Source: Limisphaerales bacterium (lineage in GTDB: Bacteria > Verrucomicrobiota > Verrucomicrobiia > Limisphaerales > UBA1100). From it: a DNA stretch of 64,000 nucleotides. Below are positions 1 through 64,000 of the stretch, piece after piece. Position 1 is the stretch's first letter. Each line of letters opens with the position of its first letter. The notes under the pieces are model-generated. The model did no database searches. It was not told where the DNA came from and worked only from the letters and a program-made list of their open reading frames with translations. The stretch spans positions 20,177-84,176 of the forward strand of contig JACNJL010000022.1 in assembly GCA_014382585.1 (NCBI GenBank). Direction: 5' to 3'. A program made the translations under genes and the position numbers.

Positions 1-57
1 GGGGGGGGGGGGGGGGGGGGGGTGGGGGGGGGGGTGGGGGGGGGGGGGGGTGGGGCG
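1..57. repeat. Poly-G tract at the window edge
   Basis: The first 55 bases are all G except for T at 23, 35 and 51. In the frame of the following gene this would code only for glycine with an occasional valine. Such a near-pure G run at a sequence end is more easily explained as an assembly or sequencing artefact (for example no-signal poly-G calls) than as a real glycine-rich protein segment. It should not be used to define the N-terminus of the next gene. Confidence 0.75.
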
Positions 58-448
58 CCAAGGGTGGCCCATAATGCCCCCGCCGGTATTACTGACCCCT
101 TTGTTGAGAAGGCGGTTCGTCAGAAACTCAACGAACCCACAGGCGAACTCACCAACGCGGATTTGGCAAAAGTCACCCGCCTTGACTTGAGCCGCACCCA
201 AATCACCGACGCGGACCTCAAGGACGTGGCTAAGTTAAAGAAGCTCACCCGCCTTCACTTGAACGGCACCCAAATCACCGAAGCGGGTCTCAAGGATTTG
301 GCCAAGGGGTCTCAAGGATTTGGCCAAGATGCAGAAGCTCACCTACTTTGACTTGCGCTCCACCAAAATCACCGACGAGGGCGTGGCTTGGTTAAGGAAG
401 GCGTTGCCCGAGTGTAAAAGATTCTTCCACAGCTACAAGAAGGACTAA
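22..448 (+). pseudogene. Leucine-rich-repeat protein, frameshifted by a 22-bp tandem duplication; 5' end unreliable
   Basis: The reading frame after the poly-G tract has two clear LRR units of the kind TRLDLSRTQITDADL. It stops at 351 because of a frameshift. Deleting one copy of the duplicated 22 bp (285-306 or 307-328) restores one frame that continues LTYFDLRSTKITDEGVAWL and ends ALPECKRFFHSYKKD at the TAA at 446-448. That ending resembles two other LRR proteins in this window, which end in ALP-x-CK. The gene was therefore a short LRR protein, probably secreted. The frame after the lesion is +1 relative to the start. Function is unknown; LRRs usually mediate protein contacts. The lesion may be a genuine mutation or a sequencing or assembly error near a sequence end. 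Confidence 0.7.
285..328 (+). repeat. Perfect 22-bp tandem duplication
   Basis: Positions 285-306 and 307-328 are identical and directly adjacent. The unit begins GGGTCTCAAGG and ends TTGGCCAAG. Because 22 is not a multiple of three, the duplication shifts the LRR frame by one base. Confidence 0.95.
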
Positions 449-616
449 CCCACTCCCTTATCCCTTCTGCCTCTTCTCCAGCCTACCCCAAAACAGGATG
501 GCTTAAATCGAAAGCGGAGCAATGGTTTTACGTGAGAAAGCGTGAGATTTAATTAGGCAAATAGGTCTCCCTCAACAGCATTTACACCAGAGCCGGTGAG
601 ACGTAGGCTGGCGGGC

Positions 617-1138
617 ATGAAGCAGATTTCCTTGGTGATTGCGTTGGTGGCGTTGGTTGGGTGTAACACACCTTGCCCCAAAGAGGTTCGCATCCCCGCC
701 GACGTGGCAAAGATCGCTGCCATGGATCTTGGCCTTGAGGAAGGTCAGTTGACGTTGGAGCGGGCGAAGGTTGTTCAATCATTAAACTTGAGCGTGGCGG
801 GCTTGACGACTGTTTGTTTTCTGGATCGGTTTCCATCTTTGAAGGAATTGCGACTGGATTCAAATTCCATAATCGATATTAGCCCACTGGCCAACTTGAC
901 GAATCTGGAGTCGCTGGAATTACAACTCAATAATGTGAAAAGCTTGGCCCCTTTATCAGATTTGAAAAAACTTAAATATCTTAGCCTGAGAAAAAACAAA
1001 ATCCGAAGCCTAAAGCCACTCCATCAGTTACATTTTCTAGAGAGGCTGTATGTTTTCGGAAACCCCTTAGGAAAAGGTGAGATTTCGGCCCTCCGTAAAG
1101 CTCTTCCTAGCTGTAAAATCATAACAGAAGAGGAATGA
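617..1138 (+). CDS. Leucine-rich-repeat lipoprotein
   Basis: A 173-residue protein. The N-terminus is a short hydrophobic signal ending in a lipobox-like LVGC, so it is probably a lipoprotein exported and anchored in a membrane. I chose the ATG at 617 because the signal peptide begins there; an in-frame start at 596 would add MRRRLAG. From about residue 60 it has internalin-like LRR units (LTNLESLELQLNNVKSLAPL, then LKKLKYLSLRKNKI). It ends with ALPSCKIITEEE, similar to other LRR proteins in this window. Function is unknown; a binding or scaffold role is an inference from the repeats. It stands alone, followed by a long non-coding stretch. Confidence 0.8.
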   Translation: MKQISLVIALVALVGCNTPCPKEVRIPADVAKIAAMDLGLEEGQLTLERAKVVQSLNLSVAGLTTVCFLDRFPSLKELRLDSNSIIDISPLANLTNLESLELQLNNVKSLAPLSDLKKLKYLSLRKNKIRSLKPLHQLHFLERLYVFGNPLGKGEISALRKALPSCKIITEEE

Positions 1139-1221
1139 CATTTTCTCTGACAAAGCCATTAGGCAACCTCTATTTCGTTTTGTTAACAACTGGTGAATAG
1201 CCGGTGCACACGAAAGAATAA

Positions 1222-1606
1222 CTCCGGCTTGGACGCCGGCGTTTCTGTGATAAATTTTTCTGCGTTGAGCGGATCTTCGGAGACGCTCGGTCGGTCAGCC
1301 GATCGCGGGAGCGGGATTCTTCGGAATCACCTCTGAAGGAAACGGCTTTGGGAGCGATCCCGGAGAGCAGTCCTTAAGAGGTCTGTTAAAGGCAGTTCCC
1401 ACCCAGGCCGGTCGCCCTTCGGGGTGGCAGGTTGGCCTGTCTCCTTCGGGATGGCAGGCTGGGGGTCGGATTTGGCTGTTACTCTGAAAAGAGTAATTGC
1501 CCTGCCAAGGGCAACGACCTCGAGAGAACTCCCGCAAGGGAGCCCCCTTGAAAAGGATTGGTAACCGCCCGCGGCGAACTTCGGTTTACTGCGGGCGGTT
1601 TTTTTT
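1222..1606 (+). ncRNA. Candidate structured non-coding RNA: chain of stable hairpins ending in a terminator
   Basis: This stretch has no convincing protein frame but many perfect or near-perfect stems. Stems with the paired arms I can see: 1224-1239 (5 bp); 1267-1288 (GAGCG/CGCTC around a UUCG loop with flanking GA steps); 1288-1305 (7 bp, loop TCAG); 1315-1328 (5 bp, loop TTCG); 1413-1426 (CGCCC/GGGTG, loop TTCG); 1435-1459 (about 10 bp with a bulge, loop TTCG); 1479-1496 (7 bp, loop GAAA); 1497-1514 (7 bp, loop GCCA); 1529-1542 (CTCCC/GGGAG, loop GCAA); and the terminator at 1563-1606. UUCG and GNRA loops are typical of folded RNAs. It does not show tmRNA, RNase P, SRP or 6S signatures that I recognise. 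The 5' end is a guess; it may start anywhere between the upstream gene and about 1260. Confidence 0.5.
1563..1606 (+). terminator. Strong Rho-independent terminator
   Basis: A 10-bp stem of AACCGCCCGC (1563-1572) with GCGGGCGGTT (1591-1600), containing an inner short stem capped by TTCG (1580-1583), is followed by an uninterrupted T run to 1606. It lies more than 420 bp beyond the stop of the LRR lipoprotein gene, which suggests that it ends a separate transcript. Confidence 0.85.
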
Positions 1607-1644
1607 GTGCAGATCATTTTGTGCAAATCTGTGCAAATCATTTT
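1607..1644 (+). repeat. Short direct repeats after the terminator
   Basis: GTGCAGATCATTTT (1607-1620), GTGCAAATC (1621-1629) and GTGCAAATCATTTT (1631-1644) are near-identical direct repeats. No function is apparent. The rest of the stretch to the next gene (1645-1793) shows nothing I can name. Confidence 0.6.
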
Positions 1645-1793
1645 GGGTGGCAGCGCGATGGCGCGCAGCAACTTACGATCAATGGTTTCAAAAATTGATG
1701 CGTGAGCCGTAGCCCTTCATCAAGGGGGCGGGTCGAAGTTAGGGTATTTTCTCGTTTGAATTTTTACGCGAGCGCGCCTAGGCTCGGCGCGTG

Positions 1794-2771
1794 ATGAAAT
1801 CCATAAAACGCATTTCCCTTACTCTCACCGTGTTAGTCTTTTTCGGCTGCGTTAGTGCAGACGAAAAAGCGACCATCACCACCATCGAATCGCTGGGCGG
1901 CCGAGTGCTGTACATCGCCAAAGATGCCAAAGAATACAGCGTGACGATCACGAAAGATTCCTTCGGTAAATCGAAAGGCTTCACCGCGGCAAATGCCAAG
2001 TTGCTGGGGCAATTGGGCAATGCGGTGGAGATATCACTGCAACATCCCGATGCCAATGATGCGTGGGTCACCTCTTTGAAAGGGTTGAAGGGACTGAAGA
2101 AGCTTCACTTGGAAAAAACAAAAATCACCGATCAGGCATTGGGCACCGTCGGCGGGCTTGTTGGCCTGGAATATCTGAACCTTTACAACACCGGCGTGAC
2201 CGATGCCGGGCTGGACAAGCTCAAAAACCTGAAGCGCCTCCGAAGCCTTTACCTGTGGGAGACCAAAGTGACCGAAGCCAAGGCCAAGGCGTTTCAAGCG
2301 GCAATGGCGAAGGCAGGCAACAAAGATCTCTCCATCAACCTTGGCGTGGGCAAAGATTTACGCAGCGTGAACACACTCGCTCGTTTAGCCAAAGTACGCG
2401 CCGCATCCGAGACCTCCGCGCGCGAGGCTGCCGCCAAAGCCGCCAAGGCGGAATCCGAACGCATCGCCGCGATCAAGACGCCATTGTTTGATAAAGACAT
2501 TCTGCCCATCATCCAAAAAAGCTGCACTGAGTGCCACGGCAAAGAAAAACAAAAAGGCAAACTTCGGCTCGATAGTTATGCCGAGCTGATGAAGGGAGCC
2601 GATGGCGAGCCGGTTTTCGTGGCCGGCAAACCGGGCGAAAGTGAAATTCACGCGCGCATTTTATTGCCCGATAGTGATGATGACCGCATGCCACCGAAAG
2701 GTAACCGGATTTCAAAACCGGTGGCCGATCTCATCAAGCGATGGATCGAGCAGGGCGCAAAGCAAAAATAA
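1794..2771 (+). CDS. LRR protein fused to a planctomycete-type cytochrome c domain
   Basis: A 325-residue exported protein. Residues 1-19 form a signal, possibly lipoprotein type (VFFGC, Cys19). LRR units of the LKKLHLEKTKITDQAL type span about residues 98-165. An Ala/Lys/Glu-rich, probably helical linker spans 195-228. A PSCyt1-like cytochrome c domain occupies about 232-325, with a heme-binding CTECH motif at 244-248 and a likely distal Met299 in DDRMPPKG. Such domains are common in Planctomycetes and Verrucomicrobia, usually on large proteins. The pairing with LRRs suggests a periplasmic redox or sensing protein held in place by protein contacts, which is inference. I chose the ATG at 1794; a GTG directly before it (1791) is also in frame. 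Confidence 0.85.
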   Translation: MKSIKRISLTLTVLVFFGCVSADEKATITTIESLGGRVLYIAKDAKEYSVTITKDSFGKSKGFTAANAKLLGQLGNAVEISLQHPDANDAWVTSLKGLKGLKKLHLEKTKITDQALGTVGGLVGLEYLNLYNTGVTDAGLDKLKNLKRLRSLYLWETKVTEAKAKAFQAAMAKAGNKDLSINLGVGKDLRSVNTLARLAKVRAASETSAREAAAKAAKAESERIAAIKTPLFDKDILPIIQKSCTECHGKEKQKGKLRLDSYAELMKGADGEPVFVAGKPGESEIHARILLPDSDDDRMPPKGNRISKPVADLIKRWIEQGAKQK

Positions 2772-2802
2772 CCGAACACTGGCGGAAGCCAGGAAAAGTT
2801 TC

Positions 2803-2836
2803 ATCCCGTACAGCATCCTGCGGTACGGGATTTTTT
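2803..2836 (+). terminator. Rho-independent terminator after the LRR-cytochrome gene
   Basis: ATCCCGTAC (2803-2811) pairs with GTACGGGAT (2823-2831), followed by a run of T to 2836. It lies about 30 bp after the stop codon of the upstream gene. Confidence 0.9.
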
Positions 2837-3051
2837 CTGGGTATAATTTTCATTCCAAATGCGCCATTTCCGCGCATCAATTTTATTTCACTAAACAGGC
2901 AGTCTGTTTTTCAATGGAAAAAGGCAATGCGAAGGGCCAAGAAAATTGGCACGGGGTTTGCTGTGTATAGATTAACAACAGGTTAGAACAGCCTCTAAAA
3001 AATAAACACAAGTTGCTGTAACACTAGAAGGATTGATTCGCCTGGAGAGCT

Positions 3052-3078
3052 GGGGCAGCTAAGCTGCCCCTTTTCTCT
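3052..3078 (+). terminator. Second, orphan Rho-independent terminator
   Basis: GGGGCAGC (3052-3059) pairs with GCTGCCCC (3063-3070) across a TAA loop, followed by TTTTCTCTTTTT. The preceding gene already has its own terminator at 2803-2836, so the 215 bp between them (2837-3051) could hold a short untranslated transcript. I see no protein frame or known RNA family there. From 3079 to 3239 nothing further is recognised. Confidence 0.8.
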
Positions 3079-3239
3079 TTTTCACACTCGGTTCTCTGGT
3101 ATCTGGATAAATAATCCGAAACCCAGATTCTTTTATTGCGTCTTATTTCATTGGGCGATTCCAAGAAATCATTGGACAACCTCCTTGAAATTCCGTTTAA
3201 TGAGTCAGCGTTTGAGCAAATTGTATTGAAAGGCTAACG

Positions 3240-4769
3240 ATGAGTACACCTCCCCCACCCCCACCTGGTGATGCCCCGCCACCTCCTGCAGGCAACGTTC
3301 CTCCAGCTGAACCCGCGCCACCAGCGGCGATGGCACCGGCCATGACACCCCACGCCCAATTTGGTGCACCTGTTGCTGCCAAGAGTGGTGGTGCCAAGAA
3401 AATCATTTTCATTCTCATCGGCGTGCTTGCCCTCGGCGGCATTGGCTTTGCCGGTTACAAGTATGGCCCCGGACTATGGGCCAAATACATGGGCGGCGGC
3501 GATCTCAGTACGCCTGATGGCGCCATCAAATATGTCCTAAACGGCTTGGCCGATAACAGACCCGAGGTGGTTTGGGAAATACTGCCAGCCAAGCATCAAA
3601 AAATGATTCATGAGGCGGTTAAAAAATCAGGAGCAAACGTCGACGCCGAAGTCCAAACGAAAACCGTTGCTGTATTGAAAAAAGCCACCGGAGTTTTGAA
3701 GAATAAAAAAGCGCTCATCCTTGAGACCGTGCGGACGATGAGCGGTGGGCAGGGTGGGGGGCTCCCACCCGAGATCATCGATAATTGGGATGATTTTGTA
3801 TCCGTGCTAGAGATTGTTGTTAACAGCAAAGCCATGACGTCGGAATGGATCAAGGATCCGGACATCGGTGCGGTGCTCAAAGAAGATGGCGGCAAGTTAA
3901 TGAGTTCGCCGTCGTTTGAGAAACTGGTCAACTGGGCTTTGAAGGAAGGAGCAGATCCAGATGCGCCGAAGGATTTGGCAGAATTTCGGAAATGGCTAAA
4001 GGGGATCGAAGTTGAGTTATTGGAATCGACTGAAACCACAGCCACTGTGAAGATAAGTTCCACCGACTTCGAGATGCCAGATGATGATACTCTTGAAATG
4101 GTCAAGGTGGAGGAGCGCTGGCTGCCTAAGGAGATGGCCGAAGGGTTAGATCAGTTGGAACAGATTATTCCCATGCTTCAGCAAACTATGCCCATGGGCC
4201 AAATCGGGGCTTCTCAAATGACAGGCCAACAGAAACGGCAATTGATGAGCTTACTCGGTTCTTTGGAAAATGCTTTGGACACAATCAACAATGCATCCAG
4301 TTCACAGGAAATGCTTGTCGCCGTTGGGCAGGTGATGGGCGGAGCGCTGGGGCAACAACTGGCCGGTTTCGGCCAGGCTTTTGGCAGCGGTGGCGGTGGC
4401 GTCACCCGACCGGGCGGAGGATTTCCCGGCTCGAATCCTGGTATTCAACCCGGAATACAGCCGGGCACCAATCCCGGCACCAATCCCGGCACAACCATTC
4501 CCGGTTTGGCCCCGACGGGGCCGCCCAAGCCCCCCGGCTACAAAACCGATTGGTCCGTGGGGGGAGGCCGATTCAAGATTGATGAGATTTACCCCGGCAA
4601 ATCCGAGGCAATCATCACCCAGGTCTTCGGGCCACCCGCTCAAAAGCAGGGAGATTTCTGGACCTATCGCGGCCTGAAAGTCCGCAACATGAAAGTCGGC
4701 GGCACCTACTCCACCGTCGTATTCCAAATGCAAAACGGAAAAGTCCTCCGCGTTGTTGTTCAACCATGA
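3240..4769 (+). CDS. Single-pass membrane protein with proline-rich cytoplasmic start and BamE-like end
   Basis: A 509-residue protein not assigned to a known family. Residues 1-50 are very rich in Pro and Ala. A single membrane segment runs from about 55 to 73, so most of the chain is probably outside the cytoplasm. Residues about 85-330 form an alpha/beta region beginning STPDGAIKYVLNGLADN. A Gly/Pro segment with repeated PGIQPG and NPGT units spans about 392-430. The last 65 residues (IDEIYPGKSEAIITQVFG, later FWTYRG) resemble the SmpA/BamE fold pattern, which is inference. An AAAGG ribosome-binding site lies just upstream. The next gene overlaps it by four bases (ATGA), so the two are probably translated together. 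Confidence 0.8.
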   Translation: MSTPPPPPPGDAPPPPAGNVPPAEPAPPAAMAPAMTPHAQFGAPVAAKSGGAKKIIFILIGVLALGGIGFAGYKYGPGLWAKYMGGGDLSTPDGAIKYVLNGLADNRPEVVWEILPAKHQKMIHEAVKKSGANVDAEVQTKTVAVLKKATGVLKNKKALILETVRTMSGGQGGGLPPEIIDNWDDFVSVLEIVVNSKAMTSEWIKDPDIGAVLKEDGGKLMSSPSFEKLVNWALKEGADPDAPKDLAEFRKWLKGIEVELLESTETTATVKISSTDFEMPDDDTLEMVKVEERWLPKEMAEGLDQLEQIIPMLQQTMPMGQIGASQMTGQQKRQLMSLLGSLENALDTINNASSSQEMLVAVGQVMGGALGQQLAGFGQAFGSGGGGVTRPGGGFPGSNPGIQPGIQPGTNPGTNPGTTIPGLAPTGPPKPPGYKTDWSVGGGRFKIDEIYPGKSEAIITQVFGPPAQKQGDFWTYRGLKVRNMKVGGTYSTVVFQMQNGKVLRVVVQP

Positions 4770-5161
4770 AACACATATTCCCTCTCATCGCCCTATCATT
4801 TACCTTCGCCCTTGGTTGTGGCAAACCCACAGGCACACCCGCCGGCCCAAGCCCGAACGTCAAAGTGGACGCCAAAGTGGACGCCAACCGATCCACCGGT
4901 GAAAAGGTGGCGGACTCATTGGAGGATATCTCCCACGCCATCCGGAACGTTCAATCGCTCACTGAAAACGTTAAAAATATAAAAGGACTGCAACTCGTTC
5001 CCGAGCGCTTGGCGTGGGAATATAAAATAATCGATCCCGCTGATGCGGAAATCAGTCTTGAAACCCGCCTCAACAATCTTGGGAAAGCAGGCTGGGAACT
5101 CTCCGCTTCCACGCCCAAAGGAAACTTCATCCTCAAGCGCCGACAACAGAAAACCAAATAA
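4766..5161 (+). CDS. Small lipoprotein with a DUF4177-like domain
   Basis: A 131-residue protein with an 18-residue lipoprotein signal (lipobox FALGC, Cys18). A low-complexity stretch follows, then a C-terminal domain of the form WEYKIIDPADAE ... LNNLGKAGWELSASTPKGNF ... ILKRR, which matches the DUF4177 pattern (about 45 residues, function unknown). The start overlaps the upstream stop as ATGA, indicating translational coupling with the membrane protein before it. A shared envelope role is an inference. Confidence 0.8.
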   Translation: MKHIFPLIALSFTFALGCGKPTGTPAGPSPNVKVDAKVDANRSTGEKVADSLEDISHAIRNVQSLTENVKNIKGLQLVPERLAWEYKIIDPADAEISLETRLNNLGKAGWELSASTPKGNFILKRRQQKTK

Positions 5162-5207
5162 GCCGGATTGCAAATCGCGGTTGGATGATATACCGTCCCG
5201 CCTCTGC

Positions 5208-5283
5208 GGGCGATTGGCGCAGTGGCTAGCGCAGCGGCTTTACACGCCGTTGGTCGGGGGTTCGAATCCCTCATCGCCTACCA
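5208..5283 (+). tRNA. tRNA-Val (anticodon UAC)
   Basis: A full cloverleaf. The acceptor arm GGGCGAT (5208-5214) pairs with ATCGCCT (5273-5279). The D stem is GCGC/GCGC. The anticodon stem GCGGC/GCCGT carries the loop TTTACAC, giving anticodon TAC. The T arm has GTTCGAAT, and CCA is encoded at 5281-5283 after discriminator A. The 190 bp up to the next gene (5284-5473) show nothing I recognise. Confidence 0.93.
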
Positions 5284-5473
5284 ACCCTCATTGCGCTCTC
5301 ATTATCTATTTACTTGGCTGGGGCCTTGGGTAGTAACCGGGCGTCAATTTTAAATGAAATTCCTTATTGGGGAGGGCGCCCGTGCAAGTCTGTCTCTGGC
5401 CACACCGGTCAGCACAAACGAGAAGACTAGAGCCAGGGCCATGGATTGAAGGGCCAATCGTTTCAACCGTTTA

Positions 5474-6376
5474 TTATTTTCCGTTCACCCCGTTACCGCC
5501 GATCACAGAAGCGGGCTGGAATGGTCGGCTGATGCTGGTTTGCGGTTTGCCGATAGTGGAGCCGCCGATTGATTTGAGGTGCGCATTGATCGCTGTTTCA
5601 AAATTCCCGGCGTCCACCTGATTCACGCTGCCATCGGCCAACGACATTTGGCCTTGGTCTTTGTTGAGCTGGGCCATGATATACGGTGAGAGCCGCGTCA
5701 CCTCGGCCGCCGGCGTGGTTTCGCCAAGTTCATCCGCGCCCACAAATCGGGTGGAATTGCCCGGCGGATTCATAACCGTAACGCAGACAGCCTGATAATT
5801 ATTCATAAACCAGCGGCTTCCAAAAGGTTTGAGGCAGGGATGTTCGGTATTGCGGGAGAGGCCCACGATGGTATTGGGCAGTAGCTGGTCGCCCCCGTGA
5901 CACACAGAATAACTGAGGCCTTTGATATCCATTTGCCGCAGCGAACTAAAATTTGAGGCCATGTTTTCGTTGACGGATTCTGCCTGTGGATCGCACGGCG
6001 ATAGCAGGGTTTTTGGTGTGCTCAGCGCGTTGCGAATGATGGGGATACAAAACAGTGTCGACACATCGCGCACCCGACGGTTGGCCGGAGCCTGATTAGG
6101 GAATGGCTGGGCACCCGTGAGTCCGGCGGAGACTTCCGTTTGTTCTTCCAAGGTTAACAGCCACGGAAGTCGGCTGTTATAATCATTGGCAAACCCGGTG
6201 AGGGCCATCGTGACTTGCCGGAGATTGCTGATGCAACGCAAGCGGTTCGCCTTGTTTTTTGCCCGCGCCAATACCGGCAAAAGGATCGATGCCAGTATGC
6301 CGATGATGGCGATCACCACCAGAAGCTCGATCAATGTAAACCCGCGACGGGCGTGGTTTGAGGTGCCAGCTTGCAT
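5474..6376 (-). CDS. Type II secretion-like pseudopilin of the verrucomicrobial/planctomycete kind
   Basis: A 300-residue protein with a prepilin signal: a short basic leader, then the cleavage site G|FTLIELLVVIAIIGILAS, with Glu at position +5 of the mature protein. The hydrophobic helix is followed by ILLPVLARAKNKANRLRCISNLRQ, standard for these large families. Near the end is MSLADGSVNQVD, a variant of the C-terminal DG motif seen in their paralogues. Verrucomicrobia carry many such proteins. They are thought to be processed by a prepilin peptidase and to form part of a secretion or surface structure. I chose the ATG at 6376 because it places a nine-residue leader before the basic residues; the frame is open to 6511. 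It is transcribed away from the protease gene at a distance of 142 bp. Confidence 0.85.
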   Translation of the reverse strand: MQAGTSNHARRGFTLIELLVVIAIIGILASILLPVLARAKNKANRLRCISNLRQVTMALTGFANDYNSRLPWLLTLEEQTEVSAGLTGAQPFPNQAPANRRVRDVSTLFCIPIIRNALSTPKTLLSPCDPQAESVNENMASNFSSLRQMDIKGLSYSVCHGGDQLLPNTIVGLSRNTEHPCLKPFGSRWFMNNYQAVCVTVMNPPGNSTRFVGADELGETTPAAEVTRLSPYIMAQLNKDQGQMSLADGSVNQVDAGNFETAINAHLKSIGGSTIGKPQTSISRPFQPASVIGGNGVNGK

Positions 6377-6518
6377 GACTGTGCAAAACCTAACTAAATC
6401 AGTGATTCTTGCCAATGGAAAATCAACAGCCACGTTTGCGGTGGTTTTGCTTCTCCGAATTTTAAAAAGGAAAGCCCCGGCCGAAGCCAGGGCTTGCCCA
6501 TCCCCATCCAATCATACG

Positions 6519-8894
6519 TTAGCGCCATTGCCACCAAGGGCGCTTGGGGGTTCGGCGGAAGGGTTTGCGTTTTTTGACGATCAATCGCCCTTCAATATTG
6601 CCTTCCGCGCCGCGCCAGCCGTCTACGGCGATGTGGTACGTTAGACCGCGCCGTACGTTAAACCGCACGCGGCTGGTGAGTCGCCCGCCGCTGTCATCAT
6701 CGCGCGCCACGCGTCGCAAGCCATCGAGCGTGTTCCCGCGGTAAACCGCCATCACCGTGTCGAAGTCGCTGCCGCGGAGGGTGATATCACCCCGACCCGA
6801 GCGCGGAGCGGTCCAGGTGAACCAAACCGATTTCTGCGCCTTCAGCCAATAATGGCGAGGCTCGCCATCTTCCGCTGTGGCCGCCACATTCGTGAAGCCG
6901 GACAAGCTCGCCCGGCGTCCGCTCAAGTCGGCTGATTCCTCGAAGTCATCATTCGCCGGCGGGTGAACGACCGCCACCGTGAGGCTTGCGCTGGCCGGAT
7001 CTTTATCCGGCGCACTGCCTTCGGCGGTGATGACCAATTCGGTGATCGCCGAGTCGTCCGGCACGTCCAACGTCGCCGAGTAGACGCCGTCGTTCGCGTT
7101 GACATCCGGAGCCACGCCATCATCGGCGAAGCTCAACGAATCGCCGCCGGCATCACCGGTCACCGTGGCACCGGTCACCGGCGTCACATCCGTTACGCTT
7201 GCGAACACCGCCGCCGTTCGTCCGCCGCGTAATGGGTCTTCCGAAACAGCGAGCGTCAGCTCCAGTGAACCATCGTCGCTGCCATCCACTGCATTGCCCG
7301 CGTTGGCGAGTCCGCCGCTGACGGTGCGACCGCGGAGTGAATCCAAAAACACGCTGGTGTTTAGCAACCGCGCCTTGGCCTGCGCTGCGCTCAACGAGCG
7401 GTCGTGAGCCAGCAGCAGTGCCATTACGCCTGCCACGTGCGGCGTGGCCATGCTGGTGCCGCTGTAGTAGGCGTAACTGTCGTCGGAGTCAGCCACCGTG
7501 GAAAAAATATCCACGCCCGGCGCGCCGAGGTCGACAGTGGTTTTGCCGAAATTAGACCAACTGGCGAGGTTGCCCGATCGGTCAATCGCGGCCACCGCGA
7601 TGATGTTATCGAGATCATACGCACTGGGATAGTTGGGCGAGTTGTCGGTATCCAATCCGCTGTTGCCCGCCGCCGCGATGAACAGGACGCCGGCATCCTG
7701 CGCGCGTTGGATGGCGTCGTACAGGCTTTGGCTGAAGCCGCCGCCGCCCCAGCTGTTGCTGAGCACTTTGGCGCCTTTGCTCACCGCGAAGTCAATGCAC
7801 GTCACTGCGCCGCTGGTGTAGCCGCTGCCTTGAGCGCTGAGGAATTTGCATCCCATCAGGCGCACGTCCCAAGCCACGCCCACGTGCGCGTAGCCATCAT
7901 TGGCCGACGCGCCGATCGTGCCCGCGCAATGCGTGCCGTGCCCGTGATCATCCATCGGATCACCGTCGTTATTGATGACGTCAATGCCGTGCACATTATC
8001 GATGTAACCATCGCCGTCGTCATCAATGCCGTTACCGGCAATCTCGTCAGGATTTACCCACATTTGGTTTCGCAACTCCTGGTGCGTGTGGCGAATGCCT
8101 GTGTCGATGACCGCCACTAACACATCCGTGGAACCGGTTGTCACTTCCCACGCTTTCGCCGTGCCGATGTCGATGCCCGCGCGCCCGCCGTTTTGGCCCG
8201 TGTTGCGCAGGCCCCACAGCCAGCCGTTGGCGTAGCCTTCATCGGTGGGCTCGCCCGCGCGCGTGAGTACATAATCCGGCTCAGCTGATTGGAATGCATC
8301 CGTGCCTTGCAGCAACTTCAGCCCCGTCATCAACTGCATCTCGCCATCCAACGCCGCGCGCTCGCCCTCCGCCGCCGGCAAGTCGATTGCCACCCAGCCA
8401 AGCGCATTGGGTGGATTTACAATTTGCGCGCCGATGCCATCCAACGCCGATCGTAAATCCGCATTGGACGTCCCCAGTTTCACCCGTGCCATCACCCGCG
8501 AAGGATGCGCCGGTTGCCCGCGAAACATCACCGTGCCTTTCGGTAACTCCGCCGCTAACGGCTTGGCTTTCCGAACCGCGTGCGCGCGCCAATGTTTTTG
8601 ACTCACCTCGCCTGTGGAAGATGAGGCATGGTTTAATACAAACGCACCCTGAATCGGTTCCGAATCGAGATTCGCCTGTCGAACGCTTGCCTGTTCACGC
8701 ACCAAACGAGCGGCTGATAGCGCACGTTCTCGCATCCCCGCCAACCGCTCCGCCGCCCCAATGCGCTGCTGCGGCGAGGTTGCTCGAGAAGAAGCCGAGT
8801 TGTTTTGAGTTTTGGAAATTCCCCACCAAAGCAGAAGAGCGGTGAGGCTGAAAACCGCCGCCCACGCGGCCGGTTGGGTCGATTTATTATTCAT
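6519..8894 (-). CDS. Secreted subtilisin-like serine protease (S8) with C-terminal beta domains
   Basis: A 791-residue protein. Residues 11-26 are a signal or membrane anchor, followed by a propeptide-like region to about 215. The catalytic triad is visible as Asp264 (AVIDTG), His319 (DDHGHGTHCAG) and Ser481 (SGTSMATPHVAG), with oxyanion Asn411. A calcium-loop-like NGIDDDGDGYIDN lies at about 288-300, as in many bacterial subtilases. After about 540 come an immunoglobulin-like segment and a PPC-like domain (about 655-775, ANDDFEESADLSG to AVDGW). The tail is strongly basic and aromatic (FRRTPKRPWWQWR). It probably degrades extracellular protein. A good ribosome-binding site (GAAAGG) sits just before the ATG. 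Confidence 0.92.
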   Translation of the reverse strand: MNNKSTQPAAWAAVFSLTALLLWWGISKTQNNSASSRATSPQQRIGAAERLAGMRERALSAARLVREQASVRQANLDSEPIQGAFVLNHASSSTGEVSQKHWRAHAVRKAKPLAAELPKGTVMFRGQPAHPSRVMARVKLGTSNADLRSALDGIGAQIVNPPNALGWVAIDLPAAEGERAALDGEMQLMTGLKLLQGTDAFQSAEPDYVLTRAGEPTDEGYANGWLWGLRNTGQNGGRAGIDIGTAKAWEVTTGSTDVLVAVIDTGIRHTHQELRNQMWVNPDEIAGNGIDDDGDGYIDNVHGIDVINNDGDPMDDHGHGTHCAGTIGASANDGYAHVGVAWDVRLMGCKFLSAQGSGYTSGAVTCIDFAVSKGAKVLSNSWGGGGFSQSLYDAIQRAQDAGVLFIAAAGNSGLDTDNSPNYPSAYDLDNIIAVAAIDRSGNLASWSNFGKTTVDLGAPGVDIFSTVADSDDSYAYYSGTSMATPHVAGVMALLLAHDRSLSAAQAKARLLNTSVFLDSLRGRTVSGGLANAGNAVDGSDDGSLELTLAVSEDPLRGGRTAAVFASVTDVTPVTGATVTGDAGGDSLSFADDGVAPDVNANDGVYSATLDVPDDSAITELVITAEGSAPDKDPASASLTVAVVHPPANDDFEESADLSGRRASLSGFTNVAATAEDGEPRHYWLKAQKSVWFTWTAPRSGRGDITLRGSDFDTVMAVYRGNTLDGLRRVARDDDSGGRLTSRVRFNVRRGLTYHIAVDGWRGAEGNIEGRLIVKKRKPFRRTPKRPWWQWR

Positions 8895-9077
8895 AGATGT
8901 TACCTTTCTATTTCAGAAGGCCCATCCAGCCGGGAAGCTAATTCAACCTCCCACACCAAACCCAATCACGCAATGGACGACGCAACGATGGTTGTTACCC
9001 TTATACGTACTATTTGTGTGAGGAGGGAGAATTTAGGAGATGAAGGCAGAAGAAAATGTAGCCCGGGCCGGTGGCCC

Positions 9078-10619
<1,542 letters not shown>

Positions 10620-10778
10620 CGGAAAAGCGGACACACTGCCGTTTCTGTTGATGAAGGCGAGTCAAAAATGTCCCCACTTTTGGCGAGTTGATGGGAAATA
10701 CCATCAACTTCGCAAAGGCCGTTGACACCTTCTCGTGCGGGCCCTACGTTGAGCGGCTCTTTTACGGATTTACAAAAC

Positions 10779-11510
10779 ATGCTGGAGATTATTGAAACAC
10801 TTTTGGTGCTGCAGGATCGCGACCGCACCATTGTGGGTGGGCGCGAGGAGATTGCGGGCTTGGAAATTGAGCGCACTTCGGTGAACGCCCGCTCCGCTGA
10901 TGCTGAGGCCGCACAGGCCGCCGCGGAGCAACAGGCCAAGGAACTTGAGGTCAAGAAAAACGCCCTCGAGGTGGAAGCCGCCGGCGAGCAGCAAAAAATT
11001 ATCACCTATTCCAAACAACAATTGGAAACGAAAGACAACACGCAATATCGCGCATTAGTGAAGCAGATTGAGAATTGCAAAAAGAACATCTCCAATTTCG
11101 AGACTGACGAACTGATGGTGCTGGAGGAGTTGGACACGAATGCCTATACACGAAAACAAACGCAAGCTGATCTCGATGCGGCCAATCAAGATAAGGCGAA
11201 CGCGTTGTCGGAAATCGAAGAGCGCGAAGCTAATCTGCAAAAGCAAATCAGCGACACCGAAACCTTGCGGGCCGAGACCGCCGCGAAGATTGATGAGGAT
11301 ACGCTTGCCCGCTATGATCGGCTATTGCAAAAAGGTCGCGCCAACATCGTCGTCGGCGTGGAGCACAGCGCTTGCGGGGGGTGCCATATGAAACTTCCCA
11401 CCGCCGACGTGGCTAACCTCAAGAGCAGTCAGGAAGTGAATTACTGTCCCAACTGCAGCTGTATTATTTATTACACGCGTGACATGAATCTGGCTGTCGA
11501 GAAAGATTAG
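10779..11510 (+). CDS. Coiled-coil protein with C-terminal C4 zinc ribbon (DUF164/CdsZ-like)
   Basis: A 243-residue protein. Residues about 10-185 form a long coiled coil rich in Glu, Ala, Lys and Gln. The C-terminus is a zinc ribbon with two Cys pairs, SACGGCHMKLP and YCPNCSCIIYY. This layout matches the widespread C4-type zinc-ribbon family (zf-RING_7/DUF164), whose chlamydial member CdsZ is linked to type III secretion; the general role is uncertain and nucleic-acid binding has been suggested. The ATG at 10779 begins the conserved helical part; the frame is open to 10722. It lies immediately upstream of rnpB on the same strand, so the two may share transcription. Confidence 0.85.
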   Translation: MLEIIETLLVLQDRDRTIVGGREEIAGLEIERTSVNARSADAEAAQAAAEQQAKELEVKKNALEVEAAGEQQKIITYSKQQLETKDNTQYRALVKQIENCKKNISNFETDELMVLEELDTNAYTRKQTQADLDAANQDKANALSEIEEREANLQKQISDTETLRAETAAKIDEDTLARYDRLLQKGRANIVVGVEHSACGGCHMKLPTADVANLKSSQEVNYCPNCSCIIYYTRDMNLAVEKD

Positions 11511-11571
11511 TTCAGCCAAAGGTCGCTCATTTTTCTTCCCCAACCTGCCCAACCCGTTTATCCTTTTGCCA

Positions 11572-11972
11572 CCTTGGAAGGGCGGAGGATCGCTTTCGTT
11601 TTTGACGGGAGAGGAAAGTCCGAACACCGCAGGACACGATGCCGCGTAACTCCGGTTCCGCTGGAGATACACTCGGGCAGTCCACTCGTGAGGGTGGGTT
11701 GACGGAAAGTGCCACAGAAAATATACCGCCACGGCTTCGGCCGGGGTAAGGGTGAAAAGGCGGGGTAAGAGCCCGCCGCGCCGAGCGCAAGCGAGGCGGC
11801 ACGGCAAACCCCATCGGGTGCAAGGCCAAATAGAGGGCACGGGGCGGTCCGCCCCCGAACCGGAAACGGTTCAAGCCCCGGGTAAGGCTGCAACAGATAA
11901 ATGATCCTCTCCGCCACATGCACTGCATGCGGCGCAGACAAAATTCGGCTTACAGCCCTTCCAAGGTTTTTT
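11572..11972 (+). ncRNA. rnpB: RNase P RNA (bacterial type A)
   Basis: The catalytic RNA that removes tRNA 5' leaders. The ends pair as helix P1: CCTTGGAAGGGC (11572-11583) with GCCCTTCCAAGG (11955-11966), followed by a T run to 11972 that makes P1 double as a terminator. Universally conserved blocks are present: GAGGAAAGTCCG at 11611-11622, GCCACAGAAAATATACCGCC at 11711-11730, GGTGAAAAGGCGGGGTAAGA nearby, GGGTGCAAGGCCAAATAGAG, and near the 3' end AAAATTCGGCTTACAG. The mature ends are estimated from P1. Confidence 0.95.
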
Positions 11973-12023
11973 GAGGCGGGCACTTTTGGATGTTTGCCGT
12001 CAAACTTCGCAGGAATAGTGCTT

Positions 12024-13334
12024 ATGAAACACATCGAAATATCAATCTTTCTCATGGGTGCGATGGCCATTACAGGGCTCGCGAAGCTTGGTCAACCGCC
12101 CGACGAAACCGGTCCAAAACCAGATCCGGAAAAAAATCTGGCTCAAATTAAATGTGATATTCGAAGTTGGGACGGCGTTTGGCAGACTAATTGGGGAGTG
12201 ATGAACCTGAAGTTTGATGATGAATCGTTTAGCGGCATTTACGGCCCATCAAAACACGCGGTGCGTGGACGGTTTGATCCCAAATCGCCCTGCGTGTTAC
12301 GCGGAGTTTGGCAGCATACCGGAACCCAATCAGCCGGGGGTCGGTTTACATTTCGAATCATCGCTCCGGGAGTCTTTAAAGGCAACTGGAGCTCGGGCGA
12401 TACTGATCCGGATGTTGCCGGCAGCCCGTGGACAGGCACGCGACCGGGTGCCCATATGGTTGCTTTGCCAAAAAATATTTCGCTCGCTCAATTGAAACTG
12501 GAACAATTCAAACATCGCGCCAAGTTGAATTCTGAATATCGGAAAGCATGTCACGAGATGTTGAATGTACAGATCGCCCAAGTCATTGCGTTACGCAAAC
12601 AATATTCGCAACGGCGAGACAACCAAAAAGAGGCGGAGGCAACACGAATGCTTGGGGAGTTGCAGCGGCTCTTAAATTCATTGCCCCCCATTGATAAGAG
12701 GATGCCGCCCGAGGAAGTTCCAGACGAGGGGTCCGCGCCGGATGGCCCCGGCCTTGAAACTCCAAGTGAGGAGCCAGTCCCTGATGTTTCCGAGCCGGGG
12801 CTTGTCAACGATTCCAAACTAGAAGCGGTTGTCCGCAAGACATTGGGCAAGCCGAAGGGAGCCATCACCTCGCGTGATCTTGCTTCATTAAAAAAACTGG
12901 AGGCATCATTTCTAGGCATTTCCGACATCAGCGGCTTGGAGCACGCGACCAACTTGACCAGCCTTAACTTGTCGCACAATCCCATCAGCGACATCACTCC
13001 GCTTGCGGGATTAACCCAACTGAAACGGTTGTTGCTGTACAAAGTCCGCATTACCGATCTGAAACCGCTGGCGGATTTGACTAAAGTGGAATTCGTCACC
13101 TTTTGGGAAACCAACGTGAGCGACCTCAGGCCATTGAAGAATTGGAAGAAACTGGAATCCATCGAACTGCGCCTCACCAAGGTGACTGACTACACGCCGC
13201 TACACGGCCTGTCTAATTTGAAATCAATCGCAACCAATCGCAGGCTCATCAACAACGAACAACTGGGCCGCCTCAAAAGAGCTCTCCCGAACTGCAAATT
13301 CGAAATTGAATCGCGGAATCTTCAACGCGAATAG
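12024..13334 (+). CDS. Secreted LRR protein with an N-terminal beta domain
   Basis: A 436-residue protein. The ATG at 12024 begins a signal peptide (MKHIEISIFLMGAMAITGLA); the frame is open further upstream but there it overlaps rnpB, so that start is rejected. Residues about 35-140 are a Trp/Gly-rich beta region (SWDGVWQTNWGVMNLKF and WSSGDTD) that I cannot assign. A helical, charged stretch follows to about 215, then an acidic Pro-rich linker. The C-terminal 170 residues are internalin-like LRRs (TNLTSLNLSHNPISDITPLA) ending ALPNCKFEIE, the same ending style as the other LRR proteins here. Function is unknown. Confidence 0.82.
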   Translation: MKHIEISIFLMGAMAITGLAKLGQPPDETGPKPDPEKNLAQIKCDIRSWDGVWQTNWGVMNLKFDDESFSGIYGPSKHAVRGRFDPKSPCVLRGVWQHTGTQSAGGRFTFRIIAPGVFKGNWSSGDTDPDVAGSPWTGTRPGAHMVALPKNISLAQLKLEQFKHRAKLNSEYRKACHEMLNVQIAQVIALRKQYSQRRDNQKEAEATRMLGELQRLLNSLPPIDKRMPPEEVPDEGSAPDGPGLETPSEEPVPDVSEPGLVNDSKLEAVVRKTLGKPKGAITSRDLASLKKLEASFLGISDISGLEHATNLTSLNLSHNPISDITPLAGLTQLKRLLLYKVRITDLKPLADLTKVEFVTFWETNVSDLRPLKNWKKLESIELRLTKVTDYTPLHGLSNLKSIATNRRLINNEQLGRLKRALPNCKFEIESRNLQRE

Positions 13335-13402
13335 CGCCGAAATCGCGACATTTTTTCTTACAAAAGATCCCGCATCTGTTATCCTCCGCGCGGAGGCAAG
13401 CA

Positions 13403-14767
13403 ATGCTGAGGCGTGATTTTTTGAAAATGAGCTTGGGCGGGTTAGCCCTGCACGAGTTGCTCGCCCTGCGCGCCCGTGCCGGCGATGGCCCGGGCGGATT
13501 TGGCAAAGCCAAAAGCTGCATCGTGCTGTTCTGTTGGGGGGGCATCAGTCATCTGGATACCTTCGATCTCAAGCCCAACGCGCCCTCGAACATCCGTGGC
13601 ACGTTTAAAGAAATCCCCACCGCCGTGCCCGGCATTCGCATAAGCGAACATCTACCCGGCTTCGCGCGCACCATGAACCATTGGGCCATCGTCCGCAGCG
13701 CGCATCACAATGCGCCCAGTCATCGCTCGGGCGCGTACTGGAATCTCACCGGTCATCAGCCGCAAAATCTCACTGGCAACTGGCCCGCATCGCGCGCGGA
13801 TTGGCCCTCCATCGGCTCAATGATTTGGCAGGCAAACAAAGATAAAGGCGTTCCGCACAAAGCGTTGCCCGGCGCAGTGGCACTGCCGTATACGATTTAT
13901 GATGGTGGCGTTTCAAATGGTCAGGATGCCGGTTTCCTTGGCATGGGGATGGATCCCGCCGTATTTCGGCCATCGGTCAAGGGCTTGAAAATTTACCAAG
14001 GCAAATCGCCGTCCTCCGGTCGGATTGAGCTCGGCTTGCCCGAGGGCGTGAGTCGGCGGCGACTCGGCCAACGACGGAAATTGATTCAAGGTTTTGGTCA
14101 AACGAAAGGCGCGGCGATCAAACTGGAAGCCGAGGCGTTGGCGCGTTCCCGCGAGATGGCGCTCGATATGTTGCTCAACCCCACCGTGCACGCGGCGTTT
14201 GATTTGGAAAAAGAACCGCGCGCGCTTCGCGAAAAATACGGGATGCACATCTGCGGCCAAAGCGTACTCACTGCGCGGCGATTGACCGAGGCCGGCGTGC
14301 CCGTGGCCACTGTTTATTGCGCCGCCGGCGATTTGAATGGCTCGGCCGGTTCCCATTTCGACACGCACTCGGATAATTTCAATAGACTAAAAAACAACAT
14401 GCTGCCGCCATTCGACCAAGCCGCTTCGGCGTTGGTGGAAGATTTGCAGCAACGCGGTCGCCTTGATGAAACGCTCATCGTGATGCTGACTGATTTTGGC
14501 CGCACACCGCAAATCAACAAAGGAGCGGGCCGCGATCATTTTCCCGGCGCGTACTCCGTGGTCTTCGCCGGTGGTGGCATCCGTGGGGGGCAGGTTTACG
14601 GCAAGTCCAACTCCATCGGCTTTGAACCGGCCGAACAGGCGTGCGGCCCACCCGATTTACACGCGACTATTTTTCACGCAATGGGCATCGAGCCGGAACA
14701 CATGATTTACGATGCCGCCAATCGCCCCTTGCCCCTTTGCGATGGCAAACCGCTTCCGCTGTTTTAG
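13403..14767 (+). CDS. DUF1501 protein (Tat-type leader)
   Basis: A 454-residue DUF1501 protein, a family related to sulfatase/alkaline phosphatase folds and abundant in Planctomycetes and Verrucomicrobia. It begins MLRRDFLKMSLGGLA, a short Tat-like signal. Conserved pieces include CIVLFCWGGISHLDTFDLKP, EHLPGFARTMNHWAIVRSAHH, GSHFDTHSDNF, TLIVMLTDFGRTP and AGRDHFPGAYSVVFAGGGI. Its activity is not established. These genes usually sit beside a DUF1549/DUF1553 cytochrome gene; here none is adjacent, unlike the second DUF1501 gene at 49959-51233. Confidence 0.9.
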   Translation: MLRRDFLKMSLGGLALHELLALRARAGDGPGGFGKAKSCIVLFCWGGISHLDTFDLKPNAPSNIRGTFKEIPTAVPGIRISEHLPGFARTMNHWAIVRSAHHNAPSHRSGAYWNLTGHQPQNLTGNWPASRADWPSIGSMIWQANKDKGVPHKALPGAVALPYTIYDGGVSNGQDAGFLGMGMDPAVFRPSVKGLKIYQGKSPSSGRIELGLPEGVSRRRLGQRRKLIQGFGQTKGAAIKLEAEALARSREMALDMLLNPTVHAAFDLEKEPRALREKYGMHICGQSVLTARRLTEAGVPVATVYCAAGDLNGSAGSHFDTHSDNFNRLKNNMLPPFDQAASALVEDLQQRGRLDETLIVMLTDFGRTPQINKGAGRDHFPGAYSVVFAGGGIRGGQVYGKSNSIGFEPAEQACGPPDLHATIFHAMGIEPEHMIYDAANRPLPLCDGKPLPLF

Positions 14768-14815
14768 TCCACAACTCGCGCTTGCCAAATCGCCTCGCCG
14801 TGGCAAACTTGCGCG

Positions 14816-15310
14816 ATGAAAACATTACTTGCCTTCGGCATTTTGTTTAACCTTATCACCGGAACCATCGGCCAAACCGCTCCCGGCTTTCCCAGTGTGC
14901 CCGGTGTCATCCCGGGCGGAATCCCTGTTCCGGCCGCGCCCAAGCCGCCCATTAAATTGATTCACAAACCCAAGGCAATGGTCGCCTATCGTTTGGAGTT
15001 TCAGGTGGCGGATCAGATTTTTTTTGTGAATTCCATTGGCGGAAACTTCGCGCTTAATACGTCGCACATCACTCCCAATGGCGAACGTGCCTTTACCATC
15101 CAAGGCGAATTTCTGCCCGGCGCGGGCGTGGCAGCGGGGATGTTCGAGTTCAAGGGAACGCTGTTGGAAAGCAATCTTGATAACGGTGCTGAAGGCAACT
15201 ACACCTGCCAAGGCAGCACCCTCTTCAAAAAAGGCCAAGCCCAACAACTCGCCACGCTCGGCCATCACGTGCTGTCATTGACGGTGAAAGAAGTGCGGGA
15301 GAAAAAGTAA
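14816..15310 (+). CDS. Secreted hypothetical protein
   Basis: A 164-residue protein with a signal peptide (KTLLAFGILFNLITGTIGQ), a Pro/Gly-rich linker (about 22-45) and a beta-rich domain (YRLEFQVADQIFFVNSIGG to the end). No family recognised. Its stop codon abuts the stop of the convergent GHL10 gene, with no room for a separate terminator. Confidence 0.7.
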   Translation: MKTLLAFGILFNLITGTIGQTAPGFPSVPGVIPGGIPVPAAPKPPIKLIHKPKAMVAYRLEFQVADQIFFVNSIGGNFALNTSHITPNGERAFTIQGEFLPGAGVAAGMFEFKGTLLESNLDNGAEGNYTCQGSTLFKKGQAQQLATLGHHVLSLTVKEVREKK

Positions 15311-16786
15311 TCAACGCTGCCCCAGCACTGTCGGTGGGCTGGCGTTTCCGCCACGGTCGATGGCGGTGAGGGCAATGTATTCGGGAAGACCCGTGCCGGC
15401 GCGAACCACTCCGGCCAGTTGGCTGGCGGGCAGCACTTGCGAATGCCACCGGCCTTTCACGCGAATTTGAAAGAGCCAGCGGCGAATGGGTTCGCCCGGC
15501 GCGGCGCGCCACGTGAGGATTATTTGTTGGCGGGCGGCATCCCACTTCGATCCTATTGAAGGCGCTTCGGGCGGGCGATTGTCCAGCCACGGCGAGGCGG
15601 GAGGCAGGGCGGGTTGGCTGTAAATGCCGCGTTGCAACATTGAGCCGAGATCCCCGTCATTGTTCGCCAATGCGCTGAGGTTCCAGTGGATGTTGCCGGT
15701 CACACCGGCGTGGCGGCGGGTGAGATTGATTTGTGAGAGGAACTCTTTTGCCTTCCAGGTTTTTACTTTCGCGGTGTTGATGCCCGGCCAAAGGTGGCGG
15801 CGCTTTGGGTTTTGTTCGTGCCACCATTGCATCAGCACGGGAAAGGCTTGCTCGGTATCGGCGATTTGCCAGTAGAGTTGCGGTGCGCAGTAATCGAGCC
15901 AACCCTCGCGCAGCCACAATCGCGCATCGGCGTACAACTCATCGTAAGCGTCGAGGCCCTTGATTTGTTTGGGATGGCCCGGTCGCCAAATGCCGAAGGG
16001 GCTAATGCCGAATTTCACCCACGGTTTCACGCGATGAACCTCGGTGTTGATTTCGCGAATGAACTGATTGATGTGCATTCGTCGCCAATCATTGCGTTTC
16101 ATATCGCCCCGAAATTTTTTCCAACTCGCGTCATCGGGGAATTCGGTGCGCTTTGCATCGGGGTACGGATAAAAATAATCGTCAATGTGAATCCCATCCA
16201 CATCATAGCGCCGCACCACATCGAGAATCACCCGCATCGAATGCGCCCGCGCGCCGGCCTCTGCAGGATCCAACCATTGGAAGCCGTTGTACGCTTTCAC
16301 CAATGCCGGTTGTGTGCGGCTGATGTGGTTTGCCGCGACTGTGCTTTTGGCGCCCTTGTAGCGCGCGCGATACGGATTAAACCACGCGTGCAATTCCATC
16401 CCTTGCCGATGCGTCTCGCTAATGGCAAACGCCAGCGGATCCCACGCGGGCTTCGGCGCTTGGCCCATTTTGCCGGTTAGATATTCGCTCCACGGTTCGA
16501 GCTGTGAAACGTAAAGCGCATCGCACGCGGGGCGCACTTGGAAGATGACGCAGTTAAGCCTCAAAGCTGCCGCGCGTCCAATAAGCGTGCGCAGTTCCCG
16601 TTGCTGTTGGGTGGTCGTCAACCCCGGTTGCGAAGGCCAATCGATATTGTTCACCGTGGCAATCCATGCGCCGCGAAATTCGCGCTGAAGCGGGGTGACC
16701 TTTACGCCCGTGACGGGGTGAAATGAAATGTTCGCCGCCGAAACGGTTAACACGGTGAAAAGTAAAATGCCTCCAAAACGCAACAC
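15311..16786 (-). CDS. Glycosyl hydrolase-like protein (GHL10/DUF187 family)
   Basis: An exported TIM-barrel protein of the GHL10 type, distantly related to glycoside hydrolases. Typical blocks: REFRGAWIATVNNIDWPSQP, LNCVIFQVRPACDALY, ELHAWFNPYRARYKG, YDVDGIHIDDYFYPYPD (likely catalytic acid region), WVKFGISPFGIWRPG and WLDYCAPQLYWQI. The last 90 residues form a fibronectin-III-like module. Family members act on cell-wall or surface polysaccharides, but the substrate here is unknown. The start is uncertain: the GTG at 16786 begins a good signal peptide (VLRFGGILLFTVLTVSAA); ATG codons at 16870 and 16879 would add a non-signal-like extension. Confidence 0.85.
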   Translation of the reverse strand: MLRFGGILLFTVLTVSAANISFHPVTGVKVTPLQREFRGAWIATVNNIDWPSQPGLTTTQQQRELRTLIGRAAALRLNCVIFQVRPACDALYVSQLEPWSEYLTGKMGQAPKPAWDPLAFAISETHRQGMELHAWFNPYRARYKGAKSTVAANHISRTQPALVKAYNGFQWLDPAEAGARAHSMRVILDVVRRYDVDGIHIDDYFYPYPDAKRTEFPDDASWKKFRGDMKRNDWRRMHINQFIREINTEVHRVKPWVKFGISPFGIWRPGHPKQIKGLDAYDELYADARLWLREGWLDYCAPQLYWQIADTEQAFPVLMQWWHEQNPKRRHLWPGINTAKVKTWKAKEFLSQINLTRRHAGVTGNIHWNLSALANNDGDLGSMLQRGIYSQPALPPASPWLDNRPPEAPSIGSKWDAARQQIILTWRAAPGEPIRRWLFQIRVKGRWHSQVLPASQLAGVVRAGTGLPEYIALTAIDRGGNASPPTVLGQR

Positions 16787-16878
16787 GGGGAAAGGGTAGA
16801 GGTGGGAGGATCGATTATCAATGATCAAAGATTGCTCGATTCTTAAGTTTTGGTCATCAGTCGGCCTCATTTTGGGCA

Positions 16879-17754
16879 TTGAAAAATGATCATTTTCCCT
16901 TCACTCTCCGGCTTCCTTTGGACTGGTGGACAAACAAAACTTATTTCTGCTGCGCTGTGACGTTGTACGGCATTGCAATGCTGTACTCTGTTTTCCTGTG
17001 GCGAAAGGGGTTTCGTCGGGATGACTGGGTGGTTTACGGCGTCCTTGCTGCGGGGCTTGTGTTGCACACGATTGCGATGGTGAAACGCGGTTTTTCATTT
17101 GAGCGCTGCCCGATCAACAATCTCTATGAGGCGACGGCGTTTATTATGTGGACAATTATCGCGGGCTATCTGGTGGCCGGCTTGTGGCAACGGTTTCGGT
17201 TTATCGGCGCGTTTGCTTCGCCGTTGTTGTTTGTGCTCGGCGTGTTTGCGTTGTTTCCGGATATGGATCCCAAACTGCCGGCAGGCGAGTATGAATTTTC
17301 CGGCGCGCTGAGTAGTCTGCACAAGGCGCTGCTGCTCTTGGCCTTTGGCGGCTTCGGCCTTAGCGCGGTGGGCGCAGCAATGTATTTAACTCAAGAACAC
17401 GATTTGAAACTGCATCGCTTCCGCGCGATTCTCTCCAAGCTGCCGCCTCTGCAACGTCTCGAATCCGCGATGGCCAAGCTGCTTTGGGTGGCCTTTGGGC
17501 TGCTCACGGCGGGGCTCATAGCGAGCAGCGCGTATTTGCATCAAGCCAAACAAATTTGGTTCAGCACCGATCCCGAAATGATTTGGACTCTGGGCGTTTG
17601 GGTTTTTTATCTTGGCCTACTCATCGTGCAAGCGCGTCACACGCAAGGCGGCAAACGCTTCGCGTGGGGCGCGCTCGGCAGTTTTCTGGTTGTGATGCTT
17701 ACTTTTTGGGGCGTGTACCTGTTGTCGCCACTCCATCAACCCCCCGCCTCGTAA
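16879..17754 (+). CDS. Cytochrome c assembly/HemX-like membrane protein
   Basis: A roughly 291-residue integral membrane protein with about eight hydrophobic segments. It carries ERCPINNLYEATAFIMW, the type of segment seen in CcsA/HemX proteins of the cytochrome c assembly family, and further His residues in LHTIAMVKRG and YLHQAKQIW. Located directly before hemA and hemC, it fits HemX, a membrane protein associated with glutamyl-tRNA reductase in other bacteria; a role in heme delivery is the alternative. The start is unclear: a TTG at 16879 is the most upstream choice, and no ATG precedes the first membrane segment. Its TAA overlaps the hemA ATG (TAATG). Confidence 0.8.
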   Translation: MKNDHFPFTLRLPLDWWTNKTYFCCAVTLYGIAMLYSVFLWRKGFRRDDWVVYGVLAAGLVLHTIAMVKRGFSFERCPINNLYEATAFIMWTIIAGYLVAGLWQRFRFIGAFASPLLFVLGVFALFPDMDPKLPAGEYEFSGALSSLHKALLLLAFGGFGLSAVGAAMYLTQEHDLKLHRFRAILSKLPPLQRLESAMAKLLWVAFGLLTAGLIASSAYLHQAKQIWFSTDPEMIWTLGVWVFYLGLLIVQARHTQGGKRFAWGALGSFLVVMLTFWGVYLLSPLHQPPAS

Positions 17755-18827
17755 TGTCGATCGTTTGCCTTGGCCTAAATCATCGCACCGCGTCGGTTGA
17801 CGTGCGGGAACAGTTTGCGTTGACGGAGGGAAAGCTGCCGGAAATGTTGACAACGGTGCGCGCGGAAACCAGCGCGGAAGAAGCAGTGATTCTTTCCACG
17901 TGCAATCGTGTGGAAATTTATGCGGCTACTGATGATCCGTCCGGCCATTTGCTCAATGAATTGCGCGCGTTTCTCATCGGTGATCGCGAACTTGACAACG
18001 ATGTGTTTTATGAATTCACCGATGCGGAGGCGGTGGAGCATCTTTTCAAAGTTGCCAGTGGATTGGATTCAATGGTGCTGGGCGAAACGGAAATCCTTGG
18101 CCAACTCAAGGCGTCGTATCAACTCGCGCTCGAGCAAAAAGCCACCGGCGGTCGCTTAAATAAATCCTTCCAAAAAGCCTTCAATGCCGCCAAGCAAATC
18201 CGCACGGAAACCAACATCCAACGCGGTAGTGTCTCCGTGGCCAACGTGGCAGTGGAATTGGCAGGCAAGATTTTTGATCGGCTCGATGACCGCACTGTGA
18301 TGGTGATTGGCGCGGGTGATACGAGTGAAAAAACCGCGCGCGCATTATTGAGCCGCGGTGCCCAGAGCGTGATCGTTTCCAATCGCTCCCCCGAACGCGC
18401 CGAGGCGTTGGCCACTGAGTTGGGCGGAAAAGCCGTTGGGTTTGAAAACTGGGAAAACGAATTCGCCGCGATTGATATTATCATCAGCAGCACCAGCGCG
18501 CCGCATTATGTGCTCGATCGCAAAAAGATCGAGCCCCTGCAACGCCTCCGCCAGCATCGGCCGCTGTTGTTGGTGGACATCGCGGTGCCGCGCGACATCG
18601 AGCCGGAAGTGAATTTTTTGGAGGACGTTTATCTGTATAACATCGACGACCTCCAAGCCATTGCCGACGATTATCTCCGCCTGCGTGAAGAGGAAATCGC
18701 CAAGTGCGATGGGATCGTGAAGGCCAAAGCCAAAGAATTATTGGACACGCTCAAAGTTCTGCCGGCATCTTGCCAACAGAATCCAGCGCGCTCTTCTGCC
18801 AGCAAGTTGTCGGCAGCACAAAGTTAA
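17754..18827 (+). CDS. hemA: Glutamyl-tRNA reductase, short form
   Basis: Reduces glutamyl-tRNA to glutamate-1-semialdehyde, the first step of the C5 route to heme. The 357-residue protein starts MSIVCLGLNHRTASVDVRE, has the catalytic Cys in LSTCNRVEIYAATD, the GLDSMVLGETEILGQ block and an NADPH-binding region VMVIGAGDTSEKTARALLS. Most bacterial HemA are about 420 residues; here the chain stops soon after REEEIAKCDGIVKAKAKELL, so most of the C-terminal dimerisation domain is missing, followed by a low-complexity Ser/Ala tail. Start and stop overlap both neighbours as TAATG, indicating translational coupling. Confidence 0.95.
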   Translation: MSIVCLGLNHRTASVDVREQFALTEGKLPEMLTTVRAETSAEEAVILSTCNRVEIYAATDDPSGHLLNELRAFLIGDRELDNDVFYEFTDAEAVEHLFKVASGLDSMVLGETEILGQLKASYQLALEQKATGGRLNKSFQKAFNAAKQIRTETNIQRGSVSVANVAVELAGKIFDRLDDRTVMVIGAGDTSEKTARALLSRGAQSVIVSNRSPERAEALATELGGKAVGFENWENEFAAIDIIISSTSAPHYVLDRKKIEPLQRLRQHRPLLLVDIAVPRDIEPEVNFLEDVYLYNIDDLQAIADDYLRLREEEIAKCDGIVKAKAKELLDTLKVLPASCQQNPARSSASKLSAAQS

Positions 18828-19777
18828 TGCCTGAAGAACCCATCATCATCGCCACGCGCGGCAGCGCGCTGGCTCTTGCTCAAGCGCGATTAATTTTTGA
18901 TCAATGCCGTTTGGCCTTCCCGCGCTTGCCGTTTGAAATCAAAATCATTAAAACCACCGGCGACAAAAAACAATCCGCTTCGCTCGCGCAAGCGGGTAAG
19001 TCGCTGCCAAAGGGATTGTTTACCAAAGAACTCGAAGTCGCGCTTGTGAAACAAAAAGCCGATCTCGCCGTGCACAGCCTCAAAGATTTGCCCACGGAAT
19101 TGCCGGGCGGACTCACTCTCGGCGCTGTCAGCAAACGGGAGGACGTCCGTGATGTGTTGATTTACAAAAACAACGCGGGGTTCGACGGTCCCATACCGGA
19201 ATTGGCCGAAGGCGCAGTCGTGGCCACCAGCAGCCCGCGCCGCAAAGCGCAACTGCTAGCTGCACGGCCGGATTTGTGCGTGAAAGCAATTCGGGGCAAT
19301 CTTCCCACGCGATTGGAAAAGCTGGCCGACACCGAAGCAATGGCCGGAACCGTGCTTGCCGCAGCGGGTTTGAACCGGCTGGATTTTTCCATCACCGCCG
19401 GGAGCGCGCTCGAGGGGGATGCCGTTCCCGATGGGATTCGCGCCGTAGCGCTGGACACCCAGCTAATGCTGCCCTGCGTGGGGCAGGGTGCGATTGGAAT
19501 TGAAATTCGCGCGGACGATGGCCGCATTGAAAAAATTTGTGAGCGGCTCAATCATTTCTATTCACACACCGCCGTGGCCGCCGAGCGCGCTTTCCTGCGC
19601 GGGATGGGCGGTGGCTGCAGCTCGCCCGTGGGTGCGGCGGCGACAGTTGATGGCACGCAATTGAGATTGCGCGCGGTTTCGTTTTTGAATGACACCGTGC
19701 AGCGCGCCGAACAAACCGGCGATGTGCACGAGCCCGAGGCGTTGGGCGTGGCGGTGGCCGCAGAACTACGCGGATGA
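18827..19777 (+). CDS. hemC: Porphobilinogen deaminase (hydroxymethylbilane synthase)
   Basis: Condenses four porphobilinogens to hydroxymethylbilane in heme synthesis. The 316-residue length is normal. Seen: IIIATRGSALALAQ at the start, catalytic Asp87 in HSLKDLPTELP, the arginine-rich TSSPRRKAQ, IRGNLPTRL and the dipyrromethane-attaching Cys264 in GMGGGCSSPVGA. The ATG overlaps the hemA stop (TAATG), and its own stop overlaps the next start (ATGA). The longer open frame from 18704 overlaps hemA and is not used. Confidence 0.96.
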   Translation: MPEEPIIIATRGSALALAQARLIFDQCRLAFPRLPFEIKIIKTTGDKKQSASLAQAGKSLPKGLFTKELEVALVKQKADLAVHSLKDLPTELPGGLTLGAVSKREDVRDVLIYKNNAGFDGPIPELAEGAVVATSSPRRKAQLLAARPDLCVKAIRGNLPTRLEKLADTEAMAGTVLAAAGLNRLDFSITAGSALEGDAVPDGIRAVALDTQLMLPCVGQGAIGIEIRADDGRIEKICERLNHFYSHTAVAAERAFLRGMGGGCSSPVGAAATVDGTQLRLRAVSFLNDTVQRAEQTGDVHEPEALGVAVAAELRG

Positions 19778-20553
19778 GCGAGCTGGGCAAATTGCTCGAG
19801 TATCCGTGGCTGCCCATCGGCACTTTTTTTAATGCGCTGTGCATTTTCATCGGCGGCGTGGTGGGCCTGCGTTTGAGCCGTCAACTGACCGATGCCACGC
19901 AACGGCGCATTCGGAAATTTCTCGCGGTACTTACCGTACTTGCCGGTGGCTATATGATTTGCAACGGCCTCTACGGAGGTTGGCAATCGGCGGGGAGTGT
20001 TTGGAAATTTCTGTTGCTTGGGCTGATCACGTTGCTGGCAATTTCGTTTGGAAATTTATTTGGCACGTGGCTGAAGTTGCAGGAGCAAATGGATAAAATT
20101 GGCCAAGCGGCCAAGGATCGATTCGCCAAAATGGGCAACGAAGAATCGGCGAGCTTCAGTGATGGCTTTGTGACGTGCACAATTTTGTTTACCGTGGGGC
20201 CGATGTCCCTGCTGGGCGCGGTGGAAGATGGGCTCGGGAAAGTGCCGGCGATTCTGATTGTGAAATCGTTAATGGACGGCATCGCCACGCTTTGCTTCGC
20301 GCCGCGCTTTGGGGCGGGCGTGTTGCTTTCGATTGTGCCGTTGCTCGCGTATCAAGGCGCAGTCACACTGTTGGCTTCGAATATGGGATTCATCACCGAC
20401 GAACCAGCGCTGCTCGCCAGCTTTAATCTCGTGGGCGGACTTTTGGTGCTCACGATTATGTTAGTGATTTTGGAAGTGCAAAAGGTGCCGTTGGCGAATT
20501 ATCTGCCGGCGTTGGTCATTGGGCCGCTGCTGACTTGGTGGTGGGTGGTTTAA
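19774..20553 (+). CDS. DUF554 family membrane protein
   Basis: A 259-residue protein with about seven membrane segments. It follows the DUF554 pattern: GTFFNALCIFIGGVVGLRL at the start, SFGNLFGTWLKLQ, DGFVTCTILFTVGPMSLLGA, and a C-terminal LPALVIGPLLTW. The family's role is unknown; some members are thought to be transporters. It is translationally coupled to hemC (ATGA) and is the last gene of the heme operon, but a heme role is not implied by the family. Confidence 0.88.
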   Translation: MSELGKLLEYPWLPIGTFFNALCIFIGGVVGLRLSRQLTDATQRRIRKFLAVLTVLAGGYMICNGLYGGWQSAGSVWKFLLLGLITLLAISFGNLFGTWLKLQEQMDKIGQAAKDRFAKMGNEESASFSDGFVTCTILFTVGPMSLLGAVEDGLGKVPAILIVKSLMDGIATLCFAPRFGAGVLLSIVPLLAYQGAVTLLASNMGFITDEPALLASFNLVGGLLVLTIMLVILEVQKVPLANYLPALVIGPLLTWWWVV

Positions 20554-20574
20554 GGTGCGCCCGGAGAGCGCGCC
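20554..20574. repeat. Small hairpin between convergent genes
   Basis: GGTGCGC (20554-20560) pairs with GCGCGCC (20568-20574) around CCGGAGA. It lies exactly between the stops of two convergent genes and lacks a T run on either strand. It may be one of the short palindromic intergenic repeats common in related genomes. Confidence 0.45.
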
Positions 20575-21120
20575 CTACCTCGACTCCAAATCATCTCGCA
20601 ACATTCGCCGACCGAAGGCGTTGTACGGATGTATTTTGTTGCCGTGCGCCAAAGGCAATCCTTCGGAAGCCCAGGCAAAAATAGCGCCTTCGAGGTTGAA
20701 TACCTTAGTGTGGCCGAGTGCCCGCAGCCGTTGCGCCATTTTTGCGCTGCGATAACCGACGGCGCAGTAAACCACGATGGGTTGCCCGTTTGCGGGCAGG
20801 AGTTTTTGCAGTTCAGCTTCGGCCGTTTCCGGTGGCACCCGTTGGGCGTTTGGAAGGTGGCTCACGGCGAATTCATCTGCGCGGCGGATGTCCCACAGCA
20901 GGGGCGTGGTGCGATTGGCATCAGCGATCCACGCCGTTAACTTGGCAGGTGTGATGTGCGGGATGTCATCAAAATGCCAGCGGATGAATTTACGAGCGGC
21001 GGCAATTCCGTTGTTCGGCAGCCAGAGCCAAAAGGCGAGGCCGGTGGCCAGCGTGACCCCGATGATGATCCATCTAATGCGGCGCCAATTTCGTTTCGGT
21101 TTTAGGGCGTCACTTGCCAC
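20575..21120 (-). CDS. Membrane-anchored rhodanese-domain protein
   Basis: A 181-residue protein with one N-terminal membrane helix (about 16-35) and a rhodanese domain (about 55-165). The active-site loop has Cys119 in VVYCAVGYRSAKMA, and LWDIRRADEFAVSHLPNAQ is the usual CH2A-like region. Rhodaneses carry sulfur as a persulfide; the cellular role here is unknown. It starts with GTG and overlaps the end of the ceramidase-like gene by 11 bp on the same strand, suggesting an operon. Confidence 0.88.
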   Translation of the reverse strand: MASDALKPKRNWRRIRWIIIGVTLATGLAFWLWLPNNGIAAARKFIRWHFDDIPHITPAKLTAWIADANRTTPLLWDIRRADEFAVSHLPNAQRVPPETAEAELQKLLPANGQPIVVYCAVGYRSAKMAQRLRALGHTKVFNLEGAIFAWASEGLPLAHGNKIHPYNAFGRRMLRDDLESR

Positions 21121-22468
21121 GGGCTTCTTTCACGACCGTCTTTGCTCCTTCGGTCACAAGGTCTTCAACATTTTCTTTCCAGCGATCAGCGGGAAGGCCA
21201 TAGACAGCCATGGAAGATTGCCCTTCGTAGCCGCCTTCGGTGAGCACGCGCAAACTGGGGATATAAGCCATCACGTCATTGGCATAACTGGTGACCCACG
21301 TGCGGGCGCCAAATTGTTTTTTGAATTTGATGGAATAATCGACGACGACTTCGCCCCCCATCGTGAGCCACAGCAAATCGCCGACGCGCCAGCATTGGAT
21401 GGGGTAGGGATATGTTTTGGGGAGGTTGCCGGTGGATTGTAGTTTGAGCATGCGTCCTGCCCAGCGTCCGCGGTAATGGGTTGGGTTCTTGGCGGCGGCG
21501 GCGAGTGCGGCAGGTGCGGGCAAGGCGCCGTACTCGAGCGGAATGGTTTGAATTCGAGTGGTGAGCTTTGGTTTTAGCGTTTCCATGTTTTGCAGGAGCA
21601 CCTCCTCGACGGCGGCGGCGAGCATGTTGCCGTAGCGCTCGGCCTGATAAACTTCGCGGCGGGGCAGGGGATTGATATCCGCACCGCAGCCGGCGCTGAA
21701 GAGGGCGAGCGCATTGGGATGGCTTTTCTCAAGCGCGATTTGGGTGAAGCCGGAGTAGTCACCCGAAAATTTATAAAAACTCAGCACCGTGCTGTGGCAG
21801 GCGTAGCCGAAGACGACGGCCTTGAGTTCGAGTCCTTTGTAAACGGCGAGCACGGGCACGTCGTGATCGATCGGGCCTTTTAATGCATTGGCGGCAATGA
21901 GTTTGGGCACCATGCTGTACGGTTTGTTTTCGCGGCGGTTGACGCCAAAGCGGGTGATGCCGATGCCGTGCTTGAGTGTGACGGGTTCCAGATTTTTCAG
22001 CGCCTCGCCGGTGATGCGTACGATTTCGTTTTCCACCCGCGCGGAAAATTCCTCGATGCGCTTGATGCGTTCGGTGTTGAGTGGATAAATATCGTAAAGC
22101 CCCCCGCGCAACACCGGCCCGGTGTGCGTGTGCGAGGCGTTGAGCATAATTTGCGCCGGCGCGAGTTTGTGTTCTTTGGCAAGGCGCGCCTTGAGGTTGG
22201 CGTAAATGCTGCCGGTCATGCCGAGCGTGTCCGTGCCGATGATGATCGCGCGCTGGCCGGATGCATCCTCCAGCGCGAGCGCCTTCACCCAAAGCGGATG
22301 CAGTGCGCCTTCGCTCTCCTTCGAGCGCCCGCCATAGCCGGCCATCCAGATGGGTGTCTTCGGCGTGATGTCCGCCTTGGCGGTGCCGGCTTTCCAAGTT
22401 TCCGATGGAAGGGCAGCGGAGAGGGGGAGGGAAAGGGCAAGGAAGAGCAGGAGCCGGAGTGTGGTCAT
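21110..22468 (-). CDS. Neutral/alkaline ceramidase-like secreted protein
   Basis: A 452-residue protein with a signal peptide (MTTLRLLLFLALSLPLSAA). It has the N-terminal domain pattern of neutral ceramidases: AGTAKADITPKTPIWMAGYGG, ALALEDASGQRAIIIGTDTLG, MLNASHTHTGP (likely zinc His pair), GYACHSTVLSFYKFSGDYSG, and ALFSAGCGADINP. In Verrucomicrobia and Planctomycetes such proteins are common; their true substrate is mostly untested. I chose the ATG at 22468 because it begins the signal peptide; an upstream TTG at 22495 is less likely. Confidence 0.85.
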   Translation of the reverse strand: MTTLRLLLFLALSLPLSAALPSETWKAGTAKADITPKTPIWMAGYGGRSKESEGALHPLWVKALALEDASGQRAIIIGTDTLGMTGSIYANLKARLAKEHKLAPAQIMLNASHTHTGPVLRGGLYDIYPLNTERIKRIEEFSARVENEIVRITGEALKNLEPVTLKHGIGITRFGVNRRENKPYSMVPKLIAANALKGPIDHDVPVLAVYKGLELKAVVFGYACHSTVLSFYKFSGDYSGFTQIALEKSHPNALALFSAGCGADINPLPRREVYQAERYGNMLAAAVEEVLLQNMETLKPKLTTRIQTIPLEYGALPAPAALAAAAKNPTHYRGRWAGRMLKLQSTGNLPKTYPYPIQCWRVGDLLWLTMGGEVVVDYSIKFKKQFGARTWVTSYANDVMAYIPSLRVLTEGGYEGQSSMAVYGLPADRWKENVEDLVTEGAKTVVKEARGK

Positions 22469-22567
22469 CCGAGGAGGGTAAATTTCAATGTACAATTATC
22501 AAGTCTCAAGAATCGTCCAAGTTTTAAGGATTAGAAATTGCCGCGCATAAAGGCATCAATGGCTTGC

Positions 22568-23086
22568 TTAAATAACCATCGCACCGCCGGACCAGTTTTC
22601 GAGAATCCACATAAGAACGATGAACGCCAAATAAATAACACCGACCGCGGTGCCCACGATGACAAGCAATGTGGCGACGATGGCCGCGATGGAGCCGCCG
22701 CCCAAAAGCACGGCCAGCATTCCGCCACTTCTGCGGGTGGCGGGTGCGGATGCTGGGGCGATCGTTGGAGCGGCAGCGAGGGTGGGCGGCAAGTCGTTAT
22801 GGGCGGGGCTTGGCGCGGGTTGCGTGGTCGCGGGTGTGCGTGCTGTTCTGACTAATCCGATGATGCAATCGATGATGCCCCATACACCGGCGATGATGCC
22901 CAATGTGATGCCTGCCACCACGCCGGCGACAAATGCGCCCCAGTGCCAAAATAAAATCCCCGCTACGATGCCGCCCACGCCCAAACCCAGCGAGGCGATA
23001 CCGATGTAAATGGAGGTGCTCAAGCGTTTGTGTATCGGCGCGGCGGCTTGCATCGGTTGCATTAGGACTGGCGGTTTGTTTTCCAT
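22568..23086 (-). CDS. Hypothetical four-helix membrane protein
   Basis: A 172-residue protein with two pairs of hydrophobic helices (about 25-50 and 53-80; about 120-145 and 147-165), separated by a Pro/Ala/Thr-rich linker (about 83-118). The first pair is Gly/Ala-rich (SLGLGVGGIVAGILFWHWGA), resembling DUF4190-type proteins. No function can be assigned. Confidence 0.65.
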   Translation of the reverse strand: MENKPPVLMQPMQAAAPIHKRLSTSIYIGIASLGLGVGGIVAGILFWHWGAFVAGVVAGITLGIIAGVWGIIDCIIGLVRTARTPATTQPAPSPAHNDLPPTLAAAPTIAPASAPATRRSGGMLAVLLGGGSIAAIVATLLVIVGTAVGVIYLAFIVLMWILENWSGGAMVI

Positions 23087-23232
23087 TAGAAAACGTTATC
23101 AAATTTTGGCAGGAATCCATAATCGAAAAATATGGGGTGGCATTGATTCAGTCGATGATCACTGCAATGTTCATTGAGTCTTGAATCTGGCGCATACTTG
23201 CGGGCATAGTCTGCCCACCGGATTTTTATAAA

Positions 23233-24393
23233 ATGGAAAACGTACGCATTGGCATTATTGGGTTAGGAAACATCGGGCAGATTCACGTCAACAATCTGCT
23301 GGAGGGCAGGGTGCCGCGCGGGGTGTTGACGGCAGTGGGGGATGCATTTCCCGCTAAATTGCCGGAGTATGCCGCGAAAGGGCTTAAGACGTTTGAGAGT
23401 GGCGAGGCGTTGATTGCCTCGGGCGAGATCGATGCCTTGATGGTTGCCACGCCGCATTTTCAGCACACCACGTTGGGCATCGCCGCGCTGGAGGCGGGCC
23501 TGCACGTGATGGTGGAAAAACCCATCTCGGCTCACAAAGCCGATGCCGAGCGGCTCATCGCCGCGGCGGATAAGCGGCCGGAGTTGAAATTTTCCGGGAT
23601 GTTCCAAATGCGCGTGGAGCCGCGTTACCAAAAAATCCGCGAGCTGGTGCAGGGCGGCGAGCTCGGCGATTTGATTCGGGTGATTTGGATTATGACCGAT
23701 TGGTTCCGCGCCGAGGCCTATTATCAAAGCAGCGATTGGCGCGCCACCTGGAAGGGCGAAGGCGGTGGCGTGTTGCTCAATCAATGCCTTCATCAACTTG
23801 ACGCGTTGCAGTGGATTACCGGGATGCCCTCCAAAGTGCGCAGCCACGTGGGCATCGGCCGCCATCACGATATCGAGGTGGAAGACGACGTGACGTGCTA
23901 CCTCGAATACGCCAATGGCGCGAGTGGCACCTTCATCACCTCCACCGGCGAAACGCCCGGCAGTAACCGATTTGAAATCGCCGGTACCAAGGGCCGCGTG
24001 TTGTTGGAGAACGACAAACTGATCGTCACCCGTAACGCCGTGCCGTCGGATGAATGGAGCAAGACTTCGAAAGTCGGATTCCAACAGCCCGAATCCACCG
24101 TGGAAGAAATCGCCATTCCGCCCGCCGAGGAACCGCACGCGATGCTTATCAGCAATCTCGTCAACGCCATCCTCGATGGCGAAGAACTCATCGCGCCGGG
24201 TGCAAGCGGCATCGGCTCGGTGGAGCTCGCCAACGTGATGGTCTACTCCGGCCTGATCAATGAGACCATCGACTTGCCAATGGACAGCGCCGCGTGGGAA
24301 ACCAAACTCAACGATCTCATCGCCAGCTCCACCCACAAAAAGAAAACAGTTGAAGTTAGTAAAGAAGATTTCACGGCGTCATTTCGGCGTTAA
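23233..24393 (+). CDS. Gfo/Idh/MocA family oxidoreductase (cytoplasmic)
   Basis: A 386-residue NAD(P)-dependent sugar or polyol dehydrogenase-type protein. The Rossmann start VRIGIIGLGNIGQIHVNNL holds the GxGxxG at about 10-15; the family Lys is in MVEKPISAHKADAE, and GVLLNQCLHQLDALQWI gives the usual His. It has no signal peptide. It is followed by a sugar isomerase-type gene 28 bp away, so the two probably act in one carbohydrate pathway, substrate unknown. Confidence 0.9.
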   Translation: MENVRIGIIGLGNIGQIHVNNLLEGRVPRGVLTAVGDAFPAKLPEYAAKGLKTFESGEALIASGEIDALMVATPHFQHTTLGIAALEAGLHVMVEKPISAHKADAERLIAAADKRPELKFSGMFQMRVEPRYQKIRELVQGGELGDLIRVIWIMTDWFRAEAYYQSSDWRATWKGEGGGVLLNQCLHQLDALQWITGMPSKVRSHVGIGRHHDIEVEDDVTCYLEYANGASGTFITSTGETPGSNRFEIAGTKGRVLLENDKLIVTRNAVPSDEWSKTSKVGFQQPESTVEEIAIPPAEEPHAMLISNLVNAILDGEELIAPGASGIGSVELANVMVYSGLINETIDLPMDSAAWETKLNDLIASSTHKKKTVEVSKEDFTASFRR

Positions 24394-24421
24394 ATGTCAG
24401 AAATTTTAGAAAAGGATTTTT

Positions 24422-25291
24422 ATGGAATTAATGGGAATCGCCGATGAAGGCGCAGTGACAATTGAGGGCCAGATTGAGGTGACTCAGGCACTGGGGTGGC
24501 GGTGGATCGAATCGCGCTTTGTGGAGGTGGAGGGATTTGAGAAGGGGTCGATTCACGAGATCCCGGATGCGGCGTTTGATGTGGTTGTCCAAAAACTCGA
24601 GGAATCGGGCGTTGGAATTTATGCGTTCGGATCGACGATTTGCAACTGGCAGAAGACCGTGGCGACGCCCTTCGAGGTGACGCTCGCCGAGGTGGATCGT
24701 GCCATCCCGCGCATGAAACGGCTCGGCACAAAATACGTGCGGATTATGTCATTCAAGCCCGACGATGATGCGGAAACCACCCCGCCGGAAGTGTTCGAGC
24801 GCGTGGGCGAAGTTACAAAACGTTTTCTCGGCGAAGGCCTGCAGCCGGTGCACGAGAATTGCATGAACCACGGTGGTATGAGCTGGCAACACGCGGAGGA
24901 ATTGCTCGAAAAAGTGCCGGGCCTAAAATGGGTGTTCGACACCGCCAACCCCATTTTTAACGCCGACCGCCGTGGCGATCAACCGTGGGGGATGCAGTGC
25001 CCATGGGAATTCTGGGAGCATATGCGCGAGCACACGGCGCATATTCACATCAAGGATGCCGTAAAAACTGACGACGGCGAAACGTATCATTTCCCCGGCG
25101 AAGGCGATGGCCGCGTGCGGGATATTTTGAAGGATGCTTTCGCCAACGGCTACGACGGCGGCATCTCCATCGAGCCGCATATGACGGTGGTCTTCCACGA
25201 CACCGACAGCGCTGCGCCTGAAAAAGCGATGGCCGACAACTACATCGAGTACGGCCGGCGCTTGGAAAAGCTCATCGAAGAAGTGCGGTGA
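24422..25291 (+). CDS. Sugar phosphate isomerase/epimerase-type TIM barrel (AP endonuclease 2 fold)
   Basis: A 289-residue protein of the xylose-isomerase-like TIM-barrel family. Likely metal ligands lie in PVHENCMNHGG, LKWVFDTANPIF, TAHIHIKDAVK and GISIEPHMTV. These enzymes isomerise or epimerise sugars and related keto compounds. The position after the Gfo/Idh/MocA gene is a very common pairing for carbohydrate oxidation modules. The substrate cannot be read from the sequence. Confidence 0.88.
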   Translation: MELMGIADEGAVTIEGQIEVTQALGWRWIESRFVEVEGFEKGSIHEIPDAAFDVVVQKLEESGVGIYAFGSTICNWQKTVATPFEVTLAEVDRAIPRMKRLGTKYVRIMSFKPDDDAETTPPEVFERVGEVTKRFLGEGLQPVHENCMNHGGMSWQHAEELLEKVPGLKWVFDTANPIFNADRRGDQPWGMQCPWEFWEHMREHTAHIHIKDAVKTDDGETYHFPGEGDGRVRDILKDAFANGYDGGISIEPHMTVVFHDTDSAAPEKAMADNYIEYGRRLEKLIEEVR

Positions 25292-25302
25292 GTCAACAGC
25301 AT

Positions 25303-26076
25303 CTACAACAACGCCGCCGAGTCCCCATCCAAATACATCACACACTGAGATTGCGTGCGTAAATGTGAGGCGGGGCAAGCCGTGCTGATTGGCCCTTGGA
25401 GGGCATCCTTCACCGCTTGCGCTTTGCGGGTTTCGGGGCAGAGACACACCATTTTTTTCGCCTGACACAACGCCGGCACCGTAAGTGTCAGCGCGTATTG
25501 TGGCACGGAATCGAACGTTGGGAAATGCCCTTCGCCGTGTTGTTGTTTTCGGCAGCCGTCATCGAGCTGCACAATTTTCACAACCTCCGGATCATTGAGA
25601 TCGGCCACCGGCGGGTCATTAAAAGCGATGTGGCCGTTCTCGCCCACGCCGAGGCAGCAGAGATCAACGGGCTGCGCGGCGAGCAAATCCGCGTAGCGGC
25701 GGCATTCCTTGAGCGGCTCGGGCGCGTCGCCGCAAATGTAATGAAACGCGGCGGGCTGCACCTTCTCTTCCACGCGCTCGCGCATATAACGGCGGAAGCT
25801 CGCGCTGTGATCGCCATTGAGCCCGAGATATTCGTCCATATGAAACAGCGTCACCTTGCTCCAATCCACCTCGCCGATAGCCACGAGTTTTTCCAGAAAC
25901 TGAATCTGCGAATTGCCCGTCGCCAAGATGGCCGCGGCACTGCCTTGCGCATCAATCACGCCACAAAGATACTCGTTCACCTCCGCTGCGGCGGCTTTGG
26001 CCATTGAGTTTTCGCTGGCAAAAACACGCACATTGAGGGAGTCAACTTCAAATGATCGGATGGGTTCAGTGCTCAT
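25303..26076 (-). CDS. Glucosamine-6-phosphate deaminase-like protein
   Basis: A 257-residue member of the NagB/6-phosphogluconolactonase superfamily. LATGNSQIQFLEKL gives the phosphate loop, FHMDEYLGL (Asp81, Glu82) the acid motif, and LGVGENGHIAFNDPP the catalytic region with His149. In E. coli NagB the equivalent of this last motif is GIGNDGHIAFNEP; here Asp141 and Glu148 equivalents are Asn147 and Asp154, so the exact reaction is less certain. I chose the ATG at 26076; the longer frame to 26292 overlaps the divergent hisD gene. Confidence 0.85.
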   Translation of the reverse strand: MSTEPIRSFEVDSLNVRVFASENSMAKAAAAEVNEYLCGVIDAQGSAAAILATGNSQIQFLEKLVAIGEVDWSKVTLFHMDEYLGLNGDHSASFRRYMRERVEEKVQPAAFHYICGDAPEPLKECRRYADLLAAQPVDLCCLGVGENGHIAFNDPPVADLNDPEVVKIVQLDDGCRKQQHGEGHFPTFDSVPQYALTLTVPALCQAKKMVCLCPETRKAQAVKDALQGPISTACPASHLRTQSQCVMYLDGDSAALL

Positions 26077-26175
26077 AAATGGTTGAACGGCAAAGCCTAA
26101 CGCGCAGCAAAATTGGGTCAATACCAAAGGCCCGCTTTTGACTTTTGCGTGCGCATCTGATTCACTGCGCCGCCG

Positions 26176-27468
26176 ATGAACACGCTGCGCCATACCGATG
26201 CCGGCTACGCCCGCAAGCTTGACCGCCTTTGTGCGGCGTCGAGTTTGTTTGATCCTAAAATCGAGGCCAGTGCGCGTGCCATCGTGGATCACGTGGCGGC
26301 CAAGGGCGATGCGGCGTTGATTGCGTTTGCCAAAAAATTCGATGGCGCTACGCTCACCGCCAAAACCTTGCGCGTGAGCGATGCGGAATTAGCGACTGCA
26401 TCCCAATCCGTCACCGGCAAATTACGCGCTGCCATTAGTTTGGCCCACCGCAACATCTCGCAATTCCACAAACGTGGCCTACGAAAAAATTGGAGCGGAC
26501 GCAACGCGCAGGGCGCGCGCGTGGGAGAAAAGTACGATCCTTTCGGGCGCGTAGGCATTTACATTCCAGGCGGCACTGCGCCTTTGATGTCCACCGCGTT
26601 GATGACCGTGACGCTCGCGAAAGTGGCCGGTTGCAAAGAGATCGTCGTGTGCACGCCGTGCGGCAAAGATGGCACGGTGAATCCGGGGCTGTTGCACGCG
26701 GCACAATTGGCGGGAGCCACGGAGATTTATCGCATCGGCGGCGCCCACGCCATCGCGGCGATGGCGCACGGGACGAAGACCCTCGCACCAGTGCAGAAAA
26801 TTTTTGGCCCCGGCAATGCGTACGTGGTTGCCGCCAAGCGCTTGCTGGTGGGCCGCGTCTCCATCGATCTATTACCCGGGCCGAGTGAAGTATTGGTGTT
26901 GGCCGATGGCACGGCGAATCCGGCCTTTGCGGCGGCGGATATTTTGGCGCAAGCGGAACACGGCTCGGGGCACGAACGGTGTTGGCTTCTCAGCACTTCG
27001 GCGAAAGTCATTGGCGCAGTCAAAAAAGAAATCGCAAAGCAACTGCCGCAACGATCGCGCCGGGATTACATTCGCAAGGCGCTTGCGAAAAACGGTTGGC
27101 TCATTCAAGTGCAATCGCGGGCGGAAGCCATTGCGCTTGCCAATCGATTGGCGCCGGAACATTGCGAGGTGATGCTCAAAGATGCGGCGGCCGTTGCAAA
27201 ACAAATCACCACTGCGGGCGCGTTATTTCTCGGTAATTTTTCGCCCACAGTCACGGGCGATTACGTGGCGGGCCCAAGCCACACGCTGCCCACGGGTGGG
27301 GCGGGGGCTTCATTTCCCGGGCTCACGGTGGATATGTTCCAACGCCGCACGAGTGTGGTGCAATTTACCCCGGCAGCCTTGCAAAAATCCATCGCGGCTA
27401 TTGAACAATTCGCCGCCGTGGAAGGGTTGGATGCCCACGGGCGCTCGGCGTCGATTCGGTTGGATTGA
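26176..27468 (+). CDS. hisD: Histidinol dehydrogenase
   Basis: Carries out the last two oxidations of histidine synthesis (histidinol to histidine), Zn- and NAD-dependent. 430 residues, a normal length. Seen: PFGRVGIYIPGGTAPLMST, GGAHAIAAMAHGT, KIFGPGNAYVVAAKR, the zinc region AQAEHGSGHERC, the catalytic Glu-His in LAPEHCEVML, YVAGPSHTLPTGGAGA, and the C-terminal His in GLDAHGRSASIRL. No other his genes are nearby. It is divergent from the nagB-like gene (99 bp). Confidence 0.97.
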   Translation: MNTLRHTDAGYARKLDRLCAASSLFDPKIEASARAIVDHVAAKGDAALIAFAKKFDGATLTAKTLRVSDAELATASQSVTGKLRAAISLAHRNISQFHKRGLRKNWSGRNAQGARVGEKYDPFGRVGIYIPGGTAPLMSTALMTVTLAKVAGCKEIVVCTPCGKDGTVNPGLLHAAQLAGATEIYRIGGAHAIAAMAHGTKTLAPVQKIFGPGNAYVVAAKRLLVGRVSIDLLPGPSEVLVLADGTANPAFAAADILAQAEHGSGHERCWLLSTSAKVIGAVKKEIAKQLPQRSRRDYIRKALAKNGWLIQVQSRAEAIALANRLAPEHCEVMLKDAAAVAKQITTAGALFLGNFSPTVTGDYVAGPSHTLPTGGAGASFPGLTVDMFQRRTSVVQFTPAALQKSIAAIEQFAAVEGLDAHGRSASIRLD

Positions 27469-27479
27469 AGAGTTTTTTT

Positions 27480-27547
27480 GACACGGATTACACGGATTCA
27501 TTGTTGAGAAAAATCCCTGTTCATCCGTGAAATCCGTGTCTCTTTTT
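27480..27547. terminator. Bidirectional terminator formed by an 18-bp inverted repeat
   Basis: GACACGGATTACACGGAT (27480-27497) faces ATCCGTGAAATCCGTGTC (27523-27540), a near-perfect inverted repeat with a T run on both outer sides (TTTTTTT before and TTTTTT after). It lies between the convergent hisD and NYN-domain genes and would end both transcripts. Each arm also contains an imperfect internal direct repeat (ACACGGAT twice), hinting at a mobile or repeated palindromic element. Confidence 0.8.
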
Positions 27548-28014
27548 TATCGTCGTTTGTACCGATTGGCTTCGCGGCGGTTGTGCGTCTTCACAAAATG
27601 ATTTCGGTCATTCATTACTCGCTGGATATCTTTAATGAATTGTTCGCAGCTTTGAGCCATTCCACCGAGGGAGATGACCGTGTCGCGTTCGGCAAGATCG
27701 TTGGTGATGGCGAGAGCTTCGCCGTAGGGTTTGAGGCGGTGGGCGGTGCGTTCGATGAGGTCGTCGGCGGTTTTGCCTTTGGTGGAGTAGATTATTTCCA
27801 AGCCTTGGGGGGCGGTTGGCTTGGGGGTGCCGGCGGGGGCGCCGCTGCCGTCAAAGAAAAGGGTGACGGGCGTGTGCGTGCTGTCGGCGTATTGGGTGAG
27901 CTCGGCGATGAGCGCATCGCGGGCGCGCGCAGTGTGGCGCGGCTCGCCGGGGGCAAGGTCGCGCCAAGCGTGCAGGAGACTGTAGCCGTCCACCAAAATG
28001 CGCACAATGGCCAT
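27547..28014 (-). CDS. NYN-domain (YacP-like) putative RNA nuclease
   Basis: A 155-residue protein with the YacP-type NYN fold. It begins IVRILVDGYSLLHAWRDL, with the conserved Asp in VDGYSLLHA. Other acidic positions are in VTLFFDGSGAP, GKTADDLIERT and ITNDLAERDTV. NYN/PIN-like domains usually act on RNA; Bacillus YacP (Rae1) is a ribosome-associated endonuclease. The function here is inferred from fold only. It ends head to tail with hisD through the shared terminator. Confidence 0.85.
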   Translation of the reverse strand: MAIVRILVDGYSLLHAWRDLAPGEPRHTARARDALIAELTQYADSTHTPVTLFFDGSGAPAGTPKPTAPQGLEIIYSTKGKTADDLIERTAHRLKPYGEALAITNDLAERDTVISLGGMAQSCEQFIKDIQRVMNDRNHFVKTHNRREANRYKRR

Positions 28015-28076
28015 GGCTGATTATACTGAAGGGGTGAGGGGGTGACAAGCGGTGGTGGAACGGTTAAACTTTGGGC

Positions 28077-28340
28077 ATGCCGCTTTATGAATATGAGTTG
28101 TGTGAGGGGGATTGCAAGGTGTGTGGGGGACGATTTGAATTGCAGCGCCCGATGAAAACACCGGCGCTCAAGGAGTGCCCCGTGTGTCATAAGGCGGTGC
28201 GGAAGGTGTTTGGCGCGGTGTATATGCCCAAGCATATGAAGAAGATCAATGTGCGTGAGGCCACGAACAACGGCTTCACGGTGCTGAAAAAAACCAGCAA
28301 GGGCGAGTATGAGGTGCACAAACCGGACAAGGGAATCTGA
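28077..28340 (+). CDS. FmdB-type zinc-ribbon protein
   Basis: An 87-residue protein with the FmdB regulatory-protein zinc ribbon: MPLYEYELCEGDCKVCGG, then LKECPVCHKAVRKVFG, giving two Cys pairs for one zinc. The function of the family is not settled. I chose the ATG at 28077; the TTG at 28071 is in frame. Its TGA overlaps the next ATG (TGATG), so it is translated with the acylphosphatase gene. Confidence 0.88.
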   Translation: MPLYEYELCEGDCKVCGGRFELQRPMKTPALKECPVCHKAVRKVFGAVYMPKHMKKINVREATNNGFTVLKKTSKGEYEVHKPDKGI

Positions 28341-28615
28341 TGCCGACGCGTTTGCAGGTTTTGTTTTCCGGCCGGGTGCAGGGGATTGGTTTTCGCTACA
28401 CGGTGAAGCAAACGGCGCTGGGATTTGAGGTGACCGGCTGGGTAAAAAATCTGGATGACGGTCGGGTGGAGCTCTTGGTGGAAGGGGACCGAGGTGAATT
28501 AGAGGCTTTTCAAAAGGCGATTCCCGAGGCAGGATTGCGCCGCTTCATCCGCGAAACGCAATCGGAATGGAGCGAAGGCACGGGCGAATTTCGTGGATTC
28601 GAAATCGCCCGCTGA
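28340..28615 (+). CDS. acyP: Acylphosphatase
   Basis: A 91-residue enzyme that hydrolyses acyl phosphates. The active-site Arg is in FSGRVQGIGFRYTV and the Asn in GWVKNLDDGRVELLVEG; the length is typical. It is in a tight cluster with the FmdB-like gene (overlap) and a metallophosphoesterase 9 bp downstream. Confidence 0.94.
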   Translation: MPTRLQVLFSGRVQGIGFRYTVKQTALGFEVTGWVKNLDDGRVELLVEGDRGELEAFQKAIPEAGLRRFIRETQSEWSEGTGEFRGFEIAR

Positions 28616-28624
28616 TGTTTCCGT

Positions 28625-29350
28625 ATGAAATACGCGATCATATCAGACATCCACGGGAACCTCGAAGCGCTGAACACAGTGCTGGAGGACGCGGAGAAGC
28701 GTGGCTGCGAAAGTTTTGTGTGCGGCGGCGATGTCGTCGGATACAACGCCAATCCCAAGGAATGTATGGATATCGTGCGCGGGCTGAAGATGCCCTGCGT
28801 GATGGGTAACCACGATGAATACATCGGCCAGGATTGCGATCTTTCCGCCTTCAACCCCGTCGCCGCCGAAGCTGTGCTGTGGACGCGCAATCAACTCAGC
28901 GCAGAAGACCGCCAGTGGCTGTGCGAATTGCGTTACGTGCGGTTGGTCGATCACTTTTCCATCGTGCATGGCACCATGGATAGTCCGCGTTACTGGGGTT
29001 ACGTACAGGACGCCGGGGATGCAGCGGCGAGTTTCACTTATCAAAGCACCGTGCTTTGTTTCCACGGGCACACGCACGTACCGCTGGTGTTCATTGATGA
29101 CGGCATTGAAGTGGATGGCGGCACCTTTGAGCATCTCAAACTCGAAGTGGGCAAACGCTATTTTATCAACGTAGGCAGCGTCGGTCAGCCGCGCGATGGT
29201 GATCCGCGCGCGTCGTACTGCGTGTACGATGCCAAAAATGAAACGGTGGAACTCATTCGCATCAACTACGACATCGAGACCACCCAGAAAAAAATTCTCG
29301 CCGCCGGCTTGCCCGAGCGATTGGCCGAGCGTCTCAATTACGGGAAATAA
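28625..29350 (+). CDS. Metallophosphoesterase
   Basis: A 241-residue calcineurin-like phosphoesterase. The two-metal centre is visible: Asp8 and His10 (ISDIHGN), Asp36 (CGGDVVGYN), MGNHDEYIG, and HGHTHVPLVF near the C-terminus. The substrate is unknown. It follows acyP by 9 bp; the GT9 gene begins 25 bp after its stop. Confidence 0.9.
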   Translation: MKYAIISDIHGNLEALNTVLEDAEKRGCESFVCGGDVVGYNANPKECMDIVRGLKMPCVMGNHDEYIGQDCDLSAFNPVAAEAVLWTRNQLSAEDRQWLCELRYVRLVDHFSIVHGTMDSPRYWGYVQDAGDAAASFTYQSTVLCFHGHTHVPLVFIDDGIEVDGGTFEHLKLEVGKRYFINVGSVGQPRDGDPRASYCVYDAKNETVELIRINYDIETTQKKILAAGLPERLAERLNYGK

Positions 29351-29375
29351 CACCCGTCGCCCATTTGAGACCGGC

Positions 29376-30386
29376 GTGAAACTGCTCATCCTTAAACCCA
29401 GCTCCCTCGGTGACATCATTCACGCGTTGCCCGTGCTTCGCCTCATCAAGCGTCAACGTCCCAACTGGCAGGTGCATTGGTGGATCGCCCAAAGTTTCGC
29501 ACCACTTTTGCAAAGCGACCCCGACCTTGCCGCGGTGCATCCCTTTCAGCGTCGCGGCTGGGGCACACCCGCCGGATTAGCGCGCGGCGCGCAACAGCTC
29601 GGCCAACTTCACCGCGAGCGGTTTGATGTGGTATTGGACTTGCAAGGGCTTGCCCGCAGTGCAGCGTTCGGCTGGATCTCCCGGGCGGGATTCACCATTG
29701 GCTTGCATCAACATCGTGAAGGTGCCGCCGCTGCGTACGATATTTCTGTGGAACGCCCGAGCCCCCATGCGCACGCGGTCGATTGGTGCCGTGCCGTGCT
29801 TCCGCATTTGGGTTTGGAAAACCACGATGACTTCGAGTGGATGCCGCCCCGTGACGAACCACTTCCTGAGGGCTGCGACCCCGGCCGGCGTTGGCTCGCA
29901 CTTTGTCCCGGCGCCCGATGGGACAATAAACGATGGCCCACCAAATCTTTTGAAACCCTCACGCGAAATTTATTGATGGAGCAGGGCGACCTTCGCGTGG
30001 TCGTGCTGGGCGGCGAAGAGGACTCAGAAATTGGCGCGCGCCTCGGCGCGATTGGCGCGCGGTGCGTCGATAAAACCGGCCAAACCACTTTACCCGAAAT
30101 GGTGGAATGGATTCGCAGCAGCGAAGCAATGGTGACCAACGACACCGGTCCGATGCACGTGGCCGCTGCGTTGGGTAAGCCGGTGGTTGCCCTCTTTGGC
30201 CCCACCGATCCACGCCGCACCGGCCCCTATCATGCTCGCGGCACCGTGCTTCAAGCCACGGGCATGAACTGTGTGCCCTGCCTTTCGCGCAACTGCACGG
30301 CCATTCGCGAACGCGATTGTTTGCGCGGAATTGGAGCGCTGGAAGTGTCTGCTGTAGTTCAGAAACTTTTGGCTCACGGTGAATAA
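29376..30386 (+). CDS. Glycosyltransferase family 9 (heptosyltransferase-like)
   Basis: A 336-residue GT9 protein, related to ADP-heptose:LPS heptosyltransferases that build the lipopolysaccharide core on the inner face of the inner membrane. It starts (GTG at 29376) VKLLILKPSSLGDIIHALP, the classic GT9 beginning with the catalytic Asp. Later blocks are ALCPGARWDNKRWP, VVVLGGEEDSEIG and VTNDTGPMHVAAALGKPVVALFGPTDP, the sugar-nucleotide binding part. Its presence agrees with a Gram-negative envelope. Confidence 0.9.
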   Translation: MKLLILKPSSLGDIIHALPVLRLIKRQRPNWQVHWWIAQSFAPLLQSDPDLAAVHPFQRRGWGTPAGLARGAQQLGQLHRERFDVVLDLQGLARSAAFGWISRAGFTIGLHQHREGAAAAYDISVERPSPHAHAVDWCRAVLPHLGLENHDDFEWMPPRDEPLPEGCDPGRRWLALCPGARWDNKRWPTKSFETLTRNLLMEQGDLRVVVLGGEEDSEIGARLGAIGARCVDKTGQTTLPEMVEWIRSSEAMVTNDTGPMHVAAALGKPVVALFGPTDPRRTGPYHARGTVLQATGMNCVPCLSRNCTAIRERDCLRGIGALEVSAVVQKLLAHGE

Positions 30387-30448
30387 CTTGGGCCGGAGGC
30401 AACCTGATTGGCCTTGAAAAACAGGCGCGATGGCCACACAGTTCCAAC

Positions 30449-31348
30449 ATGTGGAGGGGGTACCTATTTCTATTGGTGGGATGTTTTCTGTCCCAGAACG
30501 CGCACGCGCAATTATTGCAGGTGATGATGACCACCGATCGCAATAATTTCCTGCCCAATCAGGCCGTCGTCGTCAAGCTGGCGATCCGCAATGTGTCAGG
30601 TCAAAAAGTGATGTTGGCGGACGGGGTAGATTGGATCAAATTTTCAGCTCATGATGGCCGGGGCATCCCTGTGCTTCGCAATGGCAATCCGCCGCAGGGA
30701 AAATCCGTTTTGGTGGATAACGGAAAGAGCCACCTTTGGACGTTTCAAATGGCACCGATTTTTGATTTCAGCAAGCCGGGCGTATTCACCATCCATGCCC
30801 GCATCAAAATACGGCAGTTTAACAATCATATTTTGGATGTGCGGCCGATGAAATTTCAAGTGGTGGCCGGGGTGAAAATCGCCGAAATGCGGCGGGGCGT
30901 GGCACCGCGACAAGTAGGCCAGCCGCCCGATCTGCGCACCTACACTCTGCGAAGTACCCGCGTGCACGGGCGCACCCATATTTTTCTGCGCGTGGAAGGC
31001 ACGCGAGGCAATGAAATGCGCATTTACAATGTGCTCGATCTCGGCCGGAAAGTGCCATTTGGAAAACCGCAAATGGAGATGGACCCCAAGGGCATCACGC
31101 ACGTGTTCTTCCAGTTCTATGCCAAGAATTTCCGCTATTTTCAGGTGGATCCCGAAGGGCAATTACTGGTACGCCAAACTTACTTTTTCCAACAATATCC
31201 GCCGGCGTTGGTTCGGGATGATGATGGCCGAGTGGGGATCACTGGCGCACGACGTGAAATGATGGAAGATGATTTCCCCAAGATGCCCGATCGAAAGCGA
31301 AGCTCCATCGGCCGAAAACCTCCGCCGGAATTGTTATTGAAAAAGTGA
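30449..31348 (+). CDS. Secreted hypothetical protein
   Basis: A 299-residue protein with a signal peptide (GYLFLLVGCFLSQNAHA). The first 120 residues look like an immunoglobulin-like beta domain (NNFLPNQAVVVKLAIRNVSG; SKPGVFTIHARIKI), followed by a second beta domain (HIFLRVEGTRGNEMRIYNVL). The C-terminus is basic and Pro-rich. No known family is recognised. Its 3' end overlaps the convergent next gene by 15 bp. Confidence 0.75.
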   Translation: MWRGYLFLLVGCFLSQNAHAQLLQVMMTTDRNNFLPNQAVVVKLAIRNVSGQKVMLADGVDWIKFSAHDGRGIPVLRNGNPPQGKSVLVDNGKSHLWTFQMAPIFDFSKPGVFTIHARIKIRQFNNHILDVRPMKFQVVAGVKIAEMRRGVAPRQVGQPPDLRTYTLRSTRVHGRTHIFLRVEGTRGNEMRIYNVLDLGRKVPFGKPQMEMDPKGITHVFFQFYAKNFRYFQVDPEGQLLVRQTYFFQQYPPALVRDDDGRVGITGARREMMEDDFPKMPDRKRSSIGRKPPPELLLKK

Positions 31349-32383
31349 TTTCGAATCCGGAATGCTGCCCTGAAATTGTTTGACCAGAGCCGTGGCGCGG
31401 GCGATGTCCAGCCGGTTTTCGGTTCCCACGGGGCTGCGTAAACTCACTCGTACTGCGCCAATGATCACTCCGTTCTTATCCCGCAGAGGGAGGGTCACGG
31501 TGGCCACATCATTTTTACGGCCGTGGAAATTTTTGTTTAGATCCATCGCCTTGGCACAATCGGCGTGGGCGGGTTGGCCCACTTCAGCGGCGTTGAGGCT
31601 GCCGAGAATTTGCGGCGCTTGTTTAGGTGCGGGGCGTGCGACCAGTTGGAGAGACAACACGCGCTCATCCCCGCGGACCGCGCGGCGCAGTACATCGCCG
31701 TGGCGTTTGGCCAGCATCTCGGCTGGGTTGAGCAATTTGAGATGGGCGAACTCCGCCTTCGTATCCGAGCGCAGCCAAAGCGCAAATTGACCTTTACGGA
31801 AATCCGGCGTTTTTTTGGGGTCGTACGTAATGAACTGATTCCGTCCATTAAGCGACCAGGTGAGCGCGTTGCCTTTAGCTGAAAATTTGAGGTCATGCCA
31901 GCCACCCGGCGCGGGCAGGATCGCGTTGTCGCGCAGACCCTGAACCGCTTTGCCCTTTTCAAATACGGTCCAATACAGACGCGTGTCGTTTGGTTTCACC
32001 GCGAGCAAATAATAATTTTTGGCGTCCTGCGCGCGGAAGGCAATTCCGGCCACGGGCATGACCTTGCCGCCGATGATGCGAAAGCGCACTGAGCCACTGA
32101 AATCGTTCGGTGCCAGCGCATCGAGCATCACCAGTGTGTAATGATTCGAATCCTTGTCGCCGCCGGTGACTTCGATGAACCGTCCTTTTACATTGCCCAC
32201 GCCATTGGCCGCTGGAATTTTGCCTTCGCGCACGATTGCCTTGCCGGCATTGCCTACGCCGGCGGCTTTGGCAGTGAACCCTTTGGGGGCTTTGCCGAGT
32301 TGTTGTTTGGCCATATCCAGCGCCGGATTCGCCGCGAACAACGCGGGAGCCAGCGCGGCCAGAATCAGTGTGGCGGTTTTCAT
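31334..32383 (-). CDS. Secreted LamG-like protein with a C-terminal sensor-like domain
   Basis: A 349-residue exported protein (signal MKTATLILAALAPALFA). About residues 75-225 show a concanavalin-like beta pattern (DFSGSVRFRIIGG, GIAFRAQDAKNYYLLAVKP, GWHDLKFSAKG), as in LamG/3-keto-disaccharide hydrolase-like domains. The last 100 residues (VATVTLPLRDKNGVIIGAVR) resemble PDC/cache sensor segments. No function is assigned. It starts 8 bp after the ilvB stop on the same strand, so it may be cotranscribed with ilvB despite being unrelated. Confidence 0.72.
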   Translation of the reverse strand: MKTATLILAALAPALFAANPALDMAKQQLGKAPKGFTAKAAGVGNAGKAIVREGKIPAANGVGNVKGRFIEVTGGDKDSNHYTLVMLDALAPNDFSGSVRFRIIGGKVMPVAGIAFRAQDAKNYYLLAVKPNDTRLYWTVFEKGKAVQGLRDNAILPAPGGWHDLKFSAKGNALTWSLNGRNQFITYDPKKTPDFRKGQFALWLRSDTKAEFAHLKLLNPAEMLAKRHGDVLRRAVRGDERVLSLQLVARPAPKQAPQILGSLNAAEVGQPAHADCAKAMDLNKNFHGRKNDVATVTLPLRDKNGVIIGAVRVSLRSPVGTENRLDIARATALVKQFQGSIPDSKSLFQ

Positions 32384-32391
32384 GGGGAGAA

Positions 32392-34263
32392 TTAGTAAAT
32401 CATATCGGCCACCGTGCCGCCTGCGGGGATGAAGGGCAGCACGTGTTCGGTGTGTGGGGTGATGATGTCCAGCACGTAGGGTTCTTTGGAGGCCAGCATC
32501 CGGCGCAGGGCGGGGCGGAGATCTTTCTCGTACAGCACGCGCTCGCATTTTACGCCGAAGCCGGCGCAGATCGTGGGGTAATCGGGGTAGATCGTCTTGG
32601 GATCATCGGGGTTGCCGAGGTACGTGTGGCCGCGGTTGCTTTTGTAAAAACGATCTTCCCATTGCACCACCATCCCGAGGTGTTGATTGTTCAGGATGAT
32701 TGCTTTGGCGGCGATCTTTTCGATTTTGGCGGTGGCGAGTTCCTGCACGTTCATTAGGAACGACCCATCGCCGTCGATGTCGATGACTTCCTTTTTCGGG
32801 AACGCCACCTTCGCGCCCATCGCGGCGGGGTAGCCGAAGCCCATTGAGCCGAGGCCGGCGCTGGTAAGGAGCTGGCGCGGGCGGGTGTAAACATAATGTT
32901 GGCCGCTCCACATTTGGTGTTGGCCCACGCCGGTGGTGATGATGGCGTCGCCTTTGGTGAGCTCGTAAAGCTCGGCGATGGCGTGCTGCGGAAGGATGAT
33001 TTGATCCTCCTTGCCTTTGAGGCGGTCCTTGATGTGGTCGGAGGACATTTCCTCGCCGGTGATTTTGTAGCGCAGCGGGGCGCGTTGTTTCCATTCAGCG
33101 ATCTGTTGATGCCACCGTTTGTAGCGCGCTTTGAGCGGGCGGCTCTTGACCATCTTCACCAACTTGCCCAGTGCGTATTTCACATCGCTGTGGATAGGGA
33201 GCTGGACTTTGCGGTTTTTGTTGTGCTCGGAGCGGTCGAGATCCACGTGAACGATGGTGCCGTGCTCGCAAAATTTTTCCACTTTACCGGTCACGCGATC
33301 GTCGAAGCGTACGCCAAAGGCGAGCAGTAAATCCGCGCCCTCGGCGATTTTACGGGTGTTGCCTTTGGCGTCCTTGCGCAGCTCGCCGCTGACAGCCCAG
33401 TTCGCGTAAGCCGCGCCGTGCATTCCAAGCCAGCGTAGCGAGAGCTTGTGGGTTTCGGGAAACGCACCCACGCCCATAATTGTTGTGGTGACCGGGATTT
33501 TTGTGGCCTCGACAAAGGCGCGAAGTTCCTTTGTGGCATTGCCAGTGATGACACCACCGCCGCAATAGAGCACCGGTCGCTCGGCTTTTTCGATGAGGCC
33601 GATGATTTCGTTTAGTTCAATATCATCCGCTTTCGGGCAGGCTTCGTAGCCGGGGATGTCAATGGATTCCGGCCAAACCGGTTGCGCGGTTTGTTGCTGG
33701 ATATTTTTTGGGAAATCAATGACCACCGGGCCCGGCCGGCCGGTCGTCGCAATGTGAAACGCCTCCTTCACCACGCGCGGGATTTCGCGGATGTCAGTGA
33801 TGAGATAGCTGTGCTTCACGACGCCGAGCGTCATGCCGTAAAAATCAGTTTCCTGAAACGCGCCTTTGCCGATCATTGCCTGCGGCACTTGGCCGGTGAG
33901 GGCGATCAGCGGCACGCTATCCATCCATGCATCGGCGAGGCCGGTCACCAAATTGGTTGCGCCCGGGCCGCTGGTGGCCATGCACACGCCGGCCTTGCCG
34001 GTGGCGCGGCCGTAACCGCCTGCGGCAAATGAGCCGCCCTGTTCGTGCCGCGGCAGGTACGTGCGAATCTGGCTGGACTTCGTCAGCGCCTGATGCAGCT
34101 CCATACTCGCGCCGCCGGGGTATGCAAAAATACTGTCCACTCCCTCGCGCTCCAGCGCGGCCACGAGGATTTCGCACCCCTTCATCGGCTGGCCCAGCTC
34201 GCGGCGTGCGGGTTTGGTTTTGGCGGCTTTCGGTTTGGTTTTGGTTGTCTTCGTTTTGCTCAT
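32392..34263 (-). CDS. ilvB: Acetolactate synthase large subunit
   Basis: Makes acetolactate or acetohydroxybutyrate from pyruvate for branched-chain amino acid synthesis, with thiamine diphosphate. The 623-residue protein has a Lys/Thr-rich N-terminal extension of about 20 residues, then [15 protein letters not shown], the catalytic Glu in [37 protein letters not shown], and the ThDP motif [16 protein letters not shown] ending in LNNQH. The usual small regulatory subunit gene (ilvN) is not next to it. I chose the ATG at 34263; a TTG at 34269 precedes it. Confidence 0.95.
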
Positions 34264-34481
34264 TAACAATGTGTGTTGGCGGCTGGCTTCGGCGCAAGAA
34301 AAAGACCCGCGACCGTCTCCAGCCGGGGGTCCTTGTCGAAATTCATCCTAATCCCGACACGACTCCACGGGTTCGGAAAGTACAAGTACCTCCCAAAGGA
34401 CGCCAAGCTGTACGGATAGGTTCAACATATTCGGGAGTGTTTTAGCAGGAAGTGCCGATGCGGTCAATCTTCCACTGTCGA

Positions 34482-35477
34482 TCAGACCGGCTCCTGCTGC
34501 GTGAGGCAGTGGAATGCGCCGAGGCCCCAGACGAGGTCGGTGGCGTCGATCGGGATCACGGTGCGTGTGGGGAAACATTCCTGCAAAATGGCTTGGGCGC
34601 GGGCATCGTTGGCGTGGCGGAAGGTGGGGAGGAGCACGGCTTGGTTGCCGATGTAAAAATTGGCGTAGCTGGCGGGGAGGCGTTGGTTCTGGAAAATGAC
34701 CGCCGGCGGCATCGGCAGCTCGATGACGCGCAAATTGGTTTGGCGCAGGCGTTCGAGGTTTGCTTGCAATGGGGCGTGGTTTTCGTCTTCGGGATTTTCT
34801 TCCACGGCGGTGACGACGGTGTGCGCATCCACAAAGCGGGTGAGGTCGTCGATGTGGCCGTCGGTGTCATCGCCGGCAATGCCTTCGCCCAGCCAAATGA
34901 TTTCTGTCACGCCAAGATGATCGCGCAGGCGTTGCTCGATTTGCTCGCGGGTGAGGTTCGGGTTGCGGTTGGGATTTAGCAGGCAACTCTCGGTGGTGAG
35001 CAGAGTCCCCGCGCCGTTGACCTCGATGGAGCCGCCTTCGAGGACCATCTCCGGCGTGAAAATTTCCAACCCCCGCACAGCCGCAATGTGCGCGGGGATT
35101 TGGTGATCCAAATCATACGGCGGATATTTTTGGCCCCACGCATTGTAATCCCAATTGATGACGGCGGCGCGCGAGGTTTCGTTTTTCACAAACACCGGCC
35201 CGTGATCGCGGCACCACGGTTCGTAGGCGGGATGATGAAAAAATTCGACGTTAGCGTTCAGCGCGTCGTGGGTGTTCAGAATCGCCCGCGCCTCCGCCTC
35301 CATCGCGGCATCCCACACATTGATGAAAACATTTTCTCCCTCGGCTCCATCCGACAAGGCGCGGACCATCGCGGCGAATATCGGCGGGATGCGGTCGTAA
35401 ATATCCGGAAAACTAATGCCCTCGCGGCGGGGCCATGTGAGCCACGTGCCGGTGTGCGGTTCCCACTCGGCCGGCAT
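34482..35477 (-). CDS. aguA: Agmatine deiminase
   Basis: Hydrolyses agmatine to N-carbamoylputrescine and ammonia in polyamine synthesis. Family blocks: MPAEWEPHTGTWLTWP, YEPWCRDHGPVFVKN, VLEGGSIEVNGAGTLLTTES, GDDTDGHIDDLTRFV and the nucleophile Cys in GAFHCLTQQEP. The length from the ATG at 35477 is 331 residues. Homologous enzymes normally have about ten more residues (TPAQLGFR) before this Met. A CTG at 35505-35507 that overlaps the upstream TGA would supply exactly those, so translation may start there. Confidence 0.92.
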   Translation of the reverse strand: MPAEWEPHTGTWLTWPRREGISFPDIYDRIPPIFAAMVRALSDGAEGENVFINVWDAAMEAEARAILNTHDALNANVEFFHHPAYEPWCRDHGPVFVKNETSRAAVINWDYNAWGQKYPPYDLDHQIPAHIAAVRGLEIFTPEMVLEGGSIEVNGAGTLLTTESCLLNPNRNPNLTREQIEQRLRDHLGVTEIIWLGEGIAGDDTDGHIDDLTRFVDAHTVVTAVEENPEDENHAPLQANLERLRQTNLRVIELPMPPAVIFQNQRLPASYANFYIGNQAVLLPTFRHANDARAQAILQECFPTRTVIPIDATDLVWGLGAFHCLTQQEPV

Positions 35478-35503
35478 GCGAAAGCCGAGCTGGGCCGGTG
35501 TGT

Positions 35504-36439
35504 TCAGGGAAGATCCTCCTTCAGTGCGCTCGTCAGCAGTGCATACCATTGCTTGCGGCTGAGCTGCAATTCGGTGGCCGTGACCAATTCTCGGATTCGC
35601 TCGGGCTGCGTGCTGCCGACAATCGGCACGATGCCCGCCGGATGCCGCAGCAACCACGCGAGTGCCACTGCGCCGCGGCTCACGCCAAAATCGCGCGCCA
35701 TTAAATCCAACCGCCGCCGTACTTTGGCGGGTTTGTAATTTTCCTGAGTCGGCAGCACGGATTTTTTCCCGTTGCCAAGATGGCCTCCCGCGAGCGGGCT
35801 CCACGCAAGTGGTGTAATGCCGCGTTCAAGGCATTGATCGAGCGTGCCATTTTCAAATGGGTCGAGGTGCATCAGGCTCGCCTCGATTTGATTCACCACC
35901 AGCGAATCCTTGAGCGCGCTTTGCAAACAACTCACTTGGGAGGGGTTAAAATTACTCACGCCAAAGTACTTCACCTTGCCGGATTTTTTTAACTTCGCAA
36001 ATGCTTTGGCCAGTTCGGCGGGGTCCATCAGCCAATCCGGACGGTGGAGTTGATAAATATCAATGCAATCGATTCCCATCCGTTGCAGGGAATTGTCGCA
36101 TGACCGCACGATGTATTCGGCGGAGAGATCGTAACGAAACGGCTCGTTGCTTTCGGGCACACGCACGCCGCATTTGGTGGCGATGACGGCGGATTTTTTC
36201 AGCGCTTTTGATTGCTTCAGCGCGAGCCCCATCAATTCTTCTGAAACGCCATCACAATAAATATCCGCCAAATCGAACAGCGTGTAGCCCGCTTCCTGTG
36301 CGGCGAGCAGCGATTTCACGCCCGCCTCGCGCGCCTTGGCTGTTACCTTGCGTGCGTCGCAATCACCGGCGATGCGCCAGCAGCCGTAAGCTAATGGAGA
36401 AATCTTGAGGGTAGTTTTACCAATACGGATAGGTTTCAT
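35504..36439 (-). CDS. Aldo/keto reductase
   Basis: A 311-residue NADPH-dependent aldo/keto reductase, closest in style to the YdhF group. The catalytic tetrad can be read as Asp/Tyr (FDLADIYCDG), Lys (VIATKCGVRV) and His (DIYQLHRPDW). The cofactor region is near IVPIVGSTQPERIREL. The substrate is unknown. Its stop overlaps the region where agmatine deiminase translation may begin, and both genes are on the same strand. Confidence 0.92.
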   Translation of the reverse strand: MKPIRIGKTTLKISPLAYGCWRIAGDCDARKVTAKAREAGVKSLLAAQEAGYTLFDLADIYCDGVSEELMGLALKQSKALKKSAVIATKCGVRVPESNEPFRYDLSAEYIVRSCDNSLQRMGIDCIDIYQLHRPDWLMDPAELAKAFAKLKKSGKVKYFGVSNFNPSQVSCLQSALKDSLVVNQIEASLMHLDPFENGTLDQCLERGITPLAWSPLAGGHLGNGKKSVLPTQENYKPAKVRRRLDLMARDFGVSRGAVALAWLLRHPAGIVPIVGSTQPERIRELVTATELQLSRKQWYALLTSALKEDLP

Positions 36440-36516
36440 TGGGTTGGGTGAGGCGAAGGTACGGCAAAGGAAAATTGTCGCAAGAAAAAATCACACGTGA
36501 ATAGGCCGCGCTTGAA

Positions 36517-38154
36517 TTGGCCTTCGCTTTGGGCACACTGCGCGACGTGAATGGCGGGGAAAACAAATGGCGCGATGGGGCGCTGGCGGCAGGCGCGGGC
36601 TTGGCGTGGGCGTGCGCGTTTCCGCCGCTCACCTATCTTCCTGCGGCTTGGCTCGCACCCGCGTTGCTGTTGGCCGCCACGCGGGCCGCGCCGGGGCGGG
36701 CCTTTCGCTTGGGGTTTGTGGCAGGCATCGCACATTTTTTTACCACGCTCGCGTGGGTGCTTTATATCCCGGTTGCGCCGGGAAACATGGCGGGTTGGCT
36801 GGCGTTGAGCACGTATTGCTCGGTGTATCCGGCGGCGTGGGCGGCGTTGTGTTGGTATTTGTTTCCGGGCGATTTGGAAAAACCGATTACCGAAGCGGTA
36901 GCGGATTTGTCGTTTTGCAAACGATTGCGCTGGGGTGTTTCTTGCGCGTTGGGGTGGGTGGCGCTCGAGTGTTTGCGCGGTTGGGTGATCACGGGGTTCC
37001 CGTGGAATTATTTGGGCGCGTCGCAGTTGGAATTCACGCGGCTCGCGATGCTCGCGCAATTCACCGGCGTGCTCGGCGTGTCGCTAGTGGTGGCGTGGGG
37101 GTCGGTGGGTGGATTGCTTTTAATATGGCGTTGGCGGAATGAAAAAAAGTTTGAGCCAATGATGCTCAAAGAATTGGCGGGGCCAGTCGTATTGCTGCTG
37201 GTGGCGGTGGGTTTGGGTAGCTTTGCTTTGGCGCAGCCATTGGGAGAGAAGCGTGATGAACTGAAAATCGCGCTCATCCAACCGAGCATTCCACAGACGG
37301 TTTTGTGGAATGTGTACGATAAACCCTCGCAGCACAAACGCTTCGCGCAGTTGATGGATCTTTCGGACATCGCGGTGGAGAAAAATCCGGACTTGCTCGT
37401 GTGGCCGGAAGCCTCGGTGCCGCCCTTGCGTTTACTGGATCCGGAAGTGGTGAACCCGCGTTTGCAAACGCTCGATGCGGCGTTGCGTGAGAAAAAAATC
37501 TGGCGCGTCTGGGGCGCGGATCGTTTTGAAAACAACACGCCGCTCAATAGCTCGGTGCTGATCGATCCCGATGGAAACGAGATTGCTTATTACAGTAAAC
37601 AACACCTTGTGATGTTTGGCGAGTACGTGCCGTTTGGGGAGCAATTGCCTTTTTTAAAAAAGCTCGCGCCGGTGGGAAATTTTGCGCGCGGCAAAGGGCC
37701 GGAGGTTTTCGATATGGGCCGCGCAAAGATGTCGGTTATTATTTGTTTCGAGGACGTCGTGCCGCACCTCGCGCGCCGTGCAGTCACGCCGGAGGTGGAT
37801 TTTTTGCTGAACCTCACCAACGACGGATGGTTCGGCCAAAGCCATCAGCAATGGCAGCACGCACGCTCCGCTGCGTGGCGCGCCATCGAGACGCGGCGTC
37901 CGCTCGTGCGTTGCACGAATAACGGGATCACCTGTTGGGTGGACGAGTACGGACGGTTCCATGGCGTGAAGCCGCCAGTGCATTCGCCGCGCGTGAATGT
38001 CGTGACCATTCCACTTCGCAAAGGCCCGCGCGTACCGACGGTTTACCAGCGTACCGGCGACTACCTGCCATGGGGAGCGGTGCTCGCCTGTGCGGTGTTG
38101 GTTCTTCTTCGCCGTAAAAATGGCTCGGCAATGGGCGCTAATCCAGTTAATTGA
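36517..38154 (+). CDS. lnt: Apolipoprotein N-acyltransferase
   Basis: Adds the third acyl chain to lipoproteins at the outer side of the inner membrane, the last step in lipoprotein maturation, fitting the many lipoproteins in this window. About six membrane helices (residues 20-240) precede a nitrilase-type domain with the triad Glu298 (VWPEASVP), Lys361 (YYSKQHLVMFGEY) and Cys410 (VIICFEDVVP), plus a final membrane helix. The start is uncertain (TTG at 36517; a GTG at 36547 is an alternative). prfB starts 8 bp after its stop. Confidence 0.94.
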   Translation: MAFALGTLRDVNGGENKWRDGALAAGAGLAWACAFPPLTYLPAAWLAPALLLAATRAAPGRAFRLGFVAGIAHFFTTLAWVLYIPVAPGNMAGWLALSTYCSVYPAAWAALCWYLFPGDLEKPITEAVADLSFCKRLRWGVSCALGWVALECLRGWVITGFPWNYLGASQLEFTRLAMLAQFTGVLGVSLVVAWGSVGGLLLIWRWRNEKKFEPMMLKELAGPVVLLLVAVGLGSFALAQPLGEKRDELKIALIQPSIPQTVLWNVYDKPSQHKRFAQLMDLSDIAVEKNPDLLVWPEASVPPLRLLDPEVVNPRLQTLDAALREKKIWRVWGADRFENNTPLNSSVLIDPDGNEIAYYSKQHLVMFGEYVPFGEQLPFLKKLAPVGNFARGKGPEVFDMGRAKMSVIICFEDVVPHLARRAVTPEVDFLLNLTNDGWFGQSHQQWQHARSAAWRAIETRRPLVRCTNNGITCWVDEYGRFHGVKPPVHSPRVNVVTIPLRKGPRVPTVYQRTGDYLPWGAVLACAVLVLLRRKNGSAMGANPVN

Positions 38155-38162
38155 ACCGCACA

Positions 38163-39300
38163 ATGTTCGACACCGTACAAGCCCGACTCACCGAAACCGA
38201 AGCCCGATTGGCCAAGCTGCGGAGGTTTCTTTGACCTCCCCCAATGCGAGGCGCAATTAAAAGCGCTTGAGGAAAAAATGGCGGTCGATAGTTTTTGGGA
38301 TAACCGCGAGGCGGCCCAGAAAGTGGTGGAAGAATGCTCCAGCCTGCGCAAACGCATCGAGCCACTGCGGTCTGCTGAGAAACAACTTGGTGACCTGCAA
38401 CTGATGGTGGAGCTCGGCGCGGAAGAAAACGAAGCCACCCAAGCCACGCTCGCCGCCGAGATGGCGACCGATACCGAAAAATTTATCATCGGCCTTGATG
38501 CGCTTGAGTTGGCCGCGTTGCTCAGTGACCCCGCCGATCGTTGCAACTGCATTCTCACCATTAATGCCGGCGCGGGCGGCACGGAGAGTTGTGATTGGGC
38601 GGATATGCTTTTGCGAATGTACAAACGCTGGGCCGAGCGCCGCGATTGGAAAGTAGAAATCACGGATGTGACCGCCGGCGAAGTGGCGGGCATCAAGAGC
38701 GTCACGATGATTATTTCCGGCGAGAATGCTTTCGGCTATTGCAAGGCCGAGCGCGGCGTGCATCGGCTCGTGCGCATTTCGCCTTTTGATTCCAACAAAC
38801 GCCGGCACACCAGTTTTGCCAGTGTGGATGTGATCGCTGAGATTGAAGCCGAAGGCGATATTGAAATCGACCCGTCAGACTTGCGGATTGATACCTTTCG
38901 CAGTGGCGGCAAGGGCGGCCAAAACGTCAACAAAGTGGAAAGCGCCGTGCGCATCACGCACTTGCCGACCGGTGTGGTGGCCGCCAGCCAAAACCAGCGC
39001 AGCCAACACCAAAATAAACACACGGCAATGAAGCTGCTGAGCGCGAAACTTTACGCCAAACGCGAGGACGAAATGAAATCGGAAATGGATCGGTTTTACA
39101 GCGACAAAGGCGCGATCGGTTGGGGAAACCAAATTCGTAGTTACGTGTTTCAGCCGTACCAAATGGTGAAAGATTTGCGCACCGGCATCCAAACCGGCAA
39201 TGTGCAGGCGGTCATGGATGGCGAGCTGGATGAATTTGTGAGCGGCTGGTTGCAAGCCGGTTGTCCGACTCAACGCATGGCGGGAGCCGATGAAGAATGA
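38163..39300 (+). CDS. prfB: Peptide chain release factor 2, expressed by programmed +1 frameshift
   Basis: Recognises UGA and UAA stop codons and releases the finished peptide. The gene starts at the ATG at 38163 and reads 23 codons, ending CTT TGA (stop 38232-38234). A +1 shift at CTTTGAC, preceded by a GGAGG anti-SD-like element, continues into LDLPQCEAQLKALEEKMAVD and the rest of the protein. This is the known RF2 autoregulatory site. Later motifs confirm RF2: the anticodon-like SPF tripeptide (VRISPFDSNKRR) and the catalytic GGQ (GGKGGQNVNKVESAVR). It overlaps trpC by four bases (ATGA). Confidence 0.96.
38226..38235 (+). promoter_or_regulatory. prfB programmed frameshift site
   Basis: The sequence TTTCTTTGAC holds the canonical slip CTT TGA C, with GGAGG at 38221-38225 just upstream. 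When RF2 is scarce, ribosomes pause at the TGA and shift +1, making more RF2. Confidence 0.95.
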
Positions 39301-40091
39301 GCATCCTCGATGAAATCGTAGCGCACAAACGCACTGAACTCGCGGCCTTGCCCGAAGCGGAGGTGACTCTGGAATCGTTGCGCGTGCAAGTGGCCAGGCG
39401 TGGTGGCGTGCGGGATTTTGCCGGCGCACTGGTGCGGCCGCGCGTGGGTGATGTGGGGCTCATTGCCGAAGTGAAAAAGGCGTCGCCCTCGGCGGGCATC
39501 ATCCGCGAGGACTTTGATCCCGTGACCATTGCGCGCGAATACGAAGCGGCGGGCGCGAGTTGCCTTTCGGTGTTAACGGATGAAAAGTTTTTCCAGGGCT
39601 CGCCGGAATTTTTGAAACAAATCCGCTCGGCGGTGAACCTGCCGTTGTTGCGAAAAGATTTTGTCATCGACGAACGCCAAATCGCCGAAGCGATCGAATG
39701 GGGCGCGGATGCGGTGCTATTGATCGCGGCGATCCTCGATGACGCGCAGCTTGGACACTTTCACGCACTCGCCACGGCGGCGGGTTTGTCGGCGTTGGTG
39801 GAGGTGCACGACGACGATGAACTCGCCCGCGCGATGGCACTTAAGGCGCTGCTCATTGGCGTGAACAATCGTAACCTCAAAACATTTGAAGTGAACCTCA
39901 ACACAACCGAAGCGCTCGCTGCGCGGATGGATTTGCGGCAAACGCTGCTCGTGGCCGAAAGTGGTATTCGATCGCGCGCGGATGTGGAGCGGCTCACCGC
40001 GTGCGGGGCGCGGGCGGTGCTGGTGGGGGAATCGCTGATGCGCGAGGATGACATCGGCGCGAAGATGCGCGAATTGGGAGGGCAACAATGA
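39297..40091 (+). CDS. trpC: Indole-3-glycerol-phosphate synthase
   Basis: Closes the indole ring in tryptophan synthesis. The 264-residue TIM barrel shows MSILDEIVAHKRTEL, LIAEVKKASPSAGIIR (catalytic Lys), SVLTDEKFFQGSPEFL, LPLLRKDFVID, GVNNRNLKTFEVNL and LVAESGIRSRADV, all standard. No other trp genes adjoin it. It overlaps prfB and the next gene by ATGA, so the three genes are translationally coupled. Confidence 0.96.
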   Translation: MSILDEIVAHKRTELAALPEAEVTLESLRVQVARRGGVRDFAGALVRPRVGDVGLIAEVKKASPSAGIIREDFDPVTIAREYEAAGASCLSVLTDEKFFQGSPEFLKQIRSAVNLPLLRKDFVIDERQIAEAIEWGADAVLLIAAILDDAQLGHFHALATAAGLSALVEVHDDDELARAMALKALLIGVNNRNLKTFEVNLNTTEALAARMDLRQTLLVAESGIRSRADVERLTACGARAVLVGESLMREDDIGAKMRELGGQQ

Positions 40092-41236
40092 GTCAACCGT
40101 TGCGCGTTTTGATTATTGAAGATTCCGCGTTGGACGCGAAGGTGCTCGTGGGGTTGTTGCAAAATGGCGGTTATGAAATCGACAGCGAACGCGTGGAGAC
40201 GGGCCCGGATTTTTCAGACGCTATCCAACGCCGACCGTGGGACATTATTTTGGCCGACTACAATTTGCCGGAATTCAACGGGCCCGAGGCATTGCTGCTG
40301 TTGCAACAGAGCGAACGCGACATTCCGTTCATCGTCATTTCCGGCGGCATTGGCGAAGACTTGGCGGTGCAGATTATGAAATCCGGCGCGCATGATTACC
40401 TAATGAAAGGCAATCTCGCGCGGCTGGTGCCGGCGGTGGAACGCGAGGTGCGCGAGGCTCGCGACCGCACCCGTCATCGCCAGGCTGAGACAGCCCTGCA
40501 CGCGGCCAATGAACAGATGCGCATAGCACGCGAGATTCAGCAGCGGCTGTTTCCCGAGGAAGCGCCTCAACTGGATGGACTGGAACTGGCCGGGTTGACC
40601 GAAAGCGCGGAGCAAACGGGCGGCGACTATTACGATTTTGTGCCCATGGCCAACGGCGATTATGGGTTGGTGGTGGGCGATGTGACCGGGCACGGCATCG
40701 GGCCGGCGTTGTTAATGGCCGAGACACGGGCGTACCTGCGCATCTTGGCGGCGGATATGGATGACGTCGGCGAGATCCTCACACGCGCCAATCGCGTGCT
40801 CACTGAGGACACCGGTTCGGAACGATTTGTCACACTGCTCTTCGTGCGGCTCAGTCCCAAAACAGGCACGGTGCGCTACGCGAGTGCGGGGCATCCACCG
40901 GCGTTGTGGCTGGACGGCAGCGGGCATTTGAAACGCGAGCTCAAACGCACCGGCATCCCGCTCGGCATTCGGCCGGATACCGAGTACACCGTGAGTGAGG
41001 ATTTCCCTCTGGAACCCGGTGATCTGCTGGCGTTGATGACCGATGGCGTTGAGGAATCCACCTCTGAAGATGGCGAGATGTTTGGCAAAGAACGAATCGT
41101 GCAGACGCTGGGCACTCATCAGGTGGAAAGTGCCGCGGAGATCGTGGCGGGCCTGCATGAGGCCGGCCGATCGCATGAGGCGGCCGACCACCAGCCGGAC
41201 GACTTCACCACCATTGTGTTGAAAGTGGCCCACTGA
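40088..41236 (+). CDS. Response regulator with SpoIIE-type (PP2C) phosphatase output
   Basis: A 382-residue signalling protein. The receiver domain (about 5-120) has LIIEDSALDAK, the phospho-acceptor Asp57 in ILADYNLPEF and the Lys in HDYLMKGNL. A helical linker follows, then an RsbU/SpoIIE-type Ser/Thr phosphatase (about 160-382) with metal residues in GGDYYDFVPM, VVGDVTGHGIGPALLMA, YASAGHPPALWL, LLALMTDGVEE and the final DDFTTIVLKV. Such proteins usually act on anti-sigma-factor antagonists. The partner kinase is not nearby. The ATGA overlap with trpC suggests coordinated translation. Confidence 0.93.
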   Translation: MSQPLRVLIIEDSALDAKVLVGLLQNGGYEIDSERVETGPDFSDAIQRRPWDIILADYNLPEFNGPEALLLLQQSERDIPFIVISGGIGEDLAVQIMKSGAHDYLMKGNLARLVPAVEREVREARDRTRHRQAETALHAANEQMRIAREIQQRLFPEEAPQLDGLELAGLTESAEQTGGDYYDFVPMANGDYGLVVGDVTGHGIGPALLMAETRAYLRILAADMDDVGEILTRANRVLTEDTGSERFVTLLFVRLSPKTGTVRYASAGHPPALWLDGSGHLKRELKRTGIPLGIRPDTEYTVSEDFPLEPGDLLALMTDGVEESTSEDGEMFGKERIVQTLGTHQVESAAEIVAGLHEAGRSHEAADHQPDDFTTIVLKVAH

Positions 41237-41286
41237 AAAGGGTTGTCATTCTCTCACCGACCGCTAGGATGCGGCTCCTTTCCGGA

Positions 41287-41364
41287 CGGACCGTAGCGCA
41301 GCCTGGTTAGCGCGCCACACTGGGGGTGTGGAGGTCGGGAGTTCGAATCTCCCCGGTCCGACCA
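41287..41364 (+). tRNA. tRNA-Pro (anticodon GGG)
   Basis: The acceptor arm CGGACCG (41287-41293) pairs with CGGTCCG (41354-41360); D stem GCGC/GCGC; anticodon stem CCACA/TGTGG with loop CTGGGGG giving anticodon GGG; T arm with GTTCGAATCT; encoded CCA at 41362-41364. The gene is complete. Its 3' part is repeated at 51355-51405 and, decayed, at 55625-55658, so it appears to serve as an integration target. Confidence 0.95.
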
Positions 41365-41368
41365 TTTT
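41318..41368 (+). repeat. Attachment-site copy 1 (in the intact tRNA-Pro gene)
   Basis: 51 bp from the anticodon stem through the CCA to four T residues, identical to 51355-51405. Both copies continue with CTAGCT after a one-base difference in the T run. Confidence 0.9.
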
Positions 41369-41395
41369 TCTAGCTAGTTTTTTGATTTTTTTCGT

Positions 41396-41513
41396 TTTCA
41401 ACCGTTACCGTTGCGTTCTTTCGGCTATATCCTTGCCAACTCGTAATCGCTGATTACGAAAAAACATGTCCCATAAGCGAACAGAACCACCCCTGAAATC
41501 AGCAAGCTTCTGA
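41396..41513 (+). pseudogene. Decayed duplicate of the ECF sigma-factor upstream region and first codons
   Basis: TTTCAACCGTTACC at 41396-41409 matches TTTCAACCGTAACC at 42214-42227. In both copies TATAT follows at the same distance, then CCAAC, then an ATG 70 or 69 bases after the start of the match. The short frame from 41466 reads MSHKRTEPPLKS and stops at 41513; the intact sigma factor begins MPEKRPEPSFEF. It appears to be the remains of a second sigma-factor gene lost by deletion. A palindrome TCGTAATC-GCT-GATTACGA (41441-41459) lies within it. The rest of 41365-41576 shows nothing further. Confidence 0.55.
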
Positions 41514-41576
41514 AATTAGAAAAATTGCAACCTTAGCCCAGAACAGAGGACACAGGAAACCAACTAAATACACAAA

Positions 41577-42116
41577 ATGAACCAAGTATTGATTACCGCT
41601 GCCTTTATGTTCCTTTTTCACTTTCCATCTACGTTGATGGCAGAGTTTAAGGTCGAGTCAGACAAAGAAAATGTGGTCTCTAGCCGACTTGAGGGTCGAT
41701 GGCAATTCAATGAGGCCATTAGCTCCAGACTTAGAACCAGACTTCCCCTCAATCGGGATAGAGCCATGGAATTTCATGCAGATGACAAGGTTGTCGCAAA
41801 GATACCTGACAAGTATGGGAAGTTTCTGAAGAGAAAAACGATTTACATGGCGGGGATCATGAAGTCAGGAAAAAATGATTACCCATTTATTCTCACCGAA
41901 CACAAAGGTAATCCGCACATAGTCATTTTTCGTGAACGGGATGGCGATCCATTGGGTGACGCCGAATCCTTTAACGTGATGCTTGCTGTCGCGGAGAATA
42001 CTTCAAACGATCTGCTTTTTATAGGCGGTGATTTTAACAACCAGCCATTCTATGCTCTTGAGCGTGCAGAGACGCCCGAAGGTGATTCCCAACCAGGGCA
42101 TGGAGCCGTCGAATGA
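41577..42116 (+). CDS. Secreted hypothetical protein of the island
   Basis: A 179-residue protein with a signal peptide (QVLITAAFMFLFHFPSTLMA). The rest is beta-rich (IYMAGIMKSGKNDYPFILTE, HIVIFRERDGDPLGD, NDLLFIGGDFNN), and no family is recognised. It lies between the decayed and the intact copies of the sigma-factor upstream region. Confidence 0.7.
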   Translation: MNQVLITAAFMFLFHFPSTLMAEFKVESDKENVVSSRLEGRWQFNEAISSRLRTRLPLNRDRAMEFHADDKVVAKIPDKYGKFLKRKTIYMAGIMKSGKNDYPFILTEHKGNPHIVIFRERDGDPLGDAESFNVMLAVAENTSNDLLFIGGDFNNQPFYALERAETPEGDSQPGHGAVE

Positions 42117-42213
42117 CGGCACGGTTGATGTTAGAATCATGCTATGTATCATCATACCTTGTTTGGCAACACTCGCATTAGTTGATTATGGTTCACCCTT
42201 TTTCTTTTTTAGG

Positions 42214-42282
42214 TTTCAACCGTAACCAATCCACTCACCGCGGTATATAACCTGTGGCCAACCCGTATTATAACCGAAATAC
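42214..42282 (+). promoter_or_regulatory. Candidate ECF-type promoter before the sigma-factor gene
   Basis: CAACC at 42217-42221, then 22 bases, then TATATAACC (42244-42252), about 30 bases before the ATG. The same elements with the same spacing occur in the decayed copy at 41399-41430. The CAACC box resembles the AAC core of ECF -35 elements, though the spacing is longer than usual. An autoregulated promoter is an inference from this conservation. Confidence 0.4.
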
Positions 42283-42813
42283 ATGCCCGAAAAACGACCA
42301 GAGCCATCCTTCGAATTTGTTCAACTTCTGACGACTCATCAGAGCCGTATGTTTGCCTACATACTTTCACTTCTAGGTAATCGCACTCAGGCGGAGGATG
42401 TTATGCAAGAGACTAATGCGGTTCTTTGGCGTAAGGCGCATGAATTCAAACTAGGCACCAACTTTGGTGCATGGATGCTAAGGGTCGCTTATTTTCAGGT
42501 AATGGCACACCGTCGCAAGATCACACGGGATCGCCTTGTTTTCGACGATGACTTTCTCGCAGATATTGCTGATGACGCGCAGCAGCAGTCTGAGAGGTAT
42601 GAAGAAAAACAACGACTACTGGTCGACTGTATCGGGAAACTGAACGAACGTTACCAGAAACTCATCCGCCGTCGATACACCGAAGGTGCTACTCTGAAAA
42701 CTATGGCTTCTCAAAGCGATCAGTCAGAGAGTTCCATTAAACAGGCGCTTTTCAGAGCTCGCAACGCTTTGATTGAGTGCGTAAAGCGTCATCGTCCAGA
42801 GGAAGCTCTATGA
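42283..42813 (+). CDS. ECF-type RNA polymerase sigma factor
   Basis: A 176-residue sigma-70 factor of the extracytoplasmic-function type, close to the Rhodopirellula/Verrucomicrobium family. Region 2 is visible as SLLGNRTQAEDVMQETNAVL, with WMLRVAYFQVMAHRRK; region 4 as LNERYQKLIRRRYTEGATLK and SSIKQALFRARNALIECV. It overlaps the following FecR-type gene by four bases (ATGA), the usual pairing of an ECF sigma factor with a membrane partner, and probably controls the sulfatase genes downstream (inference). Confidence 0.92.
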   Translation: MPEKRPEPSFEFVQLLTTHQSRMFAYILSLLGNRTQAEDVMQETNAVLWRKAHEFKLGTNFGAWMLRVAYFQVMAHRRKITRDRLVFDDDFLADIADDAQQQSERYEEKQRLLVDCIGKLNERYQKLIRRRYTEGATLKTMASQSDQSESSIKQALFRARNALIECVKRHRPEEAL

Positions 42814-44354
42814 CGGAAGTAGAGAAAAAAGAACTGGAGTTTCTCCTCATGGAACTTACTGAGGGCCAGCTATTGCCTGAGCAAAGCCACCGGTTGGTGG
42901 AGATGATTCAACAGTATCCTGAGGCAAAAAAACAGTATCTCGAATATTGTCAGGTTCACGCAATGCTTGCATGGGAACACGGTGTCTTGGGCGTAGGCCA
43001 GTCGCCGCACTCCTCAAGTATACCCGAAATTCAGCCCAAATCCCCCAGTACATCCAAGCGATTGGTCATAGCCGCATTAGTAGCGCTGGTGGGATTAGCC
43101 TTGTGGCTGCAATGGAGGGCACCATCAAAAATGCAACCGGGGGAAACGGTTGCTTCCCTGACCCGTAGCGTGGCTGCCAATTTGAAAATATTCGGCACAT
43201 CGTCTGACTTCAGCAATGGCAGCACCATTCAAACCGGCAGTTACGATCTCGAAGAGGGCCTTGTCCAAATTACGTTTGAATCGGGTGTCGATCTCGTCAT
43301 CGAAGCACCGGCTTCTTTCGAAATTCACAGCTCCGAGTTCATGGTCTTAAACGAAGGACGCCTAGCGGTTACTGTTCCTCCGGAAGGTGTTGGCTTCACT
43401 GTGGAAACTCCAGACGCTGAAGTGGTTGATTTCGGGACAGAGTTCGCCATCGAAGTGGTGGGCGAACGTAGTAGTGAAGTTCACGTGTTCAAGGGGGAAG
43501 TTGAAGTGCGCCCGAAAGAGCAGGATGCTTCGATCTATCCGGTACGTCTGGTCGCGAATCAAGCTACCCGTATCGATCACGCGACGTTTGTTCCTCTTGG
43601 AATCTCTATAGACGATCATAGATTTCTCAGAAATCTCGAAGAGCCTGACCCAACTTACAGCGGTAAGGTTCGTGAACTCTTGCCGCTCTCTTACTATCGC
43701 ATGGCTGTCATCGACGATGGGCAAACTTTGAAGGATACGGCTAAAGGTCATCAAAATACTGCTTCAATAGTGAAAGGTGAAGGGCGGCGACAACCATTCG
43801 CTCCGGGCCGCATCGGTTCATCCCTTCGTTTGGATGGGCCCAAAAGGGGAGGGTATGCACAAGTCTTTTCCGGCTTCGAACTCCCGACAACAGAATTCAC
43901 CATCATGGCGTGGATCCGTGCCATGACCCTGCCAAGGAACGCTATTCTCGTCTCAGACATGAATCTTATGGGCGACGAAACATTTCGCTTTGGGCTAGTT
44001 GGCGATCATGGGAATTTGGGTCTCACTCTCGCCAATGGAAAGCGATCTCTGCGGATTGAGGATTCCTCTCCCTTGCCCCTCGAAGATTGGACCCATGTCG
44101 CCATCGTAAAGGAGAGTGTAGGTTTGCGGCTGTACCGAAATGGAGTGCTCGTCTCCTCGGAACCTTTAAATGGGTTTAAAGTAAAAGCGCACAAGCCTTT
44201 CAGTATCGGGGGAACCGATAAGAAGGCCGACGGAATAAAAAGGCATCAAAGACAGGGCTTCTGGCATGGTCGAATCGACGAACTTGCCTTCTTTGGGTAC
44301 GCCCTAACGGACGAGCAAATCGAAAATCTTTTTCACCTTACCCCATCCAATTAA
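42810..44354 (+). CDS. FecR-domain membrane protein with C-terminal LamG domain
   Basis: A 514-residue protein. A cytoplasmic helical N-terminus (about 1-75), in the place of an anti-sigma region, is followed by one membrane helix (about 80-99, VIAALVALVGLALWLQW). A FecR domain spans about 150-265 (DLVIEAPASFEIHSSEFMVL; VETPDAEVVDFGTEFAI; SEVHVFKGEVEV). A LamG/concanavalin domain spans about 325-505 (TEFTIMAWIRAM; WTHVAIVKESVGLRLYRNG; GRIDELAFFGYALTDEQI). It likely senses or binds a glycan outside the cell and controls the coupled sigma factor; this is inference from the layout. Confidence 0.88.
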   Translation: MTEVEKKELEFLLMELTEGQLLPEQSHRLVEMIQQYPEAKKQYLEYCQVHAMLAWEHGVLGVGQSPHSSSIPEIQPKSPSTSKRLVIAALVALVGLALWLQWRAPSKMQPGETVASLTRSVAANLKIFGTSSDFSNGSTIQTGSYDLEEGLVQITFESGVDLVIEAPASFEIHSSEFMVLNEGRLAVTVPPEGVGFTVETPDAEVVDFGTEFAIEVVGERSSEVHVFKGEVEVRPKEQDASIYPVRLVANQATRIDHATFVPLGISIDDHRFLRNLEEPDPTYSGKVRELLPLSYYRMAVIDDGQTLKDTAKGHQNTASIVKGEGRRQPFAPGRIGSSLRLDGPKRGGYAQVFSGFELPTTEFTIMAWIRAMTLPRNAILVSDMNLMGDETFRFGLVGDHGNLGLTLANGKRSLRIEDSSPLPLEDWTHVAIVKESVGLRLYRNGVLVSSEPLNGFKVKAHKPFSIGGTDKKADGIKRHQRQGFWHGRIDELAFFGYALTDEQIENLFHLTPSN

Positions 44355-44366
44355 ATCCTAATAATT

Positions 44367-45788
44367 ATGAGACTTTTGAAAGCACTACATGCAATAACCC
44401 TCAGTTTGATCGGAATGCCCTTCTTTGTATTGGCAGACGAAAAACCAAATATCGTTATTATTCTCACAGATGACCAAGGCTATGCTGATGTTAGTTATAA
44501 TCCCCATTCTCCACCGGAAGTCAGTACGCCTAACATTGATGCCCTCGCTCATTCTTCCGTCATCTGTACCCAGGGTTACACCAGTGGGCACGTATGTTCC
44601 CCGACGCGTGCCGGACTCATGACTGGTCGTTATCAGCAAAGATTTGGAATATACACAGCTGGGGAAGGGGGCTCAGGTGTTCCACTTAATGAGGTGTTTA
44701 TTCCACAGCGACTCAAGCCAGCTGGATATGTTTCTGGGGCATTAGGTAAGTGGCATCTAGGGCTCACTAAAGAATATCACGCCATGAATCGTGGGTTCGA
44801 TGAGTTCTATGGGTTTATGGGACGTGGAGCCCATCCATACTTTGACCACTCAGACATGACTCATCCAATTTATCGCGGTTTTAAACCCATAAAAGAAGAG
44901 GGTTATCTCACTACTCGAATCACTGAGGAAGCTGTCGACTTTATCAGCCGCCATAAAAAAGAGCATTTCTTTCTCTATGTTGCATATAACGCTGTGCACT
45001 CTCCGCCTGAGGCCCCTAAAGAGGACATCAAGAACCTTACGGGTGACGAGAAGCGCGATACTCTCATGGCCATGATCAAACACCTCGATATGGGGGTTGG
45101 GGAGATTGTGGAATCATTAAAAAAACACGACATCTATGATAATACGCTTTTGATATTTCTTACGGACAATGGTGGCTCCAATGCCATGAGCGCTAACAAT
45201 GCCCCACTTCGGGGCTTTAAGCAGATGGACTACGAAGGAGGGGTTCATGTCCCGTTCATCGTTTCTTGGCCGGCTCAATTGAAAGGCGTAAAAAAGTGCG
45301 ACGTTCCCATGTGGTCGATTGATTTGTTTGCGACTGCACTAGACGCTGCCGGGCTTCCTTTACCGAGAGATAAACCTCTGGACGGAAAAAGCATCCTGCC
45401 TGCTCTCAAGGGCAAAACAGACAAACTTCACGACGCATTCTATTGGAGTTCCGGTGGAGCTAAAGGGAAATGGGCTATACGTTCAGGAGATTGGAAGCTG
45501 GTCGCTGATAAGAAACGCATTGAACTTTTCAATCTTGATAAAGATCTCAGTGAAACGACAGACCTTGCGGCAAAACACCCTAAATTGGTTTCTGAACTCA
45601 CGGATAAATATAACGAATGGCTCGACAAAATGGCAGATCCGGTGAGCAAGCAGGAGAAATTTTGGAATCCTGATGCCGGTAGGTCAGGAATAAATATGTC
45701 AAAAGAAGAAAAGAAAGCGGCGCGCGAAAAAGAAAAAGCCAATCGCATCAAGGAACGAGAAGCAAAAAATAATCGATCAACTGAATAA
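44367..45788 (+). CDS. Secreted sulfatase (arylsulfatase type)
   Basis: A 473-residue type I sulfatase with a signal peptide. The metal site begins NIVIILTDDQGYAD (Asp35, Asp36). The formylglycine motif is Cys77-SPTR with AGLMTGRYQQRFG after it. LGKWHLGLTKEYHAMNRGFD and LLIFLTDNGGSN are further family blocks. It needs conversion of Cys77 to formylglycine by a maturase not found in this window. The C-terminus is a run of charged residues (EEKKAAREKEKANRIKEREA), also seen on the next sulfatase. It probably removes sulfate from a polysaccharide. Confidence 0.93.
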   Translation: MRLLKALHAITLSLIGMPFFVLADEKPNIVIILTDDQGYADVSYNPHSPPEVSTPNIDALAHSSVICTQGYTSGHVCSPTRAGLMTGRYQQRFGIYTAGEGGSGVPLNEVFIPQRLKPAGYVSGALGKWHLGLTKEYHAMNRGFDEFYGFMGRGAHPYFDHSDMTHPIYRGFKPIKEEGYLTTRITEEAVDFISRHKKEHFFLYVAYNAVHSPPEAPKEDIKNLTGDEKRDTLMAMIKHLDMGVGEIVESLKKHDIYDNTLLIFLTDNGGSNAMSANNAPLRGFKQMDYEGGVHVPFIVSWPAQLKGVKKCDVPMWSIDLFATALDAAGLPLPRDKPLDGKSILPALKGKTDKLHDAFYWSSGGAKGKWAIRSGDWKLVADKKRIELFNLDKDLSETTDLAAKHPKLVSELTDKYNEWLDKMADPVSKQEKFWNPDAGRSGINMSKEEKKAAREKEKANRIKEREAKNNRSTE

Positions 45789-45828
45789 TCTGAATGATTC
45801 GTCAAAATTCTTTTAGGAACAAATTACC

Positions 45829-47601
45829 ATGAAAACCATTATTTCACTTTCGATTTTTTGTTTGTTGGGGAACCTATCTCCTGCAGCCCAATCTCAGCGC
45901 CCGAATATAATCATGTTTCTGATCGACGATCAGAACCCATCGAGTATCGCCGCATTTGGAGGCGATACCTACACTCCCAATCTCGACCGTATGGCTCAGG
46001 AAGGAATGAAGTTCACTCGTGCCTATGTCAGCAGTTCGGTTTGCACTCCTTCTCGATACAGTTTCCTAACCGGCCGATATGCTGGTAACTCACACAGTAA
46101 GCTTTACGTTGATGCGGTCGGTGGCAAAGAAAATCAGGGGCTTCCCAACTTCAATGTCGCCCTAGAGCGCGACAACATGAACGTCGGGAATGTTCTTCGT
46201 GAAGCCGGTTATGCTACCGGTTTTGTTGGGAAATTTCACCTCACCTCCAACTTGGATTTTCCGGAGTTCTATAAAGGGAAAGACAAATGGATCAATATTC
46301 CTAAAAACGCGCGTCCTGGGCCAGAGACATCGGCTCAATTCAAGCGCAACGAACGTTGGATGCGCCGTTACCTAAAGGAACTTGGCTTTTCTTGGGCGAA
46401 GAACGTCTATCCGGAAAATACACCCTCGCCCTATTCTACGCATAACCCGGAGTGGACAACGGTGGCCGCTCTTGAATTCATTGAAGAGAACAAGGATGGG
46501 CCCTTTTACCTCCATCTTTGCAGTACCCTGTTGCACGGGCCGGATAAATCCTGGCGAAAATCCATGGATCATCCGCTTATCACCGGAGAGGGGGAAGTTG
46601 AAAGCCTTCCAGAGATAATGACACCGCGTATTGAGTTACTCAAAATTATCAAGGAAAAGGGATTCGACCCCGAAAGTCATGTGGCCGGTGAAGCGTGGAT
46701 CGATGATTCACTCGGAGCGATTCTTCGTAAACTGAAGGAGCTTGGAATCGATGACAACACGCTGGTGATCTTTGCGCCGGATCACGGTCGTGACGGCAAA
46801 GCATCCGTTTTTTCACAGGGTAGTTGTCAGGTGCCCATGATCATGCGTTGGCCGAAAGGAATTGCCGCAGGGCAGGTGTGTGAAGAACTCGTTCAGAATA
46901 TCGACCTCGTGCCTACTTTCTTCGAACTGGGTGAAGCGGTAAAACCGGAGTCTTACCGAATCGATGGGCAAAGTCTCACCCCTCTTTTCAAAAACGGAAC
47001 AGACAAAGATTGGCGGAATCACCTTTATCTCGAAATGGGAGCTGCTCGGGCAACTGTCACGAAAGATTGGTCCTACATTGCCGTTCGCTACACGAAAGAG
47101 CAAATCGGAGCGATCAAGAGAGCCGCGCCGCAAAACTTACCCAAAGCCATGTCCTACATTGGACGTCTGGGCATCGGAGTAAGGGGGGCCGACCGCCCGG
47201 GTTTCTTTGACGAAGATCAGCTCTACCATCTGAAGACAGATCCGAAAGAGATGAGGAATCTTGCGGGTCATATAGGGCATTCCAGTCGCGTGAAAGAGAT
47301 GCGCCAAAAGATGCAGCAGGATCTCCAAGCCATAGGTCGCCCTTTCGGTGAGTTCATTCCCGGAGGGAACGCCGCTAAGCCGGGGCAGGTCAGTAAACAA
47401 ATAAAAATCGTTAAACAGCTCGAGATCAAAGGCAAAACAGTAACGGTACCGGAAGCGTTGAAACAGGATATAGACGTTACCGATGAACCACCCCATGTCG
47501 ATAAGGCTAAAAGAAAAGCGGAACGTGAAACACGTAGAAACGCCCGTGAAGAAGCCAAGAAGAAGGTGAGAGAAAAGGACAAAGATGGCGAAACGGAGTA
47601 G
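45829..47601 (+). CDS. Secreted sulfatase (iduronate/choline-sulfatase-like)
   Basis: A 590-residue type I sulfatase with a signal peptide. Seen: NIIMFLIDDQNPSSIAAFGG (Asp33, Asp34), the formylglycine motif Cys72-TPSR in SSSVCTPSRYSFLTGRYAGN, VGKFHLTSN, and LVIFAPDHGRDGK. The C-terminal 60 residues are highly charged (KAKRKAERETRRNAREEAKK), likely helical and outside the catalytic fold. It lies 40 bp after the first sulfatase, on the same strand; different substrate positions are likely given their low mutual similarity. Confidence 0.93.
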   Translation: MKTIISLSIFCLLGNLSPAAQSQRPNIIMFLIDDQNPSSIAAFGGDTYTPNLDRMAQEGMKFTRAYVSSSVCTPSRYSFLTGRYAGNSHSKLYVDAVGGKENQGLPNFNVALERDNMNVGNVLREAGYATGFVGKFHLTSNLDFPEFYKGKDKWINIPKNARPGPETSAQFKRNERWMRRYLKELGFSWAKNVYPENTPSPYSTHNPEWTTVAALEFIEENKDGPFYLHLCSTLLHGPDKSWRKSMDHPLITGEGEVESLPEIMTPRIELLKIIKEKGFDPESHVAGEAWIDDSLGAILRKLKELGIDDNTLVIFAPDHGRDGKASVFSQGSCQVPMIMRWPKGIAAGQVCEELVQNIDLVPTFFELGEAVKPESYRIDGQSLTPLFKNGTDKDWRNHLYLEMGAARATVTKDWSYIAVRYTKEQIGAIKRAAPQNLPKAMSYIGRLGIGVRGADRPGFFDEDQLYHLKTDPKEMRNLAGHIGHSSRVKEMRQKMQQDLQAIGRPFGEFIPGGNAAKPGQVSKQIKIVKQLEIKGKTVTVPEALKQDIDVTDEPPHVDKAKRKAERETRRNAREEAKKKVREKDKDGETE

Positions 47602-47763
47602 AGAGCTAAAAATCTAACTCATAAAATGAGCCTCGTCATATGTTATGCATGATATTTGAATCTTTAGTGCTGATATAAGGTCCCTTTAGCTTCTCTGAAT
47701 TAAAATCTTGCGGTAGGGTTTTCTCAGGTAATTTTCCGGTGTTGAATGGCAAATTGAGTCTTA

Positions 47764-49908
47764 ATGAAGATACATATTGATAGGAATGGTGAAAGATTTG
47801 GGCCTTACAGCATAGAAGAAACAAATGCTTATTTGGCAAACGGCACACTACTTCCTTCAGATCTGGCTTGGAAAGATGGCATGACGAATTGGTTGCCGGT
47901 TCAACAGATTTCCGGCGTGGTGGTTGCCACAGGTTCTGTGGCAACATCTGTTCTTCCTTCGCAATCCGTGTCGATTGGAAACAAAAAAAATATTCTCCAA
48001 GGAATTGCTGCCGTGGTGGGACTGTTGGCTATTGGGATTGGAATTTGGGTTTTCTTTTTCCGAGCCACAGAAGAGAAGAAGCAGTTTGCAAACAATGATG
48101 GAGGTAATATTCCGGTCGCAAAGTCAGTTGAAGAAACAACGAAGGAAACGGCTGGCACGGCCTCAAGAATTGACACAATTATCCAGCTTGATCTTACAAA
48201 ACACGGGCTTAAACCGAATCCGCCGGCCAGTGATGTTGAGTTCGTCCGCCGCCTGTATCTGGATGTGATTGGCCGAATTCCGACCGGTGATGAACTTAAA
48301 CGCTTCCACGCAGACACTCGTGAAGACCGTAGGGCTAGGTTGATTGATGAATTGCTTAAGTCTCCCGGTCATGAATCCCACATGTTCAACTGGCTAGCGG
48401 ACATGCTTCGTGTGAAAGATGATTATTACCGGATTGGTAAGACTTGGACGTTTCATACATGGCTGAAATCACAACTCCGTGAGAACAGGCCGTGGGATGA
48501 ACTTGTCCATGACATGCTAACTGCAGAAGGTCGGTTGGGAGAAAATGGGGCCACCGCATACCTCTTGCGCGACGCAAGTATGCCGTTGGATAGCCTTTCC
48601 AACACGCTGACTATTTTTCTTGGTGCAAATATTGGCTGTGCTCAGTGTCATGACCATCCCCTTGCTGAATGGACTCAACGTGACTTTTATGAAATGGCGG
48701 CATTTTTCGGCTCGACGACCTTTGAGCGTGTGGATACACGCAAGCCGGCAATAACTCTCCGTGATGAACGTTTCTCAAAAGCGAATCTTGTCACTTTACT
48801 TCAACCGAATATGGAGCGAGTCGTATTCGATAACACCATTTCGACTGTATTCCCTGAGGACTACTCGTATGACGACGCCAAACCCGGCGACTTGGTTAGC
48901 CCACGATTTATCAATTGGGGGCCTGAAAAGGAAATGCCTCTGGCGGGACATCGGCCGAAACGGCTCCGAAATCATTTCGCGGACTGGATGACGTCATCTG
49001 AGAATCCGCGCTTTGCCGCGGCTATTGCCAATCGATTATGGAAGAAGTTTTTTGGAATTGCGGTCAAAGAGCCGGTTACAGATCTCGATGTTCTCGAAAA
49101 CGCCACTAATCCGGAACTACTTCGGTTCATCGCACAGTTGATGAAGGATGTTGATTTTGACCTGCGAAAATTTCAGCGAGTAATTCTAAATACTAGCGCA
49201 TATCAGCAGCAGGTCAGCGTGACGCCGCTTGAGGGTGAGGCTTTCCGATTCCCTGGTCCTTTATTACGTCGAATGACAGCTGAGCAGGCGTGGGATTCTA
49301 TTGTTCTCCTGTTGCGAGGCCCGGAGATTGATCAGTTGAAGACAGATAATGCGCCTTTGATGAAGCGACTAGTTTTTCCCTTTGAATTCACACACGACAA
49401 GAAGGATATTTTGAGCGATCGCGAGAAGATCTTCAACTTTGCAGAGACACTATTGCCGAAAGGTGAGGCTTCGAATGGTGATGGCGGGCGCGGCTTATTC
49501 ATGGGGTCTAGTAAGGGGCGGCGCGTAAAACTGCGCGGTGAGAATTCGTGGTTGCGGGCTTCAGAACTACCACAACCAATGCCCCCAACACATTTTCTAA
49601 GAGTCGCAGGTCAGTCAGCTCGTGATGTTGCTGATGACGGATCGACCGAGGGCGGTATTACCGAATCGTTGGCGATGATGAACGGCGAAGTCACGAAAAG
49701 TATTATGACCAGCTCGTTGGTTATCAACGCCGCGAGTAGCAAGAACAGCCAGCCTGAGCAGATCGCTCTCCTCTATCGTGCATGCCTGTCACGGTCTCCG
49801 CGTGAGAAGGACACGAAACAGTGTGTTATTGCACTCGAACAAGGACTTGAACTGAGTGACATAGTCTGGGCTCTGTTGAATTCCCGCGAGTTTATGTTTA
49901 TTCAATAG
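47764..49908 (+). CDS. GYF-domain membrane protein fused to DUF1549/DUF1553 cytochrome
   Basis: A 714-residue protein. Residues 1-55 form a GYF_2 domain (GERFGPYSIEETNAYLANG; DLAWKDGMTNWLPV), which is cytoplasmic. One membrane helix follows (about 76-99). Residues about 135-355 are DUF1549 (PSCyt2-type) with the heme-like motif CAQCH at 292-296 (GANIGCAQCHDHPLAEWTQRDF). The remainder is DUF1553 (NHFADWMTSSENPRFAAAIANRLW; RRMTAEQAWDSIVLLLRG). DUF1549/1553 proteins are Planctomycetes/Verrucomicrobia-typical and usually pair with DUF1501, as here. Their function is unproven. A GYF head is unusual. Confidence 0.9.
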   Translation: MKIHIDRNGERFGPYSIEETNAYLANGTLLPSDLAWKDGMTNWLPVQQISGVVVATGSVATSVLPSQSVSIGNKKNILQGIAAVVGLLAIGIGIWVFFFRATEEKKQFANNDGGNIPVAKSVEETTKETAGTASRIDTIIQLDLTKHGLKPNPPASDVEFVRRLYLDVIGRIPTGDELKRFHADTREDRRARLIDELLKSPGHESHMFNWLADMLRVKDDYYRIGKTWTFHTWLKSQLRENRPWDELVHDMLTAEGRLGENGATAYLLRDASMPLDSLSNTLTIFLGANIGCAQCHDHPLAEWTQRDFYEMAAFFGSTTFERVDTRKPAITLRDERFSKANLVTLLQPNMERVVFDNTISTVFPEDYSYDDAKPGDLVSPRFINWGPEKEMPLAGHRPKRLRNHFADWMTSSENPRFAAAIANRLWKKFFGIAVKEPVTDLDVLENATNPELLRFIAQLMKDVDFDLRKFQRVILNTSAYQQQVSVTPLEGEAFRFPGPLLRRMTAEQAWDSIVLLLRGPEIDQLKTDNAPLMKRLVFPFEFTHDKKDILSDREKIFNFAETLLPKGEASNGDGGRGLFMGSSKGRRVKLRGENSWLRASELPQPMPPTHFLRVAGQSARDVADDGSTEGGITESLAMMNGEVTKSIMTSSLVINAASSKNSQPEQIALLYRACLSRSPREKDTKQCVIALEQGLELSDIVWALLNSREFMFIQ

Positions 49909-49958
49909 ACTGTAACCCTATTTAATTTACCGCATTTCATTTATAAGGACGCCCCAAC

Positions 49959-51233
49959 ATGAAGCAACTTTTAAACTCTTTAGATGCACCGACTCGTCGA
50001 CAGTTCGTCGAACGCTGTGCCGCGACTTCACTCGGCTTGAGGATCCTTCCAACGGCACACCTAATGGCTGAAGAGTCAGCAGGAGCAAAGCCTGCCGCCT
50101 TTGGTAAAGCGAAGAGCGTAATTTGGCTAATGCTCAATGGCGGTCTAAGTCACATTGACTCGCTGGACCCAAAACAAGGTAAATCTAAAGGTCCGGCAAA
50201 GGCGATTAACACGTCCGGGAACTTTCAGGTCACCGAATATTTCCCGAAATTCGCGGCGGTCGCAAATCGTGTAAGCGTGATTCGCTCTATGGAAGCAAAG
50301 ATCGGCATCCATTCACCAGCACAATACTACATGCGAACCGCTTATGAACCTCGCGGAACGATTATACACCCAAATTTAGGAGCCTGGGGCTCTCACTACC
50401 TAGGGCGTAGTAGTAAAAATTTGCCGTCAAGTGTGTGCGTCAATCGCCGTTCCGATCAAGGTAATGGCTTCTTCCCTTCGAGCTTTGCCCCACTTGCTAT
50501 CGGAGATCCGACCAAAGGGATCAGTGACGTTGAATCGATCGGTGGTAAGTCAGTGGCCACAAAGCGACAGGCATTGTTAAACAAAATCGATGCCGACTTT
50601 CGGAGAAAATTCAATGATAAGGGGGTTAATTCTTATAAAGGTTTCTACGATGATGCCCTAGCCTTAATGAAGAGTAAGGAATTGAAAGCTTTTGACTTGG
50701 CGGATGAGTCAGAAAAACAACGGGAGACCTATGGTAATAATTCATTCGGTCAGGGATGCTTGCTCGCTCGTCGCCTAGTTGGATCCGGTGTCCGTTTTGT
50801 TGAGGTGAAGCACGATGGCTGGGATCATCACAAAGCACTTGCCGATGAGATGAGTGAAGTGGCGCCGGTATTTGACCAGGCATTCGCAACACTGATTACT
50901 GACCTTGAGCAGCGAGGGATGCTGGATTCCACGCTGGTCGTTGTTGCGACAGAATTTGGTCGTAAACCGGCATTCGATGGTGATGGACGAAGTCATCACC
51001 CTGTTTGCTTTTCAACGGTTCTCGCTGGAGGAGGCACAAAGGCTGGGTTTGTCTATGGCAAGAGTGACGATATGGGATACTACGTTGACGAAAATGCCGT
51101 TTCTGTTGGAGCATTTCACGCCAGCATCGCATTCGCAGCTGGTATGGAAATTGGGAAACCCGCCACGTCGCCTTCTGGGCGACCCATGACTGTCGGTGAC
51201 GGCGAAAAGCCTATCCTGGAGTTATTCGCGTGA
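49959..51233 (+). CDS. DUF1501 protein of the island
   Basis: A 424-residue DUF1501 protein, paired with the DUF1549/DUF1553 gene 50 bp upstream, the standard arrangement. Blocks: KSVIWLMLNGGLSHIDSLDP, VTEYFPKFAAVANRVSVIRS, GVRFVEVKHDGWDHHKAL, TLVVVATEFGRKP and DGRSHHPVCFSTVLAGGGTK. The leader (PTRRQFVERCAATSLGL) is Tat-like but lacks a strong hydrophobic stretch. It is only distantly similar to the DUF1501 protein at 13403-14767. Confidence 0.9.
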   Translation: MKQLLNSLDAPTRRQFVERCAATSLGLRILPTAHLMAEESAGAKPAAFGKAKSVIWLMLNGGLSHIDSLDPKQGKSKGPAKAINTSGNFQVTEYFPKFAAVANRVSVIRSMEAKIGIHSPAQYYMRTAYEPRGTIIHPNLGAWGSHYLGRSSKNLPSSVCVNRRSDQGNGFFPSSFAPLAIGDPTKGISDVESIGGKSVATKRQALLNKIDADFRRKFNDKGVNSYKGFYDDALALMKSKELKAFDLADESEKQRETYGNNSFGQGCLLARRLVGSGVRFVEVKHDGWDHHKALADEMSEVAPVFDQAFATLITDLEQRGMLDSTLVVVATEFGRKPAFDGDGRSHHPVCFSTVLAGGGTKAGFVYGKSDDMGYYVDENAVSVGAFHASIAFAAGMEIGKPATSPSGRPMTVGDGEKPILELFA

Positions 51234-51354
51234 TGACTAAAGTGTCAGTTTTAATTTTCCTATAAAACACTGAAGAGTTTTTCGGGCCAAAGGTGGATCG
51301 ATAAAAATCCAATAATAGCGCTGAAAAAACAGGGTTATAATTCGTAGTCTCCCG

Positions 51355-51405
51355 CACTGGGGGTGTGGAGGTCGGGAGTTCGAATCTCCCCGGTCCGACC
51401 ATTTT
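51355..51405 (+). repeat. Attachment-site copy 2: 3' part of tRNA-Pro
   Basis: An exact 51-bp copy of 41318-41368, from the anticodon stem through CCA. Upstream of the match the sequence no longer pairs as a tRNA, so this is a fragment and not a gene. It marks the right end of the 10-kb island. Confidence 0.9.
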
Positions 51406-51590
51406 CTAGCTCTGTATTCGTGGGCGGTTAAATTATTTCGTCAAATTTGGCGCCGACTCCATTCCGATTGAGCGTCACATGTGTGGGAGACCGTACGTGT
51501 TTTGTTCCAAAAGGTATTTGGTTTGGATTGTCCGAATGTGGCTGTTACAAATTTCGAACGCGACCAATCCCTAACGATCTCAACGCAAAT

Positions 51591-52544
51591 TTGAAATTCA
51601 CGTTTCTTCTTCCCATCGTACTCATTTCAGGCCTCGCGGTTGGCGCATGGACGCATCAGACTGATAAACTTGCCTCAACTCCCCAAACAGTGCCTGGGCT
51701 GTTGGCTGCGTTGAATCTCACCGATGACCAGAAGGCAGGTTTCCAAGCACAGGAACGAAAGAAGCAGAGACCTTCAGGTAATAATCAGCCTAAGCCCGAG
51801 GTGAACCTGCCGATCATTAAAGTTCCGGTCACGCCCGTCGTGGGCCCGCCTCCCGCCAGTCGTTTCAATCTAAAGAACTGGAAACTGACGTTGCCCTACA
51901 ACAAGGCTGGCAACTACGGTGGTCACGCCGCCGAGATTGGGGCAAAACAACTGGTCGCCGGATTCAAGGATCCGCATTTCTACACCGACGCCAACGGCAC
52001 AATGATTTTCTGGTGTCCTGTAATCGGTTCAACGACTGGCAACACCAAGTTCCCTCGCAGTGAACTGCGCGAAATGCTTGAGCCCGGAAACGTCGGTCGT
52101 AATTGGGACAGTACCGGGACGCACCAACTCGAAGGACGCTGTCGCCTGCTCCAAGTCCCTAGTTACCCCAAAGTCGTAATCGGACAGATCCATAGCTATA
52201 CCGGCAAATCGAAACCTCTGGTAAAGCTCCAATACTACAAAGGCCGCATGGAAGCTCTCGTCAAGCTCAGCCCCTTCGCCGGCAAGGACAAATTGATCAA
52301 GTTTGCCGATGTGGGCCTAAACAACGACATTGCCTGGCAGATCCAGCTCAAGGATGCCGTGCTCTCCGTAACCGTGAACGGCGTGACCCAAACCGAAAAC
52401 ATGCTCACGCACGATCCCCGATGGGCCGAGCAGACTTTCTACTTCAAGGCCGGGGCCTACCCGCAAGACGACACGGGTGATGTTACCGAAGGCGCTCGCG
52501 TGGCTTTCAGCCAACTGAATGCGAGCCATAACCAGAAACCCTAG
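51591..52544 (+). CDS. Polysaccharide lyase family 7 (alginate lyase-like)
   Basis: A secreted protein of about 317 residues. The lyase domain shows the three PL7 signatures: RSELREML (the R-S/T-E-L-R box), QIHSY (the QIH box) and YFKAGAYPQ (the YFKAG box), in the right order. PL7 enzymes split alginate and related uronans by beta-elimination. The likely start is the TTG at 51591, which begins a signal peptide (LKFTFLLPIVLISGLAVGA); an ATG at 51447 would add 48 residues that do not look coding. A linker of about 70 residues (TVPGLLAALNLTDDQKAGFQ) precedes the lyase domain. Confidence 0.88.
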   Translation: MKFTFLLPIVLISGLAVGAWTHQTDKLASTPQTVPGLLAALNLTDDQKAGFQAQERKKQRPSGNNQPKPEVNLPIIKVPVTPVVGPPPASRFNLKNWKLTLPYNKAGNYGGHAAEIGAKQLVAGFKDPHFYTDANGTMIFWCPVIGSTTGNTKFPRSELREMLEPGNVGRNWDSTGTHQLEGRCRLLQVPSYPKVVIGQIHSYTGKSKPLVKLQYYKGRMEALVKLSPFAGKDKLIKFADVGLNNDIAWQIQLKDAVLSVTVNGVTQTENMLTHDPRWAEQTFYFKAGAYPQDDTGDVTEGARVAFSQLNASHNQKP

Positions 52545-52554
52545 AGTCAGAGAA

Positions 52555-54000
52555 ATGCCATCGATGATTCGCGCGCGCCATCTAGCTTATCTTTTCCTTT
52601 TGGCCCTTGTCTCTCCCGCCATCAGCGATGAGGCGCCCCGGCCTCACATCGTCCTCATCATGTCGGACGATCAGGGCTGGGGGCAGGTGGGTTACATGAA
52701 CCATCCGCATCTGAAGGGGAATACTCCGAATCTGGATGCGATGGCGAAGTCCGGCATTCGGTTCAATCGATTCTATGCGGCCGCCTCAGTGTGCTCGCCG
52801 ACGCGCGCCTCGGTTTTGACGGGGCGTTCGCCGCATCGCACCGGGGTTCCCGGTCTGCACAAGCGCCTTTGCTTGCAGGAAAAGACCCTGCCTGCTGCTC
52901 TAAAAAAAGCGGGCTACGCCACCGCCCACTTTGGTAAATGGCATTTGGGAGGGGTTCAGGGTTCGGCCATGCCGGTTCTTCCGGATGACCCGAACGGCCC
53001 CAAGCATTATGGCTTTGATGAATGGTTATCGGCGACCAACTACATCGAAATGAATCCGTTGATGACGCACAATGGTGAGATCGTTTATCTCGAAGGCGAA
53101 TCTTCCGTGTTGATGGTGGAAGCAGGGCTGACGTTTATTGAGGCCAATAAGGAAAAGCCGACCTTCACGGTGCTTTGGTATGGCTCGCCGCACTTTCCTT
53201 ATACCGCGCTGGAGCAGGATTTGCAGGGGTTGCCGAAGGACATGGATGGAAGGCAGCGAAGTCTGTTGGGTGAGATTGTTGCCCTGGATCGGAGCATCGG
53301 CATGCTTCGCAACCGGTTGCGCGAGTTGGATTTGGCCAAGAACACGTTGATCTGGTTTTGCAGTGACAATGGAGGGCGCGACCATGAACCCCATGCGATG
53401 GCGGGTCTGCGTGGGGCCAAAGGCAATTTGTATGAAGGCGGTATTCGCGTGCCGGGATTGATCGAATGGCCGGGCACGATTCAGCCGCAGGTGACGGATT
53501 TCCCGGCATCCACGATGGACATCATGCCGACTCTGATGGACCTCCTTGACCTGCCGAAGGACTCGATGCTGGAAGTCGTCGACGGCGAAAGCATCGTTCC
53601 GTTGTTTACCGGCACCACACCGAAACGCGCTCGCCCGATACCCATTAAAAACAAAGGAATGGCATTGCTGGAGGGGCGTTACAAGATCGTGAGGAATGGA
53701 AATGGCAAAGGGATTCCATGGGAGCTTTTTGATCTGAAAACCGATCTGGGGGAAACCACCAACTTGGCGGCTGAACAACCCGAGCGTTTTGAACAGATGA
53801 AAGCAGAGGCGCTCGCCGTTGAGGCTTCCATCGACAACAGTGCGCTGGGGCGGGACTATCCGGAGGGGAAGGTGCTGCAGCCTCAACGTTCGGAGAGGTG
53901 GGAACAAATGGAAGCGTACCAAGCGCTTTATGAGAAGTTCGCTGAGCTAAAGCCCGGATGGAAGGCGCCTGTCCAGAAATCAAAAAAGGAGAAACGGTAA
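52555..54000 (+). CDS. Secreted sulfatase
   Basis: A 481-residue type I sulfatase with a signal peptide ([19 protein letters not shown]). Seen: [17 protein letters not shown] (Asp38, Asp39), the formylglycine motif Cys80-[12 protein letters not shown] and [17 protein letters not shown]. The ending QKSKKEKR is again basic. The nucleotide composition is closer to the chromosomal genes than that of the two sulfatases at 44.4-47.6 kb. Its TAA overlaps the ATG of the truncated sulfatase. I chose the ATG at 52555; earlier in-frame starts overlap the lyase gene. Confidence 0.92.
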
Positions 54001-54320
54001 TGAAATCACTGACAAAACTATTCTATGCCATCCTCGTCTTCGGCCCATTGCTCAGTGCGCCGAGCAGCCAGGCCGGCGAGCGGATGAATCTGCTGGTGCT
54101 CATGGCCGATGATCTAAATACGTGGATACTGGAAAAGCCGGAACGGTACTCGGGAAAAGTGATCGCTCCGAATCTTCAGGCGTTCGGTGACAGCGGAGTG
54201 GTGTTTCGAAATGCCTACAGCGCGTCGCCGTTTTGTGTGCCTTCACGCACGTCGCTTTGGTCGGGGGTGAGGCGGGTGAGGGAGTTTTGTGAACCGGTGT
54301 CGTTTGTTGTGGGTGAATAA
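54000..54320 (+). pseudogene. 3'-truncated sulfatase
   Basis: Begins as a normal sulfatase: signal peptide, then [12 protein letters not shown] (Asp37, Asp38) and the formylglycine motif Cys79-VPSR in [16 protein letters not shown], close to iduronate-2-sulfatase types. After about residue 88 the sequence is no longer sulfatase-like and stops at 106 residues instead of about 450-500. The break is near 54265. It cannot be active. It overlaps the preceding sulfatase stop by TAATG. Confidence 0.85.
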
Positions 54321-54361
54321 ACAGGGGTGCGATCCGGTCATCGGTGAACGTCTAACGGGGA

Positions 54362-54535
54362 ATGAAGACCGGTAAATTCAAACGAGGGTGATACCACAAG
54401 CTCCTCGTCCACGGTTACGCCGTCTGCATCGACCACAAGACCAAGGAGATCAAGTTCCGCGACCCGTACCCGTTCATGGCAAAGACACTGGTGGCCGCTT
54501 ATTTGGCTGAGGAGGGTTTTCTCAGGGAGGGGTGA
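54362..54535 (+). pseudogene. Small gene with an internal TGA
   Basis: The frame from the ATG at 54362 reads MKTGKFKRG, then TGA at 54389-54391, then YHKLLVHGYAVCIDHKTK and on to LAAYLAEEGFLREG-like residues before TGA at 54533-54535. A single base change (TGG to TGA) would explain the break. No family recognised. From 54536 to 54701 I see nothing else. Confidence 0.45.
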
Positions 54536-54701
54536 TTATTTGATGCGCCGACGGACCCACAAAACGGCATAAAATTGGCTGTGGTTAGTAAATGGTTCCC
54601 ACCCTTGAGGTATCAACCACACGCCGCGGCCTGTGTTCCTTTACCGCCCTTTTTGGCTGAGGCCCGCAACCCAGAAACAAATTCATCTGAGCCGAGGGCG
54701 G

Positions 54702-55217
54702 CTACTCTCTGTGGCGGGTTTCTCCTGTTAATCTGCCCTTTGAATCGTATGTGTAAACGATTTTTCCCCAGCGCTTGTTTTTCTTAACATAACCAACATC
54801 GCGCGCGGTCAATCCGGTGGTCAGGGTGTGAGCATATTCAACTCTTTCAATTACAAGCGGCTTGCCGTTCTCGTCGGAAAGATTTTTGTGGTATTTGCAT
54901 TCAAAAATTTTCATTTCACGCCGGAACCAATCAGGTCGGTCTTCCATCGGTCTGCCGTCGCGAATGACTGTCTCACTTGTGAGGCGGGCATTCTCATCAA
55001 ATCTAGAAATCAAAATCATTCCACGTGTGTCTAAAAATCCACGCGTGTGAAATGGCTTACGTGTCTCCCTGACTACTCCATTTGAATCTTTCCCCTCTGA
55101 CTTTTCTTCATTCCAAATCAATTCAGGCGTTGTTGAACACCCAGAAATTACTGCTGCACATATGGTTGAGGTGAACAGTGCGCCAATGATGAGGGATTTA
55201 ACGTCGATGTTTTTCAT
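54702..55217 (-). CDS. Small lipoprotein, function unknown
   Basis: A 171-residue protein with a lipoprotein signal (IIGALFTSTICAAVISGCST, lipobox ISGC). The mature part is charged and has YTYDSKGRLTGETRHRE at the end, resembling a single RHS/YD-type repeat or MORN-like toxin-immunity strand pattern; this is weak. It is the only minus-strand gene in the 41-64 kb region other than the partial gene at the window end. Confidence 0.65.
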   Translation of the reverse strand: MKNIDVKSLIIGALFTSTICAAVISGCSTTPELIWNEEKSEGKDSNGVVRETRKPFHTRGFLDTRGMILISRFDENARLTSETVIRDGRPMEDRPDWFRREMKIFECKYHKNLSDENGKPLVIERVEYAHTLTTGLTARDVGYVKKNKRWGKIVYTYDSKGRLTGETRHRE

Positions 55218-55367
55218 AAAAAACCCATTCTCGCCCCGCGAACATTTGTCAATATTAATTCAGCGCGGGAGATAGAAGAACGACGGCTCGCCCTGTGGAC
55301 AAGCGGGGATGAAACCGATGCAACTTCCACCTGATTCTTTCCTTTAACGGGATCATAATGGTGTCTA

Positions 55368-55571
55368 ATGGAAATCATTGTGCGCGAAGAAGAAGATGGA
55401 AAACACAGACTCTACACCCGAACCCCGGCAGGAACGAACCGAGCAGGCAACCGACTCAAAAAAGGCGGAGAGTATCCGATTGAGTCCTACGTCTACGATA
55501 CCCACGAAGCTGCAACAACCTTTGCCCGACTTAACGCCCTATTTTGTGGCTACTTGTGGTGCGTCCTGTAA
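55368..55571 (+). CDS. Short open frame of uncertain coding value
   Basis: 67 codons (MEIIVREEEDGKHRLYTRT ... THEAATTFARLNAL). An alternative frame from 55378 also stays open to 55671 through the decayed attachment site, so neither is certain. No family recognised. It might be the remains of an island gene. The rest of 55218-55792 contains an inverted repeat (55546-55605), attachment copy 3 and otherwise nothing I can identify. Confidence 0.25.
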   Translation: MEIIVREEEDGKHRLYTRTPAGTNRAGNRLKKGGEYPIESYVYDTHEAATTFARLNALFCGYLWCVL

Positions 55572-55605
55572 ACAAAACCCCAGTAAAGTGGCCACAAGTA
55601 ACCAC
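55546..55605. repeat. Inverted repeat beside attachment copy 3
   Basis: GTGGCTACTTGTGG (55546-55559) and CCACAAGTAACCAC (55592-55605) are inverted with one mismatch in 14. They lie 20 bp from the decayed tRNA-Pro fragment, a place where recombinase arm or core sites can occur; that role is speculative. Confidence 0.5.
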
Positions 55606-55624
55606 AAGAGACTGCGCCCTGCAA

Positions 55625-55658
55625 ACTGGGGGTGTGGAGGTCGAGGGTTCGGCCATTT
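55625..55658 (+). repeat. Attachment-site copy 3: decayed tRNA-Pro fragment
   Basis: ACTGGGGGTGTGGAGGTCG (55625-55643) is identical to the tRNA-Pro anticodon-to-variable region; it continues AGGGTTCG-GCCATTT where the tRNA has GGAGTTCG, then loses about 14 bases before GACCATTT. It is a mutated and internally deleted copy. Confidence 0.65.
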
Positions 55659-55792
55659 ACCCCCTTGTTAATTTTCGGCTCAAACGCATTTAACGCTTGG
55701 GGCGATTCCAGCCGGAATTGCAACAGTGATCACGATGTGCGTGTTTGCCTCATTGTTGAATATTCTAATGCTAGGTTCGTCAGCTTTTTACA

Positions 55793-58081
55793 ATGATGAT
55801 TTTACGTATTACGATTTCGTTGGCTGTATTTTTTTCTCCCGCGGTTTGGGCTCAGGAGAAGCCCGTTTGGCAGCAGAAACTTTCCCGCCATTTGCAGGCG
55901 GATTTCCCCTACACCAAGGCGGCCATCCGGACGCAGTTTCCTAAAAATAACGTGGCTAACAAAGGGATGGCCATAATTGTTGGGCGTGAGGCGTTCATGT
56001 GTTTTGATACAGATTTGCTGCGTTGGGCAGCGGGTTGGACCGGGGACTACATCACTGAGGATGGGGTGAGCTTCAAGGGCAATCACGGAGCTAGTCCGCG
56101 CATCGCTGGTGCACAGAAGTTCGGGAACCCGTCCATCGCTGGCTGGGCTGATGCCAAAGGTTCTTTTGCCGATTCGCGCCCGGAACCGTTTGGCCCATTG
56201 CCCCGTAAACACATCCAATGGCGCGGCAACTATGTGGCAGATGATCAGGTGGTGCTGAGCTACACGGTGCACGGTGTGGACATTCTTGAGCAACCTGGAA
56301 GTATTGAAAAAGACGGGCAGACAGTCTTTGTGCGCAGTATTCAACATGAGGATATTGCTGCCGATCTGGTGACGTTGGTTTGCGAGGTGGAAAACGCAAA
56401 AGGTGGAGTGGACGGTGGCGTGGCGGTTTTGGTGGCTGGCGATCAGGTCACACAAGTGGCGCTAATGAATGCGCCCAAGGGGAGCAAGCTTGAGGTGCAG
56501 GATAATAAACGCGTGGTGGCTAAGCTAGCCAAGGGTACGAAAGCCGGCACATTCCAGATACGCATCTGGAGTGGAAGCAAAGCGGATCAAGGCCAGTTTC
56601 CCGCATTGGCCAAGGAGGCATCCAAGGCTGATTTTCGCAAGGTGGGTAAGAATCGCTGGCCTGATCCGGTGGTGACTCAGGGCAAGATGAATGCCAGCAG
56701 CACACCTGATGGCGCGTACGTAACTGATGTGCTTACTTCGCCGGAGAAGAACCCATGGAATCGCCGCGTGCGTTTTGGTGGGCTGGATTTTTTTAGTGAT
56801 GGTCATCGGGCGGCACTTTCAACGTGGGATGGCGATGTGTGGATTGTGTCGGGCTTGAAGAATGAAAACCTCAAGGATTTGAAGTGGACACGCTTTGCCA
56901 GTGGTGGATTTGAGACATTGGGTCTGAAGATCGTGGACGATGTTATTTACACCTCCGGACGCGATCAAATCACTCGCTATCATGATCTGAACAAAGATGG
57001 CGAAGCCGACTACTACGAAAGTTTCAACAACGAGATCACCAGCTCGCAGGGGTTTCATGAATTTGTGTTTGACTTGCACACGGATAAAGAAGGCAACTTT
57101 TATACCATCAAGGCTGGGCCGGTTCGCGGTGGTGGCCGTGGCTTCGGTGGCGGAGGAGGGAATGGCAACATTTCGCGCCATGCAGGAAGCCTGATGAAGA
57201 TCGATAAGTATGGAAAAAAACTCACCGTGGTGGCCACAGGGTTCCGTGCTCCCAACGGCATGGGTGTGGGGCCCAATGGACAGTTGACCAGTGGTGACAA
57301 CGAAGGTTCATGGGTGCCACGGTGTCCGATTAATTGGATTCGTAACGATGGGTTTTACGGGGTGGAAACACTCGCACACAAAACACCGGTGCCCAAACAC
57401 GACAAGCCGCTTTGTTGGCTGGACAAAGGTTGGGATAACTCCGGTGGGGGTCAGGTTTGGGTGACCAGTGATAAGTGGGGTCCATTCCAAGGTGAATTGC
57501 TGCACACCAGCTACGGGCAATCCTCGATCTACTTGGTGCTTAAGCAAAAGGTGGCCGGCCAGATGCAGGGGGGAGTAGTGAAATTGCCCTTGCGCTTTAC
57601 CTCCTCTGCAATGCGCCCCCGATTTAATCCGAGTGATGGCCACTTATATGTTGCCGGTCTGAAAGGTTGGCAGAGTAACGCCGCTCGTATTACAGGTCTT
57701 GATCGAATCCGATACACAGGTAAAAAGGTGTATACCGTGCGTGACCTCAAGGTGGATAAGGCCGGTGTGCATCTTACTTTTACACAACCGTTAGATTCGA
57801 AATCGGCGGCGGACTCAGAGAATTACGCCATCACCCGATGGAATTATCAGCGTACACAGGATTATGGATCGCCAACCTTCAAAGTGAGCAACCCAAAGGA
57901 GCGCGGGAATGAAGGGGTGAATATTATCAGGGCTACACTTTCAGCAGACCGCAAAACCGTGACACTTTCCATGGAGGATCTGCGTCCATGCGATCAGCAG
58001 CTAATCAGGTTCAATGTCCAGGCGGCTGACGGCACCCGTATTCGCACCGAGGTGATGCATACAATTCATACCATAGAGTAA
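55793..58081 (+). CDS. Secreted DUF6797 protein with beta-propeller dehydrogenase-like domain
   Basis: A 762-residue exported protein. The N-terminal third matches the DUF6797 style (NVANKGMAIIVGREAFMCFD, TDLLRWAAGWTGDYITEDGV). The middle, about 330-650, is a beta-propeller of the soluble sugar-dehydrogenase/NHL kind (RVRFGGLDFFSDGHRAALST, WDGDVWIVSGL, ATGFRAPNGMGVGPNGQL, SGDNEGSWVPRCPINWI). A Gly-rich loop (GGGRGFGGGGGNGN) interrupts it. The last 100 residues look like an Ig-like domain. Such proteins usually carry a cytochrome c domain; no CXXCH is present here. The substrate is unknown. Confidence 0.82.
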   Translation: MMILRITISLAVFFSPAVWAQEKPVWQQKLSRHLQADFPYTKAAIRTQFPKNNVANKGMAIIVGREAFMCFDTDLLRWAAGWTGDYITEDGVSFKGNHGASPRIAGAQKFGNPSIAGWADAKGSFADSRPEPFGPLPRKHIQWRGNYVADDQVVLSYTVHGVDILEQPGSIEKDGQTVFVRSIQHEDIAADLVTLVCEVENAKGGVDGGVAVLVAGDQVTQVALMNAPKGSKLEVQDNKRVVAKLAKGTKAGTFQIRIWSGSKADQGQFPALAKEASKADFRKVGKNRWPDPVVTQGKMNASSTPDGAYVTDVLTSPEKNPWNRRVRFGGLDFFSDGHRAALSTWDGDVWIVSGLKNENLKDLKWTRFASGGFETLGLKIVDDVIYTSGRDQITRYHDLNKDGEADYYESFNNEITSSQGFHEFVFDLHTDKEGNFYTIKAGPVRGGGRGFGGGGGNGNISRHAGSLMKIDKYGKKLTVVATGFRAPNGMGVGPNGQLTSGDNEGSWVPRCPINWIRNDGFYGVETLAHKTPVPKHDKPLCWLDKGWDNSGGGQVWVTSDKWGPFQGELLHTSYGQSSIYLVLKQKVAGQMQGGVVKLPLRFTSSAMRPRFNPSDGHLYVAGLKGWQSNAARITGLDRIRYTGKKVYTVRDLKVDKAGVHLTFTQPLDSKSAADSENYAITRWNYQRTQDYGSPTFKVSNPKERGNEGVNIIRATLSADRKTVTLSMEDLRPCDQQLIRFNVQAADGTRIRTEVMHTIHTIE

Positions 58082-58192
58082 CCGCCTTTGGCCTCTTTTG
58101 GGTGGACGCGTGAGATAAGTTGAGTCACGCCTGTCCGACCAAGTTCCTCCTCCCACTTGCCTGTTTTTCAGATTCGGGCTAAACTGTATTGA

Positions 58193-59347
58193 GTGGAGGC
58201 AAATACCGTTAATTTGGAAACCGCGATGCCCGGTACGCTCAGCCCGGAGGATGTTGCGAGGTTGGATGCGTTTCATGCGATGATTCATGAACAGACGCAG
58301 GTTTTTGCCGGCTATCCGGTCACGGCTAATTTTAATTATCACGATCTCTTTCGGTTTCTGGATTATCCACTGAACAACATCGGCGATCCGTTTGATCCCT
58401 GTACGTATCATCTCCATTCGCGCGAGTTTGAGCGTGAGGTGCTTGATTGGTTTGCGGAATTGCAGGCTGCGCCGAAGGGCGATTGGTGGGGCTATGTCAC
58501 CAACGGCGGCACGGAGGGGAATCTTTATGGGCTCTATCTCGCGCGCGAGTTGTACCCGAACGGGATGGTGTATTTTTCGCAGGATACCCATTACAGCGTG
58601 AGCAAAAATTTGCGATTGCTGCGGATGCCGCACATCATGATCAAATCACAGCCCAGCGGCGCGATGGATTTGGAGGACCTCGAGGAATCCCTTCGCATTC
58701 ACCGCGATGTGCCGCCCATTATTTTTGCCAATATCGGCACCACCATGCGCGAAGGTGTGGATGATATTCCGGCGATACAGGGGATGATTAAAAATTTAGC
58801 CATCCCCGAATCGTACATCCACGCCGATGCCGCGTTGTGCGGGATGACGCTGCCGTTCATTGATGGGGCACCGGAGTTCAACTTTTCCAGCGGGATCCAC
58901 AGCATGTCCATCAGCGGCCACAAACTCATCGGTTCGCCGTTGCCGTGTGGCGTGGTACTGGCACTAAAGCTACACGTGGATCGCATCGCCCGCAGCATCG
59001 AATACGTCGGCACGTTAGATACCACCATCACCGGCTCGCGCAACGCCATCACGCCACTGATGCTGTGGTACGCCATTCGGCAGCGCGACAAAGAAGGCTT
59101 CCGCGCCGTGGTGGCCGAATGCCTTGCGGGCGCGGAATACGCCGTGGAACAGCTCAACGCCATTGGCGTAAAGGCGTGGCGCAACCCGCACGCCATCACC
59201 GTGGTGCTCCCCAAGCCCTCCGGCTTGGTGCTCGATAAATGGCAGCTCGCCGTGCAGGGAGAGATCGCACACATTATGGTGATGCCCCACGTGGATCGCG
59301 ACCGGATAGACCGTCTCGTGTCCGATATTACCGCTAACCCAGTTTAG
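58193..59347 (+). CDS. PLP-dependent histidine decarboxylase-type enzyme
   Basis: A roughly 384-residue group II pyridoxal-phosphate decarboxylase of the histidine decarboxylase type. Blocks: FNYHDLFRFLDYPLNNIGDP, WGYVTNGGTEGNLYGLYLAR, FSQDTHYSVSKNLRLLRMPH, FANIGTTMREGVDD, HADAALCGMTLPFI and the PLP Lys in SISGHKLIGSPLPCGVVL. Some homologues act on serine or other amino acids, so the substrate is inferred. The start is GTG at 58193 or ATG at 58226. A tandem-ACT gene begins 11 bp after its stop. Confidence 0.88.
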   Translation: MEANTVNLETAMPGTLSPEDVARLDAFHAMIHEQTQVFAGYPVTANFNYHDLFRFLDYPLNNIGDPFDPCTYHLHSREFEREVLDWFAELQAAPKGDWWGYVTNGGTEGNLYGLYLARELYPNGMVYFSQDTHYSVSKNLRLLRMPHIMIKSQPSGAMDLEDLEESLRIHRDVPPIIFANIGTTMREGVDDIPAIQGMIKNLAIPESYIHADAALCGMTLPFIDGAPEFNFSSGIHSMSISGHKLIGSPLPCGVVLALKLHVDRIARSIEYVGTLDTTITGSRNAITPLMLWYAIRQRDKEGFRAVVAECLAGAEYAVEQLNAIGVKAWRNPHAITVVLPKPSGLVLDKWQLAVQGEIAHIMVMPHVDRDRIDRLVSDITANPV

Positions 59348-59358
59348 TGATTTTAAAT

Positions 59359-59754
59359 ATGAAACTGATTTCCATCGTCACCGAAAGTCGCGCCGGCGTT
59401 ACCGCCGAGATTGCCGCCCTGCTGGGCGAGAACCAGATCAACATCGAATCGCTCGATGCCGAAGAGGCCAACGGCACGGATGTGGTGACGCTCTCTGTGG
59501 ATCATTACAACCGTGCGCTACAAGTGCTGCGCGATGCCGGTTGGAACGCCGTGAGCGAGGACGCAATGCTCGTGCGCGTGCGCGATCAGCCCGGCGCGCT
59601 CGCCCGCGTGGCCAAGCGTTTTCTCGATGCGGGCGTCACCGTCCACAGCATCCGCATCGTGCAACGTAACGAAGATTGGGGGGTTATCGCCGTCAGTGCC
59701 GATCCGATCGAAAAGGCGCGAGCATTGGTGACGGATAATTTGTTGGCGGAATGA
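59359..59754 (+). CDS. Tandem ACT-domain protein
   Basis: A 131-residue protein made of two ACT domains: KLISIVTESRAGVTAEIAAL (about 3-60) and MLVRVRDQPGALARVAKRFL (about 70-130). ACT pairs bind amino acids and regulate enzymes. Its place 11 bp after the decarboxylase suggests that it regulates that enzyme or the same pathway, an inference. The ATG at 59359 is preferred over a GTG at 59347. The stretch 59755-59906 contains nothing recognised. Confidence 0.88.
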   Translation: MKLISIVTESRAGVTAEIAALLGENQINIESLDAEEANGTDVVTLSVDHYNRALQVLRDAGWNAVSEDAMLVRVRDQPGALARVAKRFLDAGVTVHSIRIVQRNEDWGVIAVSADPIEKARALVTDNLLAE

Positions 59755-59906
59755 GTTCCAAGTTTTAGTCCCAATGCCGGTTACCCAATACCCAATAATC
59801 ATTTTGAGGGATTAGGCATTTGGACTTCTTAGGAATTTGGTCATTGGAACTGGGTTGCTCCCGCAAGATTGACTTTTGCCGTGTGATTGGTTTCAGTGGC
59901 GGGGAC

Positions 59907-61370
59907 ATGTTTTTACGCGTATCTGGAATGATCGGCGTGGCGTTACTCATCGCCTGCGCCACGGGTGGTAACGATAAAAAGCTGCCGACCGGTAATGCGG
60001 GCAAACCTGCTGAGCCGGCGAAGGTGGATTTCGTAAAGCAGATCAAGCCAATCCTGGAATTCAATTGCGTGGGCTGCCACCGCGAGGGAGAAGCGGAAGA
60101 GCACGGCGGCGGCTATCAACTCGACGTCAAAGAGAAGGCCATCAAAGGGCGGCGTATTCGGCCTGGCGATCACGAGCGTAGTATGGTTTGGGAATCCATG
60201 ACCCTGCCTTTAGATGACGAGGAAGTGATGCCGCCCAAAGAAAAAGAACAGCGGCCTTCGAAAGAGGAGATTGAGCTGATTGCATTATGGATCGACCAAG
60301 GCGCAACTTGGCCGGATGGTTTGCAGCTTGAGCCCAAGAAAAAAATCATCAAAGGCGAGGACGAAAACAAAATCATCGATGCCATCCGCACCAAAATCAT
60401 AGCCAATCATAAACCGGTCGCTGAGAAGGAGATGAAGTTGTTCGTGGACAAAGTGCCGAACACCTTATCAGATTTCACGATGGTTCCCATCAAGGGCGGC
60501 ACCTTCCTAATGGGTAGCCCCGCAGATGAAACCGGGCGTGATGAAAATGAAGGTCCGCAGCGGCGTGTGACCGTGTCGGCTTTCTGGATTGGCAAACATG
60601 AGGTTACTTGGGATGAGTATCACAAGTTCATGTATTACGAGAAAAACGTGAATCTAAAAAAAGGCACGAGGGAGTATTATCTCGATTCAGTCGCTACTCC
60701 CACTAAGCCGTATGTGAACATGGATTTCGGGATGGGGACGGGGCAGCACCCGGCAATCTCCATGACACAACATGCGGCCAATAAATACTGCCAATGGCTC
60801 AGTGCCAAGACGGGTCATTTTTATCGACTACCAACCGAGGCGGAATGGGAATACGCCTGTCGTGCGGGTACCACCACGGCGTTCTCATGGGGCAACGAGG
60901 CAGACCGTGCCACCTTGAACGCCAAAACGTGGAATAGCGGCAATACGCTGGATCCGGTGACCTTTGATGTGGGCTACCGCAAGGTAGGCCTCAAACCCCC
61001 CAACCCTTGGGGCTTGTTTGATATGCACGGCAATGTGTTCGAATGGGTACTGGATGGTGGCGCGCCGTACAAAGCCTCCAAGAGTATCCTTGTCGATCCC
61101 TGGGTGAAGGGGAGTAAACCGTATCCGCATGTGGCGAGAGGCGGGTCGTTTCACCCCAATTTCTCCAAAAGCACTATGCGTAGTTCGGCTCGGATATTTT
61201 CAGGTCCCCACTGGAAACAACAGGATCCGCAGCTGCCCAAGAGTATTTGGTACCTAACCGATGCCACCTTCATGGGGATGCGGGTTGTTCGCCCGCTCGA
61301 AGTGCCTACTCAGGAGGAAATGAAGGCCTACTGGAACAACGGTGTTGAATATGATGTGCCGCTAAACTAG
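59907..61370 (+). CDS. Lipoprotein: cytochrome c domain fused to an FGE-sulfatase-like domain
   Basis: A 487-residue protein with a lipoprotein signal (SGMIGVALLIACATG). Residues about 38-140 form a planctomycete-type cytochrome c domain (FVKQIKPILEFNCVGCHREG, CVGCH heme site; PLDDEEVMPPKEKEQ gives a likely distal Met). Residues about 185-465 form a formylglycine-generating-enzyme-like (SUMF1/FGE-sulfatase) domain: MVPIKGGTFLMGSPADETGR, YRLPTEAEWEYACRAGT, GLFDMHGNVFEWVLDG, HVARGGSFHPNFSKSTMRSS. Genuine FGE carries two copper-binding Cys in this last block; here both are absent, so it is unlikely to mature sulfatases. Confidence 0.88.
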   Translation: MFLRVSGMIGVALLIACATGGNDKKLPTGNAGKPAEPAKVDFVKQIKPILEFNCVGCHREGEAEEHGGGYQLDVKEKAIKGRRIRPGDHERSMVWESMTLPLDDEEVMPPKEKEQRPSKEEIELIALWIDQGATWPDGLQLEPKKKIIKGEDENKIIDAIRTKIIANHKPVAEKEMKLFVDKVPNTLSDFTMVPIKGGTFLMGSPADETGRDENEGPQRRVTVSAFWIGKHEVTWDEYHKFMYYEKNVNLKKGTREYYLDSVATPTKPYVNMDFGMGTGQHPAISMTQHAANKYCQWLSAKTGHFYRLPTEAEWEYACRAGTTTAFSWGNEADRATLNAKTWNSGNTLDPVTFDVGYRKVGLKPPNPWGLFDMHGNVFEWVLDGGAPYKASKSILVDPWVKGSKPYPHVARGGSFHPNFSKSTMRSSARIFSGPHWKQQDPQLPKSIWYLTDATFMGMRVVRPLEVPTQEEMKAYWNNGVEYDVPLN

Positions 61371-61464
61371 CGGCCACATTTATTCAAGTGAGGCTGGACA
61401 GTCGTCAACAAAACGGTAGAATTTTCCGCAGACAAAAACTCCAACAGATAATCCTTTTATTGCC

Positions 61465-62805
61465 ATGAAAAAAAAATCTAAAACCAACGTCAACCGGCGT
61501 CATTTCCTTAAATCCTCCGGCAAGGTGGCCGCCGCAAGTGCGGTGCTGAGCCAGTTACCCATCGAACGCGTGGCGCACGCTGCCGTCAGCGACACGATAA
61601 GCGTAGCACTCGTGGGCTGTGGGGGGCGCGGCAGTGGTGCCGTGAGCCAAATCAGGAACACCAAAGGGAACACCAAACTCGTCGCCGTGGCCGATGTAAA
61701 TGCGGGGAAAGCCAAAGATCGTGTTGCCGGTTATAGGAAGCAGTTTAATGATTGGGTAGACGTTCCCGAGGACAGGATCTTTGGCGGGCTCGATGGCTAC
61801 AAGTCGGCGATCGATTCGGGTGCAGATCTGGTCGTCATCGCAACGCCGCCGGCCTTTAAGCCGCAGCAGTTTGAGTACGCGGTGAAAGCAGGTAAACACA
61901 TCTTTTGTGAGAAACCGGTTGCTTCCGACGCTCCGGGAGTCCGGCGTGTGCTGGCAGCCACTCAGGAGGCAAAGAAAAAGAATCTCATGGTCGGGATTGG
62001 GCTGCAACGGCGCCACGAGGAGCGGTATATTAACAACATCAAACGCCTTCACGACGGTGCGATTGGTGAGATCAACCTAATGCGAGTCTATTGGAACGGT
62101 CGCGGAATTTGGTACCGTGACCGCACGCCCGAGCAAACCGAAATGACCTTTCAGTGCAACAACTGGTATCATTTCATCTGGGCCAGCGGCGATCAGATTT
62201 GCGAGCAGCACATTCACAATCTCGACGTGGGTAACTGGGTCATGCAGGGCTATCCGGTTATGGCAAACGGAATGGGCGGCGGCGAGATGCGCCAAGTGGG
62301 GAAAACATACGGCGACCGCACGAAGACGCAGATTTTCGATCATACCTTCGTTGAGTACACCTATGCCAACGGTCACAAGATGTACAGTCAGGGTCGCCAT
62401 CTCGGCGGCAACGCAACCTTCGGTCAAGTCGCCGAGTACGCCCACGGCAGCAAGGGTACATGCAAACTGGCTTCTTCCATCAACCCGTTCGATGGCGACC
62501 CAATCCCAATCCAAGGCAAAGGCGGCGGTCACCAGCAGGAGCAAACTGACCTTATTGAATCTCTAGCGAATGGGGAAATCTACAACGAAGGGGAGTACGG
62601 CGCTAAGGCAACCTTCACGGCCATCCTTGGTCGCGAGGCTTGTTATTCGGGCCGCCAGCTCAAGTGGGACGATCTGTTGAACAAGGGACATGACTACTGC
62701 CCCGGTATCGACAAATGGACTGTGGACTCCGATCCGCCGGCGATGAAGGGTGAAGATGGCAAGTACCCTGTTCCTCAGCCCGGGATTTGGAATCCATTCG
62801 CCTAA
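61465..62805 (+). CDS. Tat-exported Gfo/Idh/MocA family oxidoreductase
   Basis: A 446-residue dehydrogenase with a clear Tat signal (VNRRHFLKSSGKVAAASAVL), so it folds with its cofactor in the cytoplasm and is exported. The Rossmann fold begins ISVALVGCGGRGSGAVSQI. The family Lys is in HIFCEKPVASDAPGVRRVL, and EQHIHNLDVGNWVMQGYPV provides a His. Such periplasmic GFO proteins are frequent in Verrucomicrobia and Planctomycetes and act on sugars; the substrate is unknown. Confidence 0.92.
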   Translation: MKKKSKTNVNRRHFLKSSGKVAAASAVLSQLPIERVAHAAVSDTISVALVGCGGRGSGAVSQIRNTKGNTKLVAVADVNAGKAKDRVAGYRKQFNDWVDVPEDRIFGGLDGYKSAIDSGADLVVIATPPAFKPQQFEYAVKAGKHIFCEKPVASDAPGVRRVLAATQEAKKKNLMVGIGLQRRHEERYINNIKRLHDGAIGEINLMRVYWNGRGIWYRDRTPEQTEMTFQCNNWYHFIWASGDQICEQHIHNLDVGNWVMQGYPVMANGMGGGEMRQVGKTYGDRTKTQIFDHTFVEYTYANGHKMYSQGRHLGGNATFGQVAEYAHGSKGTCKLASSINPFDGDPIPIQGKGGGHQQEQTDLIESLANGEIYNEGEYGAKATFTAILGREACYSGRQLKWDDLLNKGHDYCPGIDKWTVDSDPPAMKGEDGKYPVPQPGIWNPFA

Positions 62806-62828
62806 AGCCATCAACTTCACGCGTTGAA

Positions 62829-62857
62829 CGCCGCCCTTCACGGGGCGGCGTTTTTTT
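62829..62857 (+). terminator. Rho-independent terminator
   Basis: CGCCGCCC (62829-62836) pairs with GGGCGGCG (62843-62850) and is followed by seven T, 24 bp after the stop of the Tat-exported dehydrogenase. Confidence 0.92.
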
Positions 62858-62911
62858 GGTCAGCCCATTTATCGAGTTGCCTAATCCATTCGACACCCGC
62901 ATTCTTCGGTC

Positions 62912-63910
62912 GTGCGGGAGTTAATTTGTTTGCTCGGATTTTTGCCGTTCGGAGGCTGGTGTAGTTTGCCGGATGATGCCACGTGGCAACGCTTCGAGTT
63001 TGTGGATCCTGAGATGGGGGTGGACTTTCATCTTAGGTTTTACGCCAAAGATCGCCCCACCGCCGAACGAATCGCGCGCAAAACCTACGCCCGTGTGGAA
63101 GCGCTCAATGCCATTTTTTCTGACTATGATCCCGCTAGCGAACTAAACCGCCTTTGCCAAAAAACCCACGGTCAACCCGTCAAAGTCAGCCCCGAACTAT
63201 TCGGCATCCTCCAACACGCCCAAACCCTCGCCCGCGAAACCGATGGCGCATTCGACATCACCGCCGGCCCAATGATCCGCCTTTGGCGTACCGCCCGCCG
63301 CCAACAAAAACTCCCCAACCCAAAAGCCCTCGCCGCCGTGAAAAGCCGCGTTGGCTATAAACAAATAAAACTCAATCCCCGAACTCGCACCGTCACCTTA
63401 CTCGTCGCTAATATGCAACTTGACCTCGGTGGCATCGCGAAAGGCTACGCTGTCGACGAAGCGATGAAAATGCTCAAAGCCAATTGCATTCGCCGCGCCT
63501 TTGTCGCCGCCAGTGGAGATATGCTCACCAGCGCACCGCCCATCGGGCGCAAAGGCTGGCGCGTCGACATCCGTAACGTCGATCAATTCGGGAATATCTA
63601 CCCCCGGACGGTTTTTCTGAAAAACCAAGCCCTCTCCACCAGCGGCGACACCGAGCAATACATCGAAATCAACGGCCGCCGCTATTCCCACATCGTCGAC
63701 CCCCGCACCGGCTACGGCCTCAATCATCGAATGCAAGTGACTGTAATCTCCAACACCTCCACCACCGCCGACAGTCACGCCACGGCCATCAGCGTCATGG
63801 GCCTCAAAGCAGGCTTAAACTTCGCCAACCCCAAAAAACTTCAGGCAATTTTCCTGGATTTGAAAAACGAAAAACCACGCATTACCGAATCAACTCATTG
63901 GCGATGGTAG
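62912..63910 (+). CDS. apbE: FAD:protein FMN transferase (ApbE-like)
   Basis: Attaches FMN covalently to target proteins such as Rnf/Nqr subunits, usually in the periplasm. The 332-residue protein has a short signal-like start (GTG at 62912), FSDYDPASELNRL, the family blocks ETDGAFDITAGPMIRLWR, DLGGIAKGYAVDEAM, ALSTSGDTEQYIEINGRRYS and HIVDPRTGYGLNHRMQVTV, and the metal-site region STTADSHATAISVMG. No target flavoprotein gene is next to it in the window. Confidence 0.9.
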   Translation: MRELICLLGFLPFGGWCSLPDDATWQRFEFVDPEMGVDFHLRFYAKDRPTAERIARKTYARVEALNAIFSDYDPASELNRLCQKTHGQPVKVSPELFGILQHAQTLARETDGAFDITAGPMIRLWRTARRQQKLPNPKALAAVKSRVGYKQIKLNPRTRTVTLLVANMQLDLGGIAKGYAVDEAMKMLKANCIRRAFVAASGDMLTSAPPIGRKGWRVDIRNVDQFGNIYPRTVFLKNQALSTSGDTEQYIEINGRRYSHIVDPRTGYGLNHRMQVTVISNTSTTADSHATAISVMGLKAGLNFANPKKLQAIFLDLKNEKPRITESTHWRW

Positions 63911-63917
63911 AGACGCG

Positions 63918-64000
63918 CTATGCGTGAACCTGCCAAGTGTCAATCTCTTCCACCGACGCTGTGCCGGTGGTGCCCAGTTTGTGAATGACGATCGAGGCGG
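63918..64000 (-). CDS. 3' end of a gene running off the window
   Basis: Read on the minus strand, an open frame enters from the right edge and ends at TAG (63918-63920) with the residues ASIVIHKLGTTGTASVEEID followed by TWQVHA. Only 27 codons are visible, too few to name the protein. It converges with apbE, 7 bp apart. Confidence 0.5.
   Translation of the reverse strand, partial: ASIVIHKLGTTGTASVEEIDTWQVHA

Follow-up and report, generated by a model that had tools for sequence, protein, structure and literature searches.

The RsmX, RsmY and RsmZ RNAs, like CsrB and CsrC, are sets of paralogous, independently transcribed, hairpin-rich RNAs that share a conserved upstream element, end in intrinsic terminators and sequester CsrA by means of GGA-bearing hairpin loops. 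The Qrr sRNAs of Vibrio are likewise specified by multicopy genes with a conserved activated promoter; they are ∼100 nt long, sigma-54 driven and Hfq-dependent. 6S RNA (RF00013), which binds RNA polymerase, is a stable structured ncRNA. To our knowledge, few regulatory RNAs have been described from Verrucomicrobiota.

The locus analysed here occupies positions 1181–1606 of a 64 000-nt stretch of a Limisphaerales genome (the window). Comparison with its relatives indicates an upstream block followed, at a fixed distance, by a structured RNA and an intrinsic terminator. As in the Rsm and Csr sets, there are several paralogous hairpin-rich RNAs, their independent transcription being predicted, with a common conserved upstream element and intrinsic terminators, in a host that encodes CsrA. 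Unlike those sets, these RNAs bear UUCG rather than GGA loops, are not enriched in GGA, and have a strongly conserved 3′ core that is predicted to form a pseudoknot. With the Qrr sRNAs they share multiple gene copies and a conserved promoter, here inferred to be activated; in contrast, no match to Hfq (PF17209) was obtained in this 95% complete genome. Like 6S RNA, the product would be a stable structured ncRNA, but it gave no match to the 6S model, and another locus of the genome, at C41, is itself a 6S candidate (43.1 bits, E = 3.2e-7, slightly below the 46.4-bit gathering score). In its proposed way of working, the RNA resembles other paralogous sRNA sets, and it belongs to none of those tested.

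Extent of the predicted hairpin-chain RNA

An earlier note had described positions 1222–1606 as a ten-stem hairpin chain, a possible undescribed structured RNA rather than random GC-rich DNA. The chain of stems is present, including both right arms of the form GG-x-TGGCAGG; the five UUCG caps correspond to five CUUCGG loops, against 0.3 expected in dinucleotide shuffles, the two GNRA loops are GCAA (1534–1537) and GAAA (1486–1489), and the strong terminator is the stem plus T-run that closes the chain. The folding energy was –199.5 kcal/mol, compared with –161.6 ± 6.4 kcal/mol for dinucleotide shuffles (z = –6.0). The region was also rightly said to hold no credible protein, the sole ORFs over it being unsupported antisense or terminator-spanning frames. 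The reverse strand folds well too; the plus strand was chosen because of the T-run and the promoter-like block. Of the interval's two ends, the right one, at the terminator, was retained, while the left one was moved: its first 40 bp (1222–1263) were assigned to the promoter, and the RNA start was placed near 1264, where the promoter block and the first of the hairpins that are conserved would put it. The number of stems, given as ten, needs adjusting as well. The 5-bp stem at 1224–1239 falls within the predicted promoter and has not been retained by the homologues. The resulting features are given in Table 1.

Table 1. Features of the locus, in window coordinates (promoter, pairings and RNA boundaries are predicted)
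Feature	Position	Strand	Details
Conserved upstream DNA element	1181..1222	+	tgttaacaac tggtgaatag ccggtgcaca cgaaagaata ac
Predicted promoter	1229..1256	+	–35-like TTGGAC 1229–1234, 16 bp spacer, extended –10 TGATAAATT
Extended –10 of predicted promoter	TG 1248–1249, TAAATT 1251–1256	+	From conservation
Predicted ncRNA gene	1264..1606	+	∼340 nt (paralogues 230–280 nt); from homology and structure
Hairpin H1	1267..1288	+	GAGCG/CGCTC, inner UC-UUCG-GA; two-sided changes at 3/7 pairs
Hairpin H2	1289..1304	+	GGTCGG-TCAG-CCGATC; alternatively 5′ strand of long-range helix
Length-variable arm of UUCG hairpins	1305..1463	+	CUUCGG enriched
Closing strands	1464..1519	+	GGTCG 1464–1468 ... CGACC 1515–1519
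Hairpin PA	1498..1513	+	TGCCC-TGCCAA-GGGCA; two-sided changes at 5/6 pairs; loop 1503–1508 is the predicted pseudoknot strand
Helix PB	1520..1551	+	TCGAG/CTTGA around GNRA hairpin CTCCC-GCAA-GGGAG (1529–1542)
Linker	1551..1563	+	AAAAGGATTGGTA; TTGGTA 1558–1563 pairs with PA loop
Intrinsic terminator	1563..1606	+	AACCGCCC...GGGCGGTT + T-run; stem 99% paired

It is very probable that the chain of hairpins is a genuine gene for a non-coding RNA, and that it represents a genuine new family of structured ncRNA genes is close to certain: homologues exist, base pairs covary, and Rfam holds no match. In the search with the Rfam 15 covariance models, no score reached its gathering threshold, the best matches (11–19 bits, with E up to 10 allowed) being chance matches far below the gathering scores; the paralogous and class B loci (see below) gave no match to a known family either. 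RNase P is encoded elsewhere in the same genome. In the open-licence full-text literature, no paper describing a similar RNA was found. In the DNA around the gene, a poly-G run (1–55) is in frame with an LRR-like ORF, the frame of which is shifted by a perfect 22-bp tandem duplication (285–328), the ORF ending at 351; short tandem repeats (TTTTGTGCAAATCA; 1603–1645) directly follow the terminator.

Copies, relatives and genomic context

A DNA search detected two close paralogues elsewhere in the genome, one at C15 and one at C64. They match the window sequence over ∼100 bases at its beginning and ∼110 at its end, but not in between. A divergent copy, termed class B, is present at C60, and the genome has at least four copies of the family. 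Among 40 relatives, 12 gave DNA matches, all belonging to the same taxonomic family; R1, a covariance model built on the 3′ domain, matched 15 of 20 genomes of that family, counting a weak class B copy in G010, and three or more genera possess the RNA. When 146 genomes sampled from the order and 388 from the phylum were searched, R1 matched no genome of any other family, under stricter filters that may miss weak matches. Class B, which has a CACCC loop, was found via weak matches together with the upstream motif, and its model (R2) also recovers class A members, the window RNA at E = 1.9e-5. The class B copy lies downstream of a gene that by inspection specifies a short Sel1/TPR-like repeat protein.

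Several candidates were set aside. By inspection, the R1 match at G005 C13 is a terminator belonging to what is probably the gene for ribosomal protein L9; order-level matches of the class B model (E = 0.002–0.009) were taken as probable terminator matches, and sequence-pattern matches in Bacteroidota and Alphaproteobacteria as chance. A pattern match in a viral contig was also ascribed to chance, the rest of the element being missing. An Akkermansiaceae UBA7890 contig (L045, 1–200), from a MAG placed in a different family, has no part of the RNA except its final ∼75 nt with the terminator; it may be a misbinned contig or a fragment.

G000 and G004 are collinear over the window locus, of which G002 and G001 also have the RNA and the flank downstream of it; G000, G004, G005 and G001 have the C15 locus in common. 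Loci are thus syntenic between species, yet the immediate neighbours of the different copies differ, which argues against both a cis-acting leader and mobility. There are few copies, each of full length, and they occupy loci that are conserved from species to species, so the scattered palindromic repeat family that the earlier note had named as a refutation is ruled out. Signs of gene conversion among copies were also seen: the G005 C10 and C5 paralogues show 98% identity within one genome and the G000 C15 copy is 93% identical to that of G005 C10, while the surrounding locus in G005 C9 shows ∼82%. Copies of one genome can be more alike than copies that occupy one locus in different genomes, which points to gene conversion and to functions that would be interchangeable. 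At the start of G000 C15 (L006, 1–45), a tmRNA gene truncated by the end of the contig is represented by its 3′ part (22.1 bits); next come a tRNA gene and, after it, the copy of the hairpin-chain RNA.

Covariation and alternative folds

The comparison points to an RNA composed of two 5′ hairpins, an expandable UUCG arm and a conserved 3′ core, the latter comprising a hairpin apparently pseudoknotted with the linker and a GNRA hairpin. Two-sided pair changes exceeded those in shuffles throughout: in MAFFT-only alignments they amounted to 21 cells against 7.5 for the 3′ core (A2) and to 8 cells against 2.7 for the 5′ hairpins (A4), and in 24 model-aligned sequences (A6), an alignment that was fitted to the model and so leans toward it, they were seen at 19 of 30 pairs and in 62 cells, whereas shuffles gave 16.9 cells and slid controls no more than 16; these counts come from related sequences and are not independent events. 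Helix PB and its GNRA hairpin changed at 4/5 and 3/4 pairs, respectively, in the model-fitted alignment, and the terminator stem shows a double change at one pair. In H2, a double change from A-U to G-C distinguishes GGUCAG/CUGACC from GGUCGG/CCGAUC members. The arm aligns poorly among paralogues, its number of hairpins varying. The closing strands read GGUCG/CGACC in the window class and GGUCA/UGACC elsewhere, and here enclose GGCTG plus a class-specific hairpin, TTACTCT-GAAA-AGAGTAA (1479–1496).

The PA loop UACCAA is complementary to the linker sequence UUGGUA, with 96.9% of cells paired, and in two separate members (G000C64 and G009C4) ACCA/UGGU is replaced by GCCA/UGGC; a loop–linker pseudoknot is supported by these comparisons. 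RNAalifold prefers an alternative pairing, ACC(24–26)/GGU(71–73). The pseudoknot was nevertheless favoured because the loop reads GCC where the linker reads GGC, ACC remaining unchanged.

The GGUCRG, CYGACC, GGUYRG and YGACC strands can pair locally in 97.9% of cells and over long range in 94.4%. The predicted free energies of the two folds differ by –4.4 to +6.4 kcal/mol (0.6 in the window). These mutually exclusive GGUCRG/CYGACC pairings may let the RNA switch conformation, a possibility to be read in the light of few independent changes. The more ambitious picture, of a lineage-restricted pseudoknotted RNA with two mutually exclusive folds of about equal stability, serving as a core multicopy regulator in this uncultured family and without known bacterial counterpart, is rather doubtful.

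Upstream element and possible roles

In a gapless alignment at the inferred RNA start, which included both classes as well as the genus most distant from the others, identity across 20 members was 0.39–0.54 between –81 and –46 and at background (0.26) upstream of –90; some 80 bp of DNA are conserved, and the spacing of the block to the start is nearly fixed. In the window, the block begins near 1181. Half-sites resembling TGTGAATAACC are found in it, together with a –35 that is weak and a –10 of the extended type. The family form of the element, TGTGAATAACCxGTGAAxA...AATAATAACT, has half-sites ∼11 bp apart and is probably an activator-binding site. TGnTAnnnT is retained in most members, class B included; a simple sigma-70 consensus scan of the promoter region gave no match. 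The promoter assigned from these comparisons would be sigma-70-type and activator-dependent, and would provide the RNA with transcription of its own. With up to three mismatches allowed, the genome has 31 sites for TGTGAATAACCNGTGAA but 7 for its reversed control, and some of the 31 are upstream of protein genes. A TGTGAATAACCTGTGAA-like motif precedes several genes (G000 C60:1821, C36:142564, C55:15388, C64:29084 and others), and these sites may mark a regulon; one of the downstream genes resembles, by eye, a ribosome hibernation factor, and the half-sites resemble DnaA boxes (TGTGGATAA).

The reading that fits best, and which is held with somewhat better than even confidence as a whole, is that the locus is one of several belonging to an undescribed, family-specific multicopy ncRNA gene, independently transcribed and acting in trans. 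An RNA sequestering CsrA, in the manner of CsrB or RsmX/Y/Z, would suit a genome with a CsrA gene (80.5 bits, cut-off 27) and would account for a linker GGA that is invariant in 24/24 class A RNAs (as ANGGA in 23); the paralogous copies and common upstream element also recall RsmX/Y/Z. However, such a sponge is unlikely because GGA is not enriched: GGA and ANGGA counts equal the shuffled level, with many GGA inside stems, repeated GGA hairpin loops are absent, the loops being mostly UUCG, and half of the class B members lack the conserved site. From the two nearly iso-energetic folds and the terminal terminator, it might be suspected that the RNA is a leader acting in cis on the gene downstream, be it an attenuator or a riboswitch equipped with a terminator. 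This is quite improbable: the next gene in the window starts ∼185 bp beyond the terminator, the terminator stem lies outside both folds, and the copies do not share neighbours.

Size, stability and the long irregular helix of the closed fold would fit an RNA that binds polymerase as 6S RNA does, or some other housekeeping RNA of which this is a divergent copy. Set against this are the lack of an Rfam match, the separate 6S candidate, RNase P and tmRNA 3′ end in the genome, and the presence of four divergent copies, which is atypical for such RNAs; the chances of this explanation are very small. Smaller still are those of an origin in a mobile or selfish element, of which the RNA would be a structured segment. 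Multiple copies with conserved ends and a variable middle, and several assemblies that break inside the RNA, would agree with it, but the loci are fixed and syntenic across species, phage and plasmid searches gave no match, and the sole viral-contig match is that already attributed to chance.

If the preferred reading of an independently transcribed, trans-acting RNA is correct, a stable RNA would act as a post-transcriptional regulator, much as other paralogous sRNA sets with a shared promoter signal do (RsmX/Y/Z, Qrr); the case for a trans-acting regulator is about evenly balanced. The likeliest contact surface would be the purine strand AAAAGGA of the linker, predicted to be mostly unpaired between helix PB and the pseudoknot. 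The partner of this strand would be a GGA-binding protein or else a stretch of mRNA or rRNA that is rich in pyrimidines. This assignment is tentative. AAAAGGATTGG is invariant in a 16-sequence alignment; class B lacks the AAAAGGAUUGG linker and an evident pseudoknot partner, so the proposed surface is not universal in the family. The UUCG arm would probably be a protective scaffold.

The hairpin-chain RNA is probably a new lineage-specific RNA with a predicted regulatory role, of a family that, in the sequences searched, appears in one bacterial family only and matches no known RNA family. A strongly covarying multicopy RNA family that is kept in three or more genera and seems to do without Hfq would offer a defined point of entry into RNA regulation among uncultured marine bacteria; with the covariance models, existing metatranscriptomes can be checked directly, and the upstream motif common to RNA copies and protein genes points to a possible regulon.

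Follow-up and report, generated by a model that had tools for sequence, protein, structure and literature searches.

A probable remnant of a second ECF sigma factor module and a conserved promoter in a tRNA-Pro island of a Limisphaerales bacterium

The window, i.e., the whole stretch of 64,000 nucleotides analysed here, contains an island next to a tRNA-Pro gene in which an intact gene for an ECF sigma factor is followed by genes for a FecR protein, two sulfatases, a PSCyt2/PSD1 protein and a DUF1501 protein (Table 1). With 157.4 bits against a curated cut-off of 124.55 bits the sigma factor is a member of the TIGR02989 family, and its 176 amino acids comprise regions 2 and 4 only (Sigma70_r2 at 15-81, Sigma70_r4_2 at 111-163). 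The FecR gene overlaps the sigma gene. Repeats of the tRNA 3' end, which add to the initial annotation of this DNA, bound the island, and the chromosome of the window's own genus picks up again at about 55724. In G012, the tRNA leads directly into sequence like that past the right repeat of the window, resembling an empty site over about 50 bases. None of the scanned reading frames of the window codes for an integrase or tyrosine recombinase, and the genome, in which the window lies on contig C22, encodes just two PF00589 proteins, located on contigs C17 and C38.

Table 1. Features at the tRNA-Pro island, in coordinates of the window
Feature	Position	Strand	Basis
Crossover zone in the response-regulator/SpoIIE gene 40088-41236; own-genus left, other-genus right	40361..40399	.	
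tRNA-Pro (GGG), left island border	41287..41364	+	ARAGORN
tRNA 3' end, left copy of 51-base repeat	41318..41368	+	sequence comparison
Remnant -35-type box, CAACCGTTACC	41399..41409	+	conserved box pattern
Remnant -10-type box, TATAT	41426..41430	+	conserved box pattern
Sigma gene remnant, 15 codons then stop, MSHKRTEPPLKSASF	41466..41513	+	alignment, G016 comparison
Intact gene, 179 aa, rare family, signal-peptide-like start by eye	41577..42116	+	ORF, relatives
Intact sigma -35-type box, CAACCGTAACC	42217..42227	+	conserved box pattern
Intact sigma -10-type box, TATAT	42244..42248	+	conserved box pattern
Intact ECF sigma factor, TIGR02989 (gvs1) family	42283..42813	+	profile match
FecR protein with LamG-like (Laminin_G_3) domain, presumed anti-sigma factor	42810..44354	+	domain match
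Two sulfatase genes (44367-45788, 45829-47601)	44367..47601	+	domain match
PSCyt2/PSD1 gene	47764..49908	+	domain match
DUF1501 gene	49959..51233	+	domain match
Second, exact 51-base tRNA-Pro 3'-end copy, right border of sigma cassette	51355..51405	+	
Third, partial tRNA-Pro 3'-end copy	55622..55651	+	

Fragments of the tRNA-Pro(GGG) 3' end flank short cargo cassettes of variable content and order across the genus (41318-55651 in the window, 6015-9978 in L084, 78-1927 in L087, 8216-10075 in L085 and 4287-4367 in L088), and no integrase was seen in these cassettes. One of them, with a ceramidase-like gene, lies directly at the tRNA in G001 and between fragments in G005 and G006. In the second cassette of the window, a frame of 120 codons (53958-54320) matches only the first 62 of the 301 positions of the sulfatase model and looks like a broken sulfatase gene.

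Between the tRNA and the intact sigma gene lies a second, decayed version of the start of such a gene. TTTCAACCGT-T-ACC begins at 41396 and TTTCAACCGT-A-ACC at 42214, TATAT follows 30 bases after the start of the box in both copies (16 bases past ACC and 22 past TTTCAACC), and the ATG stands 70 bases from the box start in the upper and 69 in the lower copy, which confirms the duplicated layout of box, TATAT and start codon described in the initial annotation. The matching span (41387-41515 versus 42205-42337) extends beyond the ATG to about codon 16, some 50 bases into the frame, where the remnant reads MSHKRTEPPLKSASF-stop and the intact gene MPEKRPEPSFEFVQLLTTH (also given as MPEKRPEPSFEFVQLL). 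No remainder of the lost sigma gene past codon 16 was found in 41465-42210 (tblastn, best E 0.32). Aligned locally, the two regions score 43, as against a mean of 17.8 and a maximum of 32 in 2000 pairs of dinucleotide-preserving shuffles, none of which reached 43; under an alternative scoring scheme the score is 33 and the shuffle maximum 19, again with none of 2000 reaching it. Unrelated stretches of the window do not approach this similarity, the next best score being 26. The same arrangement, with the remnant at the same place and its boxes unchanged, is found in G016, a genome of the same family and another genus, where it is known from one 3.5-kb contig (3552 bases) of a bin and where the frame, MSRKRTEPPSEMHKLLN-stop, is kept to codon 17.

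Among genomes scanned at one per species, 49 relatives of the sigma factor were found, of which 14 (L098-L111) are 77-97% identical to it and the others at most 57%. The records of the close relatives are labelled as groups of Verrucomicrobiota or Planctomycetota, save for one labelled just 'Bacterium'; L099 and L100 come from the same bin, and L098 corresponds to contig C146 of G016, with which it agrees in length (3552 bases) and in the position of the match. In a protein tree of 18 rows each phylum occupies one side of a weakly supported branch (66/90), a tree that neither shows nor excludes transfer, and an exchange of sigma genes between phyla is not claimed. Leaving aside L098, which is similar throughout, 9 of 13 loci become homologous to the window (blastn) at -67 to -93 and the 4 others at -6 to -13, and the homology runs on through FecR and sulfatase genes whose order varies among loci.

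In front of these genes, the pattern CNACCRTWACC, 16-17 bases, TATAW is present in 13 of the 15 close homologues (the window and the 14 relatives), and L104 and L109 depart from its first box solely within the first three positions. The boxes stand 31-60 bases upstream of the start in all 15 loci; the second box reads TATAT in 14 of them and TATAA in L102. Mean pairwise identity over 14 loci (91 pairs, with L098 omitted as a near copy) is highest in the two boxes, at 0.86 for the first and 0.90 for TATAWnn. It is 0.60 across the initial 12 bases of the spacer, 0.58 when taken over the four-fold sites of the sigma gene, 0.47 over the 18 bases that precede the first box, and 0.25-0.27 farther upstream. 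These values are biased upward for the boxes, which were placed by a pattern derived from the same sequences; a free alignment reveals the same islands of conservation. Because both boxes occur at similar spacing in all 15 close homologues and are conserved well above four-fold sites, the suggestion in the initial annotation that the shared elements form a conserved promoter is supported for the close sigma subgroup. The boxes are missing upstream of the more distant relatives (at most 57% identity) in the printed upstream sequences as read by eye. Four of the more distant sigma genes (L011, L022, L031 and L034) have upstream, again by eye, another common word, TGTCCA, and a variable stretch after it, which is perhaps the promoter of another sigma subgroup. 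In L109 (Stieleria tagensis), the sigma start region is tandemly duplicated about 60 bases before 10001 (25 bases by eye), so that the first ATG is out of frame.

When run against 14 whole genomes, the strict pattern ACCRTWACC-N16/17-TATAW, which the sigma promoters of L104 and L109 escape, gave 20 matches: 13 sigma promoters, the 2 remnants, one site on contig C38 of the window genome, ahead of a gene that is oriented divergently to a related sigma gene, and 4 others, of which 2 lie within long reading frames and 2 overlap short ones only. As the reversed pattern gives 10 matches in the same genomes, isolated matches away from sigma genes carry no meaning. A longer pattern, searched in 98 related genomes, has two matches each in the window genome and in G016 and none elsewhere. 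Judged by these counts, each genome effectively has one such promoter, ahead of the sigma operon, as would be expected if the operon regulates itself and few targets lie elsewhere. Related sigma factors may read similar sites, as is suggested by a CCGTAACC box followed by a run of TATA at a gene that points away from a related ECF/FecR pair in G000, G010, G014 and G016 (L039 6476, L042 4841, L043 2103, L044 4085); this gene may be a target of the paired sigma factor beyond its own operon.

The remnant is now followed by an intact gene of a rare family (41577-42116), likewise an addition to the initial annotation, which has no match in Pfam or NCBIfam and for which structure prediction is poor (mean pLDDT 44.7). 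It is present in 2 of the 20 genomes of the family, those of the window and G016. Among 387 genomes sampled across the phylum, 2 more carry relatives of 47-53% identity, one of which has an internal stop codon. An alternative reading of the upper copy is that it still works as a second sigma promoter although its own sigma gene is dead, having been captured by gene 41577-42116 after the old gene was deleted in the course of module replacement. In line with such a capture, the gene starts 111 bases past the ATG of the remnant, both genomes have kept it intact (dN 0.057, dS 0.154), and no difference between them falls within the two boxes. However, 5 of the 71 sites in the promoter stretch of the remnant and 43 of the 467 in the chromosomal flank differ between the two genomes, so that no extra constraint is visible, and neither the boxes nor a sigma gene of the close subgroup are found in the 14 kb surrounding each of the two distant relatives. 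A capture is conceivable though rather doubtful; if it did occur, the incoming sigma factor would have gained a second target, and the regulon of the island would have grown through module recombination.

With respect to the origin of the upper copy, a tandem duplication of the neighbouring sigma start inside the island with subsequent decay would fit the same orientation of the two copies and their distance of only 818 bases. Yet the remnant resembles sigma genes in other genomes more than the adjacent one: it scores 65 with L100, 56 with L106, 51 with L103, 50 with L110 and 45 with L108 and L099, as against 43 with its own neighbour as well as with L101 and 40 to 28 with the remaining six loci. 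The remnant of G016 scores 56 with L100, 51 with L099 and only 32 with its own neighbour (L098). These comparisons make a local duplication improbable and support the view that the upper copy, which the initial annotation had taken for the remnant of a lost sigma module on account of its promoter and start, is the trace of an independent module and not a recent copy. No complete copy of the lost module was seen at the tRNA-Pro site. Finally, a chance likeness of two T-rich upstream regions, for which only the run of T opening both copies speaks, is refuted and of practically negligible probability, given that no shuffle reached the observed score under either scoring, that the box pattern is rare in whole genomes and that the alignments of the remnant with homologues score still higher.

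The surroundings of the tRNA form a mosaic. To its left, three own-genus genomes share 89-94% identity with the window in the genes for release factor and indole-glycerol-phosphate synthase, and other-genus genomes 71-85%; the response-regulator/SpoIIE gene is 92-93% identical to its counterparts in G014 and G016, 83-85% to those of three more genomes of that genus and 76% to that of the own genus. Informative sites before 40340 comprise 45 of own-genus, 3 of other-genus and 2 of neither type, those from 40340 to 40699 10, 44 and 6, respectively. Between the window and G016, dS declines from 1.76 in the own-genus part of the response-regulator/SpoIIE gene to 0.44 in the remainder of that gene and 0.13-0.19 in gene 41577-42116, and reaches 0.05 in the sigma gene and 0.06 in the first 62 FecR codons; raw differences number 43 in 453 positions at 41396-41850 but 28 in 1145 at 41851-42995 (Fisher's exact test, p 8e-9). 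The sigma module is thus the least diverged part between two genomes with a common arrangement, and the steps in divergence can be read as layers of different age with the sigma module as the youngest. The synthase gene on the G016 contig is of the other-genus type (76% to the window), so the contig is not just a misplaced fragment from the genus of the window. Recombination at this site is supported by these data, and with it the replacement proposed in the initial annotation; its form differs from the exchange near the sigma gene envisaged there, as the one crossover detected lies in a gene to the left of the tRNA.

Taken together, the data show a sigma gene remnant, conserved promoter boxes, a mosaic around the tRNA and repeats of the tRNA 3' end, and the initial annotation is correct as to the sequence and for the most part as to its interpretation. 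We consider it likely that the upper copy stems from a second mobile module and that modules are swapped at the tRNA-Pro site. The stretch 41396-41515 would represent the left end (promoter, leader and 15-17 initial codons) of another, independent module of the mobile ECF-sigma/FecR-LamG/sulfatase type, which once may have stood directly behind the tRNA-Pro gene and the remainder of which would have been lost by deletion or replacement, leaving the remnant in front of gene 41577-42116 and of the present module, which starts at about 42205. The boxes would most likely be read by the sigma factor itself and the sigma gene would thus be autoregulated: upon a signal, which we infer to be a polysaccharide, the FecR/LamG protein would release the sigma factor, and RNA polymerase would start at CNACCGTAACC-N16/17-TATAT and transcribe the sigma, anti-sigma and sulfatase genes. 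Modules would arrive, and be swapped, through recombination at the tRNA-Pro site, the order of events being the one that we infer from the present arrangement. Since the promoter of the remnant is common to relatives from two phyla, the island appears to keep the trace of repeated module exchange. The promoter consensus for one subgroup of sulfatase-cluster sigma factors in Verrucomicrobiota and Planctomycetota would make their targets predictable, and an exchange of a whole control-plus-enzyme module may here have been caught at a tRNA site with the remnant of the earlier module still present.

The locus exemplifies, in well-preserved form, a type of system that is already known, the control of sulfatase genes by an ECF/FecR pair. 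In its membership of TIGR02989 (Sig-70_gvs1, the Rhodopirellula/Verrucomicrobium family), a model for which a full-text search, with subscription papers mostly outside it, found no mention in the literature, the intact gene differs in nothing; the promoter consensus covers one close subgroup of this family (at least 77% identity) and was unseen before its distant relatives. As in tycheposons and additive tRNA islands, repeats of a tRNA 3' end bound a variable cargo (41318-41368 equals 51355-51405 over 51 bases), and a passage of PMC10872708 describes islands of Methylophilaceae in front of which the final 20 bases of tRNA-Lys are repeated; unlike in tycheposons, an own tyrosine recombinase was not seen in the cassette. 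The overlap of the ECF sigma gene with a FecR-domain gene recalls FecI/FecR pairs, from which the locus differs by the LamG-like domain on the FecR protein and the sulfatases downstream. According to passages of PMC8103513, FecI-like factors are exceptions to autoregulation, whereas here a promoter stands before the sigma gene. The same passages characterise classical ECF sigma factors by the presence of regions 2 and 4 only, an anti-sigma factor in the same transcript, positive autoregulation, and promoters with AAC in the -35 and CGT in the -10 box, and add that such rules no longer define ECFs. If the first box is the -35 element, AAC is present, GTAACC being found in 14 of the 15 intact copies and GTTACC in L105; accordingly, the locus agrees with the classical type in the two regions and the AAC of the -35 box, and departs from it in a -10 box that reads TATAT and not CGT.
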